Assembly (NCBI RefSeq): GCF_003721515.1
Contig: NZ_RJJD01000002.1
Location: 186,001 to 250,000, forward strand
Length of the DNA stretch: 64,000 bases
Source: Rufibacter latericius
GTDB lineage: Bacteria > Bacteroidota > Bacteroidia > Cytophagales > Hymenobacteraceae
Direction of reading: 5' to 3'
Position 1 is the stretch's first letter; every line of letters begins with the position of its first letter. A program made the position numbers and the translations under genes. This document shows positions 1 to 64,000 of this stretch, in pieces. Under the pieces are notes generated by a model. It did no database searches. It saw only the letters and a program-made list of their open reading frames with translations, and was not told the DNA's origin.

Positions 1-564
1 ACCGAAAGATTGTCTCCCAAAGCGTTTGACGTGATCGTGGATATCGTCCTGAAAGGCAGCTACAACTGCACGCTTACCTTAGGAAAACATTGGATTGACC
101 TTCAGCAGCCTGGTACCATTCTGAACATAGTGACCACCTACGCCTGGACGGGTTCAGGGTACGTAGTTCCCTCGGCCACTGCCAAAGCAGGTGTATTGGC
201 CATGACGCGTTCGCTCGCCGCGGAGTGGGCCAAATACGGCATCCGGTCAAACGCTATTGCACCAGGGCCTTTTCCTACAGAAGGAGCCTGGAGCCGCTTG
301 TTCCCCGAGGCACTGGCCAAGAAACTGGATCCCTTGAACCGAATCCCGGTGAAACGCTACGGTGAGCACCAGGAACTTGCCAATCTGGCCGCATACCTTA
401 TTTCAGATTACTCTGCCTACGTGAACGGCGAGGTGGTAACCATTGACGGCGGCGAATGGCTGTATGGTGGTGGAGAGTTCAATTATCTTGACCAGGTGCC
501 GCACGAAATGTGGGATACCATTGAACAGATGGTACGAGGCAAGAAAAGAGAAAACAAGGAATAG
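1..564 (+). CDS. SDR-family oxidoreductase, 2,4-dienoyl-CoA reductase-like (5' end missing)
   Basis: The reading frame is open from base 1, so the N-terminal NAD(P)-binding half lies outside the window; about 187 C-terminal residues remain. The core TGSGYVVPSATAKAGV and the following LAAEWAKYGIRSN and APGPFPTEGAWSRL closely resemble mitochondrial DECR1, which reduces 2,4-dienoyl-CoA during beta-oxidation of unsaturated fatty acids. The Tyr in TTYAW and the Lys in ATAKAG are 15 residues apart, as in DECR1, instead of the usual YxxxK. A perfect hairpin terminator follows the stop codon. The family is clear; substrate specificity is inferred from similarity recalled, not computed. Confidence 0.85.
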   Translation, partial: TERLSPKAFDVIVDIVLKGSYNCTLTLGKHWIDLQQPGTILNIVTTYAWTGSGYVVPSATAKAGVLAMTRSLAAEWAKYGIRSNAIAPGPFPTEGAWSRLFPEALAKKLDPLNRIPVKRYGEHQELANLAAYLISDYSAYVNGEVVTIDGGEWLYGGGEFNYLDQVPHEMWDTIEQMVRGKKRENKE

Positions 565-610
565 ACTCCGGTACTTTAAATGAGCCGTAGGGAACGGTAC
601 TATATAAAAC

Positions 611-641
611 AAAATAGCCCGGATCGTTTCCGGGCTATTTT
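611..641. terminator. bidirectional intrinsic terminator
   Basis: A perfect 12-bp stem (AAAATAGCCCGG / CCGGGCTATTTT) encloses a 7-nt loop. The A-rich and T-rich ends make it usable in both directions, and it lies between the convergent SDR and S46 peptidase genes. Confidence 0.85.
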
Positions 642-665
642 GTTAAAAAGGGGTTCAAAACAGCA

Positions 666-2948
666 TCAATCTGCCTTAACCTTCATTTTGGCTTTCTTCT
701 TTGTCTGCTTCACTTTTACCTCTGCTTTAGCTTTGGGAGCTGAAGCAGAAGGTTTTTGCGGGCCATTGTTCACCAAGGTCATTTCTTTTACCAGGTGACC
801 GGCTCCCGCGAATTTTTCCACGATGAACAGGAAGTAACGGGCATCCATGCTGATGTTACGTACCCGATCAGGGTCATACATGATGTCTGACATGGTGCCT
901 TCCCAGTTCCGGTCAAAGTTGGTCCCGATGAGCTCGCCACGGGCATTGATCACCGGAGATCCTGAATTCCCGCCTGTGGTATGGTTGGAAGCAATGAAAG
1001 CCACAGGCATTTGTCCGTTGAGGGCGTAAGGTCCGTAATCCTTTTTCTGGTAAAGCTCTTTCAGTTTGGCGGGCACCTTGTAATCGGCCACAGCTGGGTC
1101 TTCCTTCTCCATGATGCCTTCCAGGGTGGTGTAATAGTCATACGTCACGCCATCGGCGGGTTTGTAGGTGTCAACCTGTCCGTAGGAAACCCGCAGGGTG
1201 AGATTGGCATCTGGGTAGAACTTGCGGTCTTTCTGCATCTCGCGAAGTCCTTGCAGGTAAGTACGGTTTAGCAAAGTGTTCTGATCGTTGAGGGCAGTGT
1301 AGGTAGGGAGTACTTTGGTCTGGTAAACCGAGGCAAACCCATGCAGCAACTGAATGGCAGGGTCAGCAAGCAGCTTGGTTAATTGCTGCGCCGGGGGCAG
1401 TTGAAGCAAGCCTTGAACTTTCTCCAGCGAGGTGAGTTGGCTGTTAGCATACACCTGATCGGCGTAGGCGTTCCAGTCCCCTTTGTATTGTTTAGCAACT
1501 ACCTGTAAAACCGATGGTTGAAAAGCAGCATCTAAATCCTTGCTGTAGAGCTGGAGCAACGCCGAAAACACCTTTTTATCGGTCGCCAGGTTGTAGTTCT
1601 TAAAGAAACCGGCCGCCGATTTCTGCAGCTTGTCCACCTGCTCCTGGGCGGTTCCCTTGCCGGTTGCTGCCGGGTCATTTTGCTGAAGGGTGGAAGCCAG
1701 GTTCAGGAAGTTTTGGGCATAGTTTAGCAATTCTACCCCTAAAACGGCTTCGTTGAAATAGTCCCGGGCTAAGGTAATTCCTTTGGCCAGGGTGCCGTAG
1801 TTCTGCTCAAACTGCGGCAATACCTGGCTGTACGTAGCCTTGCGGCCGGTTTCCTGGGCCACCCATTGGGCGAACTGCTGTTCCAGAGCCTGCTTTTTGG
1901 CAATGGCATCCAACTTGCGGAGGCCGCGCATTTCACCAATCCATTTTTTGTGGGCATTGCTCACGCTGGCGTACTTGGCTGCGTACTGAATCCGCACCTT
2001 GGGGTCAGCTTTCATGTCCTGGTCCAGGATGCCCAGTTTGACCGTCCTGATCTTTACTTTGGCTGGATCAGAGATCTCCGCGATCTCGCGAACTGCCTGA
2101 GAGGGTAGATACTCCGTGGTTCTCCCCGGGAATCCGAATACCATGGTAAAATCACCCTGCTGGATTCCCGCCAGGGAAATAGGAAGGTGGTGCTTGGGAA
2201 CGTACGGTTTGTTGTTGGGCGAATAAGCGGCGGGTTTGTTGTCAGGGCCGGCGTAGATCCGGAACAGCGAGAAATCACCGGTATGGCGCGGCCACATCCA
2301 GTTGTCAGTATCGCCCCCGAATTTCCCGATGCTTTCGGTCGGGGCGCCCACCAGGCGGATGTCTTTGAAGGTCTCGGTCACGTACATGTAGTACTCGTTG
2401 CCATAAAAGAACGGGCGAATACTGGCTTCATAGTGCGAATTGGCGGTGGTTTGGGCCTGCACCTTTTTGATGTTGGCTTGTACCCGCTTCTCGCGCTCGG
2501 CTTCCGGTAACCCCGCTGGCACATCGCCCAGAATCTGTTTAGTCACGTCTTCCATGCGCACGATGAAGGTGGCGGTAAGTCCGGGATTGGGTTTCTCCTG
2601 GTCGCGGGTCATGGCCCAGAATCCGTTGGAAAGCAGATCGTTTTCCACCGAACTATGTGATTGGATCTGGCCGTAGCCGCAATGGTGGTTGGTGAGCAGT
2701 AGCCCCTGATTAGAGATTATCTCACCGGTACAACCCGCGCCAAACTGTACAATGGCGTCTTTCAGGCTAGATTTGTTGATGCTGTAAATGTCCTCGGCGG
2801 AAAGGCGCATGCCTTTTTTTTGCATGTCGGCTTCGTTGAGCTGCTTCAGCAACATCGGGAGCCACATGCCTTCGTCATATCGGGCCGAAGCAGAGAAAGA
2901 GCTCACTGCCAGCAATACCCAAAGACACAGCTGTTTACTGTTTAACAT
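666..2948 (-). CDS. S46-family dipeptidyl peptidase, DPP11-like
   Basis: A secreted serine exopeptidase that removes dipeptides from peptides in the periplasm. With the ATG at 2946-2948 it has 760 residues, the usual S46 length (about 700-770), and begins with a hydrophobic signal peptide ending near SASA. The catalytic His lies in LLTNHHCGYG (about residue 89), the Asp region in GGDTDNWMWPRHTGDF, and the Ser in TTGGNSGSP (S662). Eighteen residues after that Ser is Arg (FDRNWEG). As I recall, this position is Arg in the Asp/Glu-specific DPP11 and Gly in DPP7, so acidic P1 preference is inferred. A TTG 27 nt upstream is in frame but coincides with a TAnnTTTG promoter box (2973-2980), which favours the ATG. 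The last 30 residues form an unusual Lys/Ala/Val-rich tail. Confidence 0.93.
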   Translation of the reverse strand: MLNSKQLCLWVLLAVSSFSASARYDEGMWLPMLLKQLNEADMQKKGMRLSAEDIYSINKSSLKDAIVQFGAGCTGEIISNQGLLLTNHHCGYGQIQSHSSVENDLLSNGFWAMTRDQEKPNPGLTATFIVRMEDVTKQILGDVPAGLPEAEREKRVQANIKKVQAQTTANSHYEASIRPFFYGNEYYMYVTETFKDIRLVGAPTESIGKFGGDTDNWMWPRHTGDFSLFRIYAGPDNKPAAYSPNNKPYVPKHHLPISLAGIQQGDFTMVFGFPGRTTEYLPSQAVREIAEISDPAKVKIRTVKLGILDQDMKADPKVRIQYAAKYASVSNAHKKWIGEMRGLRKLDAIAKKQALEQQFAQWVAQETGRKATYSQVLPQFEQNYGTLAKGITLARDYFNEAVLGVELLNYAQNFLNLASTLQQNDPAATGKGTAQEQVDKLQKSAAGFFKNYNLATDKKVFSALLQLYSKDLDAAFQPSVLQVVAKQYKGDWNAYADQVYANSQLTSLEKVQGLLQLPPAQQLTKLLADPAIQLLHGFASVYQTKVLPTYTALNDQNTLLNRTYLQGLREMQKDRKFYPDANLTLRVSYGQVDTYKPADGVTYDYYTTLEGIMEKEDPAVADYKVPAKLKELYQKKDYGPYALNGQMPVAFIASNHTTGGNSGSPVINARGELIGTNFDRNWEGTMSDIMYDPDRVRNISMDARYFLFIVEKFAGAGHLVKEMTLVNNGPQKPSASAPKAKAEVKVKQTKKKAKMKVKAD

Positions 2949-2972
2949 ACGTTTGTTTTGGTTTAGAAAAAC

Positions 2973-2980
2973 CAAAAATA
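2973..2980 (-). promoter_or_regulatory. candidate -7 box (TATTTTTG) of the S46 peptidase gene
   Basis: An exact match to the Bacteroidota TAnnTTTG box lies 24 nt upstream of the ATG. No TTG was found at 19-21 nt spacing, so only the -7 half is supported. Confidence 0.35.
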
Positions 2981-3080
2981 GGCATTAAAAGCATCAGGTA
3001 GCTTGTCTCTGATCTCCAGGTTACGCTTTTTTAAAAAGGAGAATGAAATAGGAAGGGCTGAAGGAGCAGTTACCTTAAAT

Positions 3081-3133
3081 AAGTCGTCCCGTTTAGGGCT
3101 TGTTTTCACAAAAAGCCCTAAACGGGACGACTT
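3081..3133. repeat. oriented intergenic palindrome, long-arm copy (also terminator-like)
   Basis: A perfect 21-bp stem with an 11-nt loop (GTTTTCACAAA). The inner part, GTTTAGGGCTTGTTTTC then AAGCCCTAAAC, matches the dispersed family consensus; the outer arms (AAGTCGTCCC / GGGACGACTT) are unique to this copy. It lies between two minus-strand genes. Confidence 0.85.
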
Positions 3134-3167
3134 ACCTGGTGCGAACCTAAGTTCTAAAATTTCCTGA

Positions 3168-3605
3168 TTAGGAATGGCCTACCGCTACGGAGCCTTGTTC
3201 CCACACCTGGAACTTCTGGAGTTCCTCCTGGAAGGCAGATATAAACCAAGCCATCAAACTCAGGTCATCGGCGAAGCCAATAATGGGAATGAAGTCTGGT
3301 ACCAGATCCAATGGAGTAACTACGTACAAAAGAACGGCAATACCCAAAAGCAAAGTCTTGGTTTCTATGTCACGGTATGTGCCGTTATAGTAGGCTTTCA
3401 CCAACCGCACAAGGCGCAACCCGATTTCCTTTATCTGGCTGAACCCGCTTTCAGAACTGTTTGAATCAGTCAGTTTCTGATATGCAGTGGTCAGTAGCAA
3501 GCCAACCTTCACCGGTTTTCCCATGATACCCGATGCTCTGGAGATCATGTATTTAAAGAAGGCATTTTTGGTGATGTCTAATCCTTTATTTGCAAGTGAA
3601 CTCAT
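3168..3605 (-). CDS. YkvA/DUF1232-family membrane protein
   Basis: 145 residues. The second half carries the DUF1232 signature: LLLGIAVLLYVVTPLDLVPD followed by FIPIIGFADDLSLMAWFI. This gives one or two membrane segments around the conserved TPLDLVPDFIPIIGFADD block. The molecular function of the family is unknown; members are small inner-membrane proteins. It is a single gene on the minus strand with a long palindrome downstream. I see no operon partner. Confidence 0.85.
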   Translation of the reverse strand: MSSLANKGLDITKNAFFKYMISRASGIMGKPVKVGLLLTTAYQKLTDSNSSESGFSQIKEIGLRLVRLVKAYYNGTYRDIETKTLLLGIAVLLYVVTPLDLVPDFIPIIGFADDLSLMAWFISAFQEELQKFQVWEQGSVAVGHS

Positions 3606-3863
3606 CTTTCAAATGGTTTTGGGTGAATACTGCCACTTATACGGACCTTTACTTACAGGGGATATAACGCAACCGTTTTTGGCTCTCTTTATCAAAAGTA
3701 CAAGGAAAGCTTTCCTATAAATTTTGATCAATATTTTATTTTCATATATTTCATTTAATCTTTTATCCTATTAAAGCTTCAGTTGTTAATCCTTAACATA
3801 AAATATTTAATTATAGCCATTTGTATCCATAAAATCAGTAAAGCCAACTATTCCTTATACCAA

Positions 3864-4430
3864 ATGGAAAAAGCTTTGAAGTATATGCTTTTCTTATCCT
3901 GTTGTCTTATTTTCTCCCAGGTACAGGCGCAATTCAAGACATGGCCTGTCATTAATCTATTTTACAAAAACCAGTTTGATCATAAGGGATATCACCACGG
4001 CCGGTGGATTTTTCAGACTGGTGAAATCAGCGAAAATGAGATGATGAAAACCAAGGGCCGCTACAAACACGGGTACTTGCTGGGGAAATGGAAAACCAGA
4101 TCCGCAGATAAAAAACTAAGGAAACTTGAAATAGGAAGCCTGGTAGAGGGCAAGAACCTGATCCAAACTACTGAATACCACGCCAACGGACAGATCTTCA
4201 AAAAGGGGATTGCTTTGTTAGACAGATCAGGTAAATCTACCCGCTATTACTATACCCAGAAGTGGCAGTATTATAACGAAGACGGAAGCAGAAACAAGAC
4301 CGTGCTGTATGAAGAAGGCTGGCCCGTTAAAACCACTTTCGCCGATTGGACCGTGGTGATCTCAGAAGCGCCTCCTAAAACAAAATTTTACAAACCTGGA
4401 GAAAAACAGAATCCACCAGTAGTTCAATAA
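3864..4430 (+). CDS. secreted MORN/YwqK-repeat protein (paralogue 1)
   Basis: The frame opens upstream at 3783, but the ATG at 3864 starts directly before a signal peptide (MEKALKYMLFLSC... ending QVQAQ), giving 188 residues. It contains GRYKHGYLLGKWKT and TEYHANGQIFKKG, the G-x-W/Y-HANG pattern of MORN-type repeats that databases label 'toxin-antitoxin system YwqK family antitoxin'. No toxin gene adjoins it. It resembles the tandem pair at 7604 and 8181 in layout: signal peptide, G(R/K)W repeat, YHANG or YHPNG motif, then a W-x-Y block. The YwqK name describes the repeat, not a demonstrated antitoxin role. Function unknown. Confidence 0.8.
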   Translation: MEKALKYMLFLSCCLIFSQVQAQFKTWPVINLFYKNQFDHKGYHHGRWIFQTGEISENEMMKTKGRYKHGYLLGKWKTRSADKKLRKLEIGSLVEGKNLIQTTEYHANGQIFKKGIALLDRSGKSTRYYYTQKWQYYNEDGSRNKTVLYEEGWPVKTTFADWTVVISEAPPKTKFYKPGEKQNPPVVQ

Positions 4431-4556
4431 GGCAGTTAAATTACATCTTCTTGTTTTTAACCCCTTTTTTCCAAACCAGCTCTAAACCCTATTTACCCTT
4501 TCCTGAATTTTATCACCTATCAAAGACCTTCCACAGACCTTGAATGGTCCCACCAC

Positions 4557-5321
4557 ATGAAAAAACTTTTACTTCTCGCCCTTTTAAGTTGCTGCTTTTT
4601 TCCTGCTCAAGCCCAAAAGATTCTGGTAAAGCCTTACGTGTTAGGATTGGTTGATGATTTTGAAGGCCGCAACTGGGCCAAGGATAATCCGGAGGAAAAC
4701 ACGTTAGTAGACAAATTCCATTCAACTGAGGTGAGCTTAGTCACGTACCTGGACTCCCTGATTAAAGAAGAAAATAAACGCACCTATGACAAAGTGTTAA
4801 TCACTAATGTGAAATGGGAGAAAAAGGACTGTTATTACTGTCAGGAATTTAGAAGAATTATGTCTAAGCAAATGGTAGCACAAATGCACGAGGCTTATTC
4901 CTTTAAATGGAAAGACCTGGAAGACGAGAAGCATTACAAGATCTACACCGGGGTGCTTAAACCTAAATTCCTGGAGAAAGATCAGGAACGGTACTCTTTT
5001 CTGGCAGGCGCTTATGTACGGTACGGCTCCAACGAGGAGGATCTGTATTCCTTTAAACTCAGCAGTTCCAAAAGCAAATTCGATGCTATTTTGCGGGAAC
5101 TGAAAACCCTGAAGTGCACCATCAAGAAAGTGGACGTAAAAGAAGGGGAAACCATTCTCCAGCAGGTTACTTTCATACCGTCCCCAAATTTGAAAGCTTA
5201 TCTTGATAAACAGGAAAGGCTTCGGTTAGACATTCTTAGAAGAAAAGAGAAGCACTTTAAGGAACGCAATCAGGGACAAAACGGAACTGATTTGTTTTCG
5301 GCCGGTCCAGAGCAGGATTAG
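4557..5321 (+). CDS. secreted hypothetical protein
   Basis: 254 residues, starting with a clear signal peptide (MKKLLLLALLSCCFFPAQAQ). The mature part is Lys/Glu-rich and contains a CYYC motif around residue 87, but no domain I recognise. It ends in a charged helical stretch (about residues 220-245). It lies 127 bp after the MORN paralogue on the same strand, so co-transcription is possible but not shown. Probably periplasmic or surface-exposed. Confidence 0.75.
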   Translation: MKKLLLLALLSCCFFPAQAQKILVKPYVLGLVDDFEGRNWAKDNPEENTLVDKFHSTEVSLVTYLDSLIKEENKRTYDKVLITNVKWEKKDCYYCQEFRRIMSKQMVAQMHEAYSFKWKDLEDEKHYKIYTGVLKPKFLEKDQERYSFLAGAYVRYGSNEEDLYSFKLSSSKSKFDAILRELKTLKCTIKKVDVKEGETILQQVTFIPSPNLKAYLDKQERLRLDILRRKEKHFKERNQGQNGTDLFSAGPEQD

Positions 5322-5407
5322 TCCTGCCTGGTACCGCTAAAGCTCCACCAATTTGCTAATTAAAGCAGGTCTTACGTACTTAGTTCTGTTTTTAAAGCCC
5401 TTGTACC

Positions 5408-5932
5408 ATGATTCCAAAACCTAAACCCGGAGAGTACAACGAGTATTTTCAAAAATACATCCAGAACATCTCTGACCAGACCGATGTGTTGGACTATCTG
5501 CAAAAGCAACGGCAGGAAGTAACGCAATTGTTCGGACGGGTGAGTGAAGGCGAGGCCCACTTTGCCTATGAACCCGGGAAATGGACGGTAAAACAGTTGT
5601 TGGGCCACATGAACGATACCGAGCGTATCATGAGCTATCGGGCACTTTGCATCGCCCGCGGCGAAAAGAACCCTTTACCCGGCTTCGACGAGAACGAATA
5701 CGTGGCCAATGCCTTCTTCCAGGAAAGAACCCTGAACGACTTACTTGCCGAGCACCAGATTGTGCGGGATGCCACCTTGTCTTTGTTTTCCTCTTTTCCC
5801 GAGGTCAGCTTGAGCCGCCTGGGAAATGCGAACGGGAGCCCTGTCTCCGTAGCAGCCCTGGCATTTATCATTGCCGGCCATGAACGCCACCACCTGAACA
5901 TCCTGAAAGAGCGGTACCTGGTTAAGCTGTAA
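5408..5932 (+). CDS. DinB-like four-helix-bundle putative metal-dependent protein
   Basis: 174 residues, the usual length for the DinB_2 family. The expected metal-binding histidines are present: H67 in LLGHMNDTER and H158 plus H161/162 in AGHERHHLNIL. The family (DinB/YfiT/BstA) binds a divalent metal through three His at the helix ends; several members are thiol transferases, most are uncharacterised. It starts at an ATG with no Shine-Dalgarno sequence. It converges with the phoH-type gene, with a palindromic terminator-like element between them. Confidence 0.85.
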   Translation: MIPKPKPGEYNEYFQKYIQNISDQTDVLDYLQKQRQEVTQLFGRVSEGEAHFAYEPGKWTVKQLLGHMNDTERIMSYRALCIARGEKNPLPGFDENEYVANAFFQERTLNDLLAEHQIVRDATLSLFSSFPEVSLSRLGNANGSPVSVAALAFIIAGHERHHLNILKERYLVKL

Positions 5933-5990
5933 TTTATGGTTGCCTGCCCGTTGTTGATTGCTTAAAGGAAGAATTGACCTTTAATAAAAA

Positions 5991-6029
5991 CCCTTTTAGG
6001 CCGTTTTCCAGGAAACAGCCTTAAAAGGG
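5991..6029. repeat. oriented intergenic palindrome, likely bidirectional terminator
   Basis: CCCTTTTA-GGC...TTTTCC, then GGAAACA-GCC-TTAAAAGGG, flanked by A and T runs. It matches the dispersed family consensus and lies between convergent genes, where it probably terminates both. Confidence 0.75.
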
Positions 6030-6073
6030 CTTTTTATATAAACTTATCTTAAACCGATCAACAATCACATTGA

Positions 6074-7450
6074 TCAAAGAAGTTGGTTAGCTAAGTTCGC
6101 CAGTTCTGAGCGCTCGCCGCGTTGAAGAGTGACGTGGGCGTACAGCGGATGGTTTTTTACTTTGTCTATAAGGTAAGAGAGTCCGTTACTTTGGCTGTCC
6201 AGGTAAGGGGTGTCAATCTGGTAGATATCACCGGTGAAGATGATCTTGGTGTTCTCGCCAGCCCGTGAGATAATAGTCTTTATTTCGTGCGGAGTGAGGT
6301 TTTGGGCCTCGTCCACGATGAAGATGATGTTGGATAAGCTTCGGCCCCTGATGTAAGCCAGCGGCGTAATCACCAGGCGGTCGTCTTCCACCATTTCCTT
6401 GATGCGGTTACTTTCCTTGCTGTGCTCCGGAAACTGGTTCTGGATGAACTTAAGGTTGTCCCAAAGCGGCTCCATGTACGGCCCTATCTTAGAATTTACA
6501 TCGCCGGGCAGAAAACCCAAATCACGGTTGCTTAACGGAATGATGGGCCGGGCTAGGTAAATCTGCCGGTACGTCTCACGCTGCTCCAGAGCCCCGGCCA
6601 GTGCCAGCAAAGTTTTTCCGGTACCCGCCACGCCTTGAATGGAGACCAGTTTGATGTCCGGGTGCAGGATGGCATGTAGGGCAAAAGTCTGTTCCGCATT
6701 GCGGGGTTTGATGCCTACCGCATGCGGTTTGTCTACGCGCTCCAACAAACGGTCCTGCGGATTGTAATAGGCTAGGGCAGAAGACTTCGCGCTGCGCAAG
6801 ATAAAGTAATGGTTGTCTGACGGCGGATTAGGAAGGGCCTCTTCTACGGGACATTCACCTTCTTCGTACAGCTTGGTAATGACAGAGTGCGGGATGTCTT
6901 CTACCAGGTCGTTTCCGCGGTAAAGGTTGGTTACGTTCTGGATCTTCCCGGTCTCGTAATCCTCGGCAGACAAGTTCAGGGCTCTTGCTTTCAGACGAAG
7001 GTTGATGTCCTTGGTTACCAAAGTAACCCGATGATCAGGCATTTCATTTTGCAGGGCCAGGGCTGCGTTCAGAATCTTGTGGTCAGCTTTGTCTTCGTTG
7101 AAGATCTTTTCGGCATCCAGAGCGGCTCCGTTTCCCATCAACACCTTGAATCGTCCTTTGTTGGAGCCTTCCAATGGAATCCAGGTCTGGAGCATGTGCT
7201 GCGAAGAAAGGTGGTCTATGTACCGGATGAACTCCCGGGCCTCAAAGTTCTTGATGTCATTGCCCTTTTTGAAGTTGTCCAGCTCTTCCAGCACCGTGAT
7301 GGGAATGGCAACGTCATGCTCCCCAAAATGCTCTACGGCGCTATGGTCATAGAGAATAACGGAAGTGTCCAGCACAAAGGCTTTTTTCTGTTTCTGGGCC
7401 TCAGCGGTTGCCTTGGCTGCTCGTTTACGGGGTTTGGAAATTGTCTGCAC
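6074..7450 (-). CDS. phoH: PIN-domain plus PhoH-type ATPase (YlaK-like)
   Basis: 458 residues. Residues 23-150 form a PIN domain (KAFVLDTSVILYD, then ...TVLEELDN and VTLVTKDINLR), a nuclease fold with acidic metal ligands. Residues 250-458 form the PhoH P-loop ATPase, with Walker A GVAGTGKT at 273-280 and Walker B IIFIVDEAQNLT near residue 380. PIN-PhoH proteins are RNA-dependent helicase/RNase candidates. The start codon is GTG at 7448-7450: the frame upstream has no ATG before its stop, and no internal Met precedes the PIN domain. Transcribed alone, convergent with the DinB-like gene. Confidence 0.9.
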   Translation of the reverse strand: MQTISKPRKRAAKATAEAQKQKKAFVLDTSVILYDHSAVEHFGEHDVAIPITVLEELDNFKKGNDIKNFEAREFIRYIDHLSSQHMLQTWIPLEGSNKGRFKVLMGNGAALDAEKIFNEDKADHKILNAALALQNEMPDHRVTLVTKDINLRLKARALNLSAEDYETGKIQNVTNLYRGNDLVEDIPHSVITKLYEEGECPVEEALPNPPSDNHYFILRSAKSSALAYYNPQDRLLERVDKPHAVGIKPRNAEQTFALHAILHPDIKLVSIQGVAGTGKTLLALAGALEQRETYRQIYLARPIIPLSNRDLGFLPGDVNSKIGPYMEPLWDNLKFIQNQFPEHSKESNRIKEMVEDDRLVITPLAYIRGRSLSNIIFIVDEAQNLTPHEIKTIISRAGENTKIIFTGDIYQIDTPYLDSQSNGLSYLIDKVKNHPLYAHVTLQRGERSELANLANQLL

Positions 7451-7603
7451 ACGAAACGGATTTGAGAGTGGAAGAATTGTTAAGCAAAGACGCGCATCAG
7501 TGATACCTAAGTTGGCGATTATTTCGTTTCAAAATAGAAATAATCAATTTAAAATTTTAAATCCCCCGGTTTCGCTTTGCCTCCATAATAATCCCCACAA
7601 CCT

Positions 7604-8113
7604 ATGGAAAAGACACCTACCCTTTCACGAAATACAACTCGGCTTTGTACGGCTTTGGTCCTGGTAGCTGGGTTCTTACTGGTAAGCCAACCCTCTATGG
7701 CTTGGCCCTGGTCCTGGAACCGTTATGATGGAAAACAGCTCAAAAACGGAAAATGGCGGGTGTTCCATGATTACGAAGAGAAAGTGGTGCATTACAAGGG
7801 ACGGTACCGCCACGGGAAAGAGGTGGGTACCTGGAAAACCTTTACCCCAGACGGTAAACTCTACTTCACTGAAAAGATCAAGCGCAGGCAGAGAAGCTAC
7901 AAAACCGTGTATTACCACCCAAACGGCGAGGTCTCGCACCGGGGAATGGCGTACATGCAAGATGCCGAGAAAGGCGGCGTGCACTTCTTCTGGGAGGGCG
8001 ACTGGGAGTATTTCGATGAGAACGGCCAGCTCTTGGGCATTAAAACCTTCGTGAAGGGCAATCCCACCACCGATGCTCCTGTTTTGAGCAGCTCTACTAA
8101 GAAAATAAAGTAG
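7604..8113 (+). CDS. secreted MORN/YwqK-repeat protein (paralogue 2)
   Basis: 169 residues with an N-terminal hydrophobic export signal (about residues 13-32, ending SMAW). The mature protein starts WPWSWNRYDGKQLKNGKWR and contains GRYRHGKEVGTWKTFTPDG, YYHPNGEVSHRGMAY and WEGDWEYFDENGQLLG, that is, three to four MORN-like units. It aligns by eye along its whole length with the next gene (8181), so the two are a tandem duplication. No toxin gene or enzyme adjoins them. Probable periplasmic or cell-surface protein of unknown role. Confidence 0.8.
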   Translation: MEKTPTLSRNTTRLCTALVLVAGFLLVSQPSMAWPWSWNRYDGKQLKNGKWRVFHDYEEKVVHYKGRYRHGKEVGTWKTFTPDGKLYFTEKIKRRQRSYKTVYYHPNGEVSHRGMAYMQDAEKGGVHFFWEGDWEYFDENGQLLGIKTFVKGNPTTDAPVLSSSTKKIK

Positions 8114-8180
8114 GGCTGAACTTCTGATTAAATCGGCAACTCTTTAACTTAATCGCTTTGTTCCTTAAATCTGAAAACCG

Positions 8181-8669
8181 GTGCCAAAGCTGAGAAAAGG
8201 ATTACCCGTCTTACTAGTGAGTGTCTGCCTTCTGGTTCCTTTTTCCAGCCAGGCCATCATCTGGCCCTGGAAGTGGAATCAGGTTAACAAGCTGGGAAAC
8301 CGACAGGGAAAATGGAGGGCCTTTTATGAACATAAGCCCGGGCAACTCATGTACTCCGGCCGGTTCAAGGACGGGCAGGAGCGGGGCACCTGGAAAACCT
8401 ATTCAGAGAAGGGCTACCTGGAACGGGAAGAGAGATACGAACCCAAACATAAGCGCATCAAGACCACCTTTTACCACCCTAACGGCAAAATCTCTCACAA
8501 AGGCCTGGCTTTTCTGTTCGAGGAAAATAACGTGCTGATGTACAAATGGCACGGTGACTGGCAATACTATGACTCCACGGGAACCTCGCGCGGCTGGATA
8601 ACTTTTCAAAGGGGAAAAGCCTTGACTTCCCAACCCGTACTCACCACCAGCTCTTTGCCATCAAAATAA
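8181..8669 (+). CDS. secreted MORN/YwqK-repeat protein (paralogue 3, GTG start)
   Basis: 162 residues from a GTG start, chosen because the signal peptide (MPKLRKGLPVLLVSVCLLVP...) begins directly there. The mature N-terminus IWPWKWNQVNKLGNRQGKWR parallels WPWSWNRYDGKQLKNGKWR of the upstream gene. Later blocks GRFKDGQERGTWKTYSEKG, FYHPNGKISHKGLAF and WHGDWQYYDSTG also correspond one to one. The 67-bp gap to the preceding gene suggests a two-gene transcript. Function unknown. Confidence 0.78.
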   Translation: MPKLRKGLPVLLVSVCLLVPFSSQAIIWPWKWNQVNKLGNRQGKWRAFYEHKPGQLMYSGRFKDGQERGTWKTYSEKGYLEREERYEPKHKRIKTTFYHPNGKISHKGLAFLFEENNVLMYKWHGDWQYYDSTGTSRGWITFQRGKALTSQPVLTTSSLPSK

Positions 8670-8680
8670 AGTAACTAAAA

Positions 8681-8720
8681 CCGGTTTAAAGGTTTATTTC
8701 CCCAAAATGGCTTAAAAACG
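8681..8720. repeat. oriented intergenic palindrome copy
   Basis: GGTTTAAAGG...TTTCC then CCAAAATGGCTTAAAAAC follows the family pattern. It directly abuts the 28-bp hairpin that follows. Confidence 0.55.
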
Positions 8721-8781
8721 CGCTATCCATAAAAAGAGAAGGTCAGGCGTATTGCCTGACCTTCTCTTTTTATGGATAGCG
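8721..8781. terminator. 28-bp perfect hairpin, bidirectional terminator
   Basis: The left arm 8721-8748 and right arm 8754-8781 are fully complementary (28 bp) around a GTATT loop, with A5 and T5 runs inside the stem. It sits between the convergent MORN paralogue and citrate synthase genes. The outermost bases reach to within 8 nt of the citrate synthase stop codon. Confidence 0.85.
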
Positions 8782-8788
8782 GATGAAA

Positions 8789-10075
8789 TTAACGCTCGTT
8801 GATGGAAGTGTAGTCGCGCTCGGTAGCACCGGTATACACCTGACGCGGACGACCGATTGGCTCTTTCGCTTCGCGCATTTCTTTCCATTGGGCAATCCAG
8901 CCAGGGAGACGGCCCAAAGCAAACATCACCGTGAACATGTCCGTCGGGATTCCGATGGCGCGGTAAATGATTCCAGAATAGAAGTCTACGTTCGGGTACA
9001 GTTTGCGCTCAATGAAATAAGGATCAGTCAAGGCCGCTTGCTCCAGTTCCATGGCGATGCTAAGGATAGGGTCATTGATGCCCAGGGCAGTCAACACTTC
9101 ATCGGCGGTTTTCTTGATGATGGTAGCGCGTGGGTCGAAGTTCTTGTACACGCGGTGCCCGAAGCCCATCAGACGGAACGGATCGTTTTTGTCTTTCGCT
9201 TTCTCAATGAATTTCTTGGAATCACCGCCGTCGGCTTTGATGGCTTCCAGCATCTCAATCACGGCCTGGTTGGCACCACCGTGCAGCGGTCCCCACAAAG
9301 CACTGATTCCGGCAGAAACAGAGGAGTAAAGGCTGGCATGGGCAGAACCTACCAGACGAACGGTAGAAGTAGAGCAATTCTGCTCATGGTCGGCGTGCAG
9401 GATGAGAAGCTTGTTTAGGGCATCTACTACCACCGGGTTGATCTCGTACTCCTCGGTAGGGTACGCGAACATCATGTGCAGGAAGTTAGAGCAGTAGTCT
9501 AGTTTGTTTTTAGGGTAGTTCACTGGGTGCCCCATAGAATTCTTGTAAGACCAGGCCGCAATAGTGGAAAGCTTCGCCATCAAACGAATGATGGTAAGGT
9601 CAATCTCTTCCTTGGTTTGGTTTGATTTTACAGATTCTGGGTAGAAAGCGGTTAGAGAGCTCACCAAAGCAGAAAGAATGCCCATAGGGTGCGCCGTAGA
9701 CGGGAAACCGTCCAGGATCTTCCGCATGTCTTCGTTAACCAGCGTATGTACTTTAATCTGATTTGCGAACGTGTCTAACTCTGTCTGGGTAGGCAATGCA
9801 CCGTAGATCAACAGGTAGGCTACCTCAATGAAGGAAGACTTTTCTGCCAATTGCTCAATAGGATAGCCTCTGTACCGAAGAATTCCTTCCTCGCCATCCA
9901 AAAAGGTGATGGCACTCTCGGTGGCCCCTGTGTTTTTGTAGCCAGAGTCTAAGGTAATGTAACCAGTTTGCGCGCGTAAAGCATTAATATCAATGGCTTT
10001 TTCGTTCTCAGTACCCGTAATTACCGGCAACTGGTACGATTTGCCTTCAAGAGTTAGTTCAGCAAAATCAGACAT
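8789..10075 (-). CDS. gltA: citrate synthase
   Basis: 428 residues, the normal length of the bacterial hexameric type. It condenses acetyl-CoA and oxaloacetate to citrate, the first step of the TCA cycle. Visible active-site blocks are LHADHEQNCSTSTVR (H230), WGPLHGGANQ (H265), GFGHRVYKNFDPRA (H307) and the Asp in YPNVDFYSGI. ATG start. The 555-bp AT-rich region upstream, shared with the divergent aldehyde dehydrogenase gene, is the likely control region. Confidence 0.97.
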   Translation of the reverse strand: MSDFAELTLEGKSYQLPVITGTENEKAIDINALRAQTGYITLDSGYKNTGATESAITFLDGEEGILRYRGYPIEQLAEKSSFIEVAYLLIYGALPTQTELDTFANQIKVHTLVNEDMRKILDGFPSTAHPMGILSALVSSLTAFYPESVKSNQTKEEIDLTIIRLMAKLSTIAAWSYKNSMGHPVNYPKNKLDYCSNFLHMMFAYPTEEYEINPVVVDALNKLLILHADHEQNCSTSTVRLVGSAHASLYSSVSAGISALWGPLHGGANQAVIEMLEAIKADGGDSKKFIEKAKDKNDPFRLMGFGHRVYKNFDPRATIIKKTADEVLTALGINDPILSIAMELEQAALTDPYFIERKLYPNVDFYSGIIYRAIGIPTDMFTVMFALGRLPGWIAQWKEMREAKEPIGRPRQVYTGATERDYTSINER

Positions 10076-10630
10076 ATTACTTCTTTAAGTTTGTATTTAG
10101 TTAGGTTGTGCGCCTCGCGGCGAAGTTAGCCAAAAGAGCCAAAATATGAAATGTGGTATGCTATACATACTACTTGCCAGAACCAGCTTAGTTGCACTGC
10201 GGTTGCATGGCAAGTTGCACAGGCTTTTCTGTTATGCTCAAGGCTTGGAAACGAAGCTTTAAGAATGAGCATGTTAGCACTTATATCTTCAAATTAAATA
10301 ACCTGGTTGGCAAAGAAGAATAACGTTGTCAATATAGAAACGTCCATCCTCACGCTCCAATAAAATTTATTATTTTTTTCATTTTGAGTTCTTTTATCCT
10401 CAACCGGAAGGAACCTGAAAATTCGATGTAAAATTGTTAAACAAACAACAGTTAGGCTGATTTATGTTTAAAATTTGATAATTAAATTTTATTAATGGAA
10501 AAAATTATTAATTAATGGCCTGTTTGTTGAAAAATCGATAAAAGTAAAAATTAAATTTTGAGCAAGGTTCAATAATCCTTAAGATTGGTTTATCACATTG
10601 TTCAAAACCCATAACAAGAATGGAATTTTT
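10076..10630. other. long AT-rich divergent intergenic region
   Basis: No gene is visible. Near the citrate synthase side it holds an inverted repeat GTATG-CTATA-CATAC (10156-10170) and three GTTGCA hexamers spaced 11 and 12 bp apart (10191, 10202, 10214), which could be regulator-binding sites. The half next to the aldehyde dehydrogenase gene is strongly AT-rich without a recognisable promoter. Confidence 0.5.
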
Positions 10631-12283
10631 ATGGAAGTAGATGAGAAAATAGGCCAGGTGACGGTGGAAGCTTTAGGATCCATTTTCGGGTCTGAATCAG
10701 ATGTTCCCGTGGAGTACAGACTGCCTGGTGAGGTGCACCAGCGCGAGTACCTTTCCAACGGGTTCATGAAGGCCTGGAACGGCCCGGCCCATGACGTGTA
10801 TTCTCCGGTTGCCTTTGTACAGCCCGACGGATCGTACCAACGCAAGCTCATCGGGTCTTACCCGGTTTGTACTGAGAAGGAAGCGTTAGAGGCTTTGGAG
10901 GCAGCCGTGACCGCCTATGGCAACGGACGGGGCCAGTGGCCCACCATGGGGGTAGACGAACGCATCAAGTGCGTAGAACACTTCACCCAGAAGATGATCG
11001 GCCAGAAAGATCTGGTAGTGAAACTCATCATGTGGGAAATTGGCAAATCATGGGCAGATTCGGTGAAGGAGTTTGACCGCACCGTGGAATACATCTACGC
11101 TACCATAGACGCTCTCAAGAACCTAGACCGCCAGAGTTCCCGCTTTGAGATTGAGCAGGGCATTGTGGCACAAGTGCGCCGTTCGCCTTTGGGGGTGGTG
11201 TTGTGTATGGGCCCTTTTAACTATCCTTTGAACGAGACCTTCACCACGCTTATTCCGGCGCTCATCATGGGTAATACCATTCTCTTCAAGCCGCCTAAAC
11301 ACGGTACCCTTTTGTTTTATCCGCTGCTGGAAGCCTTCAGAGCCTGTTTCCCCGAAGGCGTGGTAAATACCGTTTATGGCCGAGGACATGCCATCGTGCC
11401 GGCTCTTATGAAGTCGGGTCATGTAAATGTGCTTACGCTCATCGGGTCTAGCAAGGTGGCCGATGAACTAAAGAAGCTGCACCCTAAAGTAAACCGTTTA
11501 CGGGCCATTTTAGGATTAGACGCTAAAAACGCCGCCATTATCACCCAGAACGCAGACCTGAAACTAGCCGTGGACGAAACTGTGCTGGGTTCCCTTTCCT
11601 TTAACGGGCAACGCTGCACGGCCTTGAAGATTATTTTCGTGCACCGGTCAAAAGTAGATGCGTTTCTGGAGCAACTTACCCAAGCGGTTAGCAAACTGAA
11701 GTACGGCATGCCCTGGGAGAAAGGGGTAGCTTTAACGCCGTTGCCAGAGCCACACAAACCTGCCTATTTAAAAGAATGCATTGATGACGCAGTGGCAAAC
11801 GGAGCGCGGGTGGTGAACCCAGGAGGCGGAACAGCCTTTGAGTCGTTTGTGTACCCAGGCATCCTGTACCCGGTGAATGAAAAAATGAAACTCTACCGCG
11901 AAGAGCAGTTCGGGCCGCTTATTCCGGTGGTGGCCTTTGATGACCTGGAGGAACCAATCCAATACATTATAGAGTCTACCCACGGCCAGCAAGTGAGCAT
12001 CTTCAGCCAGGATGCCGGCGAGGTGGCCTCTCTTATAGATCCGCTGGTGAACCAGGTAAGCCGTGTGAATATCAACTGCCAATGCCAGCGCGGACCCGAT
12101 GTGTTTCCGTTCACCGGCCGCAAAGACAGCGCCGAAGGAACCCTCTCGGTGGTAGATGCCCTCCGCTCGTTTTCCATCCGGTCACTGGTAGCCGCCAAAC
12201 TCAACGATAACAACAAACAGCTCCTGAACCAGATTGTGAGCGAAGGCGAATCTAACTTCCTTTCCACCAAGTTCATTTTCTAG
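10631..12283 (+). CDS. aldehyde dehydrogenase superfamily, NADP-dependent GAPDH-like
   Basis: 550 residues from the ATG at 10631; an in-frame TTG at 10598 is less likely. The catalytic Cys is C329 in FNGQRCTALKIIFVH, and SPLGVVLCMGPFNYPLNET and PPKHG form the cofactor region. The sequence resembles the family annotated as NADP-dependent glyceraldehyde-3-phosphate dehydrogenase, which oxidises G3P directly to 3-phosphoglycerate with NADPH formation. The usual ELGGK block with the general-base Glu reads LGLDAKNAA here, with Asp at 297. Its neighbours (citrate synthase; glycogen and trehalose genes) fit central carbon metabolism. The substrate is inferred, not proven. Confidence 0.85.
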   Translation: MEVDEKIGQVTVEALGSIFGSESDVPVEYRLPGEVHQREYLSNGFMKAWNGPAHDVYSPVAFVQPDGSYQRKLIGSYPVCTEKEALEALEAAVTAYGNGRGQWPTMGVDERIKCVEHFTQKMIGQKDLVVKLIMWEIGKSWADSVKEFDRTVEYIYATIDALKNLDRQSSRFEIEQGIVAQVRRSPLGVVLCMGPFNYPLNETFTTLIPALIMGNTILFKPPKHGTLLFYPLLEAFRACFPEGVVNTVYGRGHAIVPALMKSGHVNVLTLIGSSKVADELKKLHPKVNRLRAILGLDAKNAAIITQNADLKLAVDETVLGSLSFNGQRCTALKIIFVHRSKVDAFLEQLTQAVSKLKYGMPWEKGVALTPLPEPHKPAYLKECIDDAVANGARVVNPGGGTAFESFVYPGILYPVNEKMKLYREEQFGPLIPVVAFDDLEEPIQYIIESTHGQQVSIFSQDAGEVASLIDPLVNQVSRVNINCQCQRGPDVFPFTGRKDSAEGTLSVVDALRSFSIRSLVAAKLNDNNKQLLNQIVSEGESNFLSTKFIF

Positions 12284-12306
12284 GTCTTTTCTGAAAAACA
12301 GCCTTT

Positions 12307-12342
12307 AAGCCGCTCTGGATAAATCTGGGGCGGCTTTTCTTT
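12307..12342 (+). terminator. intrinsic terminator after the GAPDH-like gene
   Basis: The stem AAGCCGC...GCGGCTT (12307-12313 and 12330-12336) is followed by TTCTTTTT. A right half of the dispersed palindrome (12283-12311) overlaps its start. Confidence 0.7.
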
Positions 12343-12512
12343 TTATGTCTTTACCTAAAGGGAAATTTTTTAGGGGTGCGTTTTGCCTTATTTTTTCTTA
12401 TAACTCTTTGATTATGAATTTCCTTAGTATAAACACCGCTCTAGGTATAAATATCTGAACTTATACATTCTTGAATATTTCCTTTGTAAAGCCTCATACC
12501 TAATTTACAATT

Positions 12513-14729
12513 ATGCGTAGACGGTACGCGATGGAAAATATTCAAACACTTGACCTTGAGCTTGACAAGCCTCAAAAACCCATGAACATTATCACTTATC
12601 CGGGTAGCCCTTTTCCTTTAGGAGCCACCTGGGACGGAAACGGGGTGAATTTCGCCCTGTATGCCCATAATGCCATTGGAGTGGAACTTTGCCTTTTTGA
12701 TACCCCGGAGTCTAAGAAAGAATCTGCCCGGTTCAAAATGGAGGAACGGACTTACGAAGTCTGGCATACCTATGTACCCGAACTGAAGCCCGGCCAACTC
12801 TACGGATACCGCGTGTATGGCGAATACGAACCGGAACTAGGCCATCGGTTCAACCCTAATAAATTACTGATCGATCCTTACGCCAAGGCTATTGCTGGTA
12901 CCATTAACTGGCATGAATCCTTGTTCGGCTACAAGTTTGGCCATGAAGACGAGGACCTGAGTTACAGTGACCTAGACAGCGCTCCCTACATCCCGAAATC
13001 CGTGGTCATTGATCCCAGCTTTGATTGGGAAGATGATCAGTTGCCCAAGCTGCCCTATCATAAATCCATCATTTATGAAGCGCACGTCAAGGGCTTCACC
13101 AAAATGCACCCAGACATTCCCGAAGAAATCAGGGGTTCTTACGCGGCAATAGGGCATCCCATCACTATCCAGTACCTTTTGGATTTGGGCATCACTGCCA
13201 TTGAATTGCTACCGGTGCACCACTTTATTACCGACTGGCACCTGCAGGAAAAAGGACTCACTAATTATTGGGGCTACAACTCCATAGGGTTCTTCGCGCC
13301 AGACGTGCGGTACTCCAGCAGCGGCGTATTGGGTGAGCAGGTGACCGAGTTCAAGAACATGGTGAAAGCCCTACACAAAGCCGGCATTGAAGTCATTCTG
13401 GATGTGGTCTACAACCATACCGGCGAAGGGAACGAGAAAGGCCCCACCTTGTCTTTCAAAGGGGTAGACAATGCCTCTTACTACCGGCTGGTAGAAGAAG
13501 ACAAACGTTATTACATGGATTATACCGGTACGGGTAATACGTTAAATGCCAACCTGCCCAGCGTACTCCGCCTCATCATGGACAGTTTGCGGTATTGGAT
13601 CACCGAAATGCACGTAGACGGCTTCCGCTTTGACCTGGCCTCAGCGCTGGCGCGTGAACTGCACGGGGTTGACAAACTGAGTTCCTTCTTTGATATCATC
13701 CACCAGGACCCCATAATCTCCCAGGCTAAACTAATAGCCGAGCCGTGGGATGTAGGTGAGGGAGGCTACCAGGTTGGGAACTTCCCGCCGGGCTGGACCG
13801 AGTGGAACGGGATGTACCGCGATTGTATGCGTGACTTCTGGCGCGGCGAGGAAAGCATGCTGGCCGAGTTCGCCAACCGGTTCACCGGTTCCTCCGACTT
13901 ATATTATGATGATTACCGCCGGCCAACCGCCAGCATCAATTTCATTACTGCGCACGACGGTTTCACTTTGCATGACCTGGTTTCTTACAACGAGAAACAC
14001 AACGAGGCGAACGGCGAAGACAGCAAAGACGGAGATGACCACAACCGCTCCTGGAACTGCGGAGTAGAAGGCCCAACCGAGGACCAGTGGGTGGTAGACC
14101 TCAGAAACCGTCAAAAGCGAAATTTCCTCACTACCATGTTCTTATCACAGGGCGTACCCATGCTGGTGGCCGGTGACGAAATGAGCCGCACCCAGAACGG
14201 GAACAACAACGCTTACTGCCAGGACAACGAAATCTCCTGGGTTAATTGGCCTGTTGCTGATACTAAATTGATGGATTTCACCAAGAGGCTCATCCATTTC
14301 CGGAAAAACCACCCGGTCTTCCGCCGCCGCCGGTGGTTTCAGGGACGCCAAATCAAAGGCCACGGGGTAGAGGATATTGCCTGGTTCCTGCCAAACGGAG
14401 AAGAAATGGCCTATGAGCATTGGGAACAAGACCATGCTAAATCCTTGGGCGTGTACCTGAACGGCCGCGGAGTACATTCCCGCGGGCCCAAAGGGGAGGT
14501 CGTATTAGATGATTCCTTCTACGTGATCTTCAATGCCTACCATGATTCTATCGTTTTCCATGCGCCAAATGCAAAGTATGGGGCAGAATGGACGGTGGTA
14601 GTAGATACTTTCCGGGACCAGGTAGAGCCGGAAAACCCCACCACCTACAAAGCAGGCGAGTCCTTTTACGTGGAGGGTCGATCTGTCTTAGTTTTGAAGA
14701 ACCCTATTTTTAATCATCCGCATGAATAA
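12513..14729 (+). CDS. glgX: glycogen debranching enzyme GlgX
   Basis: 738 residues: an N-terminal CBM48/isoamylase domain (about 30-150), then a GH13 barrel. It hydrolyses alpha-1,6 branches of glycogen or limit dextrin. GH13 catalytic residues are visible: D374 in DGFRFDLASAL, E410 in LIAEPWDVGEGG and D482 in FITAHDGFTLHD. The ATG at 12513 is used; a second in-frame ATG follows 18 nt later. The last codons overlap the start of treZ by 8 bp, so translation is probably coupled. It supplies linear maltodextrins to TreY and TreZ encoded downstream. Confidence 0.95.
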   Translation: MRRRYAMENIQTLDLELDKPQKPMNIITYPGSPFPLGATWDGNGVNFALYAHNAIGVELCLFDTPESKKESARFKMEERTYEVWHTYVPELKPGQLYGYRVYGEYEPELGHRFNPNKLLIDPYAKAIAGTINWHESLFGYKFGHEDEDLSYSDLDSAPYIPKSVVIDPSFDWEDDQLPKLPYHKSIIYEAHVKGFTKMHPDIPEEIRGSYAAIGHPITIQYLLDLGITAIELLPVHHFITDWHLQEKGLTNYWGYNSIGFFAPDVRYSSSGVLGEQVTEFKNMVKALHKAGIEVILDVVYNHTGEGNEKGPTLSFKGVDNASYYRLVEEDKRYYMDYTGTGNTLNANLPSVLRLIMDSLRYWITEMHVDGFRFDLASALARELHGVDKLSSFFDIIHQDPIISQAKLIAEPWDVGEGGYQVGNFPPGWTEWNGMYRDCMRDFWRGEESMLAEFANRFTGSSDLYYDDYRRPTASINFITAHDGFTLHDLVSYNEKHNEANGEDSKDGDDHNRSWNCGVEGPTEDQWVVDLRNRQKRNFLTTMFLSQGVPMLVAGDEMSRTQNGNNNAYCQDNEISWVNWPVADTKLMDFTKRLIHFRKNHPVFRRRRWFQGRQIKGHGVEDIAWFLPNGEEMAYEHWEQDHAKSLGVYLNGRGVHSRGPKGEVVLDDSFYVIFNAYHDSIVFHAPNAKYGAEWTVVVDTFRDQVEPENPTTYKAGESFYVEGRSVLVLKNPIFNHPHE

Positions 14730-16560
14730 AATAGATGTCACCAAAAGGTCTTTAGGCGTCACTTTTACCAGTAACGGACTGGCCGAGGTGCTGGTGTGGG
14801 CTCCCAAAGCAGAGCAGGTAGAAATAACCCTGAACGAGGGCAACACCATTATTCCCTTACGCCAGGGCGAGTTCGGCTACTGGCATGAAACCACTGACCA
14901 ACTCTCGCCCGGCGACACTTATAAATACCGCATTGACGAAGAGCAGGAATACCCAGATCCGGCTTCCATCTCTCAGCCCCAAAGCGTGCACGGCCCTTCA
15001 CAAGCCTTAGATGTGCTGAAGTTCAACTGGACGGATGATTCCTGGAACAACCTGCCTTTGGAGGACTACGTGCTGTATGAATTGCACACCGGCACCTTCA
15101 CAGAAAATGGCACCTTTGCCGGCCTGGAAGAAAAGCTGGACTACCTCAAAGAACTGGGGGTAAACGCCATAGAGATAATGCCCGTGGCGCAGTTTCCCGG
15201 AGACCGGAACTGGGGCTATGACGGTGTATTCCCCTTCGCGGTACAGGATTCTTATGGTGGGCCCAAAGCCTTGCAACACCTGGTCAATACCTGCCACCAA
15301 AAAGGCTTAGCGGTGGTTCTGGATGTAGTCTACAACCATTTAGGTCCAGAAGGCAATTACCTGGGTGTGTACGGCCATTACTTCACTGACAAATACAACA
15401 CGCCTTGGGGACCAGCCCTCAACTTTGACGATGCCTGGTGCGATGGCGTGCGCCGCTACTTCACAGAGAACCTATTGATGTGGTTCCGTGACTTCCACAT
15501 TGATGCCGTGCGAATGGACGCCGTACACGCCATTAAAGACTTTAGCCCTAATCACATTCTGCGCGAAATGAAGCAGCACGTGAACGAGCTCATGGAGGCC
15601 ACCGGCCGCAAACACTACATGATTGTGGAACTGGACCTTAATGATACACGCTTCATCAACCCGCTGGAAGAGCAAGGCTTCGGGATGGATGCCCAGTGGG
15701 TAGACGAGTTCCACCACGCACTGCGTGTAACCATGACAGGCGAAGACACTGGCTACTACTCAGATTTCAGCGGCATCGCGCACCTGGCCAAAGCCTATGA
15801 AGATGCCTATGTCTATGACGGACAGTTCTCCCCCCACCGGAACAAAACCTTCGGCATCAAAGCTGAACACAACCCCGGCCAGCAGTTCATTGTCTTCACC
15901 CAGAACCACGACCAGGTAGGTAACCGAATGCTGGGCGAGCGCTTGGGCGAACTGGTTAGTTTTGAAATGCAGAAACTCGCCGCCGCCAGCGTCATATTTA
16001 GTCCCTACCTGCCTATGCTGTGGATGGGTGAGGAGTACGCAGAGCCTAACCGCTTCCAGTATTTCGTAAGCCACACAGACCCAGATTTAGCCGAAGCTGT
16101 ACGCAAAGGCCGCAAAGCCGAGTTCGCCGCTTTCCACGCCCAGGGTGAAGCTCCAGATCCTATGTCCGAGGAAACGTTTAACAACTCCAAACTGCAATGG
16201 GACCTGGTACAGCAAGGCCAGCACCAAATTATGTTACGGTACTATCAGACCCTGCTGCGCTTGCGCCGCGAACTACCAGCCTTGAAAAATCTGGATCGCA
16301 AAAACGTGGAAGTTTCCTGTGATGAGGCTAAGAAAACGCTTACCCTCCGTCGCTGGCACGGTGATCAACAGATTCTCTGCCTCATGAACTTCAACGTCTC
16401 CCCACAACCCATGAGCCTGCCCACCGGAGGCAAAACCTGGAAGGTGGTGCTTGATTCTGCCGCCCCTGAATGGAACGGACCCCAAGCCGCTGAAGCAATT
16501 GTCTCTGGAGGTACGGAAGTAACTGTGCAAGCAGAAAGCATAGTGTTGTACCAGGCTTAA
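14722..16560 (+). CDS. treZ: malto-oligosyltrehalose trehalohydrolase
   Basis: 612 residues, the usual length. CBM48-like N-terminus (about 1-100), then a GH13 barrel with D266 in DAVRMDAVHAI, E303 in IVELDLNDTRF and D397 in FTQNHDQVGNRMLGERL. The block WVDEFHHALRVTMTGEDTGYY is typical of TreZ and separates it from branching enzyme. It releases free trehalose from maltooligosyl-trehalose made by TreY. It overlaps glgX by 8 bp. The partner treY-malQ gene lies 616 bp downstream, across a repeat-rich spacer. Confidence 0.95.
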   Translation: MNKIDVTKRSLGVTFTSNGLAEVLVWAPKAEQVEITLNEGNTIIPLRQGEFGYWHETTDQLSPGDTYKYRIDEEQEYPDPASISQPQSVHGPSQALDVLKFNWTDDSWNNLPLEDYVLYELHTGTFTENGTFAGLEEKLDYLKELGVNAIEIMPVAQFPGDRNWGYDGVFPFAVQDSYGGPKALQHLVNTCHQKGLAVVLDVVYNHLGPEGNYLGVYGHYFTDKYNTPWGPALNFDDAWCDGVRRYFTENLLMWFRDFHIDAVRMDAVHAIKDFSPNHILREMKQHVNELMEATGRKHYMIVELDLNDTRFINPLEEQGFGMDAQWVDEFHHALRVTMTGEDTGYYSDFSGIAHLAKAYEDAYVYDGQFSPHRNKTFGIKAEHNPGQQFIVFTQNHDQVGNRMLGERLGELVSFEMQKLAAASVIFSPYLPMLWMGEEYAEPNRFQYFVSHTDPDLAEAVRKGRKAEFAAFHAQGEAPDPMSEETFNNSKLQWDLVQQGQHQIMLRYYQTLLRLRRELPALKNLDRKNVEVSCDEAKKTLTLRRWHGDQQILCLMNFNVSPQPMSLPTGGKTWKVVLDSAAPEWNGPQAAEAIVSGGTEVTVQAESIVLYQA

Positions 16561-16569
16561 TTAAAATGG

Positions 16570-16619
16570 ATAAAGCGTTTATGGGCTGTTTTCAAAGAAT
16601 TAGCCTCTAAACGCTTTAT
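16570..16619. repeat. oriented intergenic palindrome with 12-bp perfect outer arms
   Basis: The outer arms ATAAAGCGTTTA / TAAACGCTTTAT enclose the family core GGGCTGTTTTCAAAG...TAGCC. It lies 9 bp after the treZ stop codon and may terminate glgX-treZ transcription. Confidence 0.75.
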
Positions 16620-16648
16620 ACCTTCCATACTTCAAGTTTAAGCGCAGC

Positions 16649-16864
16649 GGTAACTTGGAGTAGAAACAATTGCCAGTTTGCAACTGGCGCCAGTTGCAAA
16701 CTGGCCATAAAGGAAAGCCACAAGTTACCACTACGTTCAATCTTGCGTCATGTAGGGGCATGTTGGGTAGAAATACAGCCAATTTGTAACTGGCGGACCC
16801 CAGCTTCTGGGTAAGGTTCACGGCAGTTACAAACTGGAACCGTAGCCAGCCAAAAGTTACCTCT
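16649..16864. repeat. composite inverted-repeat element with GCCAGTT/AACTGGC units
   Basis: The first half contains a perfect 34-bp palindrome (16672-16705) made of two GCCAGTTTGCAACTGGC-type units, bracketed by GGTAACTTG (16649-16657) and CAAGTTACC (16721-16729). The second half has the related GCCAATTTGTAACTGGC (16779-16795) opposite GCAGTTACAAACTGG (16823-16837), and ends in AGTTACC near 16862. It is non-coding in appearance and repetitive in design, like a miniature or REP-type element. Confidence 0.7.
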
Positions 16865-16896
16865 CCCCTCAAATTTGCTAAAGTATATAAAGTGTA

Positions 16897-16919
16897 GGGG
16901 CAATCCCTTGTGGTTGCCC
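16897..16919 (+). repeat. 23-nt dispersed repeat, copy 1
   Basis: This stretch (GGGGCAATCCC...GGTTGCCC) matches the reverse complement of 61420-61442 at 22 of 23 positions. Confidence 0.6.
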
Positions 16920-17052
16920 TTAATAGGCTAGTTATAAGCACATTAGCTAGCAAAATCTTGCTGTGGTAAACGTCCTTTGTTACCTACTTCTCAAAGGCTA
17001 ATCCAGCATCAAAAGCAAAGGATAAACAAAGCCGGAAATTTATATAACATTT

Positions 17053-17084
17053 TCTAGCCTGTTTTCCGTAAAACCGGCCAAAAC
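17053..17084. repeat. oriented intergenic palindrome copy
   Basis: CTAGCCTGTTTTCC, then GTAAAACCGGCCAAAAC: the family core, about 90 bp upstream of treY-malQ. Confidence 0.65.
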
Positions 17085-17176
17085 TGCCGTACACCAAATG
17101 GCACCAAAAAAAAGACAAGCCACGGAGAATTTCCTATACCCCACTTCCTATACACAACACTTACACACCGTAACCT

Positions 17177-20100
17177 ATGCATAACCCTGTCGCGACGTAC
17201 CGCTTGCAGTTTCACAAGGAGTTCACCTTTTCAGACTTTGAGCGCGTTATTCCATATTTACAGAAATTAGGGGTGAGCACCATCTACGCTTCGCCCATCT
17301 TTGAAGCCACGCCCGGCAGCACCCATGGCTATGACGGTGTGAATCCGCACCGCGTGAACCCCGAGATTGGCACCGAGGAACAGTTAAAAACCGTGAGCGG
17401 GAACCTGAAGGAAAACGGCATCAATTGGTTGCAGGACATCGTGCCCAACCACATGGCCTACCATCCCAACAACCCCTGGCTCATGGATGTGCTGGAGAAA
17501 GGACCGTTGAGCCAGTACCACAACTTCTTTGACATTGGGTGGACGAGCACGCTCTATAATGGGCGGGTGATGGTGCCGTTTTTAGGGGCGAAATTGGAAG
17601 AAGTGGTGCAAAACGGCGAGCTGCAGGTGGCTTTTGACGAGGAGCAGATGCGCCTGGTGCTGAAGTACTATGACAGCGCTTATCCGTTGAACCTGCGGTC
17701 GTATGAAACTCTGCTGAAAGGAGAGGGAGAAGGAAACCAGGCCTTAGACCAATTGCTGGCTTCTATGGAAGAAGTCCACAATGAAGAGGATCCGAAAAGC
17801 TTTTCCTTGAAGTGGGACGAGTTCCGTCAGCAGCTAACGTCGCTGATGAAGAATGAGGTGGTGCAAGCCTCTGTGGAGAAAAGTCTGGAGGCGTTCAACA
17901 AAGACAAAGAGCGCCTGCTGCAACTTACCCAGGAGCAGGTATACCAACTCTGCCACTGGCAGGAAACCGATTCCCAGATCAACTTCCGGCGATTTTTCAC
18001 CGTGAACGGACTGATCTGCCTCAACATCCAGGATCCCGAGGTGTTTGACACCTACCACCAATACATTAAGCAACTGCAAGACGAAGGCGTGTTCCAGGGA
18101 CTGCGCATTGACCACGTAGATGGGCTGTATGACCCCACCGGTTACCTGCAGCAACTGCGTGAGTTGGCCGGAGAAGAGACCTACATTGTAGTAGAGAAAA
18201 TTCTGGAACCAGGTGAGGATCTGCCTAAAAACTGGCCAATTCAGGGCAGCAGCGGATATGACTTCCTGTCGTTGGTGAACAATTTGTTTACTTATAAACC
18301 CGGTGAGGAAGGCTTCAACGCGCTGTACCATCAACTAGTGGGCGAGGGTGCTGAAGTGCAGGAGCAAATCCATGAGAAGAAAGCCTACATCCTGAACGAA
18401 CACATGGGCGGCGAGCTGGAGAACCTGTACCAACTGTTCCTGCACCAGCGCCTGGTAGACGAAGAAGTGCTAAGCAGCGTGGAGCCGCAAACCTTGAAAG
18501 CCGCCATTGGTGAGTTCCTGATCCAGTGCCCGGTGTACCGCTACTACGGAAACCAGATGCCTTTGGACGGCGAAGAAGCCGAGGCCGTGCAGCTGATTTT
18601 CAACCGGATTCGGGAAAATAAGCCCGAAATGACCGGAGCTGTGGAGTTGCTGGAAAGAACCCTGTTAGGCGTTGCGCCGGAAGGGGAGGACGATACCTAC
18701 CAGGACCGCGGCCTCAAGTTTTACCAGCGCCTCATGCAGTTCAGTGGTCCGCTCATGGCCAAAGGGGTGGAAGACACCATCATGTACACTTACAACCGCT
18801 TCATCGGGCATAACGAGGTGGGCGATGCGCCGGAAGCCTTCGGGATGACTGCTGAGGAGTTTCATACGGCCATGCTGGAGCGAAAGGAGAAGTGGCCGCT
18901 GGCCATCAACGGCACCTCCACGCATGATACCAAACGCGGCGAAGACGTGCGCGCCCGCCTGAACGTGCTCACCGAACTACCCGAAGAATGGACCGCCGCC
19001 GTGCAGGAATGGCGCGAACTAAACAAAGACCTGAAACAGAACGACGCCCCCAGTGTCAATGACGAATACCTCATCTACCAGACCTTGCTGGGCGCGTTCC
19101 CAATGCCGGGCCAGGACGAAGATGACTTTGAGAACCGCGTGCAGGAGTACCTACAAAAGGCATTGCGCGAAGCCAAAGTCAACTCCAACTGGACCACTCC
19201 TAACGAGGCCTACGAATCCGCGACCAAAGCTTTTGCTTTGAAACTGCTGGACAAGAGCCGTCCGTTTTGGGCCAGTTTTGAAAAATTCAGGGCTAAAACA
19301 ACTGACTTCGGGATTGTAAACTCGCTGAGCCAGGTGCTCCTGAAATTCACTACGCCGGGCATCCCGGATGTGTATCAGGGCACCGAGTTGTGGGACTTCA
19401 GCCTCGTAGACCCAGACAACCGCCGTCCGGTGAACTACGAAAAACGACAAGCCTGGCTGGAGGAACTCAACGACTATGACCTGAACAAGCAGGATGTCTT
19501 GTGGGAGAACCTCTGGGAGAACCGCTATGATGCCCGCATCAAACTGTGGCTCACCCGCACGCTCTTTACCGAACGCAAAAATAATGCGGATCTCTTCGCC
19601 AAAGGCGAGTACCTGCCGCTGACGGTAGAAGGCGAACACAAAGACCATGTGCTGGCTTTTGTGCGGAAGCACCTGCAGACCTGGTACGTAATAGCGGTGC
19701 CGTTGCACCTGGCGGCGTTGGCCAAAGCACAAGGCGTGGAAACGCTGCAGGACATCGACTGGAAAGACACCAAAGTCATCATCCCGGAAGACGCCCCCAA
19801 AGACTGGCAAGACACGCTCATCCGGAGCACCGGCAACTATGCGCATGAACTCAGCGTGGCTGATTTATTCGGGATTTTCCCGCTGGCCATGCTCAAACTG
19901 CGGGCACAGAACGAACGCGGCGCTGGTATTCTGCTGCACATCACCTCGCTGCCATCAGCCTTCGGGATTGGCGACATGGGACCTGAGGCGCGTAAATTCG
20001 CCGATTTCCTGCACGCCAGCAACCAAAAATACTGGCAGTTGCTGCCGCTTAACCCTATTGAGTCGGGGCAGGGCTACTCGCCGTACAGCTCCATCTCCAG

Positions 20101-21409
20101 CCGCGCCGGCAACCCGCTGCTCATCAGTCCGGTGGTGTTGGCCCGCGAAGGCTTGCTGCAAGAAGAAGAGTTGGCGCAGTACCATTTGCCGCAGACGGGC
20201 AACGTAGATTACGTGGAGGCCCAGCGCGTGAAAGACGAATTGCTGGAAAAGGCCTGGCAGACGTTCAAGGCCGGCGATTTCCCTACGCTGCAGCAGCAGT
20301 TCATTGATTATGTAGGCTCTGAAGCGAGCTGGCTCAATGACTTCGCGTTGTTTGTGTTGCTTAAAGAAAAGCACGAGGGCAGCGCCTGGTTCCAGTGGCC
20401 TGAGGAGTTCAAGCACCGCCACACCGAGGGCATGGAACGGCTGATTAGTCAAAATGCCGAAGCGCTGGAGAAAATCAAGTGGGTTCAGTTTATCTTCAAC
20501 AAACAATGGAAGCGCCTCCGCACGTACTGCAACAACCGCGGCATACAGATGTTCGGCGATATGCCGTTCTACATCAGCTATGACAGCGTAGACGTGTGGG
20601 CCAACCGCGACATCTTTGCCGTGGACTCAGAAGGTACCATGACCGGCGTAGCGGGCGTACCACCCGATGATTTTTCTGAAGATGGGCAGCTCTGGGGCAT
20701 GCCGGTGTTCAAGTGGGACGTGCTCAAAGAACAGGACTACAGCTGGTGGATTGGCCGCCTGCGCAAGAACATGGAGCTGTATGACCTGGTGCGGCTGGAC
20801 CACTTCCGGGCCTTCGCCGATTACTGGGAAGTACCCGCCGGAGAAACTACCGCCAAGAAAGGCGAATGGAAGCTGGGGCCAGGAGCCGATTTCTTCACCT
20901 TCGTGGAAAAGGAAATGGGTAGCTTACCGTTCATTGCTGAGGACTTGGGTGAGATCAATGATCTGGTGCTGAAACTGCGCGATGATTTCAACCTGCCGGG
21001 CATGAAGATCCTGCAGTTTGCCTGGGGCGACGAGATGCCGCAGAACGCCTACATGCCGCACAACTACGCCCGAAACTTCATCGCCTACACCGGTACCCAT
21101 GACAACAACACAACTTTGGGTTGGTACCGCAACGAAGGCAAAGAATTCCACCAGCAGATTGAGCACTACGTGGGCCGCTCCCTGGGAGAAGACGATATCT
21201 ATTGGGTTTTCGCCCGTCTGGCCTATGCATCCGTGGCTAAAACGGCCATTCTGCCGCTGCAAGACGTGTTGGGTATTGACGAACTCGGCCGCATGAACAC
21301 TCCAGGTAAAGGAGAGGGCAACTGGGGGTGGCGCCTCATGCCGGGCCAAATCACCAAGGATACCGAGCACCAGTTGAAGGAATGGACGAAATTGTATAAC
21401 AGGGATTAA
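17177..21409 (+). CDS. treY-malQ: TreY-MalQ fusion: malto-oligosyltrehalose synthase plus 4-alpha-glucanotransferase
   Basis: 1410 residues. Residues 1 to about 900 are a complete TreY (GH13_26): D312 in GLRIDHVDGLYDPTGY, E340 in IVVEKILEPGE, D584 in GTSTHDTKRGEDVRARL. TreY turns the reducing end of maltodextrins into a trehalose unit. Residues from about 913, beginning GAGILLHITSLPSAFGIGDM, are a complete MalQ (GH77): D1208 in LVRLDHFRAF, E1255 in FIAEDLGEI, D1309 in YTGTHDNNTTLGW. MalQ disproportionates short maltooligosaccharides into longer chains. The join is one uninterrupted frame without an obvious linker. Both sets of acidic catalytic residues are intact, so both activities are expected. 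ATG start, no Shine-Dalgarno sequence. Confidence 0.95.
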   Translation: MHNPVATYRLQFHKEFTFSDFERVIPYLQKLGVSTIYASPIFEATPGSTHGYDGVNPHRVNPEIGTEEQLKTVSGNLKENGINWLQDIVPNHMAYHPNNPWLMDVLEKGPLSQYHNFFDIGWTSTLYNGRVMVPFLGAKLEEVVQNGELQVAFDEEQMRLVLKYYDSAYPLNLRSYETLLKGEGEGNQALDQLLASMEEVHNEEDPKSFSLKWDEFRQQLTSLMKNEVVQASVEKSLEAFNKDKERLLQLTQEQVYQLCHWQETDSQINFRRFFTVNGLICLNIQDPEVFDTYHQYIKQLQDEGVFQGLRIDHVDGLYDPTGYLQQLRELAGEETYIVVEKILEPGEDLPKNWPIQGSSGYDFLSLVNNLFTYKPGEEGFNALYHQLVGEGAEVQEQIHEKKAYILNEHMGGELENLYQLFLHQRLVDEEVLSSVEPQTLKAAIGEFLIQCPVYRYYGNQMPLDGEEAEAVQLIFNRIRENKPEMTGAVELLERTLLGVAPEGEDDTYQDRGLKFYQRLMQFSGPLMAKGVEDTIMYTYNRFIGHNEVGDAPEAFGMTAEEFHTAMLERKEKWPLAINGTSTHDTKRGEDVRARLNVLTELPEEWTAAVQEWRELNKDLKQNDAPSVNDEYLIYQTLLGAFPMPGQDEDDFENRVQEYLQKALREAKVNSNWTTPNEAYESATKAFALKLLDKSRPFWASFEKFRAKTTDFGIVNSLSQVLLKFTTPGIPDVYQGTELWDFSLVDPDNRRPVNYEKRQAWLEELNDYDLNKQDVLWENLWENRYDARIKLWLTRTLFTERKNNADLFAKGEYLPLTVEGEHKDHVLAFVRKHLQTWYVIAVPLHLAALAKAQGVETLQDIDWKDTKVIIPEDAPKDWQDTLIRSTGNYAHELSVADLFGIFPLAMLKLRAQNERGAGILLHITSLPSAFGIGDMGPEARKFADFLHASNQKYWQLLPLNPIESGQGYSPYSSISSRAGNPLLISPVVLAREGLLQEEELAQYHLPQTGNVDYVEAQRVKDELLEKAWQTFKAGDFPTLQQQFIDYVGSEASWLNDFALFVLLKEKHEGSAWFQWPEEFKHRHTEGMERLISQNAEALEKIKWVQFIFNKQWKRLRTYCNNRGIQMFGDMPFYISYDSVDVWANRDIFAVDSEGTMTGVAGVPPDDFSEDGQLWGMPVFKWDVLKEQDYSWWIGRLRKNMELYDLVRLDHFRAFADYWEVPAGETTAKKGEWKLGPGADFFTFVEKEMGSLPFIAEDLGEINDLVLKLRDDFNLPGMKILQFAWGDEMPQNAYMPHNYARNFIAYTGTHDNNTTLGWYRNEGKEFHQQIEHYVGRSLGEDDIYWVFARLAYASVAKTAILPLQDVLGIDELGRMNTPGKGEGNWGWRLMPGQITKDTEHQLKEWTKLYNRD

Positions 21410-21430
21410 GCACTAGACCTACTCATTTAA

Positions 21431-21473
21431 AAAGGGAAAGCCATGGGAAATAAACTTCCATGGCTTTCCCTTT
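21431..21473. terminator. intrinsic terminator after treY-malQ
   Basis: A perfect 16-bp stem (AAAGGGAAAGCCATGG / CCATGGCTTTCCCTTT) with an 11-nt loop, 22 bp after the stop codon. Confidence 0.85.
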
Positions 21474-21558
21474 CTGGTGCAGATTGCAATAATCAGTTAA
21501 GATTTCGTTTAGAAGTAAAAACCTGTAATTTTAAAGGTGTAACTAATATCTTGTAACT

Positions 21559-22095
21559 ATGAATACCCCAAAGAAAAACTTCTTAGTACTAACAGTTCTT
21601 TTCCTGTTAGCCATGACCACCTCGGTGTTTGCCCAGGATGCTCCTAAGCCTAAAGCCAGCCCAGCCGCTACAGCTACCGGGAAAGTGGGTGCCGCCAACA
21701 TTTCTATTGCCTACAGCAGTCCGTCGGTGAAAGGACGGAAAGTGTGGGGAGAGCTGGTGCCGTATGGCAAAGCCTGGAGAGCAGGAGCCAATGAAGCCAC
21801 TACTTTCACTACTGACAAAGACATCATGGTGCAAGGCAAAGCCCTGAAGGCGGGTAAGTACAGCTTGTTCATGGTACCTGGCGAGAAAGAATGGCAAATC
21901 ATCTTCAACTCGCAAACCGGCCAGTGGGGAACCAACCGCGAAGGCGCCAACTTTGATCCTGCTAACAACGTGTTAACTGTAAGCGCAACTCCAAAGAAAG
22001 CCGCTAAAATGAATGAGCGTTTGGCATATAACGTTACTCCTCAAGGCTTCTCCCTGGTGTGGGAGAACCTAGAAGTTCCGGTTGCCATCAAATAG
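21559..22095 (+). CDS. DUF2911 domain-containing secreted protein
   Basis: 178 residues: signal peptide 1-26 (ending SVFAQ), then the DUF2911 domain with ISIAYSSPSVKGRKVWGELV, PYGKAWRAGANEATTFTTDK and KALKAGKYSLFMVPGEKEW. The family is common in Bacteroidota, secreted, and of unknown function. A single gene, closed by a strong terminator. Confidence 0.9.
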   Translation: MNTPKKNFLVLTVLFLLAMTTSVFAQDAPKPKASPAATATGKVGAANISIAYSSPSVKGRKVWGELVPYGKAWRAGANEATTFTTDKDIMVQGKALKAGKYSLFMVPGEKEWQIIFNSQTGQWGTNREGANFDPANNVLTVSATPKKAAKMNERLAYNVTPQGFSLVWENLEVPVAIK

Positions 22096-22150
22096 AAACC
22101 AGTAGAAAGGTAGTACCAGTATCCTTTGTAAAGGAGATTCTGACATACTT

Positions 22151-22195
22151 AAAAACGAGAAAGCCATAGCATCTTGCTATGGCTTTCTCGTTTTT
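22151..22195. terminator. intrinsic terminator between DUF2911 and the small hydrophilic gene
   Basis: A perfect 21-bp stem (AAAAACGAGAAAGCC... / ...GGCTTTCTCGTTTTT) with a 3-nt loop; bidirectional for the convergent genes. Confidence 0.9.
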
Positions 22196-22225
22196 AGGCC
22201 TTTTTACGTAAAAGGGTTCTAAAAC
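22190..22225. repeat. oriented intergenic palindrome copy overlapping a terminator
   Basis: GTTTTTAGGCCTTTTTAC, then GTAAAAGGGTTCTAAAAC: family pattern, sharing its first bases with the terminator T-run. Confidence 0.6.
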
Positions 22226-22237
22226 GTACGGAGTGAT

Positions 22238-22465
22238 TTACCGGTTCTCAGGCTCATTGGTCCGGCTTTTCAGATCATCCTCGTCCTGTCGGGAAAGGAA
22301 ACCTTCGTGTCCGGTATTCCCCGAGGAACCGGCATCATACGTAGAGGATGACGCGCTGTTCCGCAGTTCTTCGGTGTCTGGGTTGTAGGTAGCATGCGGA
22401 TCTGCCTCGCTCTGCTTTCCGGTGGTGGGGTTTGGGTCCTGCTCTTTTTTATCTTGCTCTGCCAT
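22238..22465 (-). CDS. small hydrophilic, probably disordered protein
   Basis: 75 residues (MAEQDKKEQDPNPTTGKQSE...), very rich in Asp, Glu, Asn, Ser and Gly, with no hydrophobic core; low complexity of the stress-protein kind. ATG start. Terminator-type hairpins on both sides mark it off as its own transcription unit, which supports a real gene. I do not recognise a family. Confidence 0.6.
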   Translation of the reverse strand: MAEQDKKEQDPNPTTGKQSEADPHATYNPDTEELRNSASSSTYDAGSSGNTGHEGFLSRQDEDDLKSRTNEPENR

Positions 22466-22570
22466 GATTTCTTCTGTTTAGTGAGTGTTTTCCCGAAAAG
22501 GGTTCTCTTTCTACGAATGTGGTAGGTGGTAGTTGAGGCGAAGCAGCACGAACCCAACGGCAAAGAAACG

Positions 22571-22622
22571 GAAATAGGCTGATGGAAGTCACCATATTAC
22601 TGTGCTTCCATCAGCCTATTTC
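22571..22622. terminator. 18-bp perfect hairpin terminator
   Basis: GAAATAGGCTGATGGAAG / CTTCCATCAGCCTATTTC with a 16-nt loop, downstream of the minus-strand metallo-hydrolase gene. Confidence 0.85.
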
Positions 22623-22655
22623 TTAAAAAAGGGAAGGGTTGAGTTCTCCTTCTCT

Positions 22656-23423
22656 CTATAATGTGATAGTCTCGCCATCCTGAGGGATGATCACTTTTTC
22701 GTTCCCGATGTTGTTTTCTTTCAACATCTGTGTCAGACTCTCTCTGGTGGTAAGGCAGTGGTCCAGGGCATCCATGTGCACGGCAATGGCTTTGGCATCT
22801 CCGCTTTTTTGGAGCAGGGAAAGCGTTTGCGCTTCATTCATAAGTATGGGAGTGGCTTCAAAACCCGGGAAAGCCGCGCCTCCCGAGTTGATCACAATCA
22901 CATCTGGGTTGAAGCGCTCGATGGTTTGCTCAATTTCCTCCGTCCAGATGCAGTCGCCCACAATATAGATAGTAGGCTGGTTTTCCGCTTGAAACACAAA
23001 CCCCGACACGGTGCCCATCTGCTTTAGAATCTCACCGCTACCGTGTTGGCCGCCGGTCCGATGAATGGTAATATTGTTCCAGGCCGTTGACTCCTGTACT
23101 GTCTCAGTATTGGTGAACTGCCCTTTCTGGAAGAAGGCTTCGTCGGCTGGTTGGTTGAATAGTTTGATAGACTTTTCTAACAATTCATTTGCTACTGCGT
23201 CAAATTGGTCGGGGTGGGTATGCGTGACCAGCACGGCATCCAGGCCTTGGGTTATTTCCTCCACCGCCATGGGTAACTCCACCATCGGGTTTCTGGCTTT
23301 ACCGGCCAGGGGATCAATGGTGTCTTTGGGCATGAACATAGGATCTACCAAAAGCCTCTTTCCGGCATAGGTTAAGAGGAGGGTGGCGTTTCTGACTAAC
23401 TGTATGGTGGCACTTGACTGCAT
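22656..23423 (-). CDS. metallo-beta-lactamase-fold hydrolase (UlaG/UPF0173-like)
   Basis: 255 residues. The zinc-binding motif VTHTHPDQFDAVANE (HxHxDxF) lies near residue 70, with a further conserved His in HRTGGQHGSGEI, Asp in IYIVGDCIWTEE and His in AIAVHMDALDHCL. This set matches the UlaG-like (ascorbate-6-phosphate lactonase/UPF0173) branch rather than glyoxalase II. Substrate unknown. An exact TACCTTTG box lies 35 bp upstream of the ATG on the minus strand. The divergent-side neighbour is an AraC regulator in the same orientation. Confidence 0.8.
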   Translation of the reverse strand: MQSSATIQLVRNATLLLTYAGKRLLVDPMFMPKDTIDPLAGKARNPMVELPMAVEEITQGLDAVLVTHTHPDQFDAVANELLEKSIKLFNQPADEAFFQKGQFTNTETVQESTAWNNITIHRTGGQHGSGEILKQMGTVSGFVFQAENQPTIYIVGDCIWTEEIEQTIERFNPDVIVINSGGAAFPGFEATPILMNEAQTLSLLQKSGDAKAIAVHMDALDHCLTTRESLTQMLKENNIGNEKVIIPQDGETITL

Positions 23424-23457
23424 GTCTTTCTTTTTATACTAGGTTGTACATCAGGCA

Positions 23458-23465
23458 CAAAGGTA
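23458..23465 (-). promoter_or_regulatory. candidate -7 box (TACCTTTG) of the metallo-hydrolase gene
   Basis: An exact TAnnTTTG match 34 nt upstream of the ATG. The nearest TTG is only 16 nt further upstream, shorter than the usual 19-21, so support is partial. Confidence 0.35.
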
Positions 23466-23498
23466 GATCTCCAAATAGAGCCAAGACCTACCAAAAAA

Positions 23499-24386
23499 TC
23501 AGGAACTACTACCATTTTGATAAGCACTCAGAAAGGCAGAGGTAGTTTGGCCGGTTTGGTTTTTGAAGAAGCGCATCAAGTGGTTAGCTTCTGAAAAGTG
23601 TAGGACTTCCGCTATTTCATTGACAGTCAAGTCGGAATGGATCAGGTAGTTTTTTATCTCGAAGACCAGCCGCTGCTTCAACAAATGCGCAGCCGTGACA
23701 TTGAACTGGGCCTGCACCGCTTTGTTTAAGGTAATCCGGCTGATGCCAAGAAGTGCGGCATATTCGTTGATTCGTTGCTTCTCCTTAACGTGCTGTTCTA
23801 TGAGTTTTTTGAACTGGTACGCATAGTTGTTCTCGGGTTTCTCCAGGGGCAGCTTGTTGTGCGTGGCATATTCCCGGTTAAGTTTCAGGAGAAGATAATA
23901 CAGCAGCGAACGAACGAGGTGCTCGCTGTCCAGTTTTGGGTGCACGAGTTCTGATTTGATCTCAGTCAGTTTCGCGCAGATGCTTTCCAATTCTTCGCTT
24001 TGAACCCTAAGGTCTAGCGGATGATCCAGTTGGTAGAAGTAGAGCAGCCGGTAGGTGAACAGTTTATCAGCGAAGAAGTCATTCAGGAAATCTTCCTGGA
24101 AGATCAGGAACGTGTAGTTTAACAGACCTGCATCCAGTTTCCACTGCCTTTTCTGAAAAGGGGACATAAACAGAATAGTGTTGTCACGTATCTGAATCTT
24201 CCGTTGGTTGAGGACCACATAGCCGCTGGCCTTTTTGAAAAAGTAAATTTCAAAGGAGTCGGTGGTGTACAGGCCAGAATCATAGATATTGAAACTGGGG
24301 TTAATCTGCTGCATTTCCTGCCCAGAGCCAACATTTAGCAGTAGCTCAACCCCGCACTCCGTCTTATGAAATTTGATGTTTTTCAA
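23499..24386 (-). CDS. AraC-family transcriptional regulator
   Basis: About 295 residues from the TTG at 24384-24386 (MKNIKFHKTECGVELLLNVG); the frame also allows a TTG at 24425. The N-terminal half is a cupin-like sensing domain. The C-terminal 100 residues carry two helix-turn-helix motifs (INEYAALLGISRITLNKAVQ and TVNEIAEVLHFSEANHLMRF) of the AraC/XylS type. The upstream TTG is embedded in an exact TAGTTTTG promoter box (24423-24430), favouring the downstream start. Ligand and targets are not evident; the adjacent metallo-hydrolase is one possibility. Confidence 0.88.
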   Translation of the reverse strand: MKNIKFHKTECGVELLLNVGSGQEMQQINPSFNIYDSGLYTTDSFEIYFFKKASGYVVLNQRKIQIRDNTILFMSPFQKRQWKLDAGLLNYTFLIFQEDFLNDFFADKLFTYRLLYFYQLDHPLDLRVQSEELESICAKLTEIKSELVHPKLDSEHLVRSLLYYLLLKLNREYATHNKLPLEKPENNYAYQFKKLIEQHVKEKQRINEYAALLGISRITLNKAVQAQFNVTAAHLLKQRLVFEIKNYLIHSDLTVNEIAEVLHFSEANHLMRFFKNQTGQTTSAFLSAYQNGSSS

Positions 24387-24422
24387 GGCCTGCTGCTTTC
24401 CTATACATATGTCAGAAAGACG

Positions 24423-24430
24423 CAAAACTA
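24423..24430 (-). promoter_or_regulatory. candidate -7 box (TAGTTTTG) of the AraC regulator gene
   Basis: An exact TAnnTTTG match that overlaps the farther upstream of two in-frame TTG codons; no TTG at -33 with standard spacing. Confidence 0.3.
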
Positions 24431-24943
24431 CTTAAGTTAAGCATCTTCCACTACTTCCTTCGCTCACTAAGGCAATTTAACCTTTGAGGCGGGACATTCT
24501 TAGGTTTGGTGTTTTCTGTTCTCAAAATAGGGGCTACTTCATAAAGCCTTTTTTTAATATGAAATGAGTGAAAGTAGCTAAAAGGAGAAGAGGTAATACC
24601 GTTTACGGGGTATTTTTTGGAAACCAATTTAGAATCAAAAAAAGTAATTAATAGAGATTTATATTTAAAGCCTCCATTTTACAAAGAGTGCTCCTTTGGG
24701 AATTATATATACAGGTAATTGCTAATAGGCTGCAGAACAATTTTAAATAGAGAAATTCTGTAATTTATTCGGGCTTAACCTATAATCCTTCAGGCATAGG
24801 CTTAAACCATCCAGAGGAACTCTTGTCACGTAGCCAGTTCCTCAATATAAATTAGAAGAAGCTGGCAGAGTGTTTTTTATCTGTATTTATGGGTTTAGAC
24901 GTATGCGTGTAGGTGTATGTTCCCCTTTTAAGTGCTTGGTCCC
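24431..24943. other. intergenic region without gene
   Basis: About 510 bp, AT-rich, between divergent genes. It has a weak inverted repeat (CAGAA...TTCTG, about 24737-24765) and no recognisable ORF or RNA. Confidence 0.4.
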
Positions 24944-25495
24944 ATGAATGACAATATCCGTTTATTTGTAGCTGCCTCCTTACCAGAGAATGTAAAATCC
25001 TATTTAGTTCAAGCCAGAGAAGCGTATACAGGCCCTGCTATCAGGCAAGTACCAGAGCAGAACCTGCACCTTACGCTATACTTCATCGGGAACGTGCCCA
25101 TGACGGAGGATACCTACATTAGGCAAACGTTGATGCAGGTAGCCCAACGGCATTCTCGGTTCACCCTTTCCCTGGAGCAGTTGGAACCCGGACCAAAGCC
25201 CAGATCTCCGCGTCTGATTTGGGCTCGGTTTAGCCAAAACGAGGCATTTTCAAAGCTCAGTCAGGAACTAACGCAGGCCCTTTCCCCAGCGCCGCCCAAA
25301 CAGGAGAAGTTTATCCCGCACGTGACGCTCAGCCGATTCAAAAAGGAAGGAGCTGTACCCAAAGACCTTCCCCTCATCACACCTCCGTCTGAAGTGCTGT
25401 ACCCGGTTTCTTCCTTCGCTTTGTGGCAGTCGCAATTGGCTTCGCCGCATCCCATTTACACTATTGTTGAGGAGTTTCCCTTAACCCATCCCTAA
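24944..25495 (+). CDS. thpR: RNA 2',3'-cyclic phosphodiesterase (2'-5' RNA ligase family)
   Basis: 183 residues from the ATG at 24944, the normal length. Both 2H-phosphoesterase motifs are present: H42-L-T44 in QNLHLTLYFIG and H126-V-T128 in IPHVTLSRF. The family opens 2',3'-cyclic phosphates and can join tRNA halves in vitro. An in-frame GTG four codons upstream is less likely. The pseudouridine synthase gene follows on the same strand after 137 bp. Confidence 0.92.
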   Translation: MNDNIRLFVAASLPENVKSYLVQAREAYTGPAIRQVPEQNLHLTLYFIGNVPMTEDTYIRQTLMQVAQRHSRFTLSLEQLEPGPKPRSPRLIWARFSQNEAFSKLSQELTQALSPAPPKQEKFIPHVTLSRFKKEGAVPKDLPLITPPSEVLYPVSSFALWQSQLASPHPIYTIVEEFPLTHP

Positions 25496-25632
25496 AGAGT
25501 TAAAATTACGTGGCGCAGTTTACGGTCTGATTTAAAGAAAAGTGTTAAAAAGAAACTTGCTAAAGACAGGATTTTCCCTGATTTCTGTTTCTGCCCTATT
25601 TTCCCCAAATTAGCGCCATAATTCCTCTTCCC

Positions 25633-26247
25633 TTGCCTGAACCCGAGATTTCGCACCGCCACTTCATCCTGCACAAACCCTTTGGCTACCTGAGTCAATT
25701 CATCGGGAACCCGAAGAACAAGAAACTGCTGGGTGACTTGTATGATTTTCCGGCCGGAACAATGGCCATCGGGCGGTTAGACCAGGACAGCGAAGGATTG
25801 CTCTTGCTCACCACCGATGGTAAAATGAGTGAATACGTACGCGGCCGGAAAGTTGAGAAGGAGTATTATGCCCAGGTAGACGGCCTCATCACCCCCGAGG
25901 CTATTCAGCGGCTCCAACAAGGCGGCATTGAGATTTCCCACGAAAAGCAACCGTACTTCACGTTGCCTTGTACAGCCTTCCCATTAGAAGCCGCACCAGA
26001 TTTCCCCGAGCGTTCCCGAAGGGTGCGGAGTGACCGGCATGGCCCTACCAGTTGGGTTTCCATTACCCTAACCGAAGGTAAGAACCGGCAGGTCAGGAAA
26101 ATGACGGCTGCCGTGGGGTTTCCTACGTTGCGTCTTATCAGGGTGAGGATTGGAGAGATTCGCCTGGATGGTCTGGGTTCAGGGCAAGTAAAAGAAGTTC
26201 AGCAGTTTGCCCTACAAGCTGAGTCTACCCTGATCCTAAAAAAATAG
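25633..26247 (+). CDS. RluE-like 23S rRNA pseudouridine synthase
   Basis: 204 residues with the RsuA/RluB/E/F core and no N-terminal S4 domain, as in RluE. The catalytic Asp lies in AIGRLDQDSEGLLLLTTDG; other conserved blocks are HKPFGYLSQF and TLTEGKNRQVRKMTAAVGFPTLRLIR. The start is uncertain: no ATG precedes the HKPFGY motif, so the TTG at 25633 is taken. An RsuA-type small-subunit or tRNA target cannot be excluded. Confidence 0.88.
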   Translation: MPEPEISHRHFILHKPFGYLSQFIGNPKNKKLLGDLYDFPAGTMAIGRLDQDSEGLLLLTTDGKMSEYVRGRKVEKEYYAQVDGLITPEAIQRLQQGGIEISHEKQPYFTLPCTAFPLEAAPDFPERSRRVRSDRHGPTSWVSITLTEGKNRQVRKMTAAVGFPTLRLIRVRIGEIRLDGLGSGQVKEVQQFALQAESTLILKK

Positions 26248-26397
26248 AATTAAGCTTACCAGAACTATAATTAATTAGTCAACAGGATCTTCTATTTTAA
26301 ACCAACACATCCTTTTTGAATAGTGTTGTTATTTAAGTATTTATTCGATAAAACAGGAACTTATACTAATTAAACATTCCTATTAATTGCCTTATTA

Positions 26398-26426
26398 TTG
26401 CGGATAAATAAAGTACATTACGTTTA
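26398..26426 (+). promoter_or_regulatory. candidate Bacteroidota promoter of the PAS-LuxR gene
   Basis: TTG (26398-26400), 18-nt spacer, then TACGTTTA (26419-26426; seven of eight positions of TAnnTTTG), 46 bp upstream of the ATG. Confidence 0.4.
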
Positions 26427-26472
26427 ACTATATCACACTTCATAATTTTACTTAATTCAATATTAAATTTAT

Positions 26473-27165
26473 ATGGATAACTCTTTCAACTCAGTAGAAG
26501 CCTTGGAGAAGCGAGTGCAGGAACTGCAGGAAAGGTGTGCTTATTTAGAGAGAATCATCCATGAAGTGCCCGCCAACATTTATATCTCCGACCTGGAGCA
26601 AGGAGTGGTCTGGTGCAATAAAACCAACGAAGAAACCCTGGGATATTCCTTGGAGGAAATCAGGAAAATGGGTGGTTTGGAATACATGCAAAAGATTGTC
26701 CACCCAGAGGATCTGAACATACCAGAAAACAGTATTTCCCACTACCAGGAGTTTACCGGTGCTGAGTTCGGGGGGGTGTTCAGGGCCAAGCACAAAGAGA
26801 GGCAGGAGTACAAATGGTTTATAGGCTGGGCTAAAGCCTTCTCGCACCATGAGGAGGGAAAGGTAAAGGAAATCCTATGCGTGGATGTGGACATGAGCCC
26901 CCGGATGAACACCGAGAAACAACTGATTGCCGCCCTGCAGGAAAACCTGAAACACAAAAACGAGCTTCTGTTTAAAAGCTTAAGCAAGCGGGAAATCGAG
27001 ATCCTGAACCTGGTGTGCAAGGGGCTTAGCTCCAAAGCCATCGCCGATCAGCTTTTCCTGAGCATCCATACCGTGAACACCCACCGCCGAAACATACAAT
27101 CCCGCCTGGGAACCGCCAACGTAGCCGATCTGGTGGTACTGGCGAAAGAGGCTGGCTTGGGGTAA
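26473..27165 (+). CDS. PAS-domain LuxR-type transcriptional regulator
   Basis: 230 residues. Residues 5-30 look like a short coiled coil, 30-145 are a PAS domain (VPANIYISDLEQGVVWCNKT, HPEDL, WFIGWAKAFSHHEEGKVKEI), then a linker and a LuxR/GerE helix-turn-helix at about 168-228 (LSKREIEILNLVCKGLSSK, FLSIHTVNTHRRNIQSRLG). A one-component sensor-regulator; no histidine kinase or receiver lies nearby. Signal and targets are unknown. ATG start. Confidence 0.9.
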   Translation: MDNSFNSVEALEKRVQELQERCAYLERIIHEVPANIYISDLEQGVVWCNKTNEETLGYSLEEIRKMGGLEYMQKIVHPEDLNIPENSISHYQEFTGAEFGGVFRAKHKERQEYKWFIGWAKAFSHHEEGKVKEILCVDVDMSPRMNTEKQLIAALQENLKHKNELLFKSLSKREIEILNLVCKGLSSKAIADQLFLSIHTVNTHRRNIQSRLGTANVADLVVLAKEAGLG

Positions 27166-27187
27166 GGATTAGTAGAAGGAACCTTCC

Positions 27188-27223
27188 GCTTTAAGGCTCT
27201 TTTTCAAAAAGGCGACTTAAAAC
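27188..27223. repeat. oriented intergenic palindrome copy
   Basis: GCTTTAAGGCTCTTTTTC, then AAAAAGGCGACTTAAAAC, 22 bp after the PAS-LuxR stop codon. Confidence 0.65.
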
Positions 27224-27362
27224 ACTTTCCAGGTTTTGGGCCTTTTCTACTTTTTGGCGCTAAAACAAGATCATCCGTTTGCCTCTGGGTTCCTTATGGA
27301 AAGGCTTACTTGAAACACTTTTCAGGAGGGGGCGTTTAGAAAAATTCAACTAACCCAAGCGG

Positions 27363-28217
27363 ATGATGGACTCTAACATGCACCAAAGCAAGGACAACAA
27401 ATTCATTCCCATGACATCTATCGCAACGGGCAAAGCCTGGCAGGTGCGCCCAGATGTCTATTACTATACAAACCAGATCGTCAATTTCATTTTGATTGGG
27501 GATTCCGCGCACTGGGTATTGGTAGATGCCGGCATGCCAAAGTCATCAGAGGAAATCAAGGAAGTAGCCGAGAGTATCTTTGGGGAAAACGCTAAGCCAG
27601 CAGCCATTTTTCTCACCCACGGCCATTTTGACCACGTAGGCGGGCTGGTAGGCCTCCTAGAACATTGGCAGGTACCGGTGTATGCCCATCCGCTGGAGTT
27701 TCCTTTCTTAACGGGTCAGCAGGCGTACCCTGAGCCAGATGGCACCGTGGAAGGAGGGATGCTGGCTAAAATCTCTTCCATTTACCCCAACGAACCCATC
27801 AACATCAGCGAAGCGAACCTGAAAGCCTTGCCCGAAGACGGAAGCATTCCGGTGCTTCCAGGCTGGCATTGGGTATTCGTTCCGGGTCACTCGCCGGGAC
27901 AGGTAGCCCTTTTCAGGGAATCAGATAGAACCCTTATCTCTGCCGACGCGGTCATTACCGTTAAGCAGGATTCCTTTTACAAGGTGTTGATGCAGGTAGA
28001 AGAAATCCAGGGACCGCCCCGCTACCTAACCATAGACTGGCAAGCCGCCTGGGAATCGGTTAGGAAATTGGAGGCCTTGAAGCCGCAACTCATGGTACCC
28101 GGACACGGCAAATACATGGAAGGGGAGGCGCTTACCCAAGGTTTACGGAAGTTGGTGCAGGAGTTTGATACCATTGCTATACCAAAGCACGGCAAGTTTG
28201 TGAACGATCAGGAGTAA
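27363..28217 (+). CDS. metallo-beta-lactamase-fold hydrolase
   Basis: 284 residues. HxHxDH motif in FLTHGHFDHVGGLVG, a further His in VPVYAHPLEF, His in FVPGHSPGQVALF, Asp in LISADAVITV and His in LMVPGHGKYMEGE: the complete di-metal set of the glyoxalase II-like branch. A hydrolase of unknown substrate; the sequence lacks an obvious signal peptide, so it is probably cytosolic. The start has two adjacent ATG codons (27363 and 27366). Confidence 0.88.
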   Translation: MMDSNMHQSKDNKFIPMTSIATGKAWQVRPDVYYYTNQIVNFILIGDSAHWVLVDAGMPKSSEEIKEVAESIFGENAKPAAIFLTHGHFDHVGGLVGLLEHWQVPVYAHPLEFPFLTGQQAYPEPDGTVEGGMLAKISSIYPNEPINISEANLKALPEDGSIPVLPGWHWVFVPGHSPGQVALFRESDRTLISADAVITVKQDSFYKVLMQVEEIQGPPRYLTIDWQAAWESVRKLEALKPQLMVPGHGKYMEGEALTQGLRKLVQEFDTIAIPKHGKFVNDQE

Positions 28218-28255
28218 GGGCTTTGCGGCTAGCTTTGCCATAATAAGCACAAAAC

Positions 28256-28296
28256 AAAAAGCAGCTGGACTTCCTATAAAAGGCCAGCTGCTTTTT
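28256..28296. terminator. bidirectional intrinsic terminator
   Basis: Stem AAAAAGCAGCTGG / CCAGCTGCTTTTT (13 bp) with a 15-nt loop, between convergent genes. Confidence 0.8.
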
Positions 28297-28319
28297 TCGT
28301 GTTTATGGTAATTCCCGAT

Positions 28320-28802
28320 TTACATCTTCAGGGCTGCCGTTCCCATTTTCAGGGCCAGGGCATCTTCCATCAGAGCAAAAGCTGCATCGGGGAGGCCAGT
28401 CGCTTTGCGTAATTTCTTCCGGAGGTAAAAGAACGCATAGGTGGAGGCCAAAGCGCCTACCACTCCCAATAGACCACCCGTGATTTTGCTGTCGCCGTTA
28501 GATTCCGCGATAGCTGCTCCCACCAATGCCCCAGAAAATACCCTCGGAATCAATTGCATGGGGATAATTCTTTTGGGGGTGAAAGGCAATTTGTCGCCTA
28601 TCAATTCGGCCACAGCCAGGACTTTCATGCCCGTTGCCACCCCTGATTTCTGGAAGTAGTTCATATTGGAGCCATCCAGCAGCAGAGAGGGTGATTCAGC
28701 AAAGTGGTCAGACAGAATTGCCGGGGCAGTCATGGCCCGCATGCCAGCGACGGCCCCTAAAGCAAGCGCCTTTTGGTTGGAAGTGGAGGGAGTAAGGTTC
28801 AT
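28320..28802 (-). CDS. DUF4126 family membrane protein
   Basis: 160 residues. GAVAGMRAMTAPAILS and ALVGAAIAESNGDSKITGGLLG are the Gly/Ala-rich blocks of DUF4126, with about three hydrophobic segments. An integral membrane protein of unknown function. ATG start; single gene. Confidence 0.82.
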   Translation of the reverse strand: MNLTPSTSNQKALALGAVAGMRAMTAPAILSDHFAESPSLLLDGSNMNYFQKSGVATGMKVLAVAELIGDKLPFTPKRIIPMQLIPRVFSGALVGAAIAESNGDSKITGGLLGVVGALASTYAFFYLRKKLRKATGLPDAAFALMEDALALKMGTAALKM

Positions 28803-29103
28803 ATCTTCTTAGTTTTAGTGAAAAGAATCTGAAACAGATATACGTAAGAACCCTGCCTTTGGAACAGGTTCATCTTGGTATAAACACCTTTTTAGGTTTA
28901 AATACCTTTCCAAAACGTAGAGAATTTCCTTGCAGCGAAGATCAAATAAGAAGCGCAATAATGAGTTAAGAGAGAAAACCGTACACCTTAAGCCTGACCT
29001 TCCTCTAAAAATTGGTTTAGGGAAAGAACCTCGGGTTTGCTCCTTTTTAGGCAGTGGCGTACCTTAGAAGAATATTCACAAAGCGGGGCCAAAAGACGAA
29101 GGG

Positions 29104-29111
29104 TACCTTTG
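29104..29111 (+). promoter_or_regulatory. candidate -7 box (TACCTTTG) of the serine hydrolase gene
   Basis: An exact TAnnTTTG match 18 nt upstream of the ATG at 29130; no TTG at the usual distance. Confidence 0.3.
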
Positions 29112-29129
29112 TCGGCCTATTTACCTCCC

Positions 29130-30980
29130 ATGTATTCAAAAGCTTACCAAATCCATACCACCCGATTTCTTCTGACCCTGGTTATGATGGCAGGATTCTC
29201 CTGTGGCACCATGGCCCAGAGAAAAGAAAACAAGAGCAGCAAAGAATGGCTGCAGGAGCAACAGGAAGCCGCCAAAAACACGGTTTTGCTTCAAAACCCT
29301 GGAAGTATTATTCCGCTTAAAGACCTGGAACAGAAGATGGCCAGCGTGTCCTTGGAGGTGCAGCATGCCGCCCAGTTTGACAGCCTAGCCAACAAATACA
29401 CCACCGTCAGCGCCTTTCCCGCCGAGCCTTACGCCCAGGAAGCCTCTTTCGCCCGGCTTTTAGAAGATTTAAGTTCTTTTCAGACGGTGATGGTGCAGGC
29501 GAGCGCCTCCGCTTTGGAAAACAGGCGTAATCTTGATTTGCTACTGGAACTGCAGCGCCAAAAGAAACTGGTGCTGGTGATTTTCGGGAACCCTGAGTTG
29601 TTGCCCCTCGCAGATTCCATTACGGCTCCCATCCTCTGGTCGAGGGAGGAATCACCGGCTGCAGCCAGTAATGCCGCCCAGGTGGTTTTTGGTGGAGTTC
29701 CGGCCACCGGCACCCTTCTCCAAACTTATTCAACCCGGTTCAGGAAAGGCATTGGGTTTAAAACAATCGCCACTCGCCTGAAATACAGCGTGCCCGAAGA
29801 TGCCGGCATCAAAACCTCGGAGTTACATCAGTCCATTGATGCCATTGTCCAGGAGGCTATTAAGGAACAGGCTACCCCTGGGGCTGTGGTCTTGGTGGCC
29901 AAAAGCGGAAAGGTGATCTTCCAGAAAGCCTACGGGTCGCACACCTATGACAACACTCAGGCCACGCAGATCACCGACCTATTTGACGTTGCTTCCGTGA
30001 CCAAGATATCGGCTACCACCATGGCGGTCATGAACTTTTATGACCAGCAGAAACTCGCCCTGGACTCCTCGGTGAACTCCTATGTGCCAACTGCCAAAAA
30101 TACCAACAAGGCTGGAATGACCCTCCGGGATTTGCTGCTCCATCAAACTGGTCTTCCGGCGGGCGTGTATTTGCCTCTCCCGAAGGAATACGTGAGCACT
30201 TCCCCATCAGACCTATTTACCGTTAAAGCTTCTGACAGTGCTTACCTCCGGAAAGATTACTACAAGGAAATCATCTGGCCGAAAATCCTGAATGCGAAAA
30301 TGACTCCGAAGGGAAAATACGTGTATGCCGACGTGGGAATGTATTTCCTGAAGGAAGTAGTGGAGCGTCAGGCGCACACCACCATCGATACCTTTGTTTC
30401 GGAAAACTTCTATAAACCCCTGGGGATGCAGACTGCCGGGTACCTTCCTTTAAACCGATTCCCGCAGGGCCGCATTGTGCCCACCGAGTTTGATGCCACT
30501 TTCCGGAAAACTTTGTTGAGAGGTCAGGTGCATGACCCCGGAGCAGCCCGGATGGGAGGGGTTTCAGGTAACGCAGGCCTTTTTGCCACCGCCAACGACC
30601 TGGCCATTCTGTACCAGATGCTTTTAAATGGAGGCACCTACGGCGGTAAAAGGTACCTCAAACCCGAAACGGTGCACCTGTTCACCAGCAAACAGTCGGC
30701 GGTGAGCCGGCGCGGATTGGGCTTTGACCGCTGGGACCCAGATACCACCCAACGTTACCCGGCCCGCCTAGCCTCTCCTGAAACCTACGGCCATACGGGC
30801 TACACCGGAACCTGTGTTTGGGTAGATCCTAAAAACGAGTTGGTGTATGTGTTCCTGTCAAACCGGGTGCACCCTAAAGTTTCCAACAAACTCATCACAC
30901 TTAAAACCCGCCAACGCATTCTGGATGCCATCTACCTTTCCCTCCAAAAAGCTGATAAAGTTTCTGCCCTGAAATTGTAA
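29130..30980 (+). CDS. secreted serine hydrolase (beta-lactamase/esterase fold) with a remnant GH3 C-terminal domain
   Basis: 616 residues from the ATG at 29130; the frame extends upstream to a TTG, but this Met starts a signal peptide (MYSKAYQIHTTRFLLTLVMM...). Residues about 44-195 (AAKNTVLLQNPGSIIPLKDL ... VVFGGVPATGTLL) resemble the C-terminal sandwich domain of family 3 glycoside hydrolases. Residues about 225-616 are a penicillin-binding/beta-lactamase-type domain: SVTK (S289, K292), YADVG, and GHTGYTG as the HxG box. The GH3 catalytic barrel found N-terminally in the GH3-beta-lactamase fusions of Bacteroidota is absent. Probably an esterase or peptidase of cell-envelope substrates; the carbohydrate-active half is not expected to work. 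Confidence 0.85.
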   Translation: MYSKAYQIHTTRFLLTLVMMAGFSCGTMAQRKENKSSKEWLQEQQEAAKNTVLLQNPGSIIPLKDLEQKMASVSLEVQHAAQFDSLANKYTTVSAFPAEPYAQEASFARLLEDLSSFQTVMVQASASALENRRNLDLLLELQRQKKLVLVIFGNPELLPLADSITAPILWSREESPAAASNAAQVVFGGVPATGTLLQTYSTRFRKGIGFKTIATRLKYSVPEDAGIKTSELHQSIDAIVQEAIKEQATPGAVVLVAKSGKVIFQKAYGSHTYDNTQATQITDLFDVASVTKISATTMAVMNFYDQQKLALDSSVNSYVPTAKNTNKAGMTLRDLLLHQTGLPAGVYLPLPKEYVSTSPSDLFTVKASDSAYLRKDYYKEIIWPKILNAKMTPKGKYVYADVGMYFLKEVVERQAHTTIDTFVSENFYKPLGMQTAGYLPLNRFPQGRIVPTEFDATFRKTLLRGQVHDPGAARMGGVSGNAGLFATANDLAILYQMLLNGGTYGGKRYLKPETVHLFTSKQSAVSRRGLGFDRWDPDTTQRYPARLASPETYGHTGYTGTCVWVDPKNELVYVFLSNRVHPKVSNKLITLKTRQRILDAIYLSLQKADKVSALKL

Positions 30981-31025
30981 AAACAGGCTTAAAGCGGAAG
31001 CACCATAGGCGCTGAACCCATTTTC

Positions 31026-31061
31026 GCTTTGGGCTTGTTTTCGTAAAAGAAGGGGTAAAAT
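31026..31061. repeat. oriented intergenic palindrome copy
   Basis: GCTTTGGGCTTGTTTTC, then GTAAAAGAAGGGGTAAAAT, between the convergent serine hydrolase and DUF1622 genes. Confidence 0.6.
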
Positions 31062-31092
31062 GACTTACCCTAAACGGGAAGGAAGTCCCAGA

Positions 31093-31563
31093 TTAAAGGT
31101 TTTTATTTGGGGCGGGAGGACTTGGTTTGTCCTGAGGTTCGGGTACCATGGACCTATCATCTTTTGGATCTTCGGAGGCTGATCTTTCCTCTTTCATTTC
31201 CATAGCCAGGAAGTAGTTGAGCGCCGTCCGGATGACGGCAATAGCACCCAGTTTACCAATCTGGTCCCAACTGGGCGCAATGGCCGTAGAAAGGATATCG
31301 GCACCTAATTGAAATTCAAGGGCCAAGGCCAGGTATCGGGCCAGCACCAGACGTATTTTGTTGTAACTCTCCACCTGCGGAGGCACCAACCCCTTCACAA
31401 TGTAGAACAAGGCAATCAACACACCCACGCCTATGATCAAAGCCCCGATGGTTTCAATGAAGAGTTTCAAGGCCTGCACTCCCTGGATTATCGTTTCTTC
31501 AATCCTGCCAAAGTTTGTTTCTGAACTTGAAGAAGCAGCGGCGGCTTGTAACAGGTAGTACAT
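31093..31563 (-). CDS. DUF1622 family membrane protein
   Basis: 156 residues. Two hydrophobic segments (about 38-62 and 112-130), with the conserved LARYLALALEFQLGADILST and SWDQIGKLGAIAVIRTALNY blocks of DUF1622. The C-terminal tail is charged and proline-rich. An inner-membrane protein of unknown function. ATG start; transcribed alone. Confidence 0.87.
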   Translation of the reverse strand: MYYLLQAAAASSSSETNFGRIEETIIQGVQALKLFIETIGALIIGVGVLIALFYIVKGLVPPQVESYNKIRLVLARYLALALEFQLGADILSTAIAPSWDQIGKLGAIAVIRTALNYFLAMEMKEERSASEDPKDDRSMVPEPQDKPSPPAPNKNL

Positions 31564-31698
31564 AGACGTTAAAGGTTTAGGAACCAGGTTTTCTCCTTAA
31601 ACGGCAATTAAAAAGATTGGCTGCTCCTGCCTTTTTGAACGACTTAAATGGGTAATAGAAAGGCACCATCCTACCGAATACAGGCAAATAGAAAATCT

Positions 31699-31733
31699 GT
31701 TTTAAGGCTATTTTCAGAAAACCGCTTCAAAAG
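31699..31733. repeat. oriented intergenic palindrome copy
   Basis: GTTTTAAGGCTATTTTC, then AGAAAACCGCTTCAAAAG, in the spacer between divergent DUF1622 and msrA. Confidence 0.65.
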
Positions 31734-31858
31734 TAAAAAACTACACCTGCTGGATATTGAATGGCTCTTTAAGATAATGGGGCTAAAACCTTCTCTGCAA
31801 CAAAAGGGCTACGAATGAGTTTACAGGATTACCTTTACTATTCTTAAAAAAGAACTCC

Positions 31859-32416
31859 ATGGAAGATTCTACGCAACAAGATAAAACATATGAACTCGCT
31901 ACGTTTGCGGGCGGCTGCTTTTGGTGCATGGTAAAACCCTTTCACAAATATGATGGCGTGGTAGAAGTTGTCTCGGGTTACACCGGCGGGCACGTACCTA
32001 ACCCAACCTACGAACAAGTGTGCTCAGAAACCACTGGTCACTACGAAGCCGTGCAAGTTACCTTTGACCCCGAGGTGATTTCTTACCCCGAAATCCTGAA
32101 TATCTTCTGGCAATCCATTGACCCAACCGATGCCGGTGGACAATTCGGGGACCGCGGGTCCTCTTACAAGACCGCTATTTTTTACCACTCAGAACAACAG
32201 AAGCAGCAAGCCGAGGAATCTAAAAAAGCAATCCAGCTCAACGGACCTTTTGAAAGCCCCATCGTGACACCCATCCTTCCGGCTGTAACTTTCTACCCTG
32301 CAGAGGAATACCACCAAGACTACTACAAAAAACACCCGGGGCATTACGGCCGCTATTTTGTAGGATCAGGGAGGGCGGGGTTTTTAGAGCGAAATTGGAA
32401 AAAAGACCAAGAATAG
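31859..32416 (+). CDS. msrA: peptide-methionine (S)-S-oxide reductase
   Basis: 185 residues. The catalytic motif GGCFWC (C20, with C23 behind it), then [21 protein letters not shown] and [12 protein letters not shown], are typical of MsrA. It repairs S-methionine sulfoxide with thioredoxin as reductant. There is no fused MsrB domain and no msrB neighbour. No signal peptide, so cytosolic. ATG start; closed by an intrinsic terminator. Confidence 0.96.
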
Positions 32417-32518
32417 GAGTCTTTCCTTCTAGCAAAATTGGGATTTAAGGGAAGGTAAAACCTAACCTTTAAAGATTATTAATGCTTTGTAGTTATATAC
32501 AAGGAGATGGTTAAATAT

Positions 32519-32549
32519 AAAAGAGGAGCTATTTATTAGCTCCTCTTTT
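32519..32549 (+). terminator. intrinsic terminator after msrA
   Basis: Stem AAAAGAGGAGCTA / TAGCTCCTCTTTT (13 bp) with a 5-nt loop and a further T. It lies about 100 bp after the msrA stop codon. Confidence 0.75.
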
Positions 32550-32604
32550 TGTGTAGCCTTTCATTAAAAACAATGCTTACTATTAAGACAGATGATTAAA
32601 ATAT

Positions 32605-32645
32605 GTTTTGTTTTACGGCTTAATTCAGGAAACAAGTTCTAAAAC
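32605..32645. repeat. oriented intergenic palindrome copy (divergent)
   Basis: GTTTTGTTTTACGGCTTAA, then TTCAGGAAACAAGTTCTAAAAC: arms recognisable but the core differs from other copies. Confidence 0.4.
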
Positions 32646-32715
32646 AAATTAAGCATTGAACTACCGTTAAATAAACAGATCCCATTTTCATCCTTCTGCG
32701 GCATTCAGATACAGG

Positions 32716-33591
32716 TTAACTGGTAAACGTATCGGAACCAACCTGATTCAAGGCTTCGTAGTCTTCTTCAGAAAGGGGAATGGAAGCGGCTTTGTAGTTT
32801 TCTTCCAGGTGTTTCACCTTGGAGGTTCCGGGTATGAGCAGGATGTTAGGGGAACGGTGCAGCAGCCAACTCAAGGCTATCTGGTGCGGAGTGGCTTCAT
32901 ATTTCTGGCTAACCTGCTCCAGGGTTTCAATTGCTTTCAGGTTACCACCGCCCAGTGGATACCAGGGGATAAAGGCAATGGCATTGTCTTCGCAGTACAT
33001 GAGTTCGGCTTCCCATTTACGGTTGTCAAAACTGTAGATGTTCTGCACCGAGACCACTTCTACAAACTTCTGGGCTTGCTGAATCTGGTCAATGGTCACC
33101 TCAGATAAACCGATGTGTTTAATCAATCCCTGTTCCTGGGCATCCTGCAGAAACTCCAGGGTCTGTTCAAACGGAATCTCTGGATCTACCCGGTGCAGTT
33201 GGTACAAATCTATTCTATCAAGTTTCAGGCGCTCTAAACTTCCTTGCAGTGCCTCCTTCAGGTGCTCTGGTCTGGCATTGATTGGCCACTGATTAGGACC
33301 GGTGCGCAGTAAACCTCCCTTTGTTCCGATGACCAATCCGGGGGGATAAGGGTACAAGGCTTCGGCAATGAGTTCCTCAGAGATATTGGGCCCATAAGAG
33401 TCGGCGGTGTCAATGAAGTTGATGCCCAGTTCTACCGTTCTCTGAAGCACTCGAATGGCTTCCTCGCGGTCTTTAGGAGGTCCCCAAATGCCTTCGCCGG
33501 TGATGCGCATCGCCCCGAAACCCATTCTGTTTACCTCCAGATCTGCCCCAAGGCTAAAAGTAGGCGTGTATGTTTTTGGTGTTTCTGCCAT
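32716..33591 (-). CDS. aldo/keto reductase
   Basis: 291 residues, with the (beta/alpha)8 AKR pattern: GFGAMRITGEGIWG, Asp and Tyr in NFIDTADSYGPN, Lys in LVIGTKGGLLR, His in DLYQLHRVDPE, and the NADP-binding tail IPGTSKVKHLEENYKAA. An NADPH-dependent carbonyl reductase of unknown substrate. ATG start; the gene stands alone. Confidence 0.92.
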   Translation of the reverse strand: MAETPKTYTPTFSLGADLEVNRMGFGAMRITGEGIWGPPKDREEAIRVLQRTVELGINFIDTADSYGPNISEELIAEALYPYPPGLVIGTKGGLLRTGPNQWPINARPEHLKEALQGSLERLKLDRIDLYQLHRVDPEIPFEQTLEFLQDAQEQGLIKHIGLSEVTIDQIQQAQKFVEVVSVQNIYSFDNRKWEAELMYCEDNAIAFIPWYPLGGGNLKAIETLEQVSQKYEATPHQIALSWLLHRSPNILLIPGTSKVKHLEENYKAASIPLSEEDYEALNQVGSDTFTS

Positions 33592-33730
33592 GGTCTGAAT
33601 TGATTAGATGATTTCCTGATGTACCCTCTTCACAGAAAAGAAGTTGTACGAATCCTGTTACTCAAAGGAAACCACCTGTCTTGGTAGGCTTATACCTGAA
33701 CTGTTGCAAATCCCTATAGTTTAGGATCTA

Positions 33731-35095
33731 TCAACGTTCAAGTCCTCTGGCTTGAGCCAAAGCGGTTTTGTAGACTTTTAACGCCCTTAAACGCGCCATG
33801 GAATGTTCAACAATGGGAGCAGGGTAGTCTGAAGTTCCTACCTCCGGAACCCATTTCTTGATATATGCCTGCTGTTTGTCAAATTTCTTGGATTGTGCCT
33901 CGGGGTTGAAGACCCTGAAGTAGGGGGCGGCATCACAACCGGTTCCGGCGCACCACTGCCAGTTCCCGTTATTAGCCGACAAGTCGTAATCCAGCAGATG
34001 CTGCGCAAAGTAAGCCTCGCCCCAGCGGTAATCAATAAGCAGGTGCTTTACCAGGAAACTGGCAGCCACCATGCGCACGCGGTTGTGCATGAAACCAGTG
34101 GCATTCAGTTCGCGCATCCCGGCATCAACCAGGGGATATCCGGTGGTACCGGCACACCAGCGGACAAACTGTTCCTCGTCGTTCAACCAAGCCAGGTGCT
34201 CATACTCCTTGTTGAAAGGCCTGTGCGCCACATGCGGAAAATGGTACAGGATCATCATAAAGAACTCGCGCCAGATAAGTTCGCCCAACCAAACCGCATT
34301 TAGTTCCAAAGCCTGCTGAACAAGCTTCCGGATGCTCACCGTCCCAAAGCGCAGGTGCAGCCCCAGTCGGGAGGTACCTGGCAGAAAAGGCAAATCGCGG
34401 GTCTGTTCATACGTTTTAATGATGGATTCCTTTATCTCCTTGGAAGGGAAAGTAAAATCGGGGTTTACCTTAAAGCCCATGCTTTCCAGAGAGATTACCT
34501 GCTTTGGGGCTGTTTTAATGAAATTGTGCTGCAAACGATCTGTGTCGAAAGAAGAAAGGTTCTCAGCCGACAGTTTTCCCAGCCATTTCCTTTTATAAGC
34601 GCCAAACACCCTATAAGGCGTGCCATCATCTTTGGCAACTTCTCCTTTCTCAAAGATAACCTGGTCTTTATAGGTTTTGAACGGAATCCCCTTGGTCTGA
34701 AGAAGATCAACCACGGATTGGTCACGTTCACGGGCGGCGGGTTCGTAATCGTGGTTCGCATACACTGCTTTTACCTGAAACTTCTCACTAAGAGAACTCA
34801 AAACCTCTAGAGGACGGCCATACTCTACCAGCAGTGATGAATTCAAAGCCAGGAGTTCTTCATGCAAGGCAGTAACGGCACTATGGATGAATTGAACTCG
34901 CCGGTCTTGGGGAGAGGAAAGTTGCCCTAAAATATTCTGATCGAAAATAAAGAGGGGTAAAACCGGATAACCTGAGGTAAGCGCATGAAATAAGCCGGCG
35001 TTGTCTGTTAAACGAAGATCACGCCGAAACCAGAATACTACAATGGGTTCTTGCAAAGCCAGTAAATAGAATATTAGATGGAGATTAGCATACAA
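33731..35095 (-). CDS. cryptochrome/deoxyribodipyrimidine photo-lyase family protein
   Basis: 454 residues. N-terminal antenna-binding Rossmann domain (PIVVFWFRRDLRLTDNAGLF) and C-terminal FAD-binding domain: GTSRLGLHLRFGTVSIRKLV, GELIWREFFMMILYHFPHV, DAGMRELNATGFMHNRVRM and NNGNWQWCAGTGCDAAPYFR. The Asn/Trp in NNGNWQW and the Arg/Asp in the FAD site are those of class I CPD photolyases, so repair of UV dimers is likely; cryptochrome function cannot be excluded. The start is unclear: the frame opens with TTG at 35095, and a second TTG at 35056 would begin MQEPIVVFWF. Confidence 0.93.
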   Translation of the reverse strand: MYANLHLIFYLLALQEPIVVFWFRRDLRLTDNAGLFHALTSGYPVLPLFIFDQNILGQLSSPQDRRVQFIHSAVTALHEELLALNSSLLVEYGRPLEVLSSLSEKFQVKAVYANHDYEPAARERDQSVVDLLQTKGIPFKTYKDQVIFEKGEVAKDDGTPYRVFGAYKRKWLGKLSAENLSSFDTDRLQHNFIKTAPKQVISLESMGFKVNPDFTFPSKEIKESIIKTYEQTRDLPFLPGTSRLGLHLRFGTVSIRKLVQQALELNAVWLGELIWREFFMMILYHFPHVAHRPFNKEYEHLAWLNDEEQFVRWCAGTTGYPLVDAGMRELNATGFMHNRVRMVAASFLVKHLLIDYRWGEAYFAQHLLDYDLSANNGNWQWCAGTGCDAAPYFRVFNPEAQSKKFDKQQAYIKKWVPEVGTSDYPAPIVEHSMARLRALKVYKTALAQARGLER

Positions 35096-35199
35096 CAGCA
35101 GGAGGGGTAAATTTGTTTGCTATCGCCTAAGTTTATGATGGCCCTAAACCTGAAAGAATGAAACCAAACCTTCTCCTCTACACGCAGTAGGAGAAAAGA

Positions 35200-35943
35200 A
35201 TGGAGCACCTAGCCCAAATCTTTTTTCATGGCAGCCTGAATGATTTTTTGCCGAAAAACCAGAAATCAAAAGGAATACCATATGCCTTCTCCGGTAACCC
35301 ATCCCTCAAAGATGCCTTGGAAGCCTTGGGGGTGCCTCACCCTGAAATAGGGAGTATCCGACAAAATGGGATGGAGGCTGGTTTTCAGGAGAAGTTACTG
35401 GCCAATGCCATGGTAGAGGCCTACCCAGTGGTTCTGGAAGGCAGTGGAAAGACCCTTCCGTTGTTGCAGGTGCCGGCTCAGGTTCCCGCTTCTTTCGTGT
35501 TGGATGTGCATTTGGGTAAACTTGCCCGCTACCTGAGATTACTGGGGTTTGACACTCTTTACGAGAACCACTACGATGACCAAACCATCGGTCAGATTGC
35601 AGCCCAGGAAAGACGAATAGTGCTCACCCGAGACATTGGGTTGCTGAAGCAAAAAGTCATTCCATGGGGTTATTGGCTGAGGTCTCAACATTTGGAAGCC
35701 CAACTTCAGGAGGTACTTATTCGGTTTGGGTTGATGCCACAACTGCAACCATTTACCCGCTGTATTGCCTGCAACGGCCAGATTCAGGAAGTCTCCAAAC
35801 AATCTGTGTTACCGCTGCTCCCACCCAAGACCCGCCAGTACTTTCAGGTTTTCTTCCAATGCGCGATTTGCCAACGGGTGTACTGGAAAGGTTCGCATTA
35901 CGAGAAGATGGAATCTTTCCTTCATCATTTGAAGGTGCAGTAA
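35200..35943 (+). CDS. Mut7-C RNase/PIN-like domain protein with N-terminal ubiquitin-like domain
   Basis: 247 residues. Residues 1-90 fit the Mut7-C ubiquitin-like domain (FSGNPSLKDALEALGVPHPE). Residues 100-245 are Mut7-C: VLDVHLGKLARYLRLLGFDT, RIVLTRDIGLL, and a zinc ribbon with CIACNGQ and CAICQRVYW. The Mut7-C domain is a PIN-like nuclease fold. The two-domain form is widespread and mostly uncharacterised. ATG start, divergent from the photolyase gene. Confidence 0.88.
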   Translation: MEHLAQIFFHGSLNDFLPKNQKSKGIPYAFSGNPSLKDALEALGVPHPEIGSIRQNGMEAGFQEKLLANAMVEAYPVVLEGSGKTLPLLQVPAQVPASFVLDVHLGKLARYLRLLGFDTLYENHYDDQTIGQIAAQERRIVLTRDIGLLKQKVIPWGYWLRSQHLEAQLQEVLIRFGLMPQLQPFTRCIACNGQIQEVSKQSVLPLLPPKTRQYFQVFFQCAICQRVYWKGSHYEKMESFLHHLKVQ

Positions 35944-36136
35944 TTTTAATTCCTTGTCAGAATCAAAATTCAGGTCCGTTTTAAGGCCTCTTGAAACCTA
36001 ACTTGCACCTACTCTTTAAGATAGTTATTTCGTTCGTTTTATCCCCCAAGGGCCTGATGCTACTTTGAATTATAATGCTTAATTAGCAGTAGGAAAAGTA
36101 TGTTGACACCCCATCCAACTGATATTTAACTGATTT

Positions 36137-37087
36137 ATGAAAGTAAGAAAAGCTGTCATCACAGCTGCCGCTCGCGGTGAAAGACTATATCCCGTAGCAG
36201 ATACGGTGCAAAAAGCCATGCTTCCCGTGGTAGACATTGACGGACTTGCCAAACCGGTCATTCAGATCATTGCTGAAGAAGCGTTTGCAAGTGGCATTGA
36301 GGAAATCTGTGTGATCTGTGCCCCCGGCGACGGTCCCCGCTACCAGCAGGCTTTTGCCTCATTACGGACAAACCTATTGGAATCCTTCAAAAATACTGAT
36401 TGGGCCAAGGAAGAAGCCGAAAAAGTAGACACCCTGCGCAGCCGCATCCAATTCGTAGAGCAGCAGGAACCTTTAGGGTTTGGCCATGCCGTATACTGTG
36501 CCCGTGAGTTCGTGAAAGAGGAGCCTTTTTTACTTATGCTAGGCGATCATTTGTATGTTTCGGTGCTTCCAAGCAAGCGCTGTACTACGCAGTTGATCAA
36601 TCTGGCGGTGCAGGAAGGTTGTGCCGTTTCTGCGGTGAACCCTACGGTGGAGCACCAAATTCATCGGTACGGAACCCTTACCGGGAAACATGTTCCCAAT
36701 CAGAAAGGAGTGTACCAGATAGACAAAATCATTGAGAAACCCTCTCTTAGTACGGCCGAGTTGGAACTGCAGACTCCTGGGCTACGGGCGGGATATTACC
36801 TCTGTTTCTTTGGCATGCACGTGCTCACGCCCTCTGTTTTCAATATCCTGCAAACCCAACTGGAAAGCGGCAGCCAAAACGTGCAGCTTACCCCGGCTTT
36901 ACAGGAAATAGCCTCTTCTGAAAAATACCTGGCCCTGGAAGTGAAGGGCAACCGCTATGACCTAAGCAAAAAACAAGGGTTACTGCAGGCTCAGATTGCC
37001 TTGGGGTTGGCTGGCCAAGCCCACGATGAAACGCTCACCTCCATGGTGGAACTATTGGCCGAGGCAAACCAACGCAAAACAAACTAA
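36137..37087 (+). CDS. GalU-like sugar-1-phosphate nucleotidyltransferase
   Basis: 316 residues. Nucleotide-binding N-terminus KAVITAAARGERLYPVADTV (the usual GxGTR loop reads AARGERLYP) with PVVDIDGLAKPVIQIIAEEA, and QEPLGFGHAVYCAREFV and LLMLGDHLY typical of UTP-glucose-1-phosphate uridylyltransferases. It would make UDP- or dTDP-sugars from sugar-1-phosphate. It lies 52 bp upstream of a gene encoding a GHMP kinase-UGPase fusion, so both probably serve one nucleotide-sugar pathway. ATG start. Confidence 0.85.
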   Translation: MKVRKAVITAAARGERLYPVADTVQKAMLPVVDIDGLAKPVIQIIAEEAFASGIEEICVICAPGDGPRYQQAFASLRTNLLESFKNTDWAKEEAEKVDTLRSRIQFVEQQEPLGFGHAVYCAREFVKEEPFLLMLGDHLYVSVLPSKRCTTQLINLAVQEGCAVSAVNPTVEHQIHRYGTLTGKHVPNQKGVYQIDKIIEKPSLSTAELELQTPGLRAGYYLCFFGMHVLTPSVFNILQTQLESGSQNVQLTPALQEIASSEKYLALEVKGNRYDLSKKQGLLQAQIALGLAGQAHDETLTSMVELLAEANQRKTN

Positions 37088-37139
37088 ACCGTTGCCAGAT
37101 CATTGTTAACGGTATTTTAGATGGCTTAGAAAGAGGCAC

Positions 37140-40100
37140 ATGAACATATTCATACAAACCATTACATCTTCTGATCCCGCAGAACGTAACCGCTCGTTTT
37201 TCCAGATGAGCCGGAACATGTCTTCCAGGGAGTTGTTTCGGGCACTTCGGGAGTTAGATGATTTCCGGAAAACCACCCCTAGTTTATACGACAAAGTACG
37301 CGCAATCCTTTTCCTGTTTGCCGGCTACCGGTTCTTCCTGATGGAATCTGCGGAGACACCTGCAACCGGCAAGATTCCCTATGCAGGTTTTGAGGATTTA
37401 TTAGCTCGCCGGTTTGAGCAGGCTATTACCACGTTTCTGAAGGAAATTGATTCCCATGGAGCCAACGCAGCCCTGTTCAGCGGACTAGCCGAAAGCTACC
37501 ATCATTTATCTTTTCAGATCCTGGCTGATCAGGTTCGGAAGAGTGTGCGCTCCAGCATAGGAAACCAGTGGATGTTCAGGGTAGGGCATCAGGAGGAACA
37601 CCCTATCAAAATCCACCCGCAGTTATTACAGCGTCAGGAAAACTCCCTGTTTTACCCGGTTCTGGAAGAGCAAACCTCTGTGCGCATGGACCTGACCCAC
37701 AGCGGATGGTCTGATATCTTTTTCCTGGGCATGGACTATCCAGAAGGTGCCCGCGTTCTAAACATCTCCATTGACCTGGGGGTTTTTGGGCGGGACAAAG
37801 ACATCCGGCCACCGTTGCAGTCGTATGTGCGGGTGATTCCGGAGCCGGTGCTACGGGTAACTAGCATTGACCTGAATACTTCCAAAGACATCACCGAGCT
37901 GGATGACCTTTTTAATTTCGGGAATGATTACCTGAGCTTAATTAAGGCCGGGGTGATTGCCTCGGGCTTGATTCCGCCTTCCTTTGAGGGTACCAATCAG
38001 TCTTTGCCGGAGATACTTGCGCGCATGGTAGCCCCGGGCATGGGAATTGAACTGGTGACCAAGGTAAACGATATTCCCAAAGGTTCCCGTTTTGCTGTTT
38101 CCACCAACCTGTTGGGCTCTATCATCAGTTTGTTGATGCGGGCAACAGGCCAGACCAAGAACCTGGTTGGAGGCTTGGAAGAAAGCGAAAGGAGATTAGT
38201 TGCTTCCCGGGCTATCTTAGGCGAATGGATTGGCGGTTCCGGCGGCGGTTGGCAAGACTCGGGCGGAGTTTGGCCGGGTATCAAAGCCATCCAGGGAACG
38301 TTTGCCCAGGAGGGTGATCCGGAATCTGGCATCAGCCGTGGTACTTTGTTGCCGAGGCACCGGGTTCTTCAGGGAGAGGAAATTCACCCCGAAATGGCTC
38401 ATAAGCTCATGAACTCGCTGGTGCTCATGCACGGAGGAATGGCTTCTAATGTAGGCCCAATCCTGGAGATGGTCACCGAAAAATACCTGCTCCGGGGCGA
38501 AAACGAGTGGGAAGCCCGTCAACAAACAAACCAGGTGTTTGACAACATCCTGGAAGCTCTGAAAGAAGGCGACATCCGGAAACTAGCGGCGAATACGGCC
38601 CATAATTTCGAAAAGCCCATCAAAACGATTATTCCCTGGGCATCCACGCACTTCACCGAAGAAATCATTAGAAGGGCGAAAAAGGCGTTTGGAGAAAATT
38701 ACCTGGGGTTCCTGATGCTGGGTGGTATGTCGGGCGGCGGCATGGGTATGTTCGTGAACCCAGATCAGTTCGAGGACTACAAACACCAAGTTCTGGAAAT
38801 TTTGCGGGCTACCAAAGCGGAACTCTCAGATTCGCTTCCATTTGCCATGGAGCCGGTGGTTTACAACTGGAGCATCAACAACAAGGGTTCCTGGTCATAC
38901 TTCCACGAAGGCACCGATGCCATGATGCCGGAGCAGTACTATGCCATTCATGTGTCAGACCTGGTGAAGAAAGATCCGCAGTCTATTTCGTATGTACGTC
39001 GGGCTGAGATTGATTTCTTTACCACCCAATGTGGCCAGGACAACGTGGCGTACCCGCTGTTGCGCACCATCGTGAGTAACCTGTTCAAAGTATCTGATCC
39101 TTCCTCGCAGGGTAGCCGAAGCAGCGAAAACGAAAAGGCTGACCGCATCAAAAAAGAAAACGGCTTTGACTTTATTCAGCACGAAGAAATAAGAGAGCAG
39201 TTACAGAAAGGCTACATTGGCTTGTCACGGAACCGCTTGCCCAATGAAACAACCATTGAAGACGTGCATCCTACTGATATTGTCACGCTGGAAAGTGTTT
39301 CCAGTGCCCGCCAAACCGGAGAAGCTGCCTTGAAAGAAGGGAAAGTAGGGGTGATGAGCCTGGCTGCCGGGGTGGGTAGCCGCTGGACGAAAGGTGCGGG
39401 GGTTATCAAGGCTTTGAATCCATTTGTGGAGGTGGAAGGGCTGCACCGCAGTTTCTTGGAAATACATTTGGCTAAATCAAAGGCAGCAGCCGCCAAATTC
39501 GGTTCCCCGCTGCCGCACATCGTGGCAACCAGTTACCTCACCCATGAGCCCATCCGGAAGAAGTTGGAGCAAACCGGTAAGTTCGGTTATGAGGGACCGG
39601 TGTATTTGTCTACTGGCCGATCCATCGGACAGCGGTATGTGCCCATGGCCCGTGACCTTCGGTTCCTGTGGGAAGAAATGCCGCAGGAAACCCTGGATGA
39701 GAACAAGCAGAAAGTGCGCGAATCTGGTAGAAGGGCCATGATCAACTGGGCCAAGTCAAAGGGCGAAGGCGCTGATTACGTGGACAACATTGCCTCGCAG
39801 CGGTTTTCACCCTTAGGTCACTGGTACGAGGTATCTAACATGCTGCGGAATGGCGTTTTGGCTCAGGTCCTTGACGAAAATCCGCAACTGGAAACCATTA
39901 TGTTGCACAACATTGATACCCTGGGCGCCGACCTTAACCCTGCCGCTTTGGGATATCACCTTGAATCTGGCAACGTGCTTACCTTCGAAGTGGTGCCCCG
40001 TCGCATTGAGGACCGTGGCGGCGGATTAGCCCGCGTGAACGGGAAAGTACGTTTATTGGAAGGATTGGCGCAGCCTCGGGAAGAAGACGAACTGAACCTG

Positions 40101-40472
40101 AGCTACTACAACACCATGACCACCTGGATTCAGATTGATCCGCTTTTGGCTTTGTTTGGGCTAACCCGTAATGATCTGAAAGGAGACGAAGCACTGTTAG
40201 CCAAAGCGGTGAGGAGCGTGGCCCACCGGATGCCAACTTACGTCACCATCAAAGACGTGAAATACCGCTGGGGACACGGCCAGGAAGACATTTACCCCGT
40301 GGCCCAGATCGAAAAACTCTGGAGCGATATGTCGGCTTTGCCAGATGTTAAATGCGGCTACATCGCCGTACCGCGTCACCGTGGCCAGCAGATGAAAGAC
40401 CCTGCACAGTTGGATTCCTGGGTAACCGACGGCAGCAAAGAGCACATCGTTTCCTTAGGTAATTTCAACTAA
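37140..40472 (+). CDS. FKP/fucokinase-like GHMP domain fused to a UDP-sugar pyrophosphorylase
   Basis: 1110 residues. Residues 1-150 are helical with no known domain. Residues about 190-600 read like the kinase half of FKP: RMDLTHSGWSDIFFLGMDYP, PPLQSYVRV, SIDLN, the ATP-loop position PKGSRFAVSTN (about 312-322), GGSGGGWQDSGGVWPGIK (about 363-380) and the third GHMP motif LMLGGMSGGGMGMFV (525-539). The glycine-rich GLGTSS loop of active kinases reads RFAVST, so kinase activity is doubtful. From about residue 733 a eukaryotic-type UGPase/UDPGP domain follows: GVMSLAAGVGSRWTKGAG, HNIDTLGADLNPAALGY and NGKVRLLEG. Domain order is the reverse of FKP (pyrophosphorylase then kinase). Probably cytosolic nucleotide-sugar synthesis; the substrate is unknown. 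Confidence 0.8.
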   Translation: MNIFIQTITSSDPAERNRSFFQMSRNMSSRELFRALRELDDFRKTTPSLYDKVRAILFLFAGYRFFLMESAETPATGKIPYAGFEDLLARRFEQAITTFLKEIDSHGANAALFSGLAESYHHLSFQILADQVRKSVRSSIGNQWMFRVGHQEEHPIKIHPQLLQRQENSLFYPVLEEQTSVRMDLTHSGWSDIFFLGMDYPEGARVLNISIDLGVFGRDKDIRPPLQSYVRVIPEPVLRVTSIDLNTSKDITELDDLFNFGNDYLSLIKAGVIASGLIPPSFEGTNQSLPEILARMVAPGMGIELVTKVNDIPKGSRFAVSTNLLGSIISLLMRATGQTKNLVGGLEESERRLVASRAILGEWIGGSGGGWQDSGGVWPGIKAIQGTFAQEGDPESGISRGTLLPRHRVLQGEEIHPEMAHKLMNSLVLMHGGMASNVGPILEMVTEKYLLRGENEWEARQQTNQVFDNILEALKEGDIRKLAANTAHNFEKPIKTIIPWASTHFTEEIIRRAKKAFGENYLGFLMLGGMSGGGMGMFVNPDQFEDYKHQVLEILRATKAELSDSLPFAMEPVVYNWSINNKGSWSYFHEGTDAMMPEQYYAIHVSDLVKKDPQSISYVRRAEIDFFTTQCGQDNVAYPLLRTIVSNLFKVSDPSSQGSRSSENEKADRIKKENGFDFIQHEEIREQLQKGYIGLSRNRLPNETTIEDVHPTDIVTLESVSSARQTGEAALKEGKVGVMSLAAGVGSRWTKGAGVIKALNPFVEVEGLHRSFLEIHLAKSKAAAAKFGSPLPHIVATSYLTHEPIRKKLEQTGKFGYEGPVYLSTGRSIGQRYVPMARDLRFLWEEMPQETLDENKQKVRESGRRAMINWAKSKGEGADYVDNIASQRFSPLGHWYEVSNMLRNGVLAQVLDENPQLETIMLHNIDTLGADLNPAALGYHLESGNVLTFEVVPRRIEDRGGGLARVNGKVRLLEGLAQPREEDELNLSYYNTMTTWIQIDPLLALFGLTRNDLKGDEALLAKAVRSVAHRMPTYVTIKDVKYRWGHGQEDIYPVAQIEKLWSDMSALPDVKCGYIAVPRHRGQQMKDPAQLDSWVTDGSKEHIVSLGNFN

Positions 40473-40513
40473 ACCAGCCGGCTTTTCTAAGTATTTGGTG
40501 GTTATTATCAGAA

Positions 40514-40545
40514 GCAGCTTCTCTTTTGGGGAAGCTGTTTTTTTT
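40514..40545 (+). terminator. intrinsic terminator after the GHMP-UGPase fusion
   Basis: CAGCTTC / GAAGCTG stem followed by a run of eight T. Confidence 0.75.
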
Positions 40546-40583
40546 ATGCAAATGGAAGCCTGAGAATGCCCTATGAATTAAAA

Positions 40584-40621
40584 GCATTTTAGGACTACTT
40601 TCCGTAAAACACACCTAAAAC
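40584..40621. repeat. oriented intergenic palindrome copy
   Basis: GCATTTTAGGACTACTTTCC, then GTAAAACACACCTAAAAC, between convergent genes. Confidence 0.6.
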
Positions 40622-40634
40622 AAATTAGCCCGAT

Positions 40635-41303
40635 TTATCGCCGGCTTCGGTAGCCAAACCCAAAAAGGGTGTGCAGGGCAATGTTGGGCACGGTAGCTGA
40701 CCCACCACCGGCAAGGGGCATTCTGGCCCAGGCTGCAGTAAGTTTGGCTTCAGGACGGAAAAACCAATGATCGGCAACTCCTAATTTTGAGCCAACGGCC
40801 ACTTGAAGGCAAACTCCGGAGATGTGGTAGCCGCCACCCAACAGACTTTTCACCGGGTTGATGGCCTTTCCCCTGATCCGGCCCTCGGGGTGCCCGATTA
40901 CCATTCCCAAACCTATCCTGAAAATACCCGGCGATTCTCTAAATGGAAAGGCTCTACTCACCATAGCCAGATTATACCCATGGGATACCTCAAAATGCTC
41001 AATTTCAGAAGGAGGGTTCTCCAGGTAAACCTTATGGTGGACTAATTCAGCACTCCAGTTTTCATAACCCAGCCGGTAGGCATAGTAAGGTGAACCGGTC
41101 CAAGGCCGGGTGGTGTATCGGGCTTTAAACCGAAGCGTTGGCTCGCCCGGTTGTTCAATCCGGAGAGGCATGGGCAGGCTCCAGGAAGTACCGGCAAATA
41201 CTTCGGCGGTTAAACCTTGACCATGCGCTGCCAGGCTACTGCCGATCACAAACAGCAAAGCCCCGAACATACCGTTTAAAAGGTTCCATTTCCTTTGAGC
41301 CAT
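40635..41303 (-). CDS. outer-membrane beta-barrel-like hypothetical protein
   Basis: 222 residues: signal peptide to about residue 29 (ending AAHGQ), then alternating hydrophobic/polar strands with aromatic girdles (YYAYRLGYENWSAELVHHK, GFGYRSRR at the C-terminus). The pattern fits a small outer-membrane beta-barrel. No family recognised. ATG start; single gene. Confidence 0.7.
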   Translation of the reverse strand: MAQRKWNLLNGMFGALLFVIGSSLAAHGQGLTAEVFAGTSWSLPMPLRIEQPGEPTLRFKARYTTRPWTGSPYYAYRLGYENWSAELVHHKVYLENPPSEIEHFEVSHGYNLAMVSRAFPFRESPGIFRIGLGMVIGHPEGRIRGKAINPVKSLLGGGYHISGVCLQVAVGSKLGVADHWFFRPEAKLTAAWARMPLAGGGSATVPNIALHTLFGFGYRSRR

Positions 41304-41738
41304 TGATCCGAAACGAAATAGGTGTAATGAAATAAACGTGGAGTGGAGAAATATGGCTTGTTTGACTCAATGTTAGATTTTCCATTGCCGAATCCACGGC
41401 TACAAACGGAAGGTATAACTACTTCAAAGAGGGTTTCGGTGCACCTATTTGCTAAGGTAAGCACGCTTATTCTTCACCAATAAGAACCAGGGTTTACCCT
41501 TATTCGTGCCCCTTTTCTTAAAACGGTCATAAAGCATTTTCTCCCGACTCCACTTCGTCTGGTTACTTTCGCAAGACAAGGAATACTAAATTGGTATATC
41601 TTCTGAGTGGCTTACCCGTTTTAGAGAAGAACGGTACCTTTAATGTTTTAAGGATACTTTTTTGAAACCTACCCCTAAACTGTTTAAGGGTACCTTCGAC
41701 CATGGAATTCTTGCCATTTACCCGTAGAACAATTACCT
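41304..41738. other. intergenic region with a dispersed palindrome
   Basis: 435 bp without a gene between divergent genes. The only structure I see is the palindrome at 41645-41680, a right half-copy at about 41510-41536, and a degenerate TACCTTCG box at about 41690. Confidence 0.4.
41645..41680. repeat. oriented intergenic palindrome copy
   Basis: GTTTTAAGGATACTTTTTTG, then AAACCTACCCCTAAAC, upstream of an aldo/keto reductase gene. Confidence 0.6.
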
Positions 41739-42632
41739 ATGAATTATAAACAATTGGGTACCTCAAACTTATTGGTAAGCGAAATAAGTTTTGGGTGTAT
41801 GTCTTTGGCCGGCGAAGAAAAAGGTAACCTGCACCTGCTGCACCAAGCCCAGGAAAACGGCATCAACTTTTTTGACACCGCCGATTTGTATGAGAAAGGT
41901 AAAAACGAGGAAATTGTAGGGAAGGCGTTCAAAGACCGCAGAAACCAGGTCATTCTGGCCACCAAAGTGGGGAATCAATGGCGACCCGATGGAAGCGGCT
42001 GGGATTGGAACCCTACCAAAGCCTACATTCTGGACGCAGTAGAGCAAAGCCTACGCCGCTTGCAAACCGACTACATTGACCTGTACCAACTGCACGGGGG
42101 CACGATCGATGACCCTATTGATGAGACCATTGAAGCCTTTGAACTTCTGAAACAACAGGGAAAGATCAGGCACTACGGCATCTCGTCCATTAGGCCCAAC
42201 GTGATACGCGAATACGTGAAGCGATCCTCCATGGTCAGTGTGATGATGCAGTACAGCCTTTTGGACTGCCGGCCCGAAGAGCAGATGTTAGATCTACTTC
42301 AGCAGCATCAAATTGGGGTCCTTGCCCGGGGAAGTTTGGCCCAGGGCCTCTTGTTGGGCAAAACCCCTAAGCCTTATCTGGCCCACACCGCTTTAGAGGT
42401 GACCCAAGCCGCCGAGGCGCTGAAAGCGATTGTAGGCGAAGAAAAGATCCAGGAAGGAGCGGTTCAGTATGTTCTGCACCATCCGGCGGTGACCAGTGCT
42501 GTATTGGGCATCAGAACCGGCAAACACCTGGATCAGGCACTTTCTGTTGGGGAGGCACCGGCTATTTCAGATGAAACCATCCGTTCATTGAGGATCCAAA
42601 TCCCGCCAGCCCTTTATGAGCAGCACCGCTGA
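41739..42632 (+). CDS. aldo/keto reductase
   Basis: 297 residues. AKR motifs: SEISFGCMSL, NFFDTADLYEKGKNEE (Asp, Tyr), VILATKVGNQW (Lys), DYIDLYQLHGGTIDD (His) and VLGIRTGKHLDQA in place of the longer NADP tail. NADPH-dependent oxidoreductase of unknown substrate. It is followed after 190 bp by a second, distinct aldo/keto reductase on the same strand. Confidence 0.92.
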   Translation: MNYKQLGTSNLLVSEISFGCMSLAGEEKGNLHLLHQAQENGINFFDTADLYEKGKNEEIVGKAFKDRRNQVILATKVGNQWRPDGSGWDWNPTKAYILDAVEQSLRRLQTDYIDLYQLHGGTIDDPIDETIEAFELLKQQGKIRHYGISSIRPNVIREYVKRSSMVSVMMQYSLLDCRPEEQMLDLLQQHQIGVLARGSLAQGLLLGKTPKPYLAHTALEVTQAAEALKAIVGEEKIQEGAVQYVLHHPAVTSAVLGIRTGKHLDQALSVGEAPAISDETIRSLRIQIPPALYEQHR

Positions 42633-42683
42633 AATGGAGTTTAAAGGAAGAAATCGGACCAGTTAAACACCTTTGAAAAGGAT

Positions 42684-42722
42684 CTATTTTAAAGCCTTTT
42701 TTGTAAAAAGAGCCTTAAAATG
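42684..42722. repeat. oriented intergenic palindrome copy
   Basis: ATTTTAAAGCCTTTTTTG, then TAAAAAGAGCCTTAAAAT, between the two aldo/keto reductase genes. Confidence 0.7.
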
Positions 42723-42822
42723 GTTCTAACATAAACAGCCTTAAGAAAACGGAAACAGGTATATCTTTTCGGTATTTACAATAGTACATACCTTTATTGC
42801 TATATTAATAAAGCACCAACAC

Positions 42823-43809
42823 ATGAACTACAGACTTCTAGGAAAAACCGGATTCAACGTATCAGAAATATCATTAGGCACCTGGCAGGTAGGGGGCCGC
42901 TGGGGAGAGCCTTTTAATGAGAAAACCGCCGAGACCATCATCCACTCAGCCATTGATGCGGGAGTGAATTTCATTGATACCGCCGATGTGTACAGTGATG
43001 GCCTGAGTGAAGCCGCGGTAGCCAAGGTCGTAAAAAGCCGAAGCGAAGAGGTGTTTGTGGCTACCAAATGCGGCCGGCAAATACAACCCCACATTTCTGA
43101 AGGCTACACTCCCGAAAAGCTGACTAGCTACGTGGAGCAGAGCCTGCGCAACACCAAGCTGGAAACCCTTGATTTGGTGCAATTGCATTGTCCGCCCACC
43201 GAAGTGTACACCAGACCTGAGATCTTCGGGGTATTTGACCGCCTGAAGGAGCAAGGCAAAATCAGGAACCTGGGCGTCAGCGTGGAATTAGTGGACGAAG
43301 CCCTTATGGCTATGCGTTACCCCAACGTAACAACCGTGCAGGTGATCTTTAACATGTTCCGGTTGAAACCCAGCGAGCTATTGTTCACTGCCGCCAGTGA
43401 AAATAACATCGGGTTGATTGTGCGGGTACCTCTTGCCAGCGGGTTGCTTACCGGCAAAATGTCGCATCAAACTACTTTTAATCCCGAAGATCACCGTGCT
43501 TTCAACCGCAACGGAGAGGCTTTTGACAAAGGCGAAACGTTCTCAGGTGTGGACTTTGATTTGGGCTTGGAGGCGGTGGAAGAACTCAAAACCCTTTTCC
43601 CCGGCCAAGAGCTACTGGCTGCCTGGGCACTCCGGTGGGTCTTGATGTTCCCAGAGGTAAGTACCGTTATTCCTGGAGCCTCCCGTCCTGAGCAGGTGTC
43701 CTCGAACTTAGCCGCTGCCGGCCTGCCCGCCTTGAGCCAGGAACAGATGAATGGGGTACGCGCCGTTTATGACAAATACATCCGGCCCACGGTACATCAA
43801 CAATGGTAA
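42823..43809 (+). CDS. aldo/keto reductase
   Basis: 328 residues, longer than its neighbour. Motifs: SEISLGTWQVGGRWGEPF, NFIDTADVYSDGLSE (Asp, Tyr), VFVATKCGRQI (Lys), LDLVQLHCPPTEV (His) and VIPGASRPEQVSSNLAAA (NADP phosphate-binding tail). Shares only family-level similarity with the gene at 41739. ATG start. Substrate unknown. Confidence 0.92.
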   Translation: MNYRLLGKTGFNVSEISLGTWQVGGRWGEPFNEKTAETIIHSAIDAGVNFIDTADVYSDGLSEAAVAKVVKSRSEEVFVATKCGRQIQPHISEGYTPEKLTSYVEQSLRNTKLETLDLVQLHCPPTEVYTRPEIFGVFDRLKEQGKIRNLGVSVELVDEALMAMRYPNVTTVQVIFNMFRLKPSELLFTAASENNIGLIVRVPLASGLLTGKMSHQTTFNPEDHRAFNRNGEAFDKGETFSGVDFDLGLEAVEELKTLFPGQELLAAWALRWVLMFPEVSTVIPGASRPEQVSSNLAAAGLPALSQEQMNGVRAVYDKYIRPTVHQQW

Positions 43810-44218
43810 CCAAGGGGCTTCCCTAAGATGGGTTTACTTTCCTTTTTAGTAAATAAGAATAAATGTAAATGATTGACAATTAGGGAGGTAGGTCAGGGTG
43901 TAAAAGCGAAAAGGGGGCGTCCCCCGATGCCCCCTTTTCAATCAAATAAAAACCCTGTTTGAAGCTTACGAATAAGCCTCATGTGGGAACAAATCTCTGT
44001 TTTTCTATACTTGAATAAAATACCTAGAAGTAAGTATTTACAGGCTTCATTTTAATAAACCAAGGAGCTAAAAACATCATAATTAGAAACTAATTCTTAT
44101 AAGATATTAAGGTTCAAAGATATAAAACGCCAACCCAAGAAAAGCTAGTCCCAAACTGATACTTTATTTATCATTTTATTACCGATTTAACCTGAATCTT
44201 CCCCCTTTAAAGCGTAAC
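43810..44218. other. intergenic region with a terminator
   Basis: 409 bp. A terminator lies at 43908-43939; the remainder up to the DUF4268 gene is AT-rich, and I see no gene or RNA in it. Confidence 0.4.
43908..43939. terminator. GC-rich intrinsic terminator
   Basis: GAAAAGGGGGC / GCCCCCTTTTC, 11 bp perfect, 10-nt loop, about 100 bp after the aldo/keto reductase stop codon. Confidence 0.75.
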
Positions 44219-44680
44219 ATGTACACCAGAGAACAAGCTTCCCAACTAAGACAAGCCTTTTGGACTACTTTCGGCCAATACATTGCTCCCCATCCATCGG
44301 CCGAGGGGTTGAAAATCAATTGGTCTAATTACAAGACGGGGCTCAAGCATGTGTTCTTCCGGATGCGGGCCGAGACGAAATTTGCCTCCATCGGGATTGA
44401 GTTGACCCATCCTGACCCAGAAATCCAGGAGCTTTTCTTTGAGCAGTTCCTGGAGTTAAAAGGGTATCTGCACGAAACGCTGGGTGAGGAGTGGGATTGG
44501 GAACTGCACACCACCAATGAATTCGGGGAGACGATCAGCCGTATTTACACCGAGATAAAGCCTGTGAATGTGTTCAACCGCGAGGACTGGCCTGCTCTCA
44601 TTTCTTTTTTCAAACCCCGGATCATTGCCCTTGACGAGTTCTGGAGCGATGCCCAGTACAGCTTTGAGTCATTAAAGTAA
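44219..44680 (+). CDS. DUF4268 domain-containing protein
   Basis: 153 residues, nearly all one DUF4268 domain (QLRQAFWTTFGQYI, INWSNYKTGLKHVFFRM, IGIELTHPDPEIQELFFEQF). The fold is thought to be restriction-endonuclease- or methyltransferase-associated in some contexts, but the stand-alone Bacteroidota form is uncharacterised. No restriction-modification gene is near it. ATG start. Confidence 0.85.
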   Translation: MYTREQASQLRQAFWTTFGQYIAPHPSAEGLKINWSNYKTGLKHVFFRMRAETKFASIGIELTHPDPEIQELFFEQFLELKGYLHETLGEEWDWELHTTNEFGETISRIYTEIKPVNVFNREDWPALISFFKPRIIALDEFWSDAQYSFESLK

Positions 44681-44768
44681 ATCCCAAAAGTTAAAATTTA
44701 ATCATACAAAGAAGATAGAAGGAGAAAGTACCAACCTCCCTTCAATTGAAGGTTCCTTTTCCAGGCTT

Positions 44769-45089
44769 CTACCAGAGCGTTTCCTCCTCGTCTTCTTCCT
44801 CTTTGCGGGAGCGGTAAAAACCAGCGCCATCGTGCAGAGGAGCACCTTTTCCCTCTAGATGGTTTTGTAGATCCTGATGCATCTTCAGTTGGTCTAAGTG
44901 CAGGAACTCCCGCCACAAAACCTGATCATTCAAGGACAAACTCTCCACAATCTCTTCCAGCTTCAGGCTTTTACCTTCGGCCACCTGGCTCTGCAAATGA
45001 GGATCTGTAGCTAATTGATGCCGAATTTTGTCCCGGAAATAGCCGTTCAACTCTCGGTAACGTTCTTTATTCCATCCTGTATTTTCCAT
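44769..45089 (-). CDS. small acidic hypothetical protein
   Basis: 106 residues from the ATG at 45087-45089 (MENTGWNKERYRELNGYF). The frame is open further upstream through a dispersed palindrome, which makes a longer start unlikely. Mostly helical and charged, ending in the acidic EEEDEEETLW. No family recognised. It is followed by the molybdenum-cofactor block on the same strand but separated by a palindrome. Confidence 0.65.
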   Translation of the reverse strand: MENTGWNKERYRELNGYFRDKIRHQLATDPHLQSQVAEGKSLKLEEIVESLSLNDQVLWREFLHLDQLKMHQDLQNHLEGKGAPLHDGAGFYRSRKEEEDEEETLW

Positions 45090-45152
45090 AATCTTAGTAG
45101 GATAAGGTGCCTCCTTGTACGAAGGGGCCGGTCTAAAAGGTAAATAGGTCTT

Positions 45153-45190
45153 CAGTTTTGGCTTCCTTTTCAGAAAACAGGCACCAAAGG
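45153..45190. repeat. oriented intergenic palindrome copy
   Basis: CAGTTTTGGCTTCCTTTTC, then AGAAAACAGGCACCAAAGG, between moeA and the small hypothetical (both minus strand). Confidence 0.65.
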
Positions 45191-45222
45191 AGGAAAGAGC
45201 CAATTAAGTGCCTTACCTCAAG

Positions 45223-46413
45223 TTACGAAAGCAATATCAAGGGGAAAGATTCTCCCGGTAAGAAAACCCCTTTTTTTGCCGGAAGACTAAGCAGCCCGTC
45301 CGCTTCCAGAATACTGGTCAGATCACCCGAACCAGTGGAAGGAATGGGTGTTGCCTTCAGGGTGCCTTGCTCCACCTGCAATTTGACCGGTACATGGTAC
45401 GTGAGTGCCGGCTTGAAAGTGATGCATTGGGTTAGTTGCGCTGTCCTTTCTTCTGCTTTCAGCCCTAAAGAAGCATGCAACCATGGCCGAAAAAAAAAAT
45501 GAAAACAAACAAAAGTTGATATAGGATTGCCGGGCAACCCGAAAACTACCTTCGGTCCAGGGAAAGTGCCGAACAACATGGGTTTGCCCGGCTTTTGAGC
45601 TACTTTATGGAAAAGAGGCTTTAAACCCAACTCCTCCAAAACTTGAGGCAAATAGTCGAATTTACCCTTGGAGACTGCGCCAGATAAAATCAGTACCTCG
45701 TGTTCTGCTAATAAAGAACCAAGGATTTGCAGCATTTGCGCAGGTTCATCGGGGAGGTGGAAGAGGGTAGGCTTGATGCTTTCCTGCAACAGCGCGGCTG
45801 CCAGCATGTAGGCATTGGATCTCCTGATCTGGTGCGGAAGCGGAGTTTGTCCTATTTCTACTAATTCATCTCCGGTAGAACAGATAGCTATTCTGGGCAA
45901 TTGATAAACCTTCACCTTTGCCAGACCCACTGAAGCCAAGGTACCCACAATTGCGGGGGTGATTTTAACTCCGGCAGCTAATAATACTTCTCCGGCTTTT
46001 TTGTCTGACCCCTGCCGGTGGATGTTCTGGCCGGGAAGAATCTGATCAATTTCTACAACTGCTACCCCATCCTGAAGGGTACAATCTTCATAGCGTACGA
46101 CTGCATCTGTTTCCTTTGGGAGCATGGCCCCAGTCATCACTTCAATGCAGTTTTTTGCTTGCTGGAGAATAGTCTGAGGAGCGCCGGCTGGCTGAATCTG
46201 CTCAATGGGAAAGGATCTGGTACCCGAGGCGAATGTCTCTGACCGTAAGGCGATTCCATCCATGGTGACCCGGTCGAAGGGAGGAAAATCGCGGTCAGCG
46301 GTTACATCCTGGGCAAGTACTCGTCCAACGGATTGTAGTAACGGCGCCACTTCGGTCTGTAACACTAGTGTATGTTGCAGTACCAGGGGTAAAGCTTCCT
46401 CAACGGAGATCAT
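45223..46413 (-). CDS. moeA: molybdopterin molybdenumtransferase
   Basis: 396 residues. Conserved DRDFPPFDRVTMDGIAL, CIEVMTGAMLPKETDAVVRYED, ICSTGDEL and LSGAVSKGKFDYLPQVLEEL, and VFGLPGNPISTFVCF. It inserts molybdate into adenylylated molybdopterin to give active Moco. Last gene of the minus-strand cofactor block, 17 bp after the TauE-like gene. ATG start. Confidence 0.95.
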   Translation of the reverse strand: MISVEEALPLVLQHTLVLQTEVAPLLQSVGRVLAQDVTADRDFPPFDRVTMDGIALRSETFASGTRSFPIEQIQPAGAPQTILQQAKNCIEVMTGAMLPKETDAVVRYEDCTLQDGVAVVEIDQILPGQNIHRQGSDKKAGEVLLAAGVKITPAIVGTLASVGLAKVKVYQLPRIAICSTGDELVEIGQTPLPHQIRRSNAYMLAAALLQESIKPTLFHLPDEPAQMLQILGSLLAEHEVLILSGAVSKGKFDYLPQVLEELGLKPLFHKVAQKPGKPMLFGTFPGPKVVFGLPGNPISTFVCFHFFFRPWLHASLGLKAEERTAQLTQCITFKPALTYHVPVKLQVEQGTLKATPIPSTGSGDLTSILEADGLLSLPAKKGVFLPGESFPLILLS

Positions 46414-46430
46414 GAATGGAAGAAATTAGG

Positions 46431-47189
46431 TTAGAGATAAGTGAACACCAGTTTCAGACCGATGAAGAGCACGAACACGCCAGTTAGCCCTTTCACCGCC
46501 TGCGGTTTAATTTTCTTAAGGCTCACCCGGGTTCCTAATTGTCCGCCCAGAAACACGGCTATTAACAAAGGAAAAAGAGGGGTGGAATCTACATGAAAGT
46601 TACCTGCTGCTACCTGGCCCAATAAACCGGCAATTGAGTTTACCAAAATGAAAAAGGAAGCGAGGGCGGCAATGGTGCGGGCATCTGCCCAACGTAGTAA
46701 GTGTAGCACCGGAGAAAGCAAGATGCCGCCACCAATTCCTACCAGTCCCGAGACAAACCCTGAACTGGTGCCCAGGAAAACATTGAAGAAACGAGAATGT
46801 TGATCATACTGAACTCTTTCGGCGACGGGTTGGGTAAAGAACTGAAGAACCAGGAGAGCCCCTGAGAAGGCCAATACTGCGCCTAAACAAAGAAAGAAAA
46901 CGCCTTGGGTAAGGTGAAAGGTAGCCCCCAGAAAAGCCGCTGGTACACTGCAGAAGACCAAGGGCAAGAACTTCTTCCGGTCAAATAGACCCTCCTTTAG
47001 GAACAGGTAGGAGCCACTGCTGACCACCACCAGGTTGCACAGCAAAGCCGTGGACTTAATCTCCTGGAAATTGGGAAGGAAAAGCGCCAATAAGGCCAGG
47101 TAACTGGAACCGCCCCCAAACCCCACTGACGAGTAAAGGGTGGCAATCAGGAAAAAGCAACCGATAAGTAACAACAGGTTCCAATCCAT
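46431..47189 (-). CDS. TauE/SafE-family sulfite exporter-like membrane protein
   Basis: 252 residues with about eight hydrophobic segments. The N-terminal VGFGGGSSYLALLALF and the mirrored SGLVGIGGGILLSPVLHLL are the two half-repeats of TauE/SafE (DUF81) permeases, which export sulfite, sulfonates or related anions. It sits 5 bp after moeB and 17 bp before moeA, so it is co-transcribed with cofactor genes. A link to a molybdenum-dependent sulfur-oxidising enzyme is an inference. Confidence 0.88.
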   Translation of the reverse strand: MDWNLLLLIGCFFLIATLYSSVGFGGGSSYLALLALFLPNFQEIKSTALLCNLVVVSSGSYLFLKEGLFDRKKFLPLVFCSVPAAFLGATFHLTQGVFFLCLGAVLAFSGALLVLQFFTQPVAERVQYDQHSRFFNVFLGTSSGFVSGLVGIGGGILLSPVLHLLRWADARTIAALASFFILVNSIAGLLGQVAAGNFHVDSTPLFPLLIAVFLGGQLGTRVSLKKIKPQAVKGLTGVFVLFIGLKLVFTYL

Positions 47190-47194
47190 GTTCC

Positions 47195-48280
47195 TTATTT
47201 AGCGACTAATTTGTTTGGCAAGTGCGTGTGCCATGCTTCCATTCCGCCGGTTAAGCTGTAAACCTCGGCTTTTCCATCCTGCTCCAAAAGCAGCTGGGCA
47301 GCCTTTTGGCTTCGGCTTCCTTTCTGGCAGATGGTGACAATAGGTAGGTGCTGAGGCAGGTGTTCCAGTTGGTTTTTTAATACCGACAAAGGGGTAAGCA
47401 AAGCTTTTTGTAAATGGCCTGTCACATACTCTTCCTGTTCCCGCACATCCAACAGCAGCATTTTCCTGCCTTCCTGAACCCAGCCATATAATTCTTCCGC
47501 TGAAACCTCAGGAACTTTGAAGCAGCTATCTACCTCGTAAGAACCCTGCAGAGAAGTAATTTTCTGGTTTTCAGGCCGGGCTTTCAGTTTGATTTTGTAT
47601 TGACTCTGGTTTAGGTAGTCCCGCACCAGCAGATAACCTGACAGGGACTTGCCTATTCCTGTTAAAACCTTTACTGCTTCCAAAGCCTGCTGTAGACCAA
47701 TGAGCCCGGGCACTACCCCCAAAACCCCACCCGTGTTGCAGTCCGGGATTTCCTGAGCCGATGGTGGGGTGGGATAAAGGCAACGGTAGGTAGGACCTCC
47801 TTGGAAGTTAAACACACTTACCTGACCTTCAAACTGGTGCAAAGCTCCGTAAACAAAGGGTTTATGCAACTGAACACAAGCATCATTGATGAGGTATCGG
47901 GCCGAGAAATTATCGGTGGCGTCAATTACCAAGTCGTAGCTCTCCAGTATTACCAGGGCATTCTGCGGGGTTAGGTGTGTAGGATAGGGGAGTAGCCGGA
48001 TTTCCGGGTTCAGGGCTGCCAGTTTTTGAACCGCCACTTCTACCTTCAGTTGCCCTACCTCATTTGTGCTATAGAGAACCTGCCGGTGAAGGTTGGTAAG
48101 GCTGATGGTGTCTCCGTCTACTATTCCTAAGGTTCCTACGCCCATGCCCGCCAGGTACTGCAGCACCGGCACTCCTAAGCCACCCGCACCCACCACTAGA
48201 ACCCGGGCTTCCTGTAATTTCTGCTGTGCCTCTGGCCCGAAACCCGGAAGTTGCAGTTGTCGGCTATAACGGTTATCCAT
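47195..48280 (-). CDS. moeB: MoeB/ThiF-type adenylyltransferase with C-terminal rhodanese domain
   Basis: 361 residues. Residues 1-235: ThiF/MoeB/HesA fold with GAGGLGVPVLQYLAGMGVG, NLHRQVLY and ATDNFSARYLINDAC. Residues about 255-361: rhodanese with MLLLDVREQEEYVTGHL and active-site loop TICQKGSRSQ. It adenylates the C-terminal Gly of MoaD; the rhodanese Cys can supply the sulfur. The four zinc-binding cysteines of typical MoeB are largely missing (TYRCLYP instead of CYRC; no second CxxC). The start overlaps the mobA stop codon by 8 bp. Confidence 0.92.
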   Translation of the reverse strand: MDNRYSRQLQLPGFGPEAQQKLQEARVLVVGAGGLGVPVLQYLAGMGVGTLGIVDGDTISLTNLHRQVLYSTNEVGQLKVEVAVQKLAALNPEIRLLPYPTHLTPQNALVILESYDLVIDATDNFSARYLINDACVQLHKPFVYGALHQFEGQVSVFNFQGGPTYRCLYPTPPSAQEIPDCNTGGVLGVVPGLIGLQQALEAVKVLTGIGKSLSGYLLVRDYLNQSQYKIKLKARPENQKITSLQGSYEVDSCFKVPEVSAEELYGWVQEGRKMLLLDVREQEEYVTGHLQKALLTPLSVLKNQLEHLPQHLPIVTICQKGSRSQKAAQLLLEQDGKAEVYSLTGGMEAWHTHLPNKLVAK

Positions 48281-48866
48281 GGCTTAGCTTTTGGGTGATG
48301 TAGGCAAATTCATCGGGGCTGTTGGCGTTATAGAGTTCTTCGTCATCTGCCGGGTAGATGAGTTTGGTATCTGCATTGAGCAGGAACTTTCGCGGGCAAG
48401 TTTTCCCGGTTTCGGTAAAAGCCAGAGCCGGTTCATAGGCTTTCGGTTCCCAGATGGCTAGTAAGGGCTCAGGTAAGGGAGAACCGTTAGCGGCGTAAGC
48501 AGTTGCCACCCGATGAAGATCCCGTTCGTGTACCAGTTTCTCCAAAGTCCCGGCGTGTACCAGGGGCAGATCGCAGGCCACCACCAACCAAGCTACTTGT
48601 GGGTACTGGCGCAAGGCACTTAAGATTCCGTTCATGGGGCCACGTACCTCGTGGGTGTCCCGCAGGAAATTCATCTGGCTTTGTTCATCGGCCACCTGGC
48701 CTGGCCTTAGGCTAAGAAATACCTTTGTGCAGAAGGGTTGCAATAAGGAATACAGGTATTCCCTCTGCGGAACTCCGTGGTATTGTAGCAGCCCTTTGTC
48801 TTGCCCCATGCGGGAACTCTGGCCTCCGCTCAGTACTAAGCCGTAAATTTCTTTAGACAGCTGCAT
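48273..48866 (-). CDS. mobA: molybdenum cofactor guanylyltransferase
   Basis: 197 residues. GTP-binding N-terminus GLVLSGGQSSRMGQDKGLLQ, then LRDTHEVRGPMNGILSALR and VVACDLPLVHAGTLEKL. It attaches GMP to Moco, giving MGD for DMSO-reductase-type enzymes. Overlaps moaC upstream by 14 bp and moeB downstream by 8 bp, typical of translational coupling. Confidence 0.93.
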   Translation of the reverse strand: MQLSKEIYGLVLSGGQSSRMGQDKGLLQYHGVPQREYLYSLLQPFCTKVFLSLRPGQVADEQSQMNFLRDTHEVRGPMNGILSALRQYPQVAWLVVACDLPLVHAGTLEKLVHERDLHRVATAYAANGSPLPEPLLAIWEPKAYEPALAFTETGKTCPRKFLLNADTKLIYPADDEELYNANSPDEFAYITQKLSHG

Positions 48867-49332
48867 GTAGGTCTGATTTACCGCCGGTTTTCTGAACCAA
48901 CTTTATATCTGTAAGAGTGATATCATGCGAAAGGGCTTTGCACATGTCATAAATGCACAACGCCGCCGCCGATACTCCGGTCAAGGCCTCCATTTCCACG
49001 CCTGTTTTTCCTTCGCACCGCACTAGGCAGGTGATTTTTAAGGTGAAGTTTGGGGCTGGTTCAATGTCAATTTTACAGGTAGAAAGCGCCAAAGGGTGGC
49101 AAAGCGGAATAATATCAGAGGTCTTCTTTGCGGCCATCACCCCGGCAATGATCGCGGTCTGAAACACGGCCCCCTTTTTGGTAAGGAAGTTCTGTCCGGT
49201 TAATTGCTCAAATACCTCTTCGGGGAAAAGAACAAACCCTTCCGCCACAGCGGTTCTGGTGGTCAAGGCCTTGGTTGAAACATCCACCATACTGGGCTGG
49301 CCTTGTTCATTTATATGCGAAAGTGCACTCAT
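48853..49332 (-). CDS. moaC: cyclic pyranopterin monophosphate synthase
   Basis: 159 residues. Conserved MVDVSTKALTTRTAVAEG, IIPLCHPLALSTCKIDIE, GKTGVEMEALTGVSAAALCI and YDMCKAL. It converts the MoaA product (3',8-cyclo-GTP) to cPMP. No fused MoaB domain. ATG start. First gene of the moaC-mobA-moeB-tauE-moeA run; 117 bp separate it from moaA. Confidence 0.95.
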   Translation of the reverse strand: MSALSHINEQGQPSMVDVSTKALTTRTAVAEGFVLFPEEVFEQLTGQNFLTKKGAVFQTAIIAGVMAAKKTSDIIPLCHPLALSTCKIDIEPAPNFTLKITCLVRCEGKTGVEMEALTGVSAAALCIYDMCKALSHDITLTDIKLVQKTGGKSDLHAAV

Positions 49333-49344
49333 GCTTTCTTACTA

Positions 49345-49380
49345 GTTTTGAAAGTATTTTCAGGATTTCAGCCCAAAAAC
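49345..49380. repeat. oriented intergenic palindrome copy (degenerate)
   Basis: GTTTTGAAAGTATTTTC, then AGGATTTCAGCCCAAAAAC, in the moaA-moaC gap. Confidence 0.45.
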
Positions 49381-49449
49381 AGCATTCTACTTTATTTCAT
49401 TTTTTGGTGAAAAGAGTCTAAAGCTCCTTTCTTGGGAGGTTTGCGAAAC

Positions 49450-50442
49450 TCATCCACCTAAAACCGACATAGATTCATGCTTGGAATGCACGTAACTAGC
49501 CTCAGCCGCGAAACCGTCTTTTTCCCGTTTGCTTACCGCAGATAAAATCTCTTCTTCTAATTGGGCCGGTGTAGCCCCCATCCGGAGCAAGTCTCTGAGG
49601 TTGGTGGCAGGAGGGCCGTACAGGCAGGTACGAAGCTCACCGGTGGCGCCCAACCTGATGCGGTTACAGGTGCCGCAGAAGGTTCTGCTGAACGAAGGGA
49701 TTATGCCGAAAGAGCCTTTATAGCCCGGTACCTGATAGTTTACTGAGGTGGACGTGGGTTCGCTTTGCAGTTTCTCCAAGACCTGGTACTGGTTTTGGAT
49801 ATGCTGGAAAATCTCGCGGTGGCTCCACTGAGGCAAGTCAAAGGTGTCGCTCCCGTTGAAGGGCATCTCTTCCAGGAAACGCACCGCCAGGGCATGTTCC
49901 TTGGTCAATTCCACAAAAGGCAGAATGTCCTGGATATTTTTGTTTTCGGCCACCACGCAGTTCAGCTTAAGGTCAAACCCTAACTCCAGGAGGTGAAAGA
50001 TACTGGCGAATACGGCTTCAAAACTATCGCGGCGGGTGATCTTGAAAAACCTTTCCCGGTCAAGGGAGTCCAGGCTGATGTTGATTTTCCGGATTCCGAT
50101 TTCCTGAAGTTCCTGTATTTGCTTCCGGGTCAGGGTTCCGTTGCTGGTAACGGTAATTTCCTCTAAACCCGGTAATTGGCTTAATTTCCGGAGGAAAGGG
50201 AGAATACCCGCCCGTACGAAAGGCTCACCGCCGGTAATCCTGATTTTAGATACGCCCAAACGGCAGAAGAGCGCCGACAACTGGTACATCTCGTCAAATG
50301 ACAGTAGTTCCTGACGCGCGGCAAAATCCATTCCTTCCTCGGGCATGCAGTAGTAACACCGGAAGTTGCACCGGTCGGTGACCGAGAGTCGCAGGTAGGT
50401 AAGTTGCCGGCCGTATTTATCAATCAAAAGTGGTTCGCTCAT
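49450..50442 (-). CDS. moaA: GTP 3',8-cyclase (radical SAM)
   Basis: 330 residues. The N-terminal radical-SAM cluster motif C25-x3-C29-x2-C32 is in TDRCNFRCYYCMPEEG; the second cluster is in FCGTCNRIRLGATGELRTCL. The C-terminus ends LGG, the conserved GG tail needed for activity. First step of Moco synthesis from GTP. It lies 6 bp downstream of moaE. Confidence 0.96.
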   Translation of the reverse strand: MSEPLLIDKYGRQLTYLRLSVTDRCNFRCYYCMPEEGMDFAARQELLSFDEMYQLSALFCRLGVSKIRITGGEPFVRAGILPFLRKLSQLPGLEEITVTSNGTLTRKQIQELQEIGIRKINISLDSLDRERFFKITRRDSFEAVFASIFHLLELGFDLKLNCVVAENKNIQDILPFVELTKEHALAVRFLEEMPFNGSDTFDLPQWSHREIFQHIQNQYQVLEKLQSEPTSTSVNYQVPGYKGSFGIIPSFSRTFCGTCNRIRLGATGELRTCLYGPPATNLRDLLRMGATPAQLEEEILSAVSKREKDGFAAEASYVHSKHESMSVLGG

Positions 50443-50448
50443 GGCAGT

Positions 50449-50859
50449 TTACGGATGGGCGTTGACCCACACGCTGTTGTCTTGATAATATTCTTTCTTC
50501 CAGATGGGCACCGTCTTCTTCAGCTCATCAATCAAAAACCGGCAGGCAGTGAAAGCAGCGTCCCGGTGCGCCGATGCTACGCCAATAATCACCACCGGTT
50601 CTCCTACCTGTTTCTCACCTACCGCGTGCAGCATCACCAGTTTTTCAATGGGCCATTGTTGCTGGGCGGCTTCGGCCAGTTTCCGCATCTCCTTTATGGC
50701 CATAGGCGCGTAGGCCTCAAACACCAGTTTTACTACGGTTTTCCCCTGGGCATGGTCGCGAACGGTACCCACAAACAGGTCAATTCCACCGGCGCTTGGG
50801 TCCTGTAAGTATAGGTAGGCTTCGTTCAGGTCTACCTCTTCTACTATCTTTATCAGCAT
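50449..50859 (-). CDS. moaE: molybdopterin synthase catalytic subunit
   Basis: 136 residues. GGIDLFVGTVRDHAQGKTVVK, YAPMAIKEMRKLA, HAVGEKQVGEPVVIIGVASA and HRDAAFTACRFLIDELKKTV(PIWKKE) are classical MoaE blocks, with the active-site Lys in WKKE. It combines with thiocarboxylated MoaD to put two sulfurs into cPMP. It starts 10 bp after the moaD stop codon. Confidence 0.96.
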   Translation of the reverse strand: MLIKIVEEVDLNEAYLYLQDPSAGGIDLFVGTVRDHAQGKTVVKLVFEAYAPMAIKEMRKLAEAAQQQWPIEKLVMLHAVGEKQVGEPVVIIGVASAHRDAAFTACRFLIDELKKTVPIWKKEYYQDNSVWVNAHP

Positions 50860-50869
50860 GCGGTATCGA

Positions 50870-51109
50870 TTAACCCCCGCTTACGGGAGGAATGAGGGCA
50901 ATTTCCTGGCCCGGGGTGAGCGGCTGGGCATCTTCGGCGTATTCACTGTCAACGGCCACGGCCAGGGAACTCAAGTTCTTGATAGCCGGGTACTGTTCTC
51001 CCAGCCATGCCTTCAACTGCCCCACCGTTTGGAGTTCTTGTCCGGCCGGAAGCTTCAAAGCAGACTTTCCCACGATCTCCCGGGTAATCCCAAACAGGAG
51101 TATTTCCAT
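50870..51109 (-). CDS. moaD: molybdopterin synthase sulfur-carrier subunit
   Basis: 79 residues from the ATG at 51107-51109 (MEILLFGITREIVGKSALKL), the normal MoaD size; the frame runs further upstream, but that part has no MoaD similarity. Ubiquitin-like, ending in ALIPPVSGG, whose terminal Gly is adenylated by MoeB and thiocarboxylated. First gene of the moaD-moaE-moaA run. Confidence 0.94.
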   Translation of the reverse strand: MEILLFGITREIVGKSALKLPAGQELQTVGQLKAWLGEQYPAIKNLSSLAVAVDSEYAEDAQPLTPGQEIALIPPVSGG

Positions 51110-51210
51110 GATTTTGTACTTAGGTTCATTTGCCCAGGCCTTTCGGGGGGCAATACTTCTAAATTTACGGCTCTTTTCACCAAAGGCCAAACTTGGATGC
51201 CCTTAGGTGT

Positions 51211-51246
51211 GATTTTGAGCTGTTTTCCTGAAAAGGGTCCTAAAAG
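51211..51246. repeat. oriented intergenic palindrome copy
   Basis: GATTTTGAGCTGTTTTCC, then TGAAAAGGGTCCTAAAAG. Confidence 0.7.
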
Positions 51247-51333
51247 AAGCTATAGCATTATATCTAACGAGGTAGGTAACTCCTTGTTGTTTGTAGGATA
51301 GGAAGGAGAAGAAAAGCAGTAAAGTTATTGGAG

Positions 51334-51370
51334 GTCTTTAAGGAAGTTTTCAGGAAAATGGCCTTAAAAC
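51334..51370. repeat. oriented intergenic palindrome copy
   Basis: GTCTTTAAGGAAGTTTTC, then AGGAAAATGGCCTTAAAAC. Confidence 0.7.
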
Positions 51371-51438
51371 TAGAATCAAAATAAGTTTCCTTTTAAGCGA
51401 TAACTGCTGATCTGAAAGGAGTTAAACTACCTAAAGAA

Positions 51439-52032
51439 TTACTTCGACTGGGATTGCTTTAGAGCTGCATAATCTTCCGCCGTGTCAATGTCGATGGCTC
51501 CTTCGGGAAAGAGTAAGGAAGCAACTTCCTTTCGGTAAATTGAAAGTAGTTTTTTGGCTCCTTCTTGACCATTTAAAAGCAAAAGCTCGGAAAAAAACCG
51601 CTTGGTAAAAAGCACCGGTGCACCCAAGGTCTCCTGATACGAACAAGCCACGATATTTTTTCCTGATTTTTTTTGTCTTTGGACCAAGGCATCCAAGAGG
51701 TTAGTGGAAACGAATGGTTGGTCACAGAGCATAAACAAAGCGCCGGAGCTTTGTGGCGCGACCGAGAGCAAGTGGTTTAAACCGGCTCGGATGGAAGAAG
51801 CCATGCCTTCTTGCCAATCGGGGTTGGTCACGAGGTGGGTCTCTGGGAATTGCAGTTGGGGCAAGATCGCTTCGGCGTTAGCCCCTAATACCACAATGAC
51901 GGGAGAACCTTCGGCTTTTACCGCGGCTTGAATAGACCGTTGCAGGAGCGTTTGGCCTTGGAACAAAAGCTGTTGTTTGGCTTGGCCCAATCTGCTGGAG
52001 GAACCCGCTGCCAGGATAATGATTCCCGTCAT
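51439..52032 (-). CDS. MobA/MocA-like nucleotidyltransferase
   Basis: 197 residues. IIILAAGSSSRLGQAKQQLLFQ is the NTP-binding loop; NPDWQEGMASSIRAGLNHL and LFMLCDQPFVSTNLLDAL match the MocA (molybdenum cofactor cytidylyltransferase) branch rather than MobA. Immediately downstream of xdhC (9-bp gap). This pairing fits maturation of xanthine-oxidase-type enzymes with an MCD cofactor. Confidence 0.87.
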   Translation of the reverse strand: MTGIIILAAGSSSRLGQAKQQLLFQGQTLLQRSIQAAVKAEGSPVIVVLGANAEAILPQLQFPETHLVTNPDWQEGMASSIRAGLNHLLSVAPQSSGALFMLCDQPFVSTNLLDALVQRQKKSGKNIVACSYQETLGAPVLFTKRFFSELLLLNGQEGAKKLLSIYRKEVASLLFPEGAIDIDTAEDYAALKQSQSK

Positions 52033-52041
52033 TTGGCTTTA

Positions 52042-53199
52042 TCAGGAAGAAACTGTTTCAGAAACGATTGACGCCGAAGATGCGTGGATGCTCTCTGCCT
52101 TTTCCCGGAGGAACCCTGCGTTTCTTCTTGACAGTACCGCTTTGATTTCGGCCATCACGGAAAGGGCGATTTCTTCGGACGTTTCGGCCCCGAGATCAAG
52201 CCCCACCGGTCCGAATACTTTTTTCAAATGCTCTTCTTTCAGGTTGATTCCTTCTTCCTGTAGCTCAGAGAACATCCGTTCCATTTTCTTTTTTGGGCCT
52301 AAAACTCCAACGTACCGAAGCTCTAACGGAAGCAATTCCCGCAGCATGGCCAGATCATAGTTGTAGTTGTGGGTAAAAAGCAGGAAAAGGGTGTTTTGGT
52401 CCACGGGTACCTGGTTAAGAACTTGCTCTGGCTTTGCGACAACGACTTGTTCAGCCAAGGGAAACCGTTCTGCAGTAGCATAGTTGGCTCGTCCGTCTAC
52501 CACCATAGTTGGCCAGCCCAACAAACTTGCCAGGTTTACCAAGGGCATGACATCGTTCCCCGCACCGCAAATCACCAGGACTGGAGCGGGTTGGATCAAC
52601 TCCACAAAAGCGGTGAAATCTTTTCCATCGAAACGGAAGTCTTTGGTTACTGAACTTTTTTGTTCAATCGCTTCCAGTGCGGCTTTTTGCAACTGGGGTA
52701 AAAGGGTGTCGGGAAGGTTTGGAGTGTAGATTTCTCCTTTAGATTGGGCAAGGAAACAGGTGCCGGGTTGGTCTGCTTTCCGGTCTTGCAGAGAAAACAG
52801 GGTGACGATCACAGCCGTTTCCCGTTGACTTATGACTTGCTGAAGCAAAGCCAAGGGATTCCGGGGTTGGGTAAGGTCAATGGGTTCAATCAAAATATGG
52901 ATGATGCCGTTGCAACCTAGCCCAACGCCTAGTTTAGCGTCATCATCGTCCATGGTATCGTACTTCACAAGAACAGGTTTTCCCTGGCTCATGGCTAAAC
53001 GGGCTTTTCTCAGGGCATCGCCCTCCAGGCATCCGCCGCTGATGGCCCCGGTTAATTGCCCATCCTCCGAAACCAGCATACGCGCCCCTGGCCGGCGGTA
53101 AGAAGAACCTTCCAGGTGCACCACCGTGGCCAAAGCCGTTTGTCTCCCCTCCGACGTATGTTGGGCAAAGGCCCGCACAATATCCTGTATTTCCTTCAT
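52042..53199 (-). CDS. xdhC: XdhC/CoxI-family molybdoenzyme maturation factor
   Basis: 385 residues. The N-terminal XdhC_CoxI domain (ALATVVHLEGSSYRRPGARM, GAISGGCLEGDAL) and C-terminal Rossmann domain (VLVICGAGNDVMPLVNLASL, RYVGVLGPKKKMERM) are both present. XdhC binds Moco and helps insert its sulfurated form into xanthine dehydrogenase-type enzymes. The target enzyme genes are not in this window. It has its own well-formed promoter at 53290-53319 and a small hairpin in its leader. Confidence 0.92.
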   Translation of the reverse strand: MKEIQDIVRAFAQHTSEGRQTALATVVHLEGSSYRRPGARMLVSEDGQLTGAISGGCLEGDALRKARLAMSQGKPVLVKYDTMDDDDAKLGVGLGCNGIIHILIEPIDLTQPRNPLALLQQVISQRETAVIVTLFSLQDRKADQPGTCFLAQSKGEIYTPNLPDTLLPQLQKAALEAIEQKSSVTKDFRFDGKDFTAFVELIQPAPVLVICGAGNDVMPLVNLASLLGWPTMVVDGRANYATAERFPLAEQVVVAKPEQVLNQVPVDQNTLFLLFTHNYNYDLAMLRELLPLELRYVGVLGPKKKMERMFSELQEEGINLKEEHLKKVFGPVGLDLGAETSEEIALSVMAEIKAVLSRRNAGFLREKAESIHASSASIVSETVSS

Positions 53200-53229
53200 G
53201 TCTGGACCTGGTACTTTTGGAAATTCATC

Positions 53230-53250
53230 ATCCTGCTAAAAAGGCAGGAT
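53230..53250 (-). other. small hairpin in the xdhC leader
   Basis: ATCCTGC / GCAGGAT, 7 bp with a 7-nt A-rich loop, 31 nt upstream of the xdhC start codon and inside the predicted 5' UTR. No T-run, so not a clear terminator. Confidence 0.4.
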
Positions 53251-53289
53251 AGGCGTTCCGTTCTACTTCAAAGGCTTTATTAAGTTACC

Positions 53290-53319
53290 CAAAGATAAAA
53301 ACCAGTATTAAAAGGGCAA
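53290..53319 (-). promoter_or_regulatory. Bacteroidota-type promoter of xdhC-mocA
   Basis: On the minus strand: TTG (53319-53317), a 19-nt spacer, then TATCTTTG (53297-53290), an exact TAnnTTTG at standard spacing. The predicted 5' UTR is about 85 nt. Confidence 0.65.
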
Positions 53320-53352
53320 CCTGACTACTTATTTGTGTTGAAACAAACGAGA

Positions 53353-53390
53353 GCCCTTTAAAGCTGTTTTTAGAAAATGAGCCTAAAAAC
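53353..53390. repeat. oriented intergenic palindrome copy
   Basis: GCCCTTTAAAGCTGTTTTTAG, then AAAATGAGCCTAAAAAC. Confidence 0.65.
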
Positions 53391-53501
53391 GACCACCGGG
53401 TAGACGAAGCAAAACTTCAAACAAAGAAGCCTTTTAAAGCCAACGGAGGAACAATCCTAGATAGTACCAAAGCATTGTGCCAATTTCATAGAAACTGCTT
53501 C

Positions 53502-53566
53502 AAAAAAGGAGTCTCTGTTTAAGCCCTGTTTTGTAAAAACGTGACTTAAACAGAGACTCCTTTTTT
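53502..53566. repeat. oriented palindrome nested in a 22-bp hairpin; terminator
   Basis: Perfect 22-bp outer arms (AAAAAAGGAGTCTCTGTTTAAG and its complement at 53545-53566) enclose the family core CCCTGTTTTG-TAAAAACGTGA. It lies 20 bp after the stop codon of the minus-strand outer-membrane gene and ends in T6 in both directions. Confidence 0.85.
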
Positions 53567-53585
53567 AAGTAAGTGATGGTTTACT

Positions 53586-54161
53586 TCAGAACATGAAGCC
53601 TATTTTAGCGGACAATCTTTTAAAAGAATGCCTCTCTGTGACAAAGGAGCTGCTCCAGGGAAGGGGCTCGGTGGTGGTGGCACGCTGTACTTTGTAGCCG
53701 AGGCTCAAAGCAAAAGCGGTATTGTTTCCGGAGGCCACCTGGAAGCCCAAGGCAGGGTTGATCATCCAGCCGCCATCGTTACTGATCTGGTTTGATTCAT
53801 CGCTCAGGAAAGTGGAGCCGTAGCCCGCATCAAGGCTGTAGATAGGGCTTACACGGGTTTTCAGGAGGGTGCCCCTGATTCCCAGCGCTAAGGGTGTTAC
53901 TAAAACCTGGTTGTAGAAATCCAGTCCCAGAGTTGCCCCAATGCTTAAAGCCCGGTGAATACGGTAGCCGTTGAAGATGGTCAAGGTGGGGGATGAATCT
54001 GCGGTATTGGGTGCGTTGTTTTTGTTGTCCTGATACAGGTAACCCAATTCTACCATTCCTAGGTAGCGGCTGGGAGGTACGGGCTGGCCGGAGTTCTCCT
54101 GTGCCTTCCCTTTTGTATAACACAGAAGCAGGAGGCATAGGGCGAGTAGCGATTTTTTCAT
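53586..54161 (-). CDS. outer-membrane beta-barrel-like protein
   Basis: 191 residues: signal peptide (MKKSLLALCLLLLCYTKGKA), then amphipathic strands (YLGMVELGYLYQ, GATLGLDFYNQVLV, ALGIRGTLL, ALSLGYKVQRA) and a C-terminal AKIGFMF ending in Phe, as in outer-membrane barrels. The start codon directly follows the stop codon of the LVIVD gene, so the two are certainly one transcript. Confidence 0.75.
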   Translation of the reverse strand: MKKSLLALCLLLLCYTKGKAQENSGQPVPPSRYLGMVELGYLYQDNKNNAPNTADSSPTLTIFNGYRIHRALSIGATLGLDFYNQVLVTPLALGIRGTLLKTRVSPIYSLDAGYGSTFLSDESNQISNDGGWMINPALGFQVASGNNTAFALSLGYKVQRATTTEPLPWSSSFVTERHSFKRLSAKIGFMF

Positions 54162-55451
54162 TTAGGACTGAGTGGGAGTAACCGGAATTTTACTGAGTAA
54201 TTTAAGTTGGGAGGGGTTCCTGGAGTCATATTGGTATAGGCCGTCATCGCCCACCATGATCAGGATATTGCCCAAGGGAATCACGTCGTAGGCATGTAGG
54301 TCTTTGAAATGCTGCAGTTGGTTTTCGGCAACCCGAAGCGGATTTTTGATATTGAAGGTTTTCAGCCCGAATGCCCCTTCGCAAAGAAAGAGGGTAGAGG
54401 CATCAATGCCCAAGCCGTGCGGATGCTGCATGGGATAGGTCTTGATCAGTTGGGGAGCCCGCGGATTACTGATATTGATGACCTCTAATTGGTTTGTGAA
54501 ACCGGCACAGGCATTTCCGGAGCGAAGCGTCACCCAAGCTAAATCCCCGTCAACAACAACCGGATCGCAGCTGTTGACGTGGGCGTAAGTAGACAGATGC
54601 ACCGGGTTGGTAGGGTTGCTGTTGTCATAGATGTGCATGCCCGTAGTGGACCCGATGAAAAGTTTATCCTGGTAAGGGAAAATCGTTTCAATGCCCCAGC
54701 CCAACTGAATGGATGCGCCCCGTTGTGGGTGAGCCTGATCGGTGATGTTAAACAGTTGCAGGGAGTTGGTGTTAACGATGTAGAGGTGATCTTCAGAAAT
54801 AGTAAACCTGGCCATAGAGCCCCCCTTTCCAGAGGGTACGGCTCCCCTAAATCCCGAAGAATTGAACTGGGCGGCTGAACCTGTTCCATCAGTAAAAAAC
54901 ACCCGGTCCTGTATGTTGCCGTCGCAATCTAAATAGGTGGAAGGCTCTGTGACTATCCTTTCTTTATACCTGGCCACAAAAGACTCCTGATTACCATTTA
55001 CTGCATACCCGTTTAGCTGGAAGATATTTTCAACCCGGTTTTGCTGCTTAACTGCTTGGGGATTGCTGATGTCAAAAACCACCAGGTCAATGTAGTTGTC
55101 GGCGTAGAGGGTGTTGCCTTTTACGGCAAGGTCCACGTTGCCCGGTATAGCCAGAAAGCTGAGACGCTGCGGTGCCGCCGGGTTGCTGTTATCAATAATG
55201 TGGATGCCTTCCTGCTGTTCATTCACAAAAAGGTAATTCCCGAAGACATAGATCTTGCCGGGCTTCTGTAAGGCACGGGCCGGCTCCACTTTCACCGAAT
55301 TCCTTAACTCGGTTTTCGTCATCATTACCGGTTCATAGGTGGTGTACGTGATGGTGGATTCACATTCATCTGTACAGGAGGTGAGTGAAAGCCCCGAGAA
55401 CAAGGCCACCCACAGAATCATCAATCGGAGGAGAGGTAGAGGTTTTTGCAT
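54162..55451 (-). CDS. LVIVD-repeat lipoprotein
   Basis: 429 residues. The lipoprotein signal peptide has lipobox LTSC (about residue 26). At least six beta-propeller-like LVIVD repeats follow (IHIIDNSNPAAP, VVFDISNPQAV, LQLFNITDQAHP, HIYDNSNPTNP, EVINISNPRAP, KTFNIKNPLRV). A surface or periplasmic lipoprotein of unknown function; the repeats suggest a beta-propeller. Followed without gap by a small outer-membrane barrel gene. ATG start. Confidence 0.88.
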   Translation of the reverse strand: MQKPLPLLRLMILWVALFSGLSLTSCTDECESTITYTTYEPVMMTKTELRNSVKVEPARALQKPGKIYVFGNYLFVNEQQEGIHIIDNSNPAAPQRLSFLAIPGNVDLAVKGNTLYADNYIDLVVFDISNPQAVKQQNRVENIFQLNGYAVNGNQESFVARYKERIVTEPSTYLDCDGNIQDRVFFTDGTGSAAQFNSSGFRGAVPSGKGGSMARFTISEDHLYIVNTNSLQLFNITDQAHPQRGASIQLGWGIETIFPYQDKLFIGSTTGMHIYDNSNPTNPVHLSTYAHVNSCDPVVVDGDLAWVTLRSGNACAGFTNQLEVINISNPRAPQLIKTYPMQHPHGLGIDASTLFLCEGAFGLKTFNIKNPLRVAENQLQHFKDLHAYDVIPLGNILIMVGDDGLYQYDSRNPSQLKLLSKIPVTPTQS

Positions 55452-55658
55452 ATACAGTCTGTTTTTAAAGAAAGCCCGAAAACACGTAAACTACTTTAAA
55501 AACAAGAGCCTATTTCTTCCTGAAAGGTTGCATCCCTCTTTTGGTATAGTAAAAACTCAAGCCTTCTGTTTTAGAGTTGATTTGGATAAAAGGAAGCGAA
55601 ACTGAGCCTAGACCAGCAAAAGATTTTTTATTGGACGAAGTTAAAATATCCCTCAATG

Positions 55659-56123
55659 TCAGATACCCTCATCATCGGGGTCCTGAGCCTGTACGCCAGG
55701 CGGATTGAAGAGACCCCAACGGTCATTGACAAAGTTCCAGGGATCAAAGCCCTGCACCCAATCCACGAAAAGGTACCGGTATTCTTCAATGGCTTCCCGA
55801 AGGAGGTTCAGATACTGCACGTCTTTGTACCCAAACATCTCCAGGCTTTTGCACTGGGAGAGCAGGTCCTGGGCAGCCTTCCGGATGAGCGTTGCGTTCT
55901 CCATGCGCAAATCATAGAGATCAGCAGCTTCGGCCCCGGCCACTTTGACCGTCAGGAGAGAGGCATCCAGAAGCATGTACTCTTTGAGGGAAGACAGGAT
56001 CTCGTCCTCTTCCTCAATCAGGCTGGCAATCTTCTTGGTAAGATCGTACACCTCTCGGCCTTTGAGGTACAGCGGAAGTTGCTCTGGCACCGTGAAGCCT
56101 TCAAAATCATCAGGAGGTAGCAT
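55659..56123 (-). CDS. conserved helical hypothetical protein
   Basis: 154 residues from the ATG at 56121-56123 (MLPPDDFEGFTVPEQLPLYL). A TTG 30 nt upstream is less likely. Soluble, largely helical and acidic, with WVQGFDPWNFVNDRWGLFNP near the C-terminus and an acidic DPDDEGI end. An equally long frame on the plus strand is its shadow. No family recognised. Confidence 0.7.
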   Translation of the reverse strand: MLPPDDFEGFTVPEQLPLYLKGREVYDLTKKIASLIEEEDEILSSLKEYMLLDASLLTVKVAGAEAADLYDLRMENATLIRKAAQDLLSQCKSLEMFGYKDVQYLNLLREAIEEYRYLFVDWVQGFDPWNFVNDRWGLFNPPGVQAQDPDDEGI

Positions 56124-56350
56124 AGGCAGGAAGCATTTAAGTAAATCTAACAAAGAAATGATAAAAGATTACCATGCCTACTTCCAAAATTTCTTCTGAA
56201 ACTCAGGTTTTTAGGCGGTTTATTATCCTCCTTCAGTATAATAAAAGCCAGTTGAGTGGCGAATTGACATAGTTAAAAGGAAATTCTTAGGGAGCAGAGT
56301 GCCCTCCCGGAAGTAGTCCTGGTTTCAAAAATGAAAAGAGGAATTGAATG

Positions 56351-56392
56351 CTGCCTTTTGGGCCTATTTTCCTAAAAACAGGCTAAAAGCAG
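56351..56392. repeat. oriented intergenic palindrome copy
   Basis: CTGCCTTTTGGGCCTATTTTCC, then TAAAAACAGGCTAAAAGCAG; the outer CTGCCTTTT / AAAAGCAG arms pair. Confidence 0.7.
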
Positions 56393-56497
56393 AATTAAGG
56401 ACTTTGAACCTGCAATTGTTTAGGAATGCCGACACTTCTAACCCCAGATGCTAAAAGCAAAAGGTGCCTCCTGATGAACCTTCTTAAATGGAATAGG

Positions 56498-56722
56498 TTA
56501 AGGTTGTTTTCTTTCCGGAAGGGTAAGCTCAGGGCAAGGTGCCTGCATGTCTGACGTGAAAGGTATGGGGCTCCAGGAGCCGGTCACAAAATCAGTGATA
56601 TAGTCCGGCGAATGTCCCATCCGGTTCAGCCGCATGGCCAAAATTAGGTTAGCCACAGAAATCTGTGACGAAGGACCTGAATACTGATGCGAGTGTAAAT
56701 TGCTTCCATACATATGATCCAT
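56498..56722 (-). CDS. possible small protein
   Basis: 74 residues from an ATG (MDHMYGSNLHSHQYSGPSSQ...). Mixed composition without low-complexity bias, but no domain, signal peptide or conserved neighbour. It could be a chance ORF; kept because no better reading of this stretch exists. Confidence 0.3.
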   Translation of the reverse strand: MDHMYGSNLHSHQYSGPSSQISVANLILAMRLNRMGHSPDYITDFVTGSWSPIPFTSDMQAPCPELTLPERKQP

Positions 56723-57032
56723 AAGACAAATAGTAAACCCATTTGGGGGGTGGCTTTTACTACTTTAGTATACGGGAAATACTAACAGAAAAATGAAAAA
56801 TTAAAGAAAAAAATTTCTAAATCTATAAGTTTATCAGCTTTTTATTGCTTAATAGTCTTTATAAAATCCTTCTTCTTTTCGAAATATAATCCTTAATCAC
56901 TTGAATTATAGCCTTATAAAAGGCGCTGATTTGTATCTATTGGTTCAATACTGCTTTTTCCTAGTTACTTAGGGGGCTAGATTGCCAAATGGATCCTCAA
57001 AATAAAGTTATATTTAAGTGTCTGTAAAAATA

Positions 57033-57485
57033 TTAACCTCCAAAATCTTGGACCTTTTTGGTGATCTCTTCTATCACTTCCTCGCTCCAACGTTCTGCTA
57101 TTTCTTCCAGCTCCTGGCTTGACCAAGCCTGAAGGTAAGCCTTCTCTGACCATGTGGAATTTTTATCTGGACCTACTTCATAAGACGAGTACTCTAACCT
57201 AAACACCAGGTCCTTGCTCAAGTCAAAGGTATTGCCTCCCGCCTGTTGAAATCCCGACAGCCTTAGCCTTAGGCCCATTTGCTGCACGTTGCCGTTCTCC
57301 ATACTTATTTCCTTTTCTGAAGAGGCGTGTTTGTCTTTGGTCCAGGTGTCTACCACCTTTTCAAGACCGAAATCATCAAACATAGGGAAAACTGGGGTGA
57401 GTTGCTGGTAGATGCGTTCCGCTAGTTGCGGCAGGATCTTGTTGTATAGGTGAAGAATGCCTTCTTTGTCTCTGGTGTGCTGCAC
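57033..57485 (-). CDS. hypothetical protein
   Basis: 150 residues from a GTG (MQHTRDKEGILHLYNKILPQ). Composition and codon use look genuine: amphipathic helices at both ends (ELEEIAERWSEEVIEEITKK) and a beta-rich centre (GLRLRLSGFQQAGG, LVFRLEYSSYEVG). An exact TATCTTTG box lies at 57531-57538 on the minus strand. Cytosolic, function unknown. Confidence 0.65.
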   Translation of the reverse strand: MQHTRDKEGILHLYNKILPQLAERIYQQLTPVFPMFDDFGLEKVVDTWTKDKHASSEKEISMENGNVQQMGLRLRLSGFQQAGGNTFDLSKDLVFRLEYSSYEVGPDKNSTWSEKAYLQAWSSQELEEIAERWSEEVIEEITKKVQDFGG

Positions 57486-57714
57486 TTGAGGAGGAGTTTA
57501 AAGTTGAGGGATTTATACCTTCTATGGTTTCAAAGATAAGACCAAAGACTTTTAAACTTAATAGAAGCCGGAGAATTTAGAAGTAGTTAAACCATTTGCA
57601 AACCCTACTAACAGGAAAGGAATCAGAGGGGAAACAGAAGCACTAGCTTTGAATCCCGATTTCCGTTTGTTAACCATTTTCCTAAAACAAGCAGTAAACC
57701 CAAGCAGAGAGCAT

Positions 57715-57749
57715 AAAAAAAAGCCTTGCCAAAAGGCAAAGCTTTTTTT
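57715..57749. terminator. intrinsic terminator after the cold-shock gene
   Basis: An A8 run and GC-CTTGCC-AAAA-GGCAA-AGC stem followed by T7, just downstream of the minus-strand cold-shock gene. Confidence 0.8.
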
Positions 57750-57772
57750 GTTAATGTCTTTATCTCAAAAGA

Positions 57773-57964
57773 CTAAGCGAGTCTAACGTTTACCGCGTTT
57801 AGCCCTTTTTTGCCTTCTTTGAGTTCAAAAGTCACTTCGTCATTTTCTCTGATTTCATCTACCAAGCCAGAAACGTGCACGAAATACTCTTGGTTTGAAT
57901 TGCTGTCTTTAATGAATCCGAAGCCTTTTTCGGTGTTAAAGAATTTTACTTTACCGTTGTTCAT
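57773..57964 (-). CDS. cold-shock domain protein (CspA family)
   Basis: 63 residues, a single cold-shock domain: MNNGKVKFFNTEKGFGFIKD (RNP1, KGFGFI) and EYFVHVSGL (RNP2), ending GLNAVNVRLA. Binds single-stranded RNA/DNA; typically an RNA chaperone. An exact TACTTTTG box (58013-58020, minus strand) lies about 50 nt upstream, giving a moderate leader. Confidence 0.96.
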   Translation of the reverse strand: MNNGKVKFFNTEKGFGFIKDSNSNQEYFVHVSGLVDEIRENDEVTFELKEGKKGLNAVNVRLA

Positions 57965-58942
57965 ATTGTTTTTTGATTATACAGGTACTACCAAGTAAGT
58001 AAAAAAATCGTTCAAAAGTATCTTTTAAAAGAAAAATAATTTTCTTTCTGGAAGCAAAATTGGTCAAATTATCTAAAAGTAAGCCAAAATTAACTTAGAT
58101 AAACAAAAAAAGGCTACTTAGAACGACCCCCTTTTGTTTTTACCAGAAGGTATATCTCGTTAAAACCCTCTTGTTGCTGAACCATTTACCCACTGCAGAT
58201 ACCTTATGCAGGTAAGTACACCTGGGCAGGTTGTCTTCCTTGAAACCACTGAATAAATGAAGGCTACTTTTCTTCGGCTTTCAGTTGCTAACATTGCTCC
58301 TGTGCAGGTTGAACACCCCAACGAATACAAAACCTACTTTCACAATGGAGTAGGAGATAGGGGTGCTTCAGGAAAAAGCGTACTTGTAGAAAGTAACCCC
58401 ATGGGAGTAGTCTATGGCAGCTTACTCATTCAGGTTATCGTCACTTATTTCTTAAACTTTATGATCCAACGCGATTAAAGCGAAATGAAAAATCCTTTTA
58501 AAAGAGTAGGTAGCTCTGTGCTAAAAATAGCGGTAAACTGTTAAGAATTTTTGCAGAATACATAAAAGGAGTTTCAAGAAAAGGAACCATCTAAGGGGTC
58601 TGTAGACAATCCTAAAATTTTACTATTACATCAATAGGTTCTTTGCTCCTTCCTGCTTCCTAAGTGATTTCCATAAAGAAGGTGATTTAAGGTAAAAAGG
58701 AATATAGCCTTACAAATGATTAAGTTTCATTCAATAGAGGTATAGAATCAATAAAACATCAATTATTGGCTTTAAGAAGTGAAATCTCGTCTGTTTAACA
58801 GGAAAATTGGTGCAAATTTCAAATCCCTTTTTTTAAAAGCACAAGAAATTAAATTCCAAGTATTTATCCGAAGCGTGGGTTTAAGATTGTAGATATTGTC
58901 AGAACCTCTTAATTTTGCCAGAGTAATCTAACCTAACCCTTT
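57965..58942. other. long spacer between the cold-shock gene and a secreted protein gene
   Basis: Nearly 1 kb, AT-rich. An ORF at 58257-58478 (73 codons, MKATFLRLSVANIAPV...) has no recognisable feature apart from a hydrophobic end and is not called. Promoter elements lie at both ends (58013-58020 minus strand; 58887-58917 plus strand). Nothing else is seen. Confidence 0.4.
58887..58917 (+). promoter_or_regulatory. Bacteroidota-type promoter of the secreted protein gene
   Basis: TTG (58887-58889), 20-nt spacer, TAATTTTG (58910-58917), an exact TAnnTTTG, 25 nt upstream of the ATG. Confidence 0.65.
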
Positions 58943-59455
58943 ATGAAAAATTTTATACTCTCTCTCATGTTTATGGTTCCAGTGGCCGTAGCTGCTCAGG
59001 ATGTGAAAAAACACAGCCAGCCCCTGCCTACCAAAGACGTGAACATTCTGGATGTTACCTCTAATAAAACCACTGCGGTGATCTATGACACCCCAAAAGA
59101 GCTACAGGCAAAAATCCAAAAAGATGCCCGTGCTAAGAAGTGGAATGAGGCAATGAAGAAAGAAGAACTGTCAAAAGTGCCTGTTGGTGGCGTCTTGCAA
59201 TTTGATATCGCTCGCTATAACATGGCGGCCGTAGATGCGAAACTCTTCACCATCCTTGTTTTGGATCCTTCCGGGAACGAGAAAATGAGAACCAAAATCA
59301 ATGGTGTGGTATCTTCTACCATTGTAGCCGGTGTGTCGGCTTACAAAACCTCAGGTAAACTGGTGTTGGAACAGCCCCTGAAAACCGGTGACTTCGTGTG
59401 CGTACTGGATGAGAAAGAAAACAAGCGCTACGAGTTCCTGGTAAAGAACGATTAA
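58943..59455 (+). CDS. secreted hypothetical protein
   Basis: 170 residues with a signal peptide (MKNFILSLMFMVPVAVAAQ). The mature part has a Lys-rich helix (KELQAKIQKDARAKKWNEAM), then beta-strand-like segments (LFTILVLDPSGNEKMRTKIN, GDFVCVLDEKENKRYEFLV). No family recognised; probably periplasmic. A good promoter precedes it and a terminator follows it, so it is a monocistronic unit. Confidence 0.75.
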   Translation: MKNFILSLMFMVPVAVAAQDVKKHSQPLPTKDVNILDVTSNKTTAVIYDTPKELQAKIQKDARAKKWNEAMKKEELSKVPVGGVLQFDIARYNMAAVDAKLFTILVLDPSGNEKMRTKINGVVSSTIVAGVSAYKTSGKLVLEQPLKTGDFVCVLDEKENKRYEFLVKND

Positions 59456-59494
59456 GCTTAAGTCATCCCTTTAGGGAAGAGCTAAAAACATAGG

Positions 59495-59540
59495 AGATCC
59501 CGTTCGTTTCTGCAAGGCAGAATTGGACGGGATCTTTTTT
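59495..59540 (+). terminator. intrinsic terminator
   Basis: AGATCCCGT / ACGGGATCT stem, then T5, 40 bp after the secreted protein stop codon. Confidence 0.8.
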
Positions 59541-59541
59541 G

Positions 59542-59570
59542 TGCCCTTTTCAGGAAAACAGGGTTAAATC
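59542..59570. repeat. oriented intergenic palindrome copy (partial)
   Basis: TGCCCTTTTC, then AGGAAAACAGGGTTAAATC, directly after the terminator. Confidence 0.55.
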
Positions 59571-59627
59571 AAAATTCAAACAAACATTTGATAAATTGGC
59601 AAAGGTTTTGTAAAATTGTTCTACAAT

Positions 59628-59639
59628 ACGGTTTACCGT
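59628..59639. promoter_or_regulatory. candidate TetR operator
   Basis: ACGGT-TT-ACCGT, a perfect 5-bp inverted repeat 64 bp upstream of the TetR start, in the expected promoter region. TetR regulators usually bind such palindromes near their own gene. Binding is not shown. Confidence 0.45.
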
Positions 59640-59703
59640 TCAACCCAATGCCTCTTTAAAAGGGGATACTTATAGGAGAGGGGCAGTAAGTTGGTTTAGG
59701 AAC

Positions 59704-60294
59704 ATGACCAGAAAAAAGAAAGACATCCGGCGGGAAGGCATCATGGAGGCGGCAGCGCAGCTTTTCAAGCAGAAAGGCTTCGGGGGCACTTCCATGCGCG
59801 ACCTGGCCGAGCAGGTAGGAATGGACGCGGCCACCATGTACCATTACATCAGCTCCAAAGACCAGATCCTGCAAACCATTTGCTTTGCCATCGCCAATAC
59901 CTACGTGACCCAGTTGGCAGAGATAGAGCAAGCCCAGACCTCCTTCAAGGAAAAGCTGAAAGCCTTGGTGCGGCTGCACATTCACCTGATGGTCACCAAA
60001 GGAGCTGAGGTTTCGGTGACGAACAACGACTGGAAGTACCTTTCTTCTGGAGCGCTGGAGGAATTCAAAGAGCTGAGAAACCAATACGAAAAGCGGTTTG
60101 CCTCTCTTATAGAACAGGGAATTGCGGCGGGCGAGCTGCAGGAAGTAAACCGGTCGGTGGCGTTGTTCACGTTATTGTCGGCGGTGCGTTGGGTAGAACT
60201 CTGGTGGAGACCCAACCGCGGCATCTCCCTGGAAGAACTGGAAAACACCATCCTTACTATATTATTTAAGGGGTTGGAGAAAAAAGAAGCATGA
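59704..60294 (+). CDS. TetR-family regulator of the phenylacetate genes
   Basis: 196 residues. N-terminal helix-turn-helix: IMEAAAQLFKQKGFGGTSMR and LAEQVGMDAATMYHYISSK. The C-terminal ligand domain resembles the fatty-acid/phenylacetate-type TetRs. The stop overlaps the paaE start (ATGA), so it is in the paa operon. Probably a repressor relieved by phenylacetyl-CoA or an acyl-CoA; this is inferred from position. Confidence 0.88.
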   Translation: MTRKKKDIRREGIMEAAAQLFKQKGFGGTSMRDLAEQVGMDAATMYHYISSKDQILQTICFAIANTYVTQLAEIEQAQTSFKEKLKALVRLHIHLMVTKGAEVSVTNNDWKYLSSGALEEFKELRNQYEKRFASLIEQGIAAGELQEVNRSVALFTLLSAVRWVELWWRPNRGISLEELENTILTILFKGLEKKEA

Positions 60295-61367
60295 GCAGAT
60301 TCCATAAAGTAAAAATAAAGCAGGTTCACCGCGAAACGCATGACAGCGTAACCGTTACCCTGGATGTGCCCGAAGACCTGAAAGGCACCTTCCGGTATAC
60401 CCAGGGGCAGTACCTCACGTTTCGGCGGCACCATAACGGCGAGGAGCTCCGGAGGTCTTACTCCATCTGCTCCAGCCCCTTGGAAAACGAGTGGAAGGTA
60501 GCCATCAAGAAGGTACCCGAAGGCCGCTTTTCTTCGTTTGCCAACGAGGCGCTGAAACCCGGCGAAGAGCTGGAAGTCATGCCGCCCATGGGCAAGTTTT
60601 ACACCCCTTTACATCCTGACAAACAAAAAAGCTACCTGATGGTGGCGGCAGGCAGCGGCATCACACCCATTCTTTCCATCATCAAAACCGTGTTGCGCGC
60701 AGAGCCCAAAAGCCAAGTGCTGCTTCTGTACGGCAACCGGGGCCGCAACTCCATCATGTTCAAAGAGGAGATTGAGGGCCTAAAAAACAAGTTCCTGGAA
60801 CGCCTCAGTGTCTACCACATCCTTAGCCGCGAGCACGGTGACACCGACCTCCTATTCGGCCGCATTGACAAGGAGAAAACGGGCTTGTTTCTCCAAAAGC
60901 TCATCAAACCAGAGGAAATAGACGAGTGCTTCCTTTGCGGACCCGAGGAAATGATTTTCGGGGCGAAAGAGGCGCTGGAAGAAGCTGGAGTAGCCAAAGA
61001 CCATATCCACTTTGAATTGTTTACCTCCGGAGAAGCAGGCCAGAAAGCCGCCGAACGCAAAGAAAGGCCTGCGGGCGAGGAAGACCGCAAAAGCCGGGTG
61101 CAGGTGCGGCTAGACGGTAATTACCTTAATCTGGAGATGTCGTACTATGGCAACACCATTCTGGATGCCGCCGCCGAAACCGGAGCCGATGTGCCATATT
61201 CCTGCAAAGGAGGTGTCTGCAGTACTTGCCGGGCCAAAGTGCTGGAAGGCGAAGTGGAAATGGACGTGAACTATTCCCTGGAACCCGAGGAAGTTGCCGC
61301 TGGCTACATTCTTACGTGTCAGGCCCGGCCTTTGACAGAACGCGTGGTCGTGGATTTTGATCAATAA
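60291..61367 (+). CDS. paaE: phenylacetyl-CoA epoxidase reductase subunit
   Basis: 358 residues, the usual length. FAD-binding domain (RRSYSICSSP), NAD(P)-binding domain (MVAAGSGITPILSI, FLCGPEEMI) and a C-terminal plant-type 2Fe-2S domain with C305, C310, C313 and C343 (CKGGVCSTCRAK ... ILTCQARP). It passes electrons from NADPH to the diiron PaaA subunit. It precedes paaA here, unlike the paaABCDE order of E. coli. Confidence 0.95.
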   Translation: MSRFHKVKIKQVHRETHDSVTVTLDVPEDLKGTFRYTQGQYLTFRRHHNGEELRRSYSICSSPLENEWKVAIKKVPEGRFSSFANEALKPGEELEVMPPMGKFYTPLHPDKQKSYLMVAAGSGITPILSIIKTVLRAEPKSQVLLLYGNRGRNSIMFKEEIEGLKNKFLERLSVYHILSREHGDTDLLFGRIDKEKTGLFLQKLIKPEEIDECFLCGPEEMIFGAKEALEEAGVAKDHIHFELFTSGEAGQKAAERKERPAGEEDRKSRVQVRLDGNYLNLEMSYYGNTILDAAAETGADVPYSCKGGVCSTCRAKVLEGEVEMDVNYSLEPEEVAAGYILTCQARPLTERVVVDFDQ

Positions 61368-61380
61368 ATACAGATAGAGT

Positions 61381-61442
61381 CAATCCTTGGTGGTTGCCCA
61401 TTGGTCTTCGGAACTGAAAGGGCAACCACCAGGGATTGCCCC
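61381..61442. repeat. inverted repeat with the 23-nt dispersed motif (copy 2)
   Basis: Left arm CAATCC-TT-GGTGGTTGCCC (61381-61399) and right arm 61420-61438 form a long imperfect hairpin. The right arm read as reverse complement (61420-61442) matches 16897-16919 at 22 of 23 bases. Confidence 0.65.
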
Positions 61443-61458
61443 ACAAACCAGAATTCCG

Positions 61459-61494
61459 TTCTAAGCCCGTTTTCTAGAAAACAGGCTCAAAATG
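61459..61494. repeat. oriented intergenic palindrome copy
   Basis: TTCTAAGCCCGTTTTCTAG, then AAAACAGGCTCAAAATG, in the paaE-paaA gap. Confidence 0.7.
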
Positions 61495-61552
61495 AAAAAG
61501 CCGCCTCAAGGCGCATCAGAAACGTAAGTATCAGTACAAGTGTTAGAAAGGT

Positions 61553-62512
61553 ATGGAAACGATCATAGATAAATCACTGGAAGAACTGTTTGAGGAGAAG
61601 ATCGCGAACGAGATCCGGATTGAGCCCAAAGACTGGATGCCGGAACAGTACCGCAAAACCCTGGTGCGCCAGATTTCGCAGCACGCCCACTCCGAAATTG
61701 TAGGCATGCTGCCCGAGGGCAACTGGATCACCCGCGCCCCATCGCTCAAGCGAAAAGCCATTCTGCTCTCCAAAGTGCAGGACGAGGCCGGCCATGGATT
61801 GTACCTCTACAGCGCCGCCGAGACGCTGGGCACTTCCCGTGACCAGATGATCGCTGACCTTCACTCGGGCAAAGCCAAGTACTCCAGCATCTTCAACTAC
61901 CCCACTTTGTCCTGGGCTGATATCGGGGCGATTGGCTGGTTGGTAGATGGGGCGGCCATTATGAACCAGGTGCCTTTGATCCGGACTTCGTACGGACCGT
62001 ATGCCCGGGCCATGGTGCGGGTATGCAAAGAAGAAAGCTTCCACCAACGCCAGGGCTTCGAGATCATGATGACCTTGTGCAACGGCGCTCCGGCTCAGAA
62101 GAAAATGGCGCAGGAAGCCTTCAACCGTTGGTGGTGGCCCACGCTCATGATGTTCGGTCCTAAAGATTCTGAATCGCCGAACACTGAGCAATCCATGCGT
62201 TGGAAAATCAAGCGGTTTACCAACGATGAGCTGCGACAGCGGTTCGTGGACATGATGGTACCGCAGGCCGAATTCCTGGGCCTCACCGTGCCAGACAAAG
62301 ACCTGAAATGGAACGAAGCTAAAAACGGCTATGACTTCGGGGACGTGGACTGGGAAGAGTTCTGGAACGTGGTGAAAGGAAACGGTCCCTGCAACAAAGA
62401 CCGCATCAATACCCGCGTGAAAGCCCACGAAGAAGGGGCCTGGGTGCGCGAAGCTGCCTTGGCACATGCCCAGAAACGTGTCCAGCGCGAAGCAGCAAAG
62501 AATGTAGCTTAA
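61553..62512 (+). CDS. paaA: phenylacetyl-CoA epoxidase catalytic (diiron) subunit
   Basis: 319 residues, typical. Diiron ligands lie in [19 protein letters not shown] and [15 protein letters not shown]. It epoxidises the ring of phenylacetyl-CoA with O2, the key step of aerobic phenylacetate breakdown. ATG start; 185 bp after paaE with two repeat elements between, then paaB after 32 bp. Confidence 0.96.
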
Positions 62513-62544
62513 CCTTTTCCTTCACTCCATCAACAATACAAACA

Positions 62545-62835
62545 ATGAGTCAGCAGAAAGAATGGCCCCTGTGGGAAGTCTTCATCAGAAGCAGACAGGG
62601 CCTTGACCATAAACACGTAGGCAGTTTGCATGCCGCAGATGCCGAGATGGCTATACAGAACGCCCGCGATGTGTACACTCGCCGCATGGAAGGGGTGAGC
62701 ATCTGGGTGGTGGAGTCAAAGCACGTGCACGCCTCAAACCCAGACGAAGCCGCCGCTTTCTTTGATCCCGCCAACGACAAAGTGTACCGTCACCCCACGT
62801 TCTACGAGGTGCCCGCCGAAATCAAAAATATGTAA
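62545..62835 (+). CDS. paaB: phenylacetyl-CoA epoxidase subunit PaaB
   Basis: 96 residues. WPLWEVFIRSRQGLDHKHVG, HAADAEMAIQNARDVYTRR and VSIWVVESKHVHASNP are diagnostic. A small subunit that bridges PaaA-PaaC dimers in the multicomponent monooxygenase. 5 bp upstream of paaC. Confidence 0.96.
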   Translation: MSQQKEWPLWEVFIRSRQGLDHKHVGSLHAADAEMAIQNARDVYTRRMEGVSIWVVESKHVHASNPDEAAAFFDPANDKVYRHPTFYEVPAEIKNM

Positions 62836-62840
62836 GCCCC

Positions 62841-63644
62841 ATGGATTTACAGCACACCCCCACGGTTCACCTGCAGAACTATTCCCCCGAGCTTCGGGCG
62901 CAGTTACTGGACTACACTCTGCAACTCGCAGATACTAGCTTAATCTTAGGCCATCGTTTGTCTGAGTGGTGTGGTCACGGCCCTATATTGGAGCAGGATC
63001 TTGCCATGGCCAACATCGCCCTTGATCTGATAGGAGAGACCCGCAGCCTGTACCAATACGCCGCCGAGCTGGAGAGCCAGGGCCGTACCGAAGATGACTT
63101 GGCCTATCTCCGGGAAGCCGTGGAGTACAAGAATCCCTTGCTGGTGGAACAGCCTAACGGTGATTTTGGAGATACGGTAATGCGTCAGTTTATCTTTGAC
63201 GGTTTTCACTTCTTTTTGCTAAAAGACCTGCAAAACAGTCCAGATTCCGGATTGGCAGGCATCGCGGCGAAATCGTTCAAAGAAGCCAGCTACCACATCA
63301 AATGGAGCTCAGAATGGATCATCCGCTTGGGCGATGGCACCGAGGAAAGCAAACGCCGGATTCAGAAGTCCCTGGAAAATCTCTGGATGTATTCGGGGGA
63401 GCTCTTTTCCATGACTCACACCGAAGAACAACTTTCGCAAGCCGGCCTCATTCCGGATTACCGCACGTTGCAACCCCAATGGGAAGCCCACGTGGGAAAA
63501 GTATTTGCTGAGGCAACCCTTGAAGTGCCCCAGAACGTGTTCATGCAGAAAGGCGGGAAAACCGGTCGGCACACCGAACACTTAGGCTACCTGCTTACGG
63601 AACTGCAATACCTGCAGCGTGCCTACCCAGGCCTGGAATGGTAA
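62841..63644 (+). CDS. paaC: phenylacetyl-CoA epoxidase structural subunit PaaC
   Basis: 267 residues, ferritin-like like PaaA but without a functional diiron centre. GHRLSEWCGHGPILEQDLAMAN, DLIGETRSLYQYAAELE and SFKEASYHIKWSSEWIIRLG are typical. Forms the stable heterodimer with PaaA. The gap to paaD (72 bp) contains a dispersed palindrome. Confidence 0.95.
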   Translation: MDLQHTPTVHLQNYSPELRAQLLDYTLQLADTSLILGHRLSEWCGHGPILEQDLAMANIALDLIGETRSLYQYAAELESQGRTEDDLAYLREAVEYKNPLLVEQPNGDFGDTVMRQFIFDGFHFFLLKDLQNSPDSGLAGIAAKSFKEASYHIKWSSEWIIRLGDGTEESKRRIQKSLENLWMYSGELFSMTHTEEQLSQAGLIPDYRTLQPQWEAHVGKVFAEATLEVPQNVFMQKGGKTGRHTEHLGYLLTELQYLQRAYPGLEW

Positions 63645-63647
63645 GGT

Positions 63648-63682
63648 GATTCTGACCTGTTTTCCAGAAGATTGCCTCAAAG
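63648..63682. repeat. oriented intergenic palindrome copy inside the paa operon
   Basis: GATTCTGACCTGTTTTCC, then AGAAGATTGCCTCAAAG, between paaC and paaD. Confidence 0.55.
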
Positions 63683-63716
63683 CAGCGAATGCTTACTTAA
63701 ACAAACCAATGGCCTT

Positions 63717-64000
63717 GTGCCTGAACACCTGCAAATAGCCTTTAAAGAAGTGACCACCGAAACCCACATCTGGAAACTGCTGGAAGATGTCTCTGACCCG
63801 GAGATTCCCGTGCTGAGCATCCTGGATTTGGGCGTTCTCAAGAAGGTACAGGTGCAGGAAGACGGAAAAGTGCAGGTGACCATCACGCCCACTTACTCAG
63901 GTTGCCCGGCCATGAACACCATCGCCGCGGATATTCGGCTGAAGCTATTGGCCGAGGGGTTCAAAGACGTGGTGGTGAACCTACAACTCAGCCCTGCCTG
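63717..64000 (+). CDS. paaD: PaaD-type Fe-S assembly protein of phenylacetyl-CoA epoxidase (3' end outside window)
   Basis: About 94 residues are present, open to the last base. LLEDVSDPEIPVLSILDLGV and the motif TPTYSGCPAM (MIP18/DUF59 fold) identify PaaD, needed for maturation of the epoxidase. No ATG exists in frame; the GTG at 63717 (read PEHLQIAFKEVTTETHIWKL) is the best start. The ATG at 63709 is in another frame and stops after nine codons. The C-terminal zinc-ribbon part lies beyond the window. Confidence 0.9.
   Translation, partial: MPEHLQIAFKEVTTETHIWKLLEDVSDPEIPVLSILDLGVLKKVQVQEDGKVQVTITPTYSGCPAMNTIAADIRLKLLAEGFKDVVVNLQLSPA

Follow-up and report, generated by a model that had tools for sequence, protein, structure and literature searches.

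What could be the role of a protein that carries an FKP-like kinase fold ahead of a pyrophosphorylase of the UDPGP family, and why is it encoded directly after a GalU-like gene? The question is raised by a locus of Rufibacter latericius within the window, that is, the whole stretch of 64,000 nucleotides that was analysed. The original prediction described a single frame of 1110 aa uniting FKP-kinase-like and UGPase-like halves in the reverse order of FKP, with a second half of the UDPGP family and a GalU-like gene 52 bp upstream. The ORF check found this frame with an ATG start, and the sequence searches together with a confident full-length model (pLDDT 87.2, pTM 0.86) confirmed that both halves belong to it. 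Pfam, NCBIfam and PDB-chain matches place the kinase-like half first, and the PF01704 match, the UGPase profile hits and the fold of the model agree on the UDPGP family for the second. The GalU-like frame ends 52 bp before the fusion on the same strand. From the N to the C terminus, the fusion consists of a helical N-domain, the FKP-like half (GHMP fold), a helical linker, and the UDPGP-type half (Table 1). The fold search of the N-domain (residues 1-146) against the PDB gave 279 matches at E<=10 and none at E<=0.001; this domain could possibly be an interaction module.

Table 1. Positions in the window of the fusion gene, its GalU-like partner, and their main domains and motifs.
Feature	Residues	Position	Strand	Basis or remark
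GalU-like partner, type I; first gene of the two-gene unit	316 aa	36137..37087	+	PF00483, TIGR01099
Partner NTP-gripping loop and PKxMLP-type lysine K26	9-30	36161..36226	+	
Partner E200-K201-P202	200-202	36734..36742	+	putative sugar-phosphate contact motif
Fusion protein	1110 aa	37140..40472	+	sequence searches and structure model
All-helical N-terminal domain	1-146	37140..37577	+	structure models, fold search
FKP-like kinase half, GHMP fold	174-600	37659..38939	+	PDB-chain match, Foldseek
SGWSDI	188-193	37701..37718	+	W190, D192 = FKP W599, D601
PKGSRFAVST, altered phosphate loop	313-322	38076..38105	+	FKP has PAGSGLGTSS
GWQDSGG	370-376	38247..38267	+	Q372 = FKP Q761; D373 = general base D762
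GGMSGGG, third GHMP motif counterpart	528-534	38721..38741	+	alignment (FKP-like L107: GAGGGG)
UDPGP-type pyrophosphorylase half	735-1106	39342..40457	+	PF01704, UGPase profile matches, fold
LAAGVGSRWTKGAGVIK, likely nucleotide-binding loop and lysine K757	741-757	39360..39410	+	
HNIDTLGADL	923-932	39906..39935	+	UGPase NADNLGA counterpart (profile alignment)

The scan of genome contigs revealed at least 586 relatives of the fusion, and the best 80 of them (53.6-93.5% identity) were kept. Since so many relatives were found, with near-complete query coverage in 78 of these 80, the fusion is not due to chance. The record labels of the best 80 name 12 phyla, although some are probably mislabelled bins. 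All conservation figures for the fusion refer to this best 80 of at least 586, as 79 aligned sequences with that of the window included, among which 210 query positions are invariant. Positions conserved at 98% or more represent 38% and 27% of the two parts of the kinase half and 26-27% of the other half, by which the kinase half appears to be conserved about equally, or more. Moreover, a search of 584 genomes (at most two candidates scored per genome) found the near-full-length fusion in 33, namely 7 of 296 in the window's phylum and 26 of 288 in a second phylum; other matches did not exceed 76.7 bits, and the fusion was intact wherever found. Searches of open-licence PMC text gave no description of the fusion or of its pairing with the GalU-like gene, and those on UGPase residues and on pseudoenzyme subunits gave no paper either.

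Concerning the kinase half, Pfam showed no GHMP family on the fusion at E<=1. The NCBIfam FKP model NF009948 matches residues 178-542 with E 2.4e-18, its 65.2 bits being far below the cut-off of 721, and residues 179-387 match the FKP kinase PDB chain (E 8.7e-9). The best PDB matches given by Foldseek are full-length FKP (9iit) and its kinase part, 9iip (TMt 0.81, E 2.3e-19), and WcbL (4usk) matches the model with TMt 0.83, so the GHMP fold proposed for this half is recovered by structure prediction. The excerpted text of PMC11982464, in which the FKP pyrophosphorylase is N-terminal and the kinase C-terminal, names the FKP residues R592, W599, D601, D644, S719, L722, E751, Q761, and D762. By alignment to the FKP kinase PDB chain, their counterparts are R182, W190, D192, D244, S321, L324, E362, Q372, and D373, respectively, each with the same letter in 79/79 sequences. 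All of the following are therefore retained: the base of catalysis (general base), the metal Ser, the adenine-contact Asp, three sugar contacts, and the FKP Arg and Glu. The fucokinase set of R182, W190, D192, E362, Q372, and D373 is complete, but the counterpart of Thr602 is Ile (I193, 79/79). Five other mapped positions also carry another letter: Met645 and Ile669 are replaced by Leu, Gly717 by Ala, Ser720 by Thr, and Pro666 by Tyr in 76/79 and by His in the rest.

The phosphate loop is altered. GHMP proteins have a glycine-rich loop with the consensus PxGxGLGSSA, whereas the fusion presents a PKGSR[FL]AVST-type loop that keeps the metal Ser position: S321 lies at FKP Ser719, T322 at Ser720, and A319 at Gly717. 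R317, A319, V320, S321, and T322 are found in 79/79 sequences, and position 318 is occupied by F (36 sequences) or L (43 sequences). The altered loop had been noticed in the original prediction, and its motifs RFAVST (317-322), WQDSGG (371-376), and GMSGGG (529-534) were read correctly. Because the loop is invariant except for F/L at one position, it is a family trait and not a sign of decay. On the other hand, the loop glycines are present in the three GHMP-type proteins compared (FKP-like, HddA-like, and ThrB-like) and absent here, so ATP binding is not assured. A loop that is degenerate by GHMP standards, together with the lack of a Pfam GHMP domain, could indicate a pseudokinase, where the UDPGP half alone would be catalytic and the GHMP-fold half would sense a sugar or a nucleotide. 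This non-catalytic role, which had also been suggested beforehand, finds no support in the FKP residues listed above, since all of these are kept, whereas some should have disappeared if the active site were no longer in use; it is considered unlikely.

Another possibility is that the kinase half uses a different phosphate donor. The pyrophosphate set free by the UDPGP half of the same protein would be an example; in a closed cycle, sugar and UTP would then yield UDP-sugar and phosphate. The invariant R317 in place of a loop glycine and the union of both halves in every member found would be in line with this. However, no sequence of the family departs from D244, L245, L267, and L324 at the base-contact positions, which would be superfluous for a donor that has no base. 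This makes the option very improbable; judged from the alignment, these retained positions speak for ATP as the donor.

Regarding the second half, Pfam UDPGP (PF01704) matches residues 886-1002 with E 7e-10 and 38.6 bits, above the gathering cut-off of 22. The PDB chains matched within residues 887-1004 are eukaryotic UGPases, and the profile search reached UGPases with E-values down to 4e-14. In Foldseek, the UDPGP-fold enzymes (UAP, UGPase, and USP at rank 49) follow FKP from E 4.6e-15. H894, N924, D926, E950, G960, G961, E974, and W996, in the UGPase-aligned stretch, as well as K1038, K1041, R748, and K757, are each present in 79/79 sequences; by role, we take them to be UGPase active-site residues, D926 presumably being the metal Asp. 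W749 is equally invariant, and residues 745-754 were modelled with pLDDT below 50.

The product of the upstream gene matches PF00483 (E 1.4e-18) and resembles GalU/YngB (TIGR01099; PDB 7o2n) in overall sequence (phmmer E 4.5e-41), but its 158.5 bits against TIGR01099 are below the GalU cut-off of 326.8 and it has a conserved insert, PGLRxGxYLCFFGMHV. The hallmarks of GalU are a GxGTR loop and a PKxMLP lysine, both visible in the YngB sequence. In the partners, this NTP-gripping region (residues 9-30) is altered in type I and partly deleted and largely lost as a motif in type II. Type I partners keep G14 (53/53), R16 (52/53), and K26 (52/53); type II partners have G14 in 1/21, R16 in 10/21, and K26 in 0/21, so that the triphosphate-gripping lysine is lost in all 21 and the glycine in 20, most other contact residues being retained. 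E200 and K201 of what we take, by GalU/RmlA, to be the sugar-phosphate contact motif are conserved in 74/74 partners, and D275, presumably the second metal Asp, is Asp in 48/53 type I and 8/21 type II partners. In the fusion tree, a quick tree without bootstrap, all 21 type II rows group in a single clade of 22 rows (SH-aLRT 100), the partner of the remaining row being one that could not be typed; by this tree, partner type follows the phylogeny of the fusion.

The pairing with the GalU-like gene, which the original prediction noted at this locus, is tight. The partner lies upstream of the fusion in 78/78 loci with usable upstream sequence, and it accompanies the fusion on the same contig in 7/7 fusion-bearing genomes among the 296 and 26/26 among the 288 (up to seven candidates scored). 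No fusion without its GalU-like partner was found in these 33 of 584 genomes or in the 78 loci. By contrast, the proposal that two nucleotidyltransferases are co-encoded is uncertain: K26 is present in nearly all partners of type I, the type of the window, and in none of type II. The window's partner keeps K26 and a G-x-R loop, and thus a modified version of the NTP-site glycine and lysine, so it may still be catalytically active. The GalU-like protein and the UDPGP half could then both produce UDP-sugars, starting from different sugars, with the kinase shared alongside; the retention of G14, R16, and K26 in type I would fit, as would the lack of another match near GalU level in the own genome (the next has 52.6 bits) and the existence of GHMP-GalU fusions of about 650 aa with intact NTP loops. 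However, the missing second GalU carries little weight: among 27 genomes examined in the window's phylum, 7 of them fusion-bearing and 20 not, 24 have no GalU above the cut-off. Furthermore, the pairing is unbroken in type II despite its site loss, which makes it unlikely that partner catalysis holds the pair together there. We consider this alternative improbable.

The same 24/27 led us to drop the idea that the pair replaces a missing GalU, fusion or not; only 5/14 control genomes pass the GalU cut-off. Replacement of FKP is likewise unsupported: among the 26 genomes of the second phylum that carry the fusion (288 genomes, at most two candidates scored per genome), 5 also have an FKP-like kinase match, where 2.1 are expected (P 0.04 for that many or more). 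Gene context did not indicate a substrate, as the largest neighbour-frame clusters overlay the fusion itself (80 loci, flanks up to 5 kb), true neighbours reach about 6 loci at most among the 25 clusters listed, and an upstream Mut7-C gene recurs in 3/78 tabulated loci. No third gene conserved beside the pair was found in the 80 loci.

Relatives of the partner outside the set (200-257 bits) include the proteins of about 650 aa with a GHMP-kinase N-half (four inspected, three of these scanned with Pfam). One member of the partner tree (L110) is such a fused GHMP-GalU, and the tree did not place these fusions as sister of the partner. Genomes with these frames (28, by visual count of frames of that length) and with the UDPGP fusion (26) share no member, 2.5 being expected; at P 0.06, mutual exclusion is only suggestive.

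Taken together, we are inclined to regard the fusion as a sugar salvage enzyme (sugar to sugar-1-phosphate to UDP-sugar) whose GalU-like subunit is obligate and may be regulatory; our confidence in this reading is moderate. The FKP-like half would use ATP to phosphorylate the sugar at its anomeric oxygen; D373 would serve as base, R182 and E362 would take part, and a metal would sit at S321. The UDPGP-type half would then convert the sugar-1-phosphate and UTP to UDP-sugar and pyrophosphate. As the weakest step, the upstream protein would act as a dedicated subunit setting the activity of the fusion, its old active site binding the UDP-sugar product or the sugar-1-phosphate. GMPPA would be the analogy, described in the excerpted text of PMC11228364 as a paralogue of GMPPB that is not catalytic itself but binds the sugar nucleotide and regulates its catalytic counterpart, although that system makes GDP-mannose with two paralogues and the present one joins different nucleotidyltransferase families.

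More tentatively, the pair could be an obligate two-protein UDP-sugar synthase across bacterial phyla, with a GalU-derived pseudoenzyme as product sensor. Both reactions would be carried out by the kinase-UDPGP fusion, its phosphate loop having been rebuilt with an arginine, and the pseudoenzyme, which in one large clade would no longer grip the triphosphate, would retain the base and sugar-phosphate pocket. Bacteria would then have an equivalent of GMPPA/GMPPB drawn from two different nucleotidyltransferase families.

Fusions of a kinase and a pyrophosphorylase for sugar salvage are already known, such as FKP, fish GKUP, and plant FKGP. FKP, L-fucokinase/GDP-fucose pyrophosphorylase from Bacteroides fragilis (NF009948; PDB 9iip, 9iit, 5yys), is the nearest system for the kinase half: it shares the kinase fold, the WQD and GW-S/T-D motifs, the nine mapped residues, a fused sugar-nucleotide pyrophosphorylase, and a similar length. 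In the fusion, however, the order is reversed, the pyrophosphorylase is of UDPGP type, the phosphate loop is altered, and there are an extra helical N-domain and a GalU-like gene partner. Eukaryotic UGPase, USP, and UAP resemble the C-terminal half in fold and in the active-site residues that align, but identity is 13-20% among the fold matches listed, and the fusion differs in its kinase-like half and in a nucleotide loop that reads LAAGVGSRWTKGAGVIK. Zebrafish GKUP, a glucuronokinase/putative pyrophosphorylase for sugar salvage, also joins a GHMP-class sugar-1-kinase to a nucleotidyltransferase, but there the nucleotidyltransferase comes first and is of the small bacterial type, the kinase is of glucuronokinase type, and the excerpted text mentions no separate partner (PMC3938481).

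The present fusion differs from these in its other pyrophosphorylase family, the reversed order, the spread over many phyla, and the GalU-like partner present in all 33 fusion-bearing genomes and 78 loci examined. It should be noted that domain matches alone could mislabel both genes as plain UTP-glucose-1-phosphate uridylyltransferases. If active, the fusion could allow one-pot production of UDP-sugars from free sugars. Moreover, the pair makes it possible to test directly whether a nucleotidyltransferase with an eroded active site is retained in bacteria to serve as a regulatory subunit.

The kinase/UDP-sugar pyrophosphorylase fusion is real and conserved, and it is probably enzymatically active. 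Its domain order and combination are new as far as the searches reach, and a description of the protein was not found in open-licence PMC text; the papers drawn on are PMC11982464, PMC3938481, PMC6329318 and PMC11228364. The host genome is 5.67 Mb (window, C13:186001-250000), and the closest named relatives of the fusion locus, among the best 80 of at least 586, are Bacteroidota: four Rufibacter records (86-94%) and Sabulibacter (92%).

Coordinates of the fusion, its partner, neighbouring frames and the GHMP-GalU fusions
Feature	Position	Strand	Remark
Fusion frame	37140-40472	+	1110 aa
Helical N-terminal domain	37140-37577	+	residues 1-146
Partner (GalU-like) frame	36137-37087	+	316 aa; ends 52 bp before fusion
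Aldo/keto reductase-like frame	32716-33591	-	by eye
Aldo/keto reductase-like frame	41739-42632	+	by eye
Aldo/keto reductase-like frame	42823-43809	+	by eye
GHMP-GalU fusion, locus L110	3749-5692	-	~650 aa
GHMP-GalU fusion, locus L111	3789-5708	-	~650 aa
GHMP-GalU fusion, locus L114	3432-5387	-	~650 aa
GHMP-GalU fusion, locus L115	5394-7355	+	~650 aa

Pfam placed UDPGP at residues 886-1002 (E 7e-10) and gave no GHMP domain at E<=1, while the NCBIfam model of FKP (L-fucokinase/GDP-fucose pyrophosphorylase) covered residues 178-542 (E 2.4e-18) with a score of 65.2 bits, below its cut-off of 721. Searched against PDB sequences, the window's fusion matched the FKP kinase over residues 179-387 and UGPases inside 887-1004, and a 70-sequence profile strengthened both (UGPase 8c0b, E 4e-14; FKP 9iip, E 1.1e-11). 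The AlphaFold2 model of the whole protein was confident (pLDDT 87.2, pTM 0.86), with pLDDT below 50 at 653-657, 745-754 and 1044-1048. In Foldseek, FKP ranked first (9iit, then 9iip, TMt 0.81), followed by UDPGP-fold enzymes and the heptokinase WcbL. The original prediction of a GHMP-type half joined upstream of a UDPGP half agrees with the model, and neither outcome that would have counted against it was seen: the first half has a GHMP fold, and the second keeps its UDPGP residues, though confidence in the modelled nucleotide loop (745-754) is low. The helical N-terminal domain is separate in the model, and the fold search found no PDB relative of it at E<=0.001. Across 49 aligned N-terminal stretches, 17 of 18 invariant columns fall in this domain, the last being R147.

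In PMC11982464, the FKP residues named are R592, W599, D601, T602, E751, Q761 and D762, of which the W and Q contact L-fucose, the loop 712-720 with G717, S719 and S720, and the base contacts D644, M645, P666, I669 and L722. The PDB sequence alignment places them, respectively, at R182, W190, D192, I193, E362, Q372 and D373, at A319, S321 and T322, and at D244, L245, Y264, L267 and L324 of the fusion. Nine of the 15 positions carry the same letter in both proteins, whereas six differ (T602 to Ile, M645 to Leu, P666 to Tyr, I669 to Leu, G717 to Ala, S720 to Thr). All are invariant in the 79 fusions save Y264 (76/79; the rest His). The kept W and Q hint at a sugar similar in shape to L-fucose.

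The glycine loop is one defining feature of GHMP kinases. Its ordinary form, GSGLG, is present in the three GHMP-type proteins compared, FKP-like L107, HddA-like L108 and ThrB-like L109 (the latter two from the fusion's own genome, under names we presume), which score 50.8, 0.2 and -1.2 bits with the fusion-family profile. In the fusion it is replaced, as had been noted from the sequence, with R317, A319 and V320 invariant in the family. Since this feature is lacking, the half is placed outside FKP proper, as a GHMP fold that would work like the FKP kinase. A non-catalytic sensor, proposed earlier for this half, is disfavoured by the invariance of the FKP-type residues and by the conservation of the altered loop itself. 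We conclude that the phosphate loop is a conserved rebuild, and that the FKP-type active site around it is largely complete.

Concerning the UDPGP half, H894, N924, D926, E950, G960, G961, E974 and W996 lie inside the UGPase-aligned stretch of the profile alignment, and R748, K757, K1038 and K1041 are taken to sit in loops corresponding to UGPase ones. All 12 are kept in 79/79 fusions, and their roles are presumed from UGPases.

Among the closest 80 loci, out of at least 586 relatives, 78 have the GalU-like partner ahead of the fusion in the same orientation; the conservation figures likewise refer to these 80. The gap is -4 to 240 bp in 77 loci and 1197 bp in one (L073); of the remaining two contigs, one starts with the fusion match and the other 36 bp ahead of it. 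A simple terminator scan found no site in the window's gap. Frames similar to the aldo/keto reductase-like neighbours form one cluster in 5/80 loci, so these seem to lie outside the conserved unit.

Genome counts cover two phyla, with at most two fusion and seven partner candidates scored per genome (E limits 1e-10 and 1e-25). Of 296 genomes sampled evenly from the window's phylum, 7 had the fusion (>=1739 bits; the eighth match, 50.8 bits, covers an FKP-like stretch only), and the same 7 had the partner (>=369 bits; next 163.5). Among 288 genomes of the phylum of locus L076 (Akkermansiaceae by its title, so Verrucomicrobiota), 26 carried the fusion (>=1589 bits) and the same 26 the partner, on the same contig (>=284 bits; next 257). 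The fusion halves were not found apart at family level among the matches scored in these 296 and 288 genomes. Lesser fusion matches (<=76.7 bits) fell within residues 172-516, mostly in FKP-like frames of 870-1100 aa, and others at 890-1006 in three UGPase-like frames of 472 aa. Two partner matches contain an in-frame stop (G539:C13:101595-102428 and G457:C137:825-1658), which could be sequencing error or loss; the neighbouring fusions have none. A fusion copy is also carried by a 243-kb Hymenobacter volaticus plasmid (NZ_CP095065.1:51180-54456; 77% identity, 97% of the query in three alignment pieces), where the PLSDB table lists no gene.

In the 288 genomes, the next-best matches to the partner profile numbered 37 (200-257 bits), and 28 of these lie in frames of at least 600 aa. 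Four of the proteins (L110, L111, L114, L115) carry a GHMP kinase motif at the N-terminus and a GalU-like domain at the C-terminus, and Pfam gave GHMP_kinases_N and NTP_transferase in all three scanned. Their kinase is galactokinase/mevalonate-kinase-like, and they would be another kinase-first salvage fusion. At L115:2476-7355, an FKP-type gene (968 aa; Fucose_pyrophosphorylase and GHMP domains) precedes the GHMP-GalU gene within ~15 bases, so that two kinase-pyrophosphorylase fusions adjoin. L113, a stand-alone relative, follows a galactokinase-like gene (below NCBIfam cut-offs). GalU-like proteins beside or joined to GHMP sugar kinases fit sugar salvage; in the tree, the GHMP-GalU fusions do not come out as sister to the partner.

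The 74 partners, the window's included, comprise 53 of type I and 21 of type II. Type I keeps G14 (53/53), R16 (52/53) and K26 (52/53), and type II has an 8-residue deletion and has lost K26 (21/21) and G14 (20/21). Q109, G114, G116, D137, G179, E200, K201 and R273 are kept in 74/74, and D275 is Asp in 48/53 type I and 8/21 type II. Going by GalU and RmlA structures, we take the lost residues to be the triphosphate grip and the kept ones to contact the base, the sugar phosphate and one metal, with D275 as a possible second ligand for metal. Type II forms one clade of the quick fusion tree (SH-aLRT 100), whose 22 rows are 21 type II and one untyped, its partner being cut off. The mapped fusion residues are retained within this clade, so the pair is maintained without an intact NTP site in the partner, which argues for a non-catalytic, perhaps sensing, role of type II. 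The window itself carries a type I partner, which may still be catalytic.
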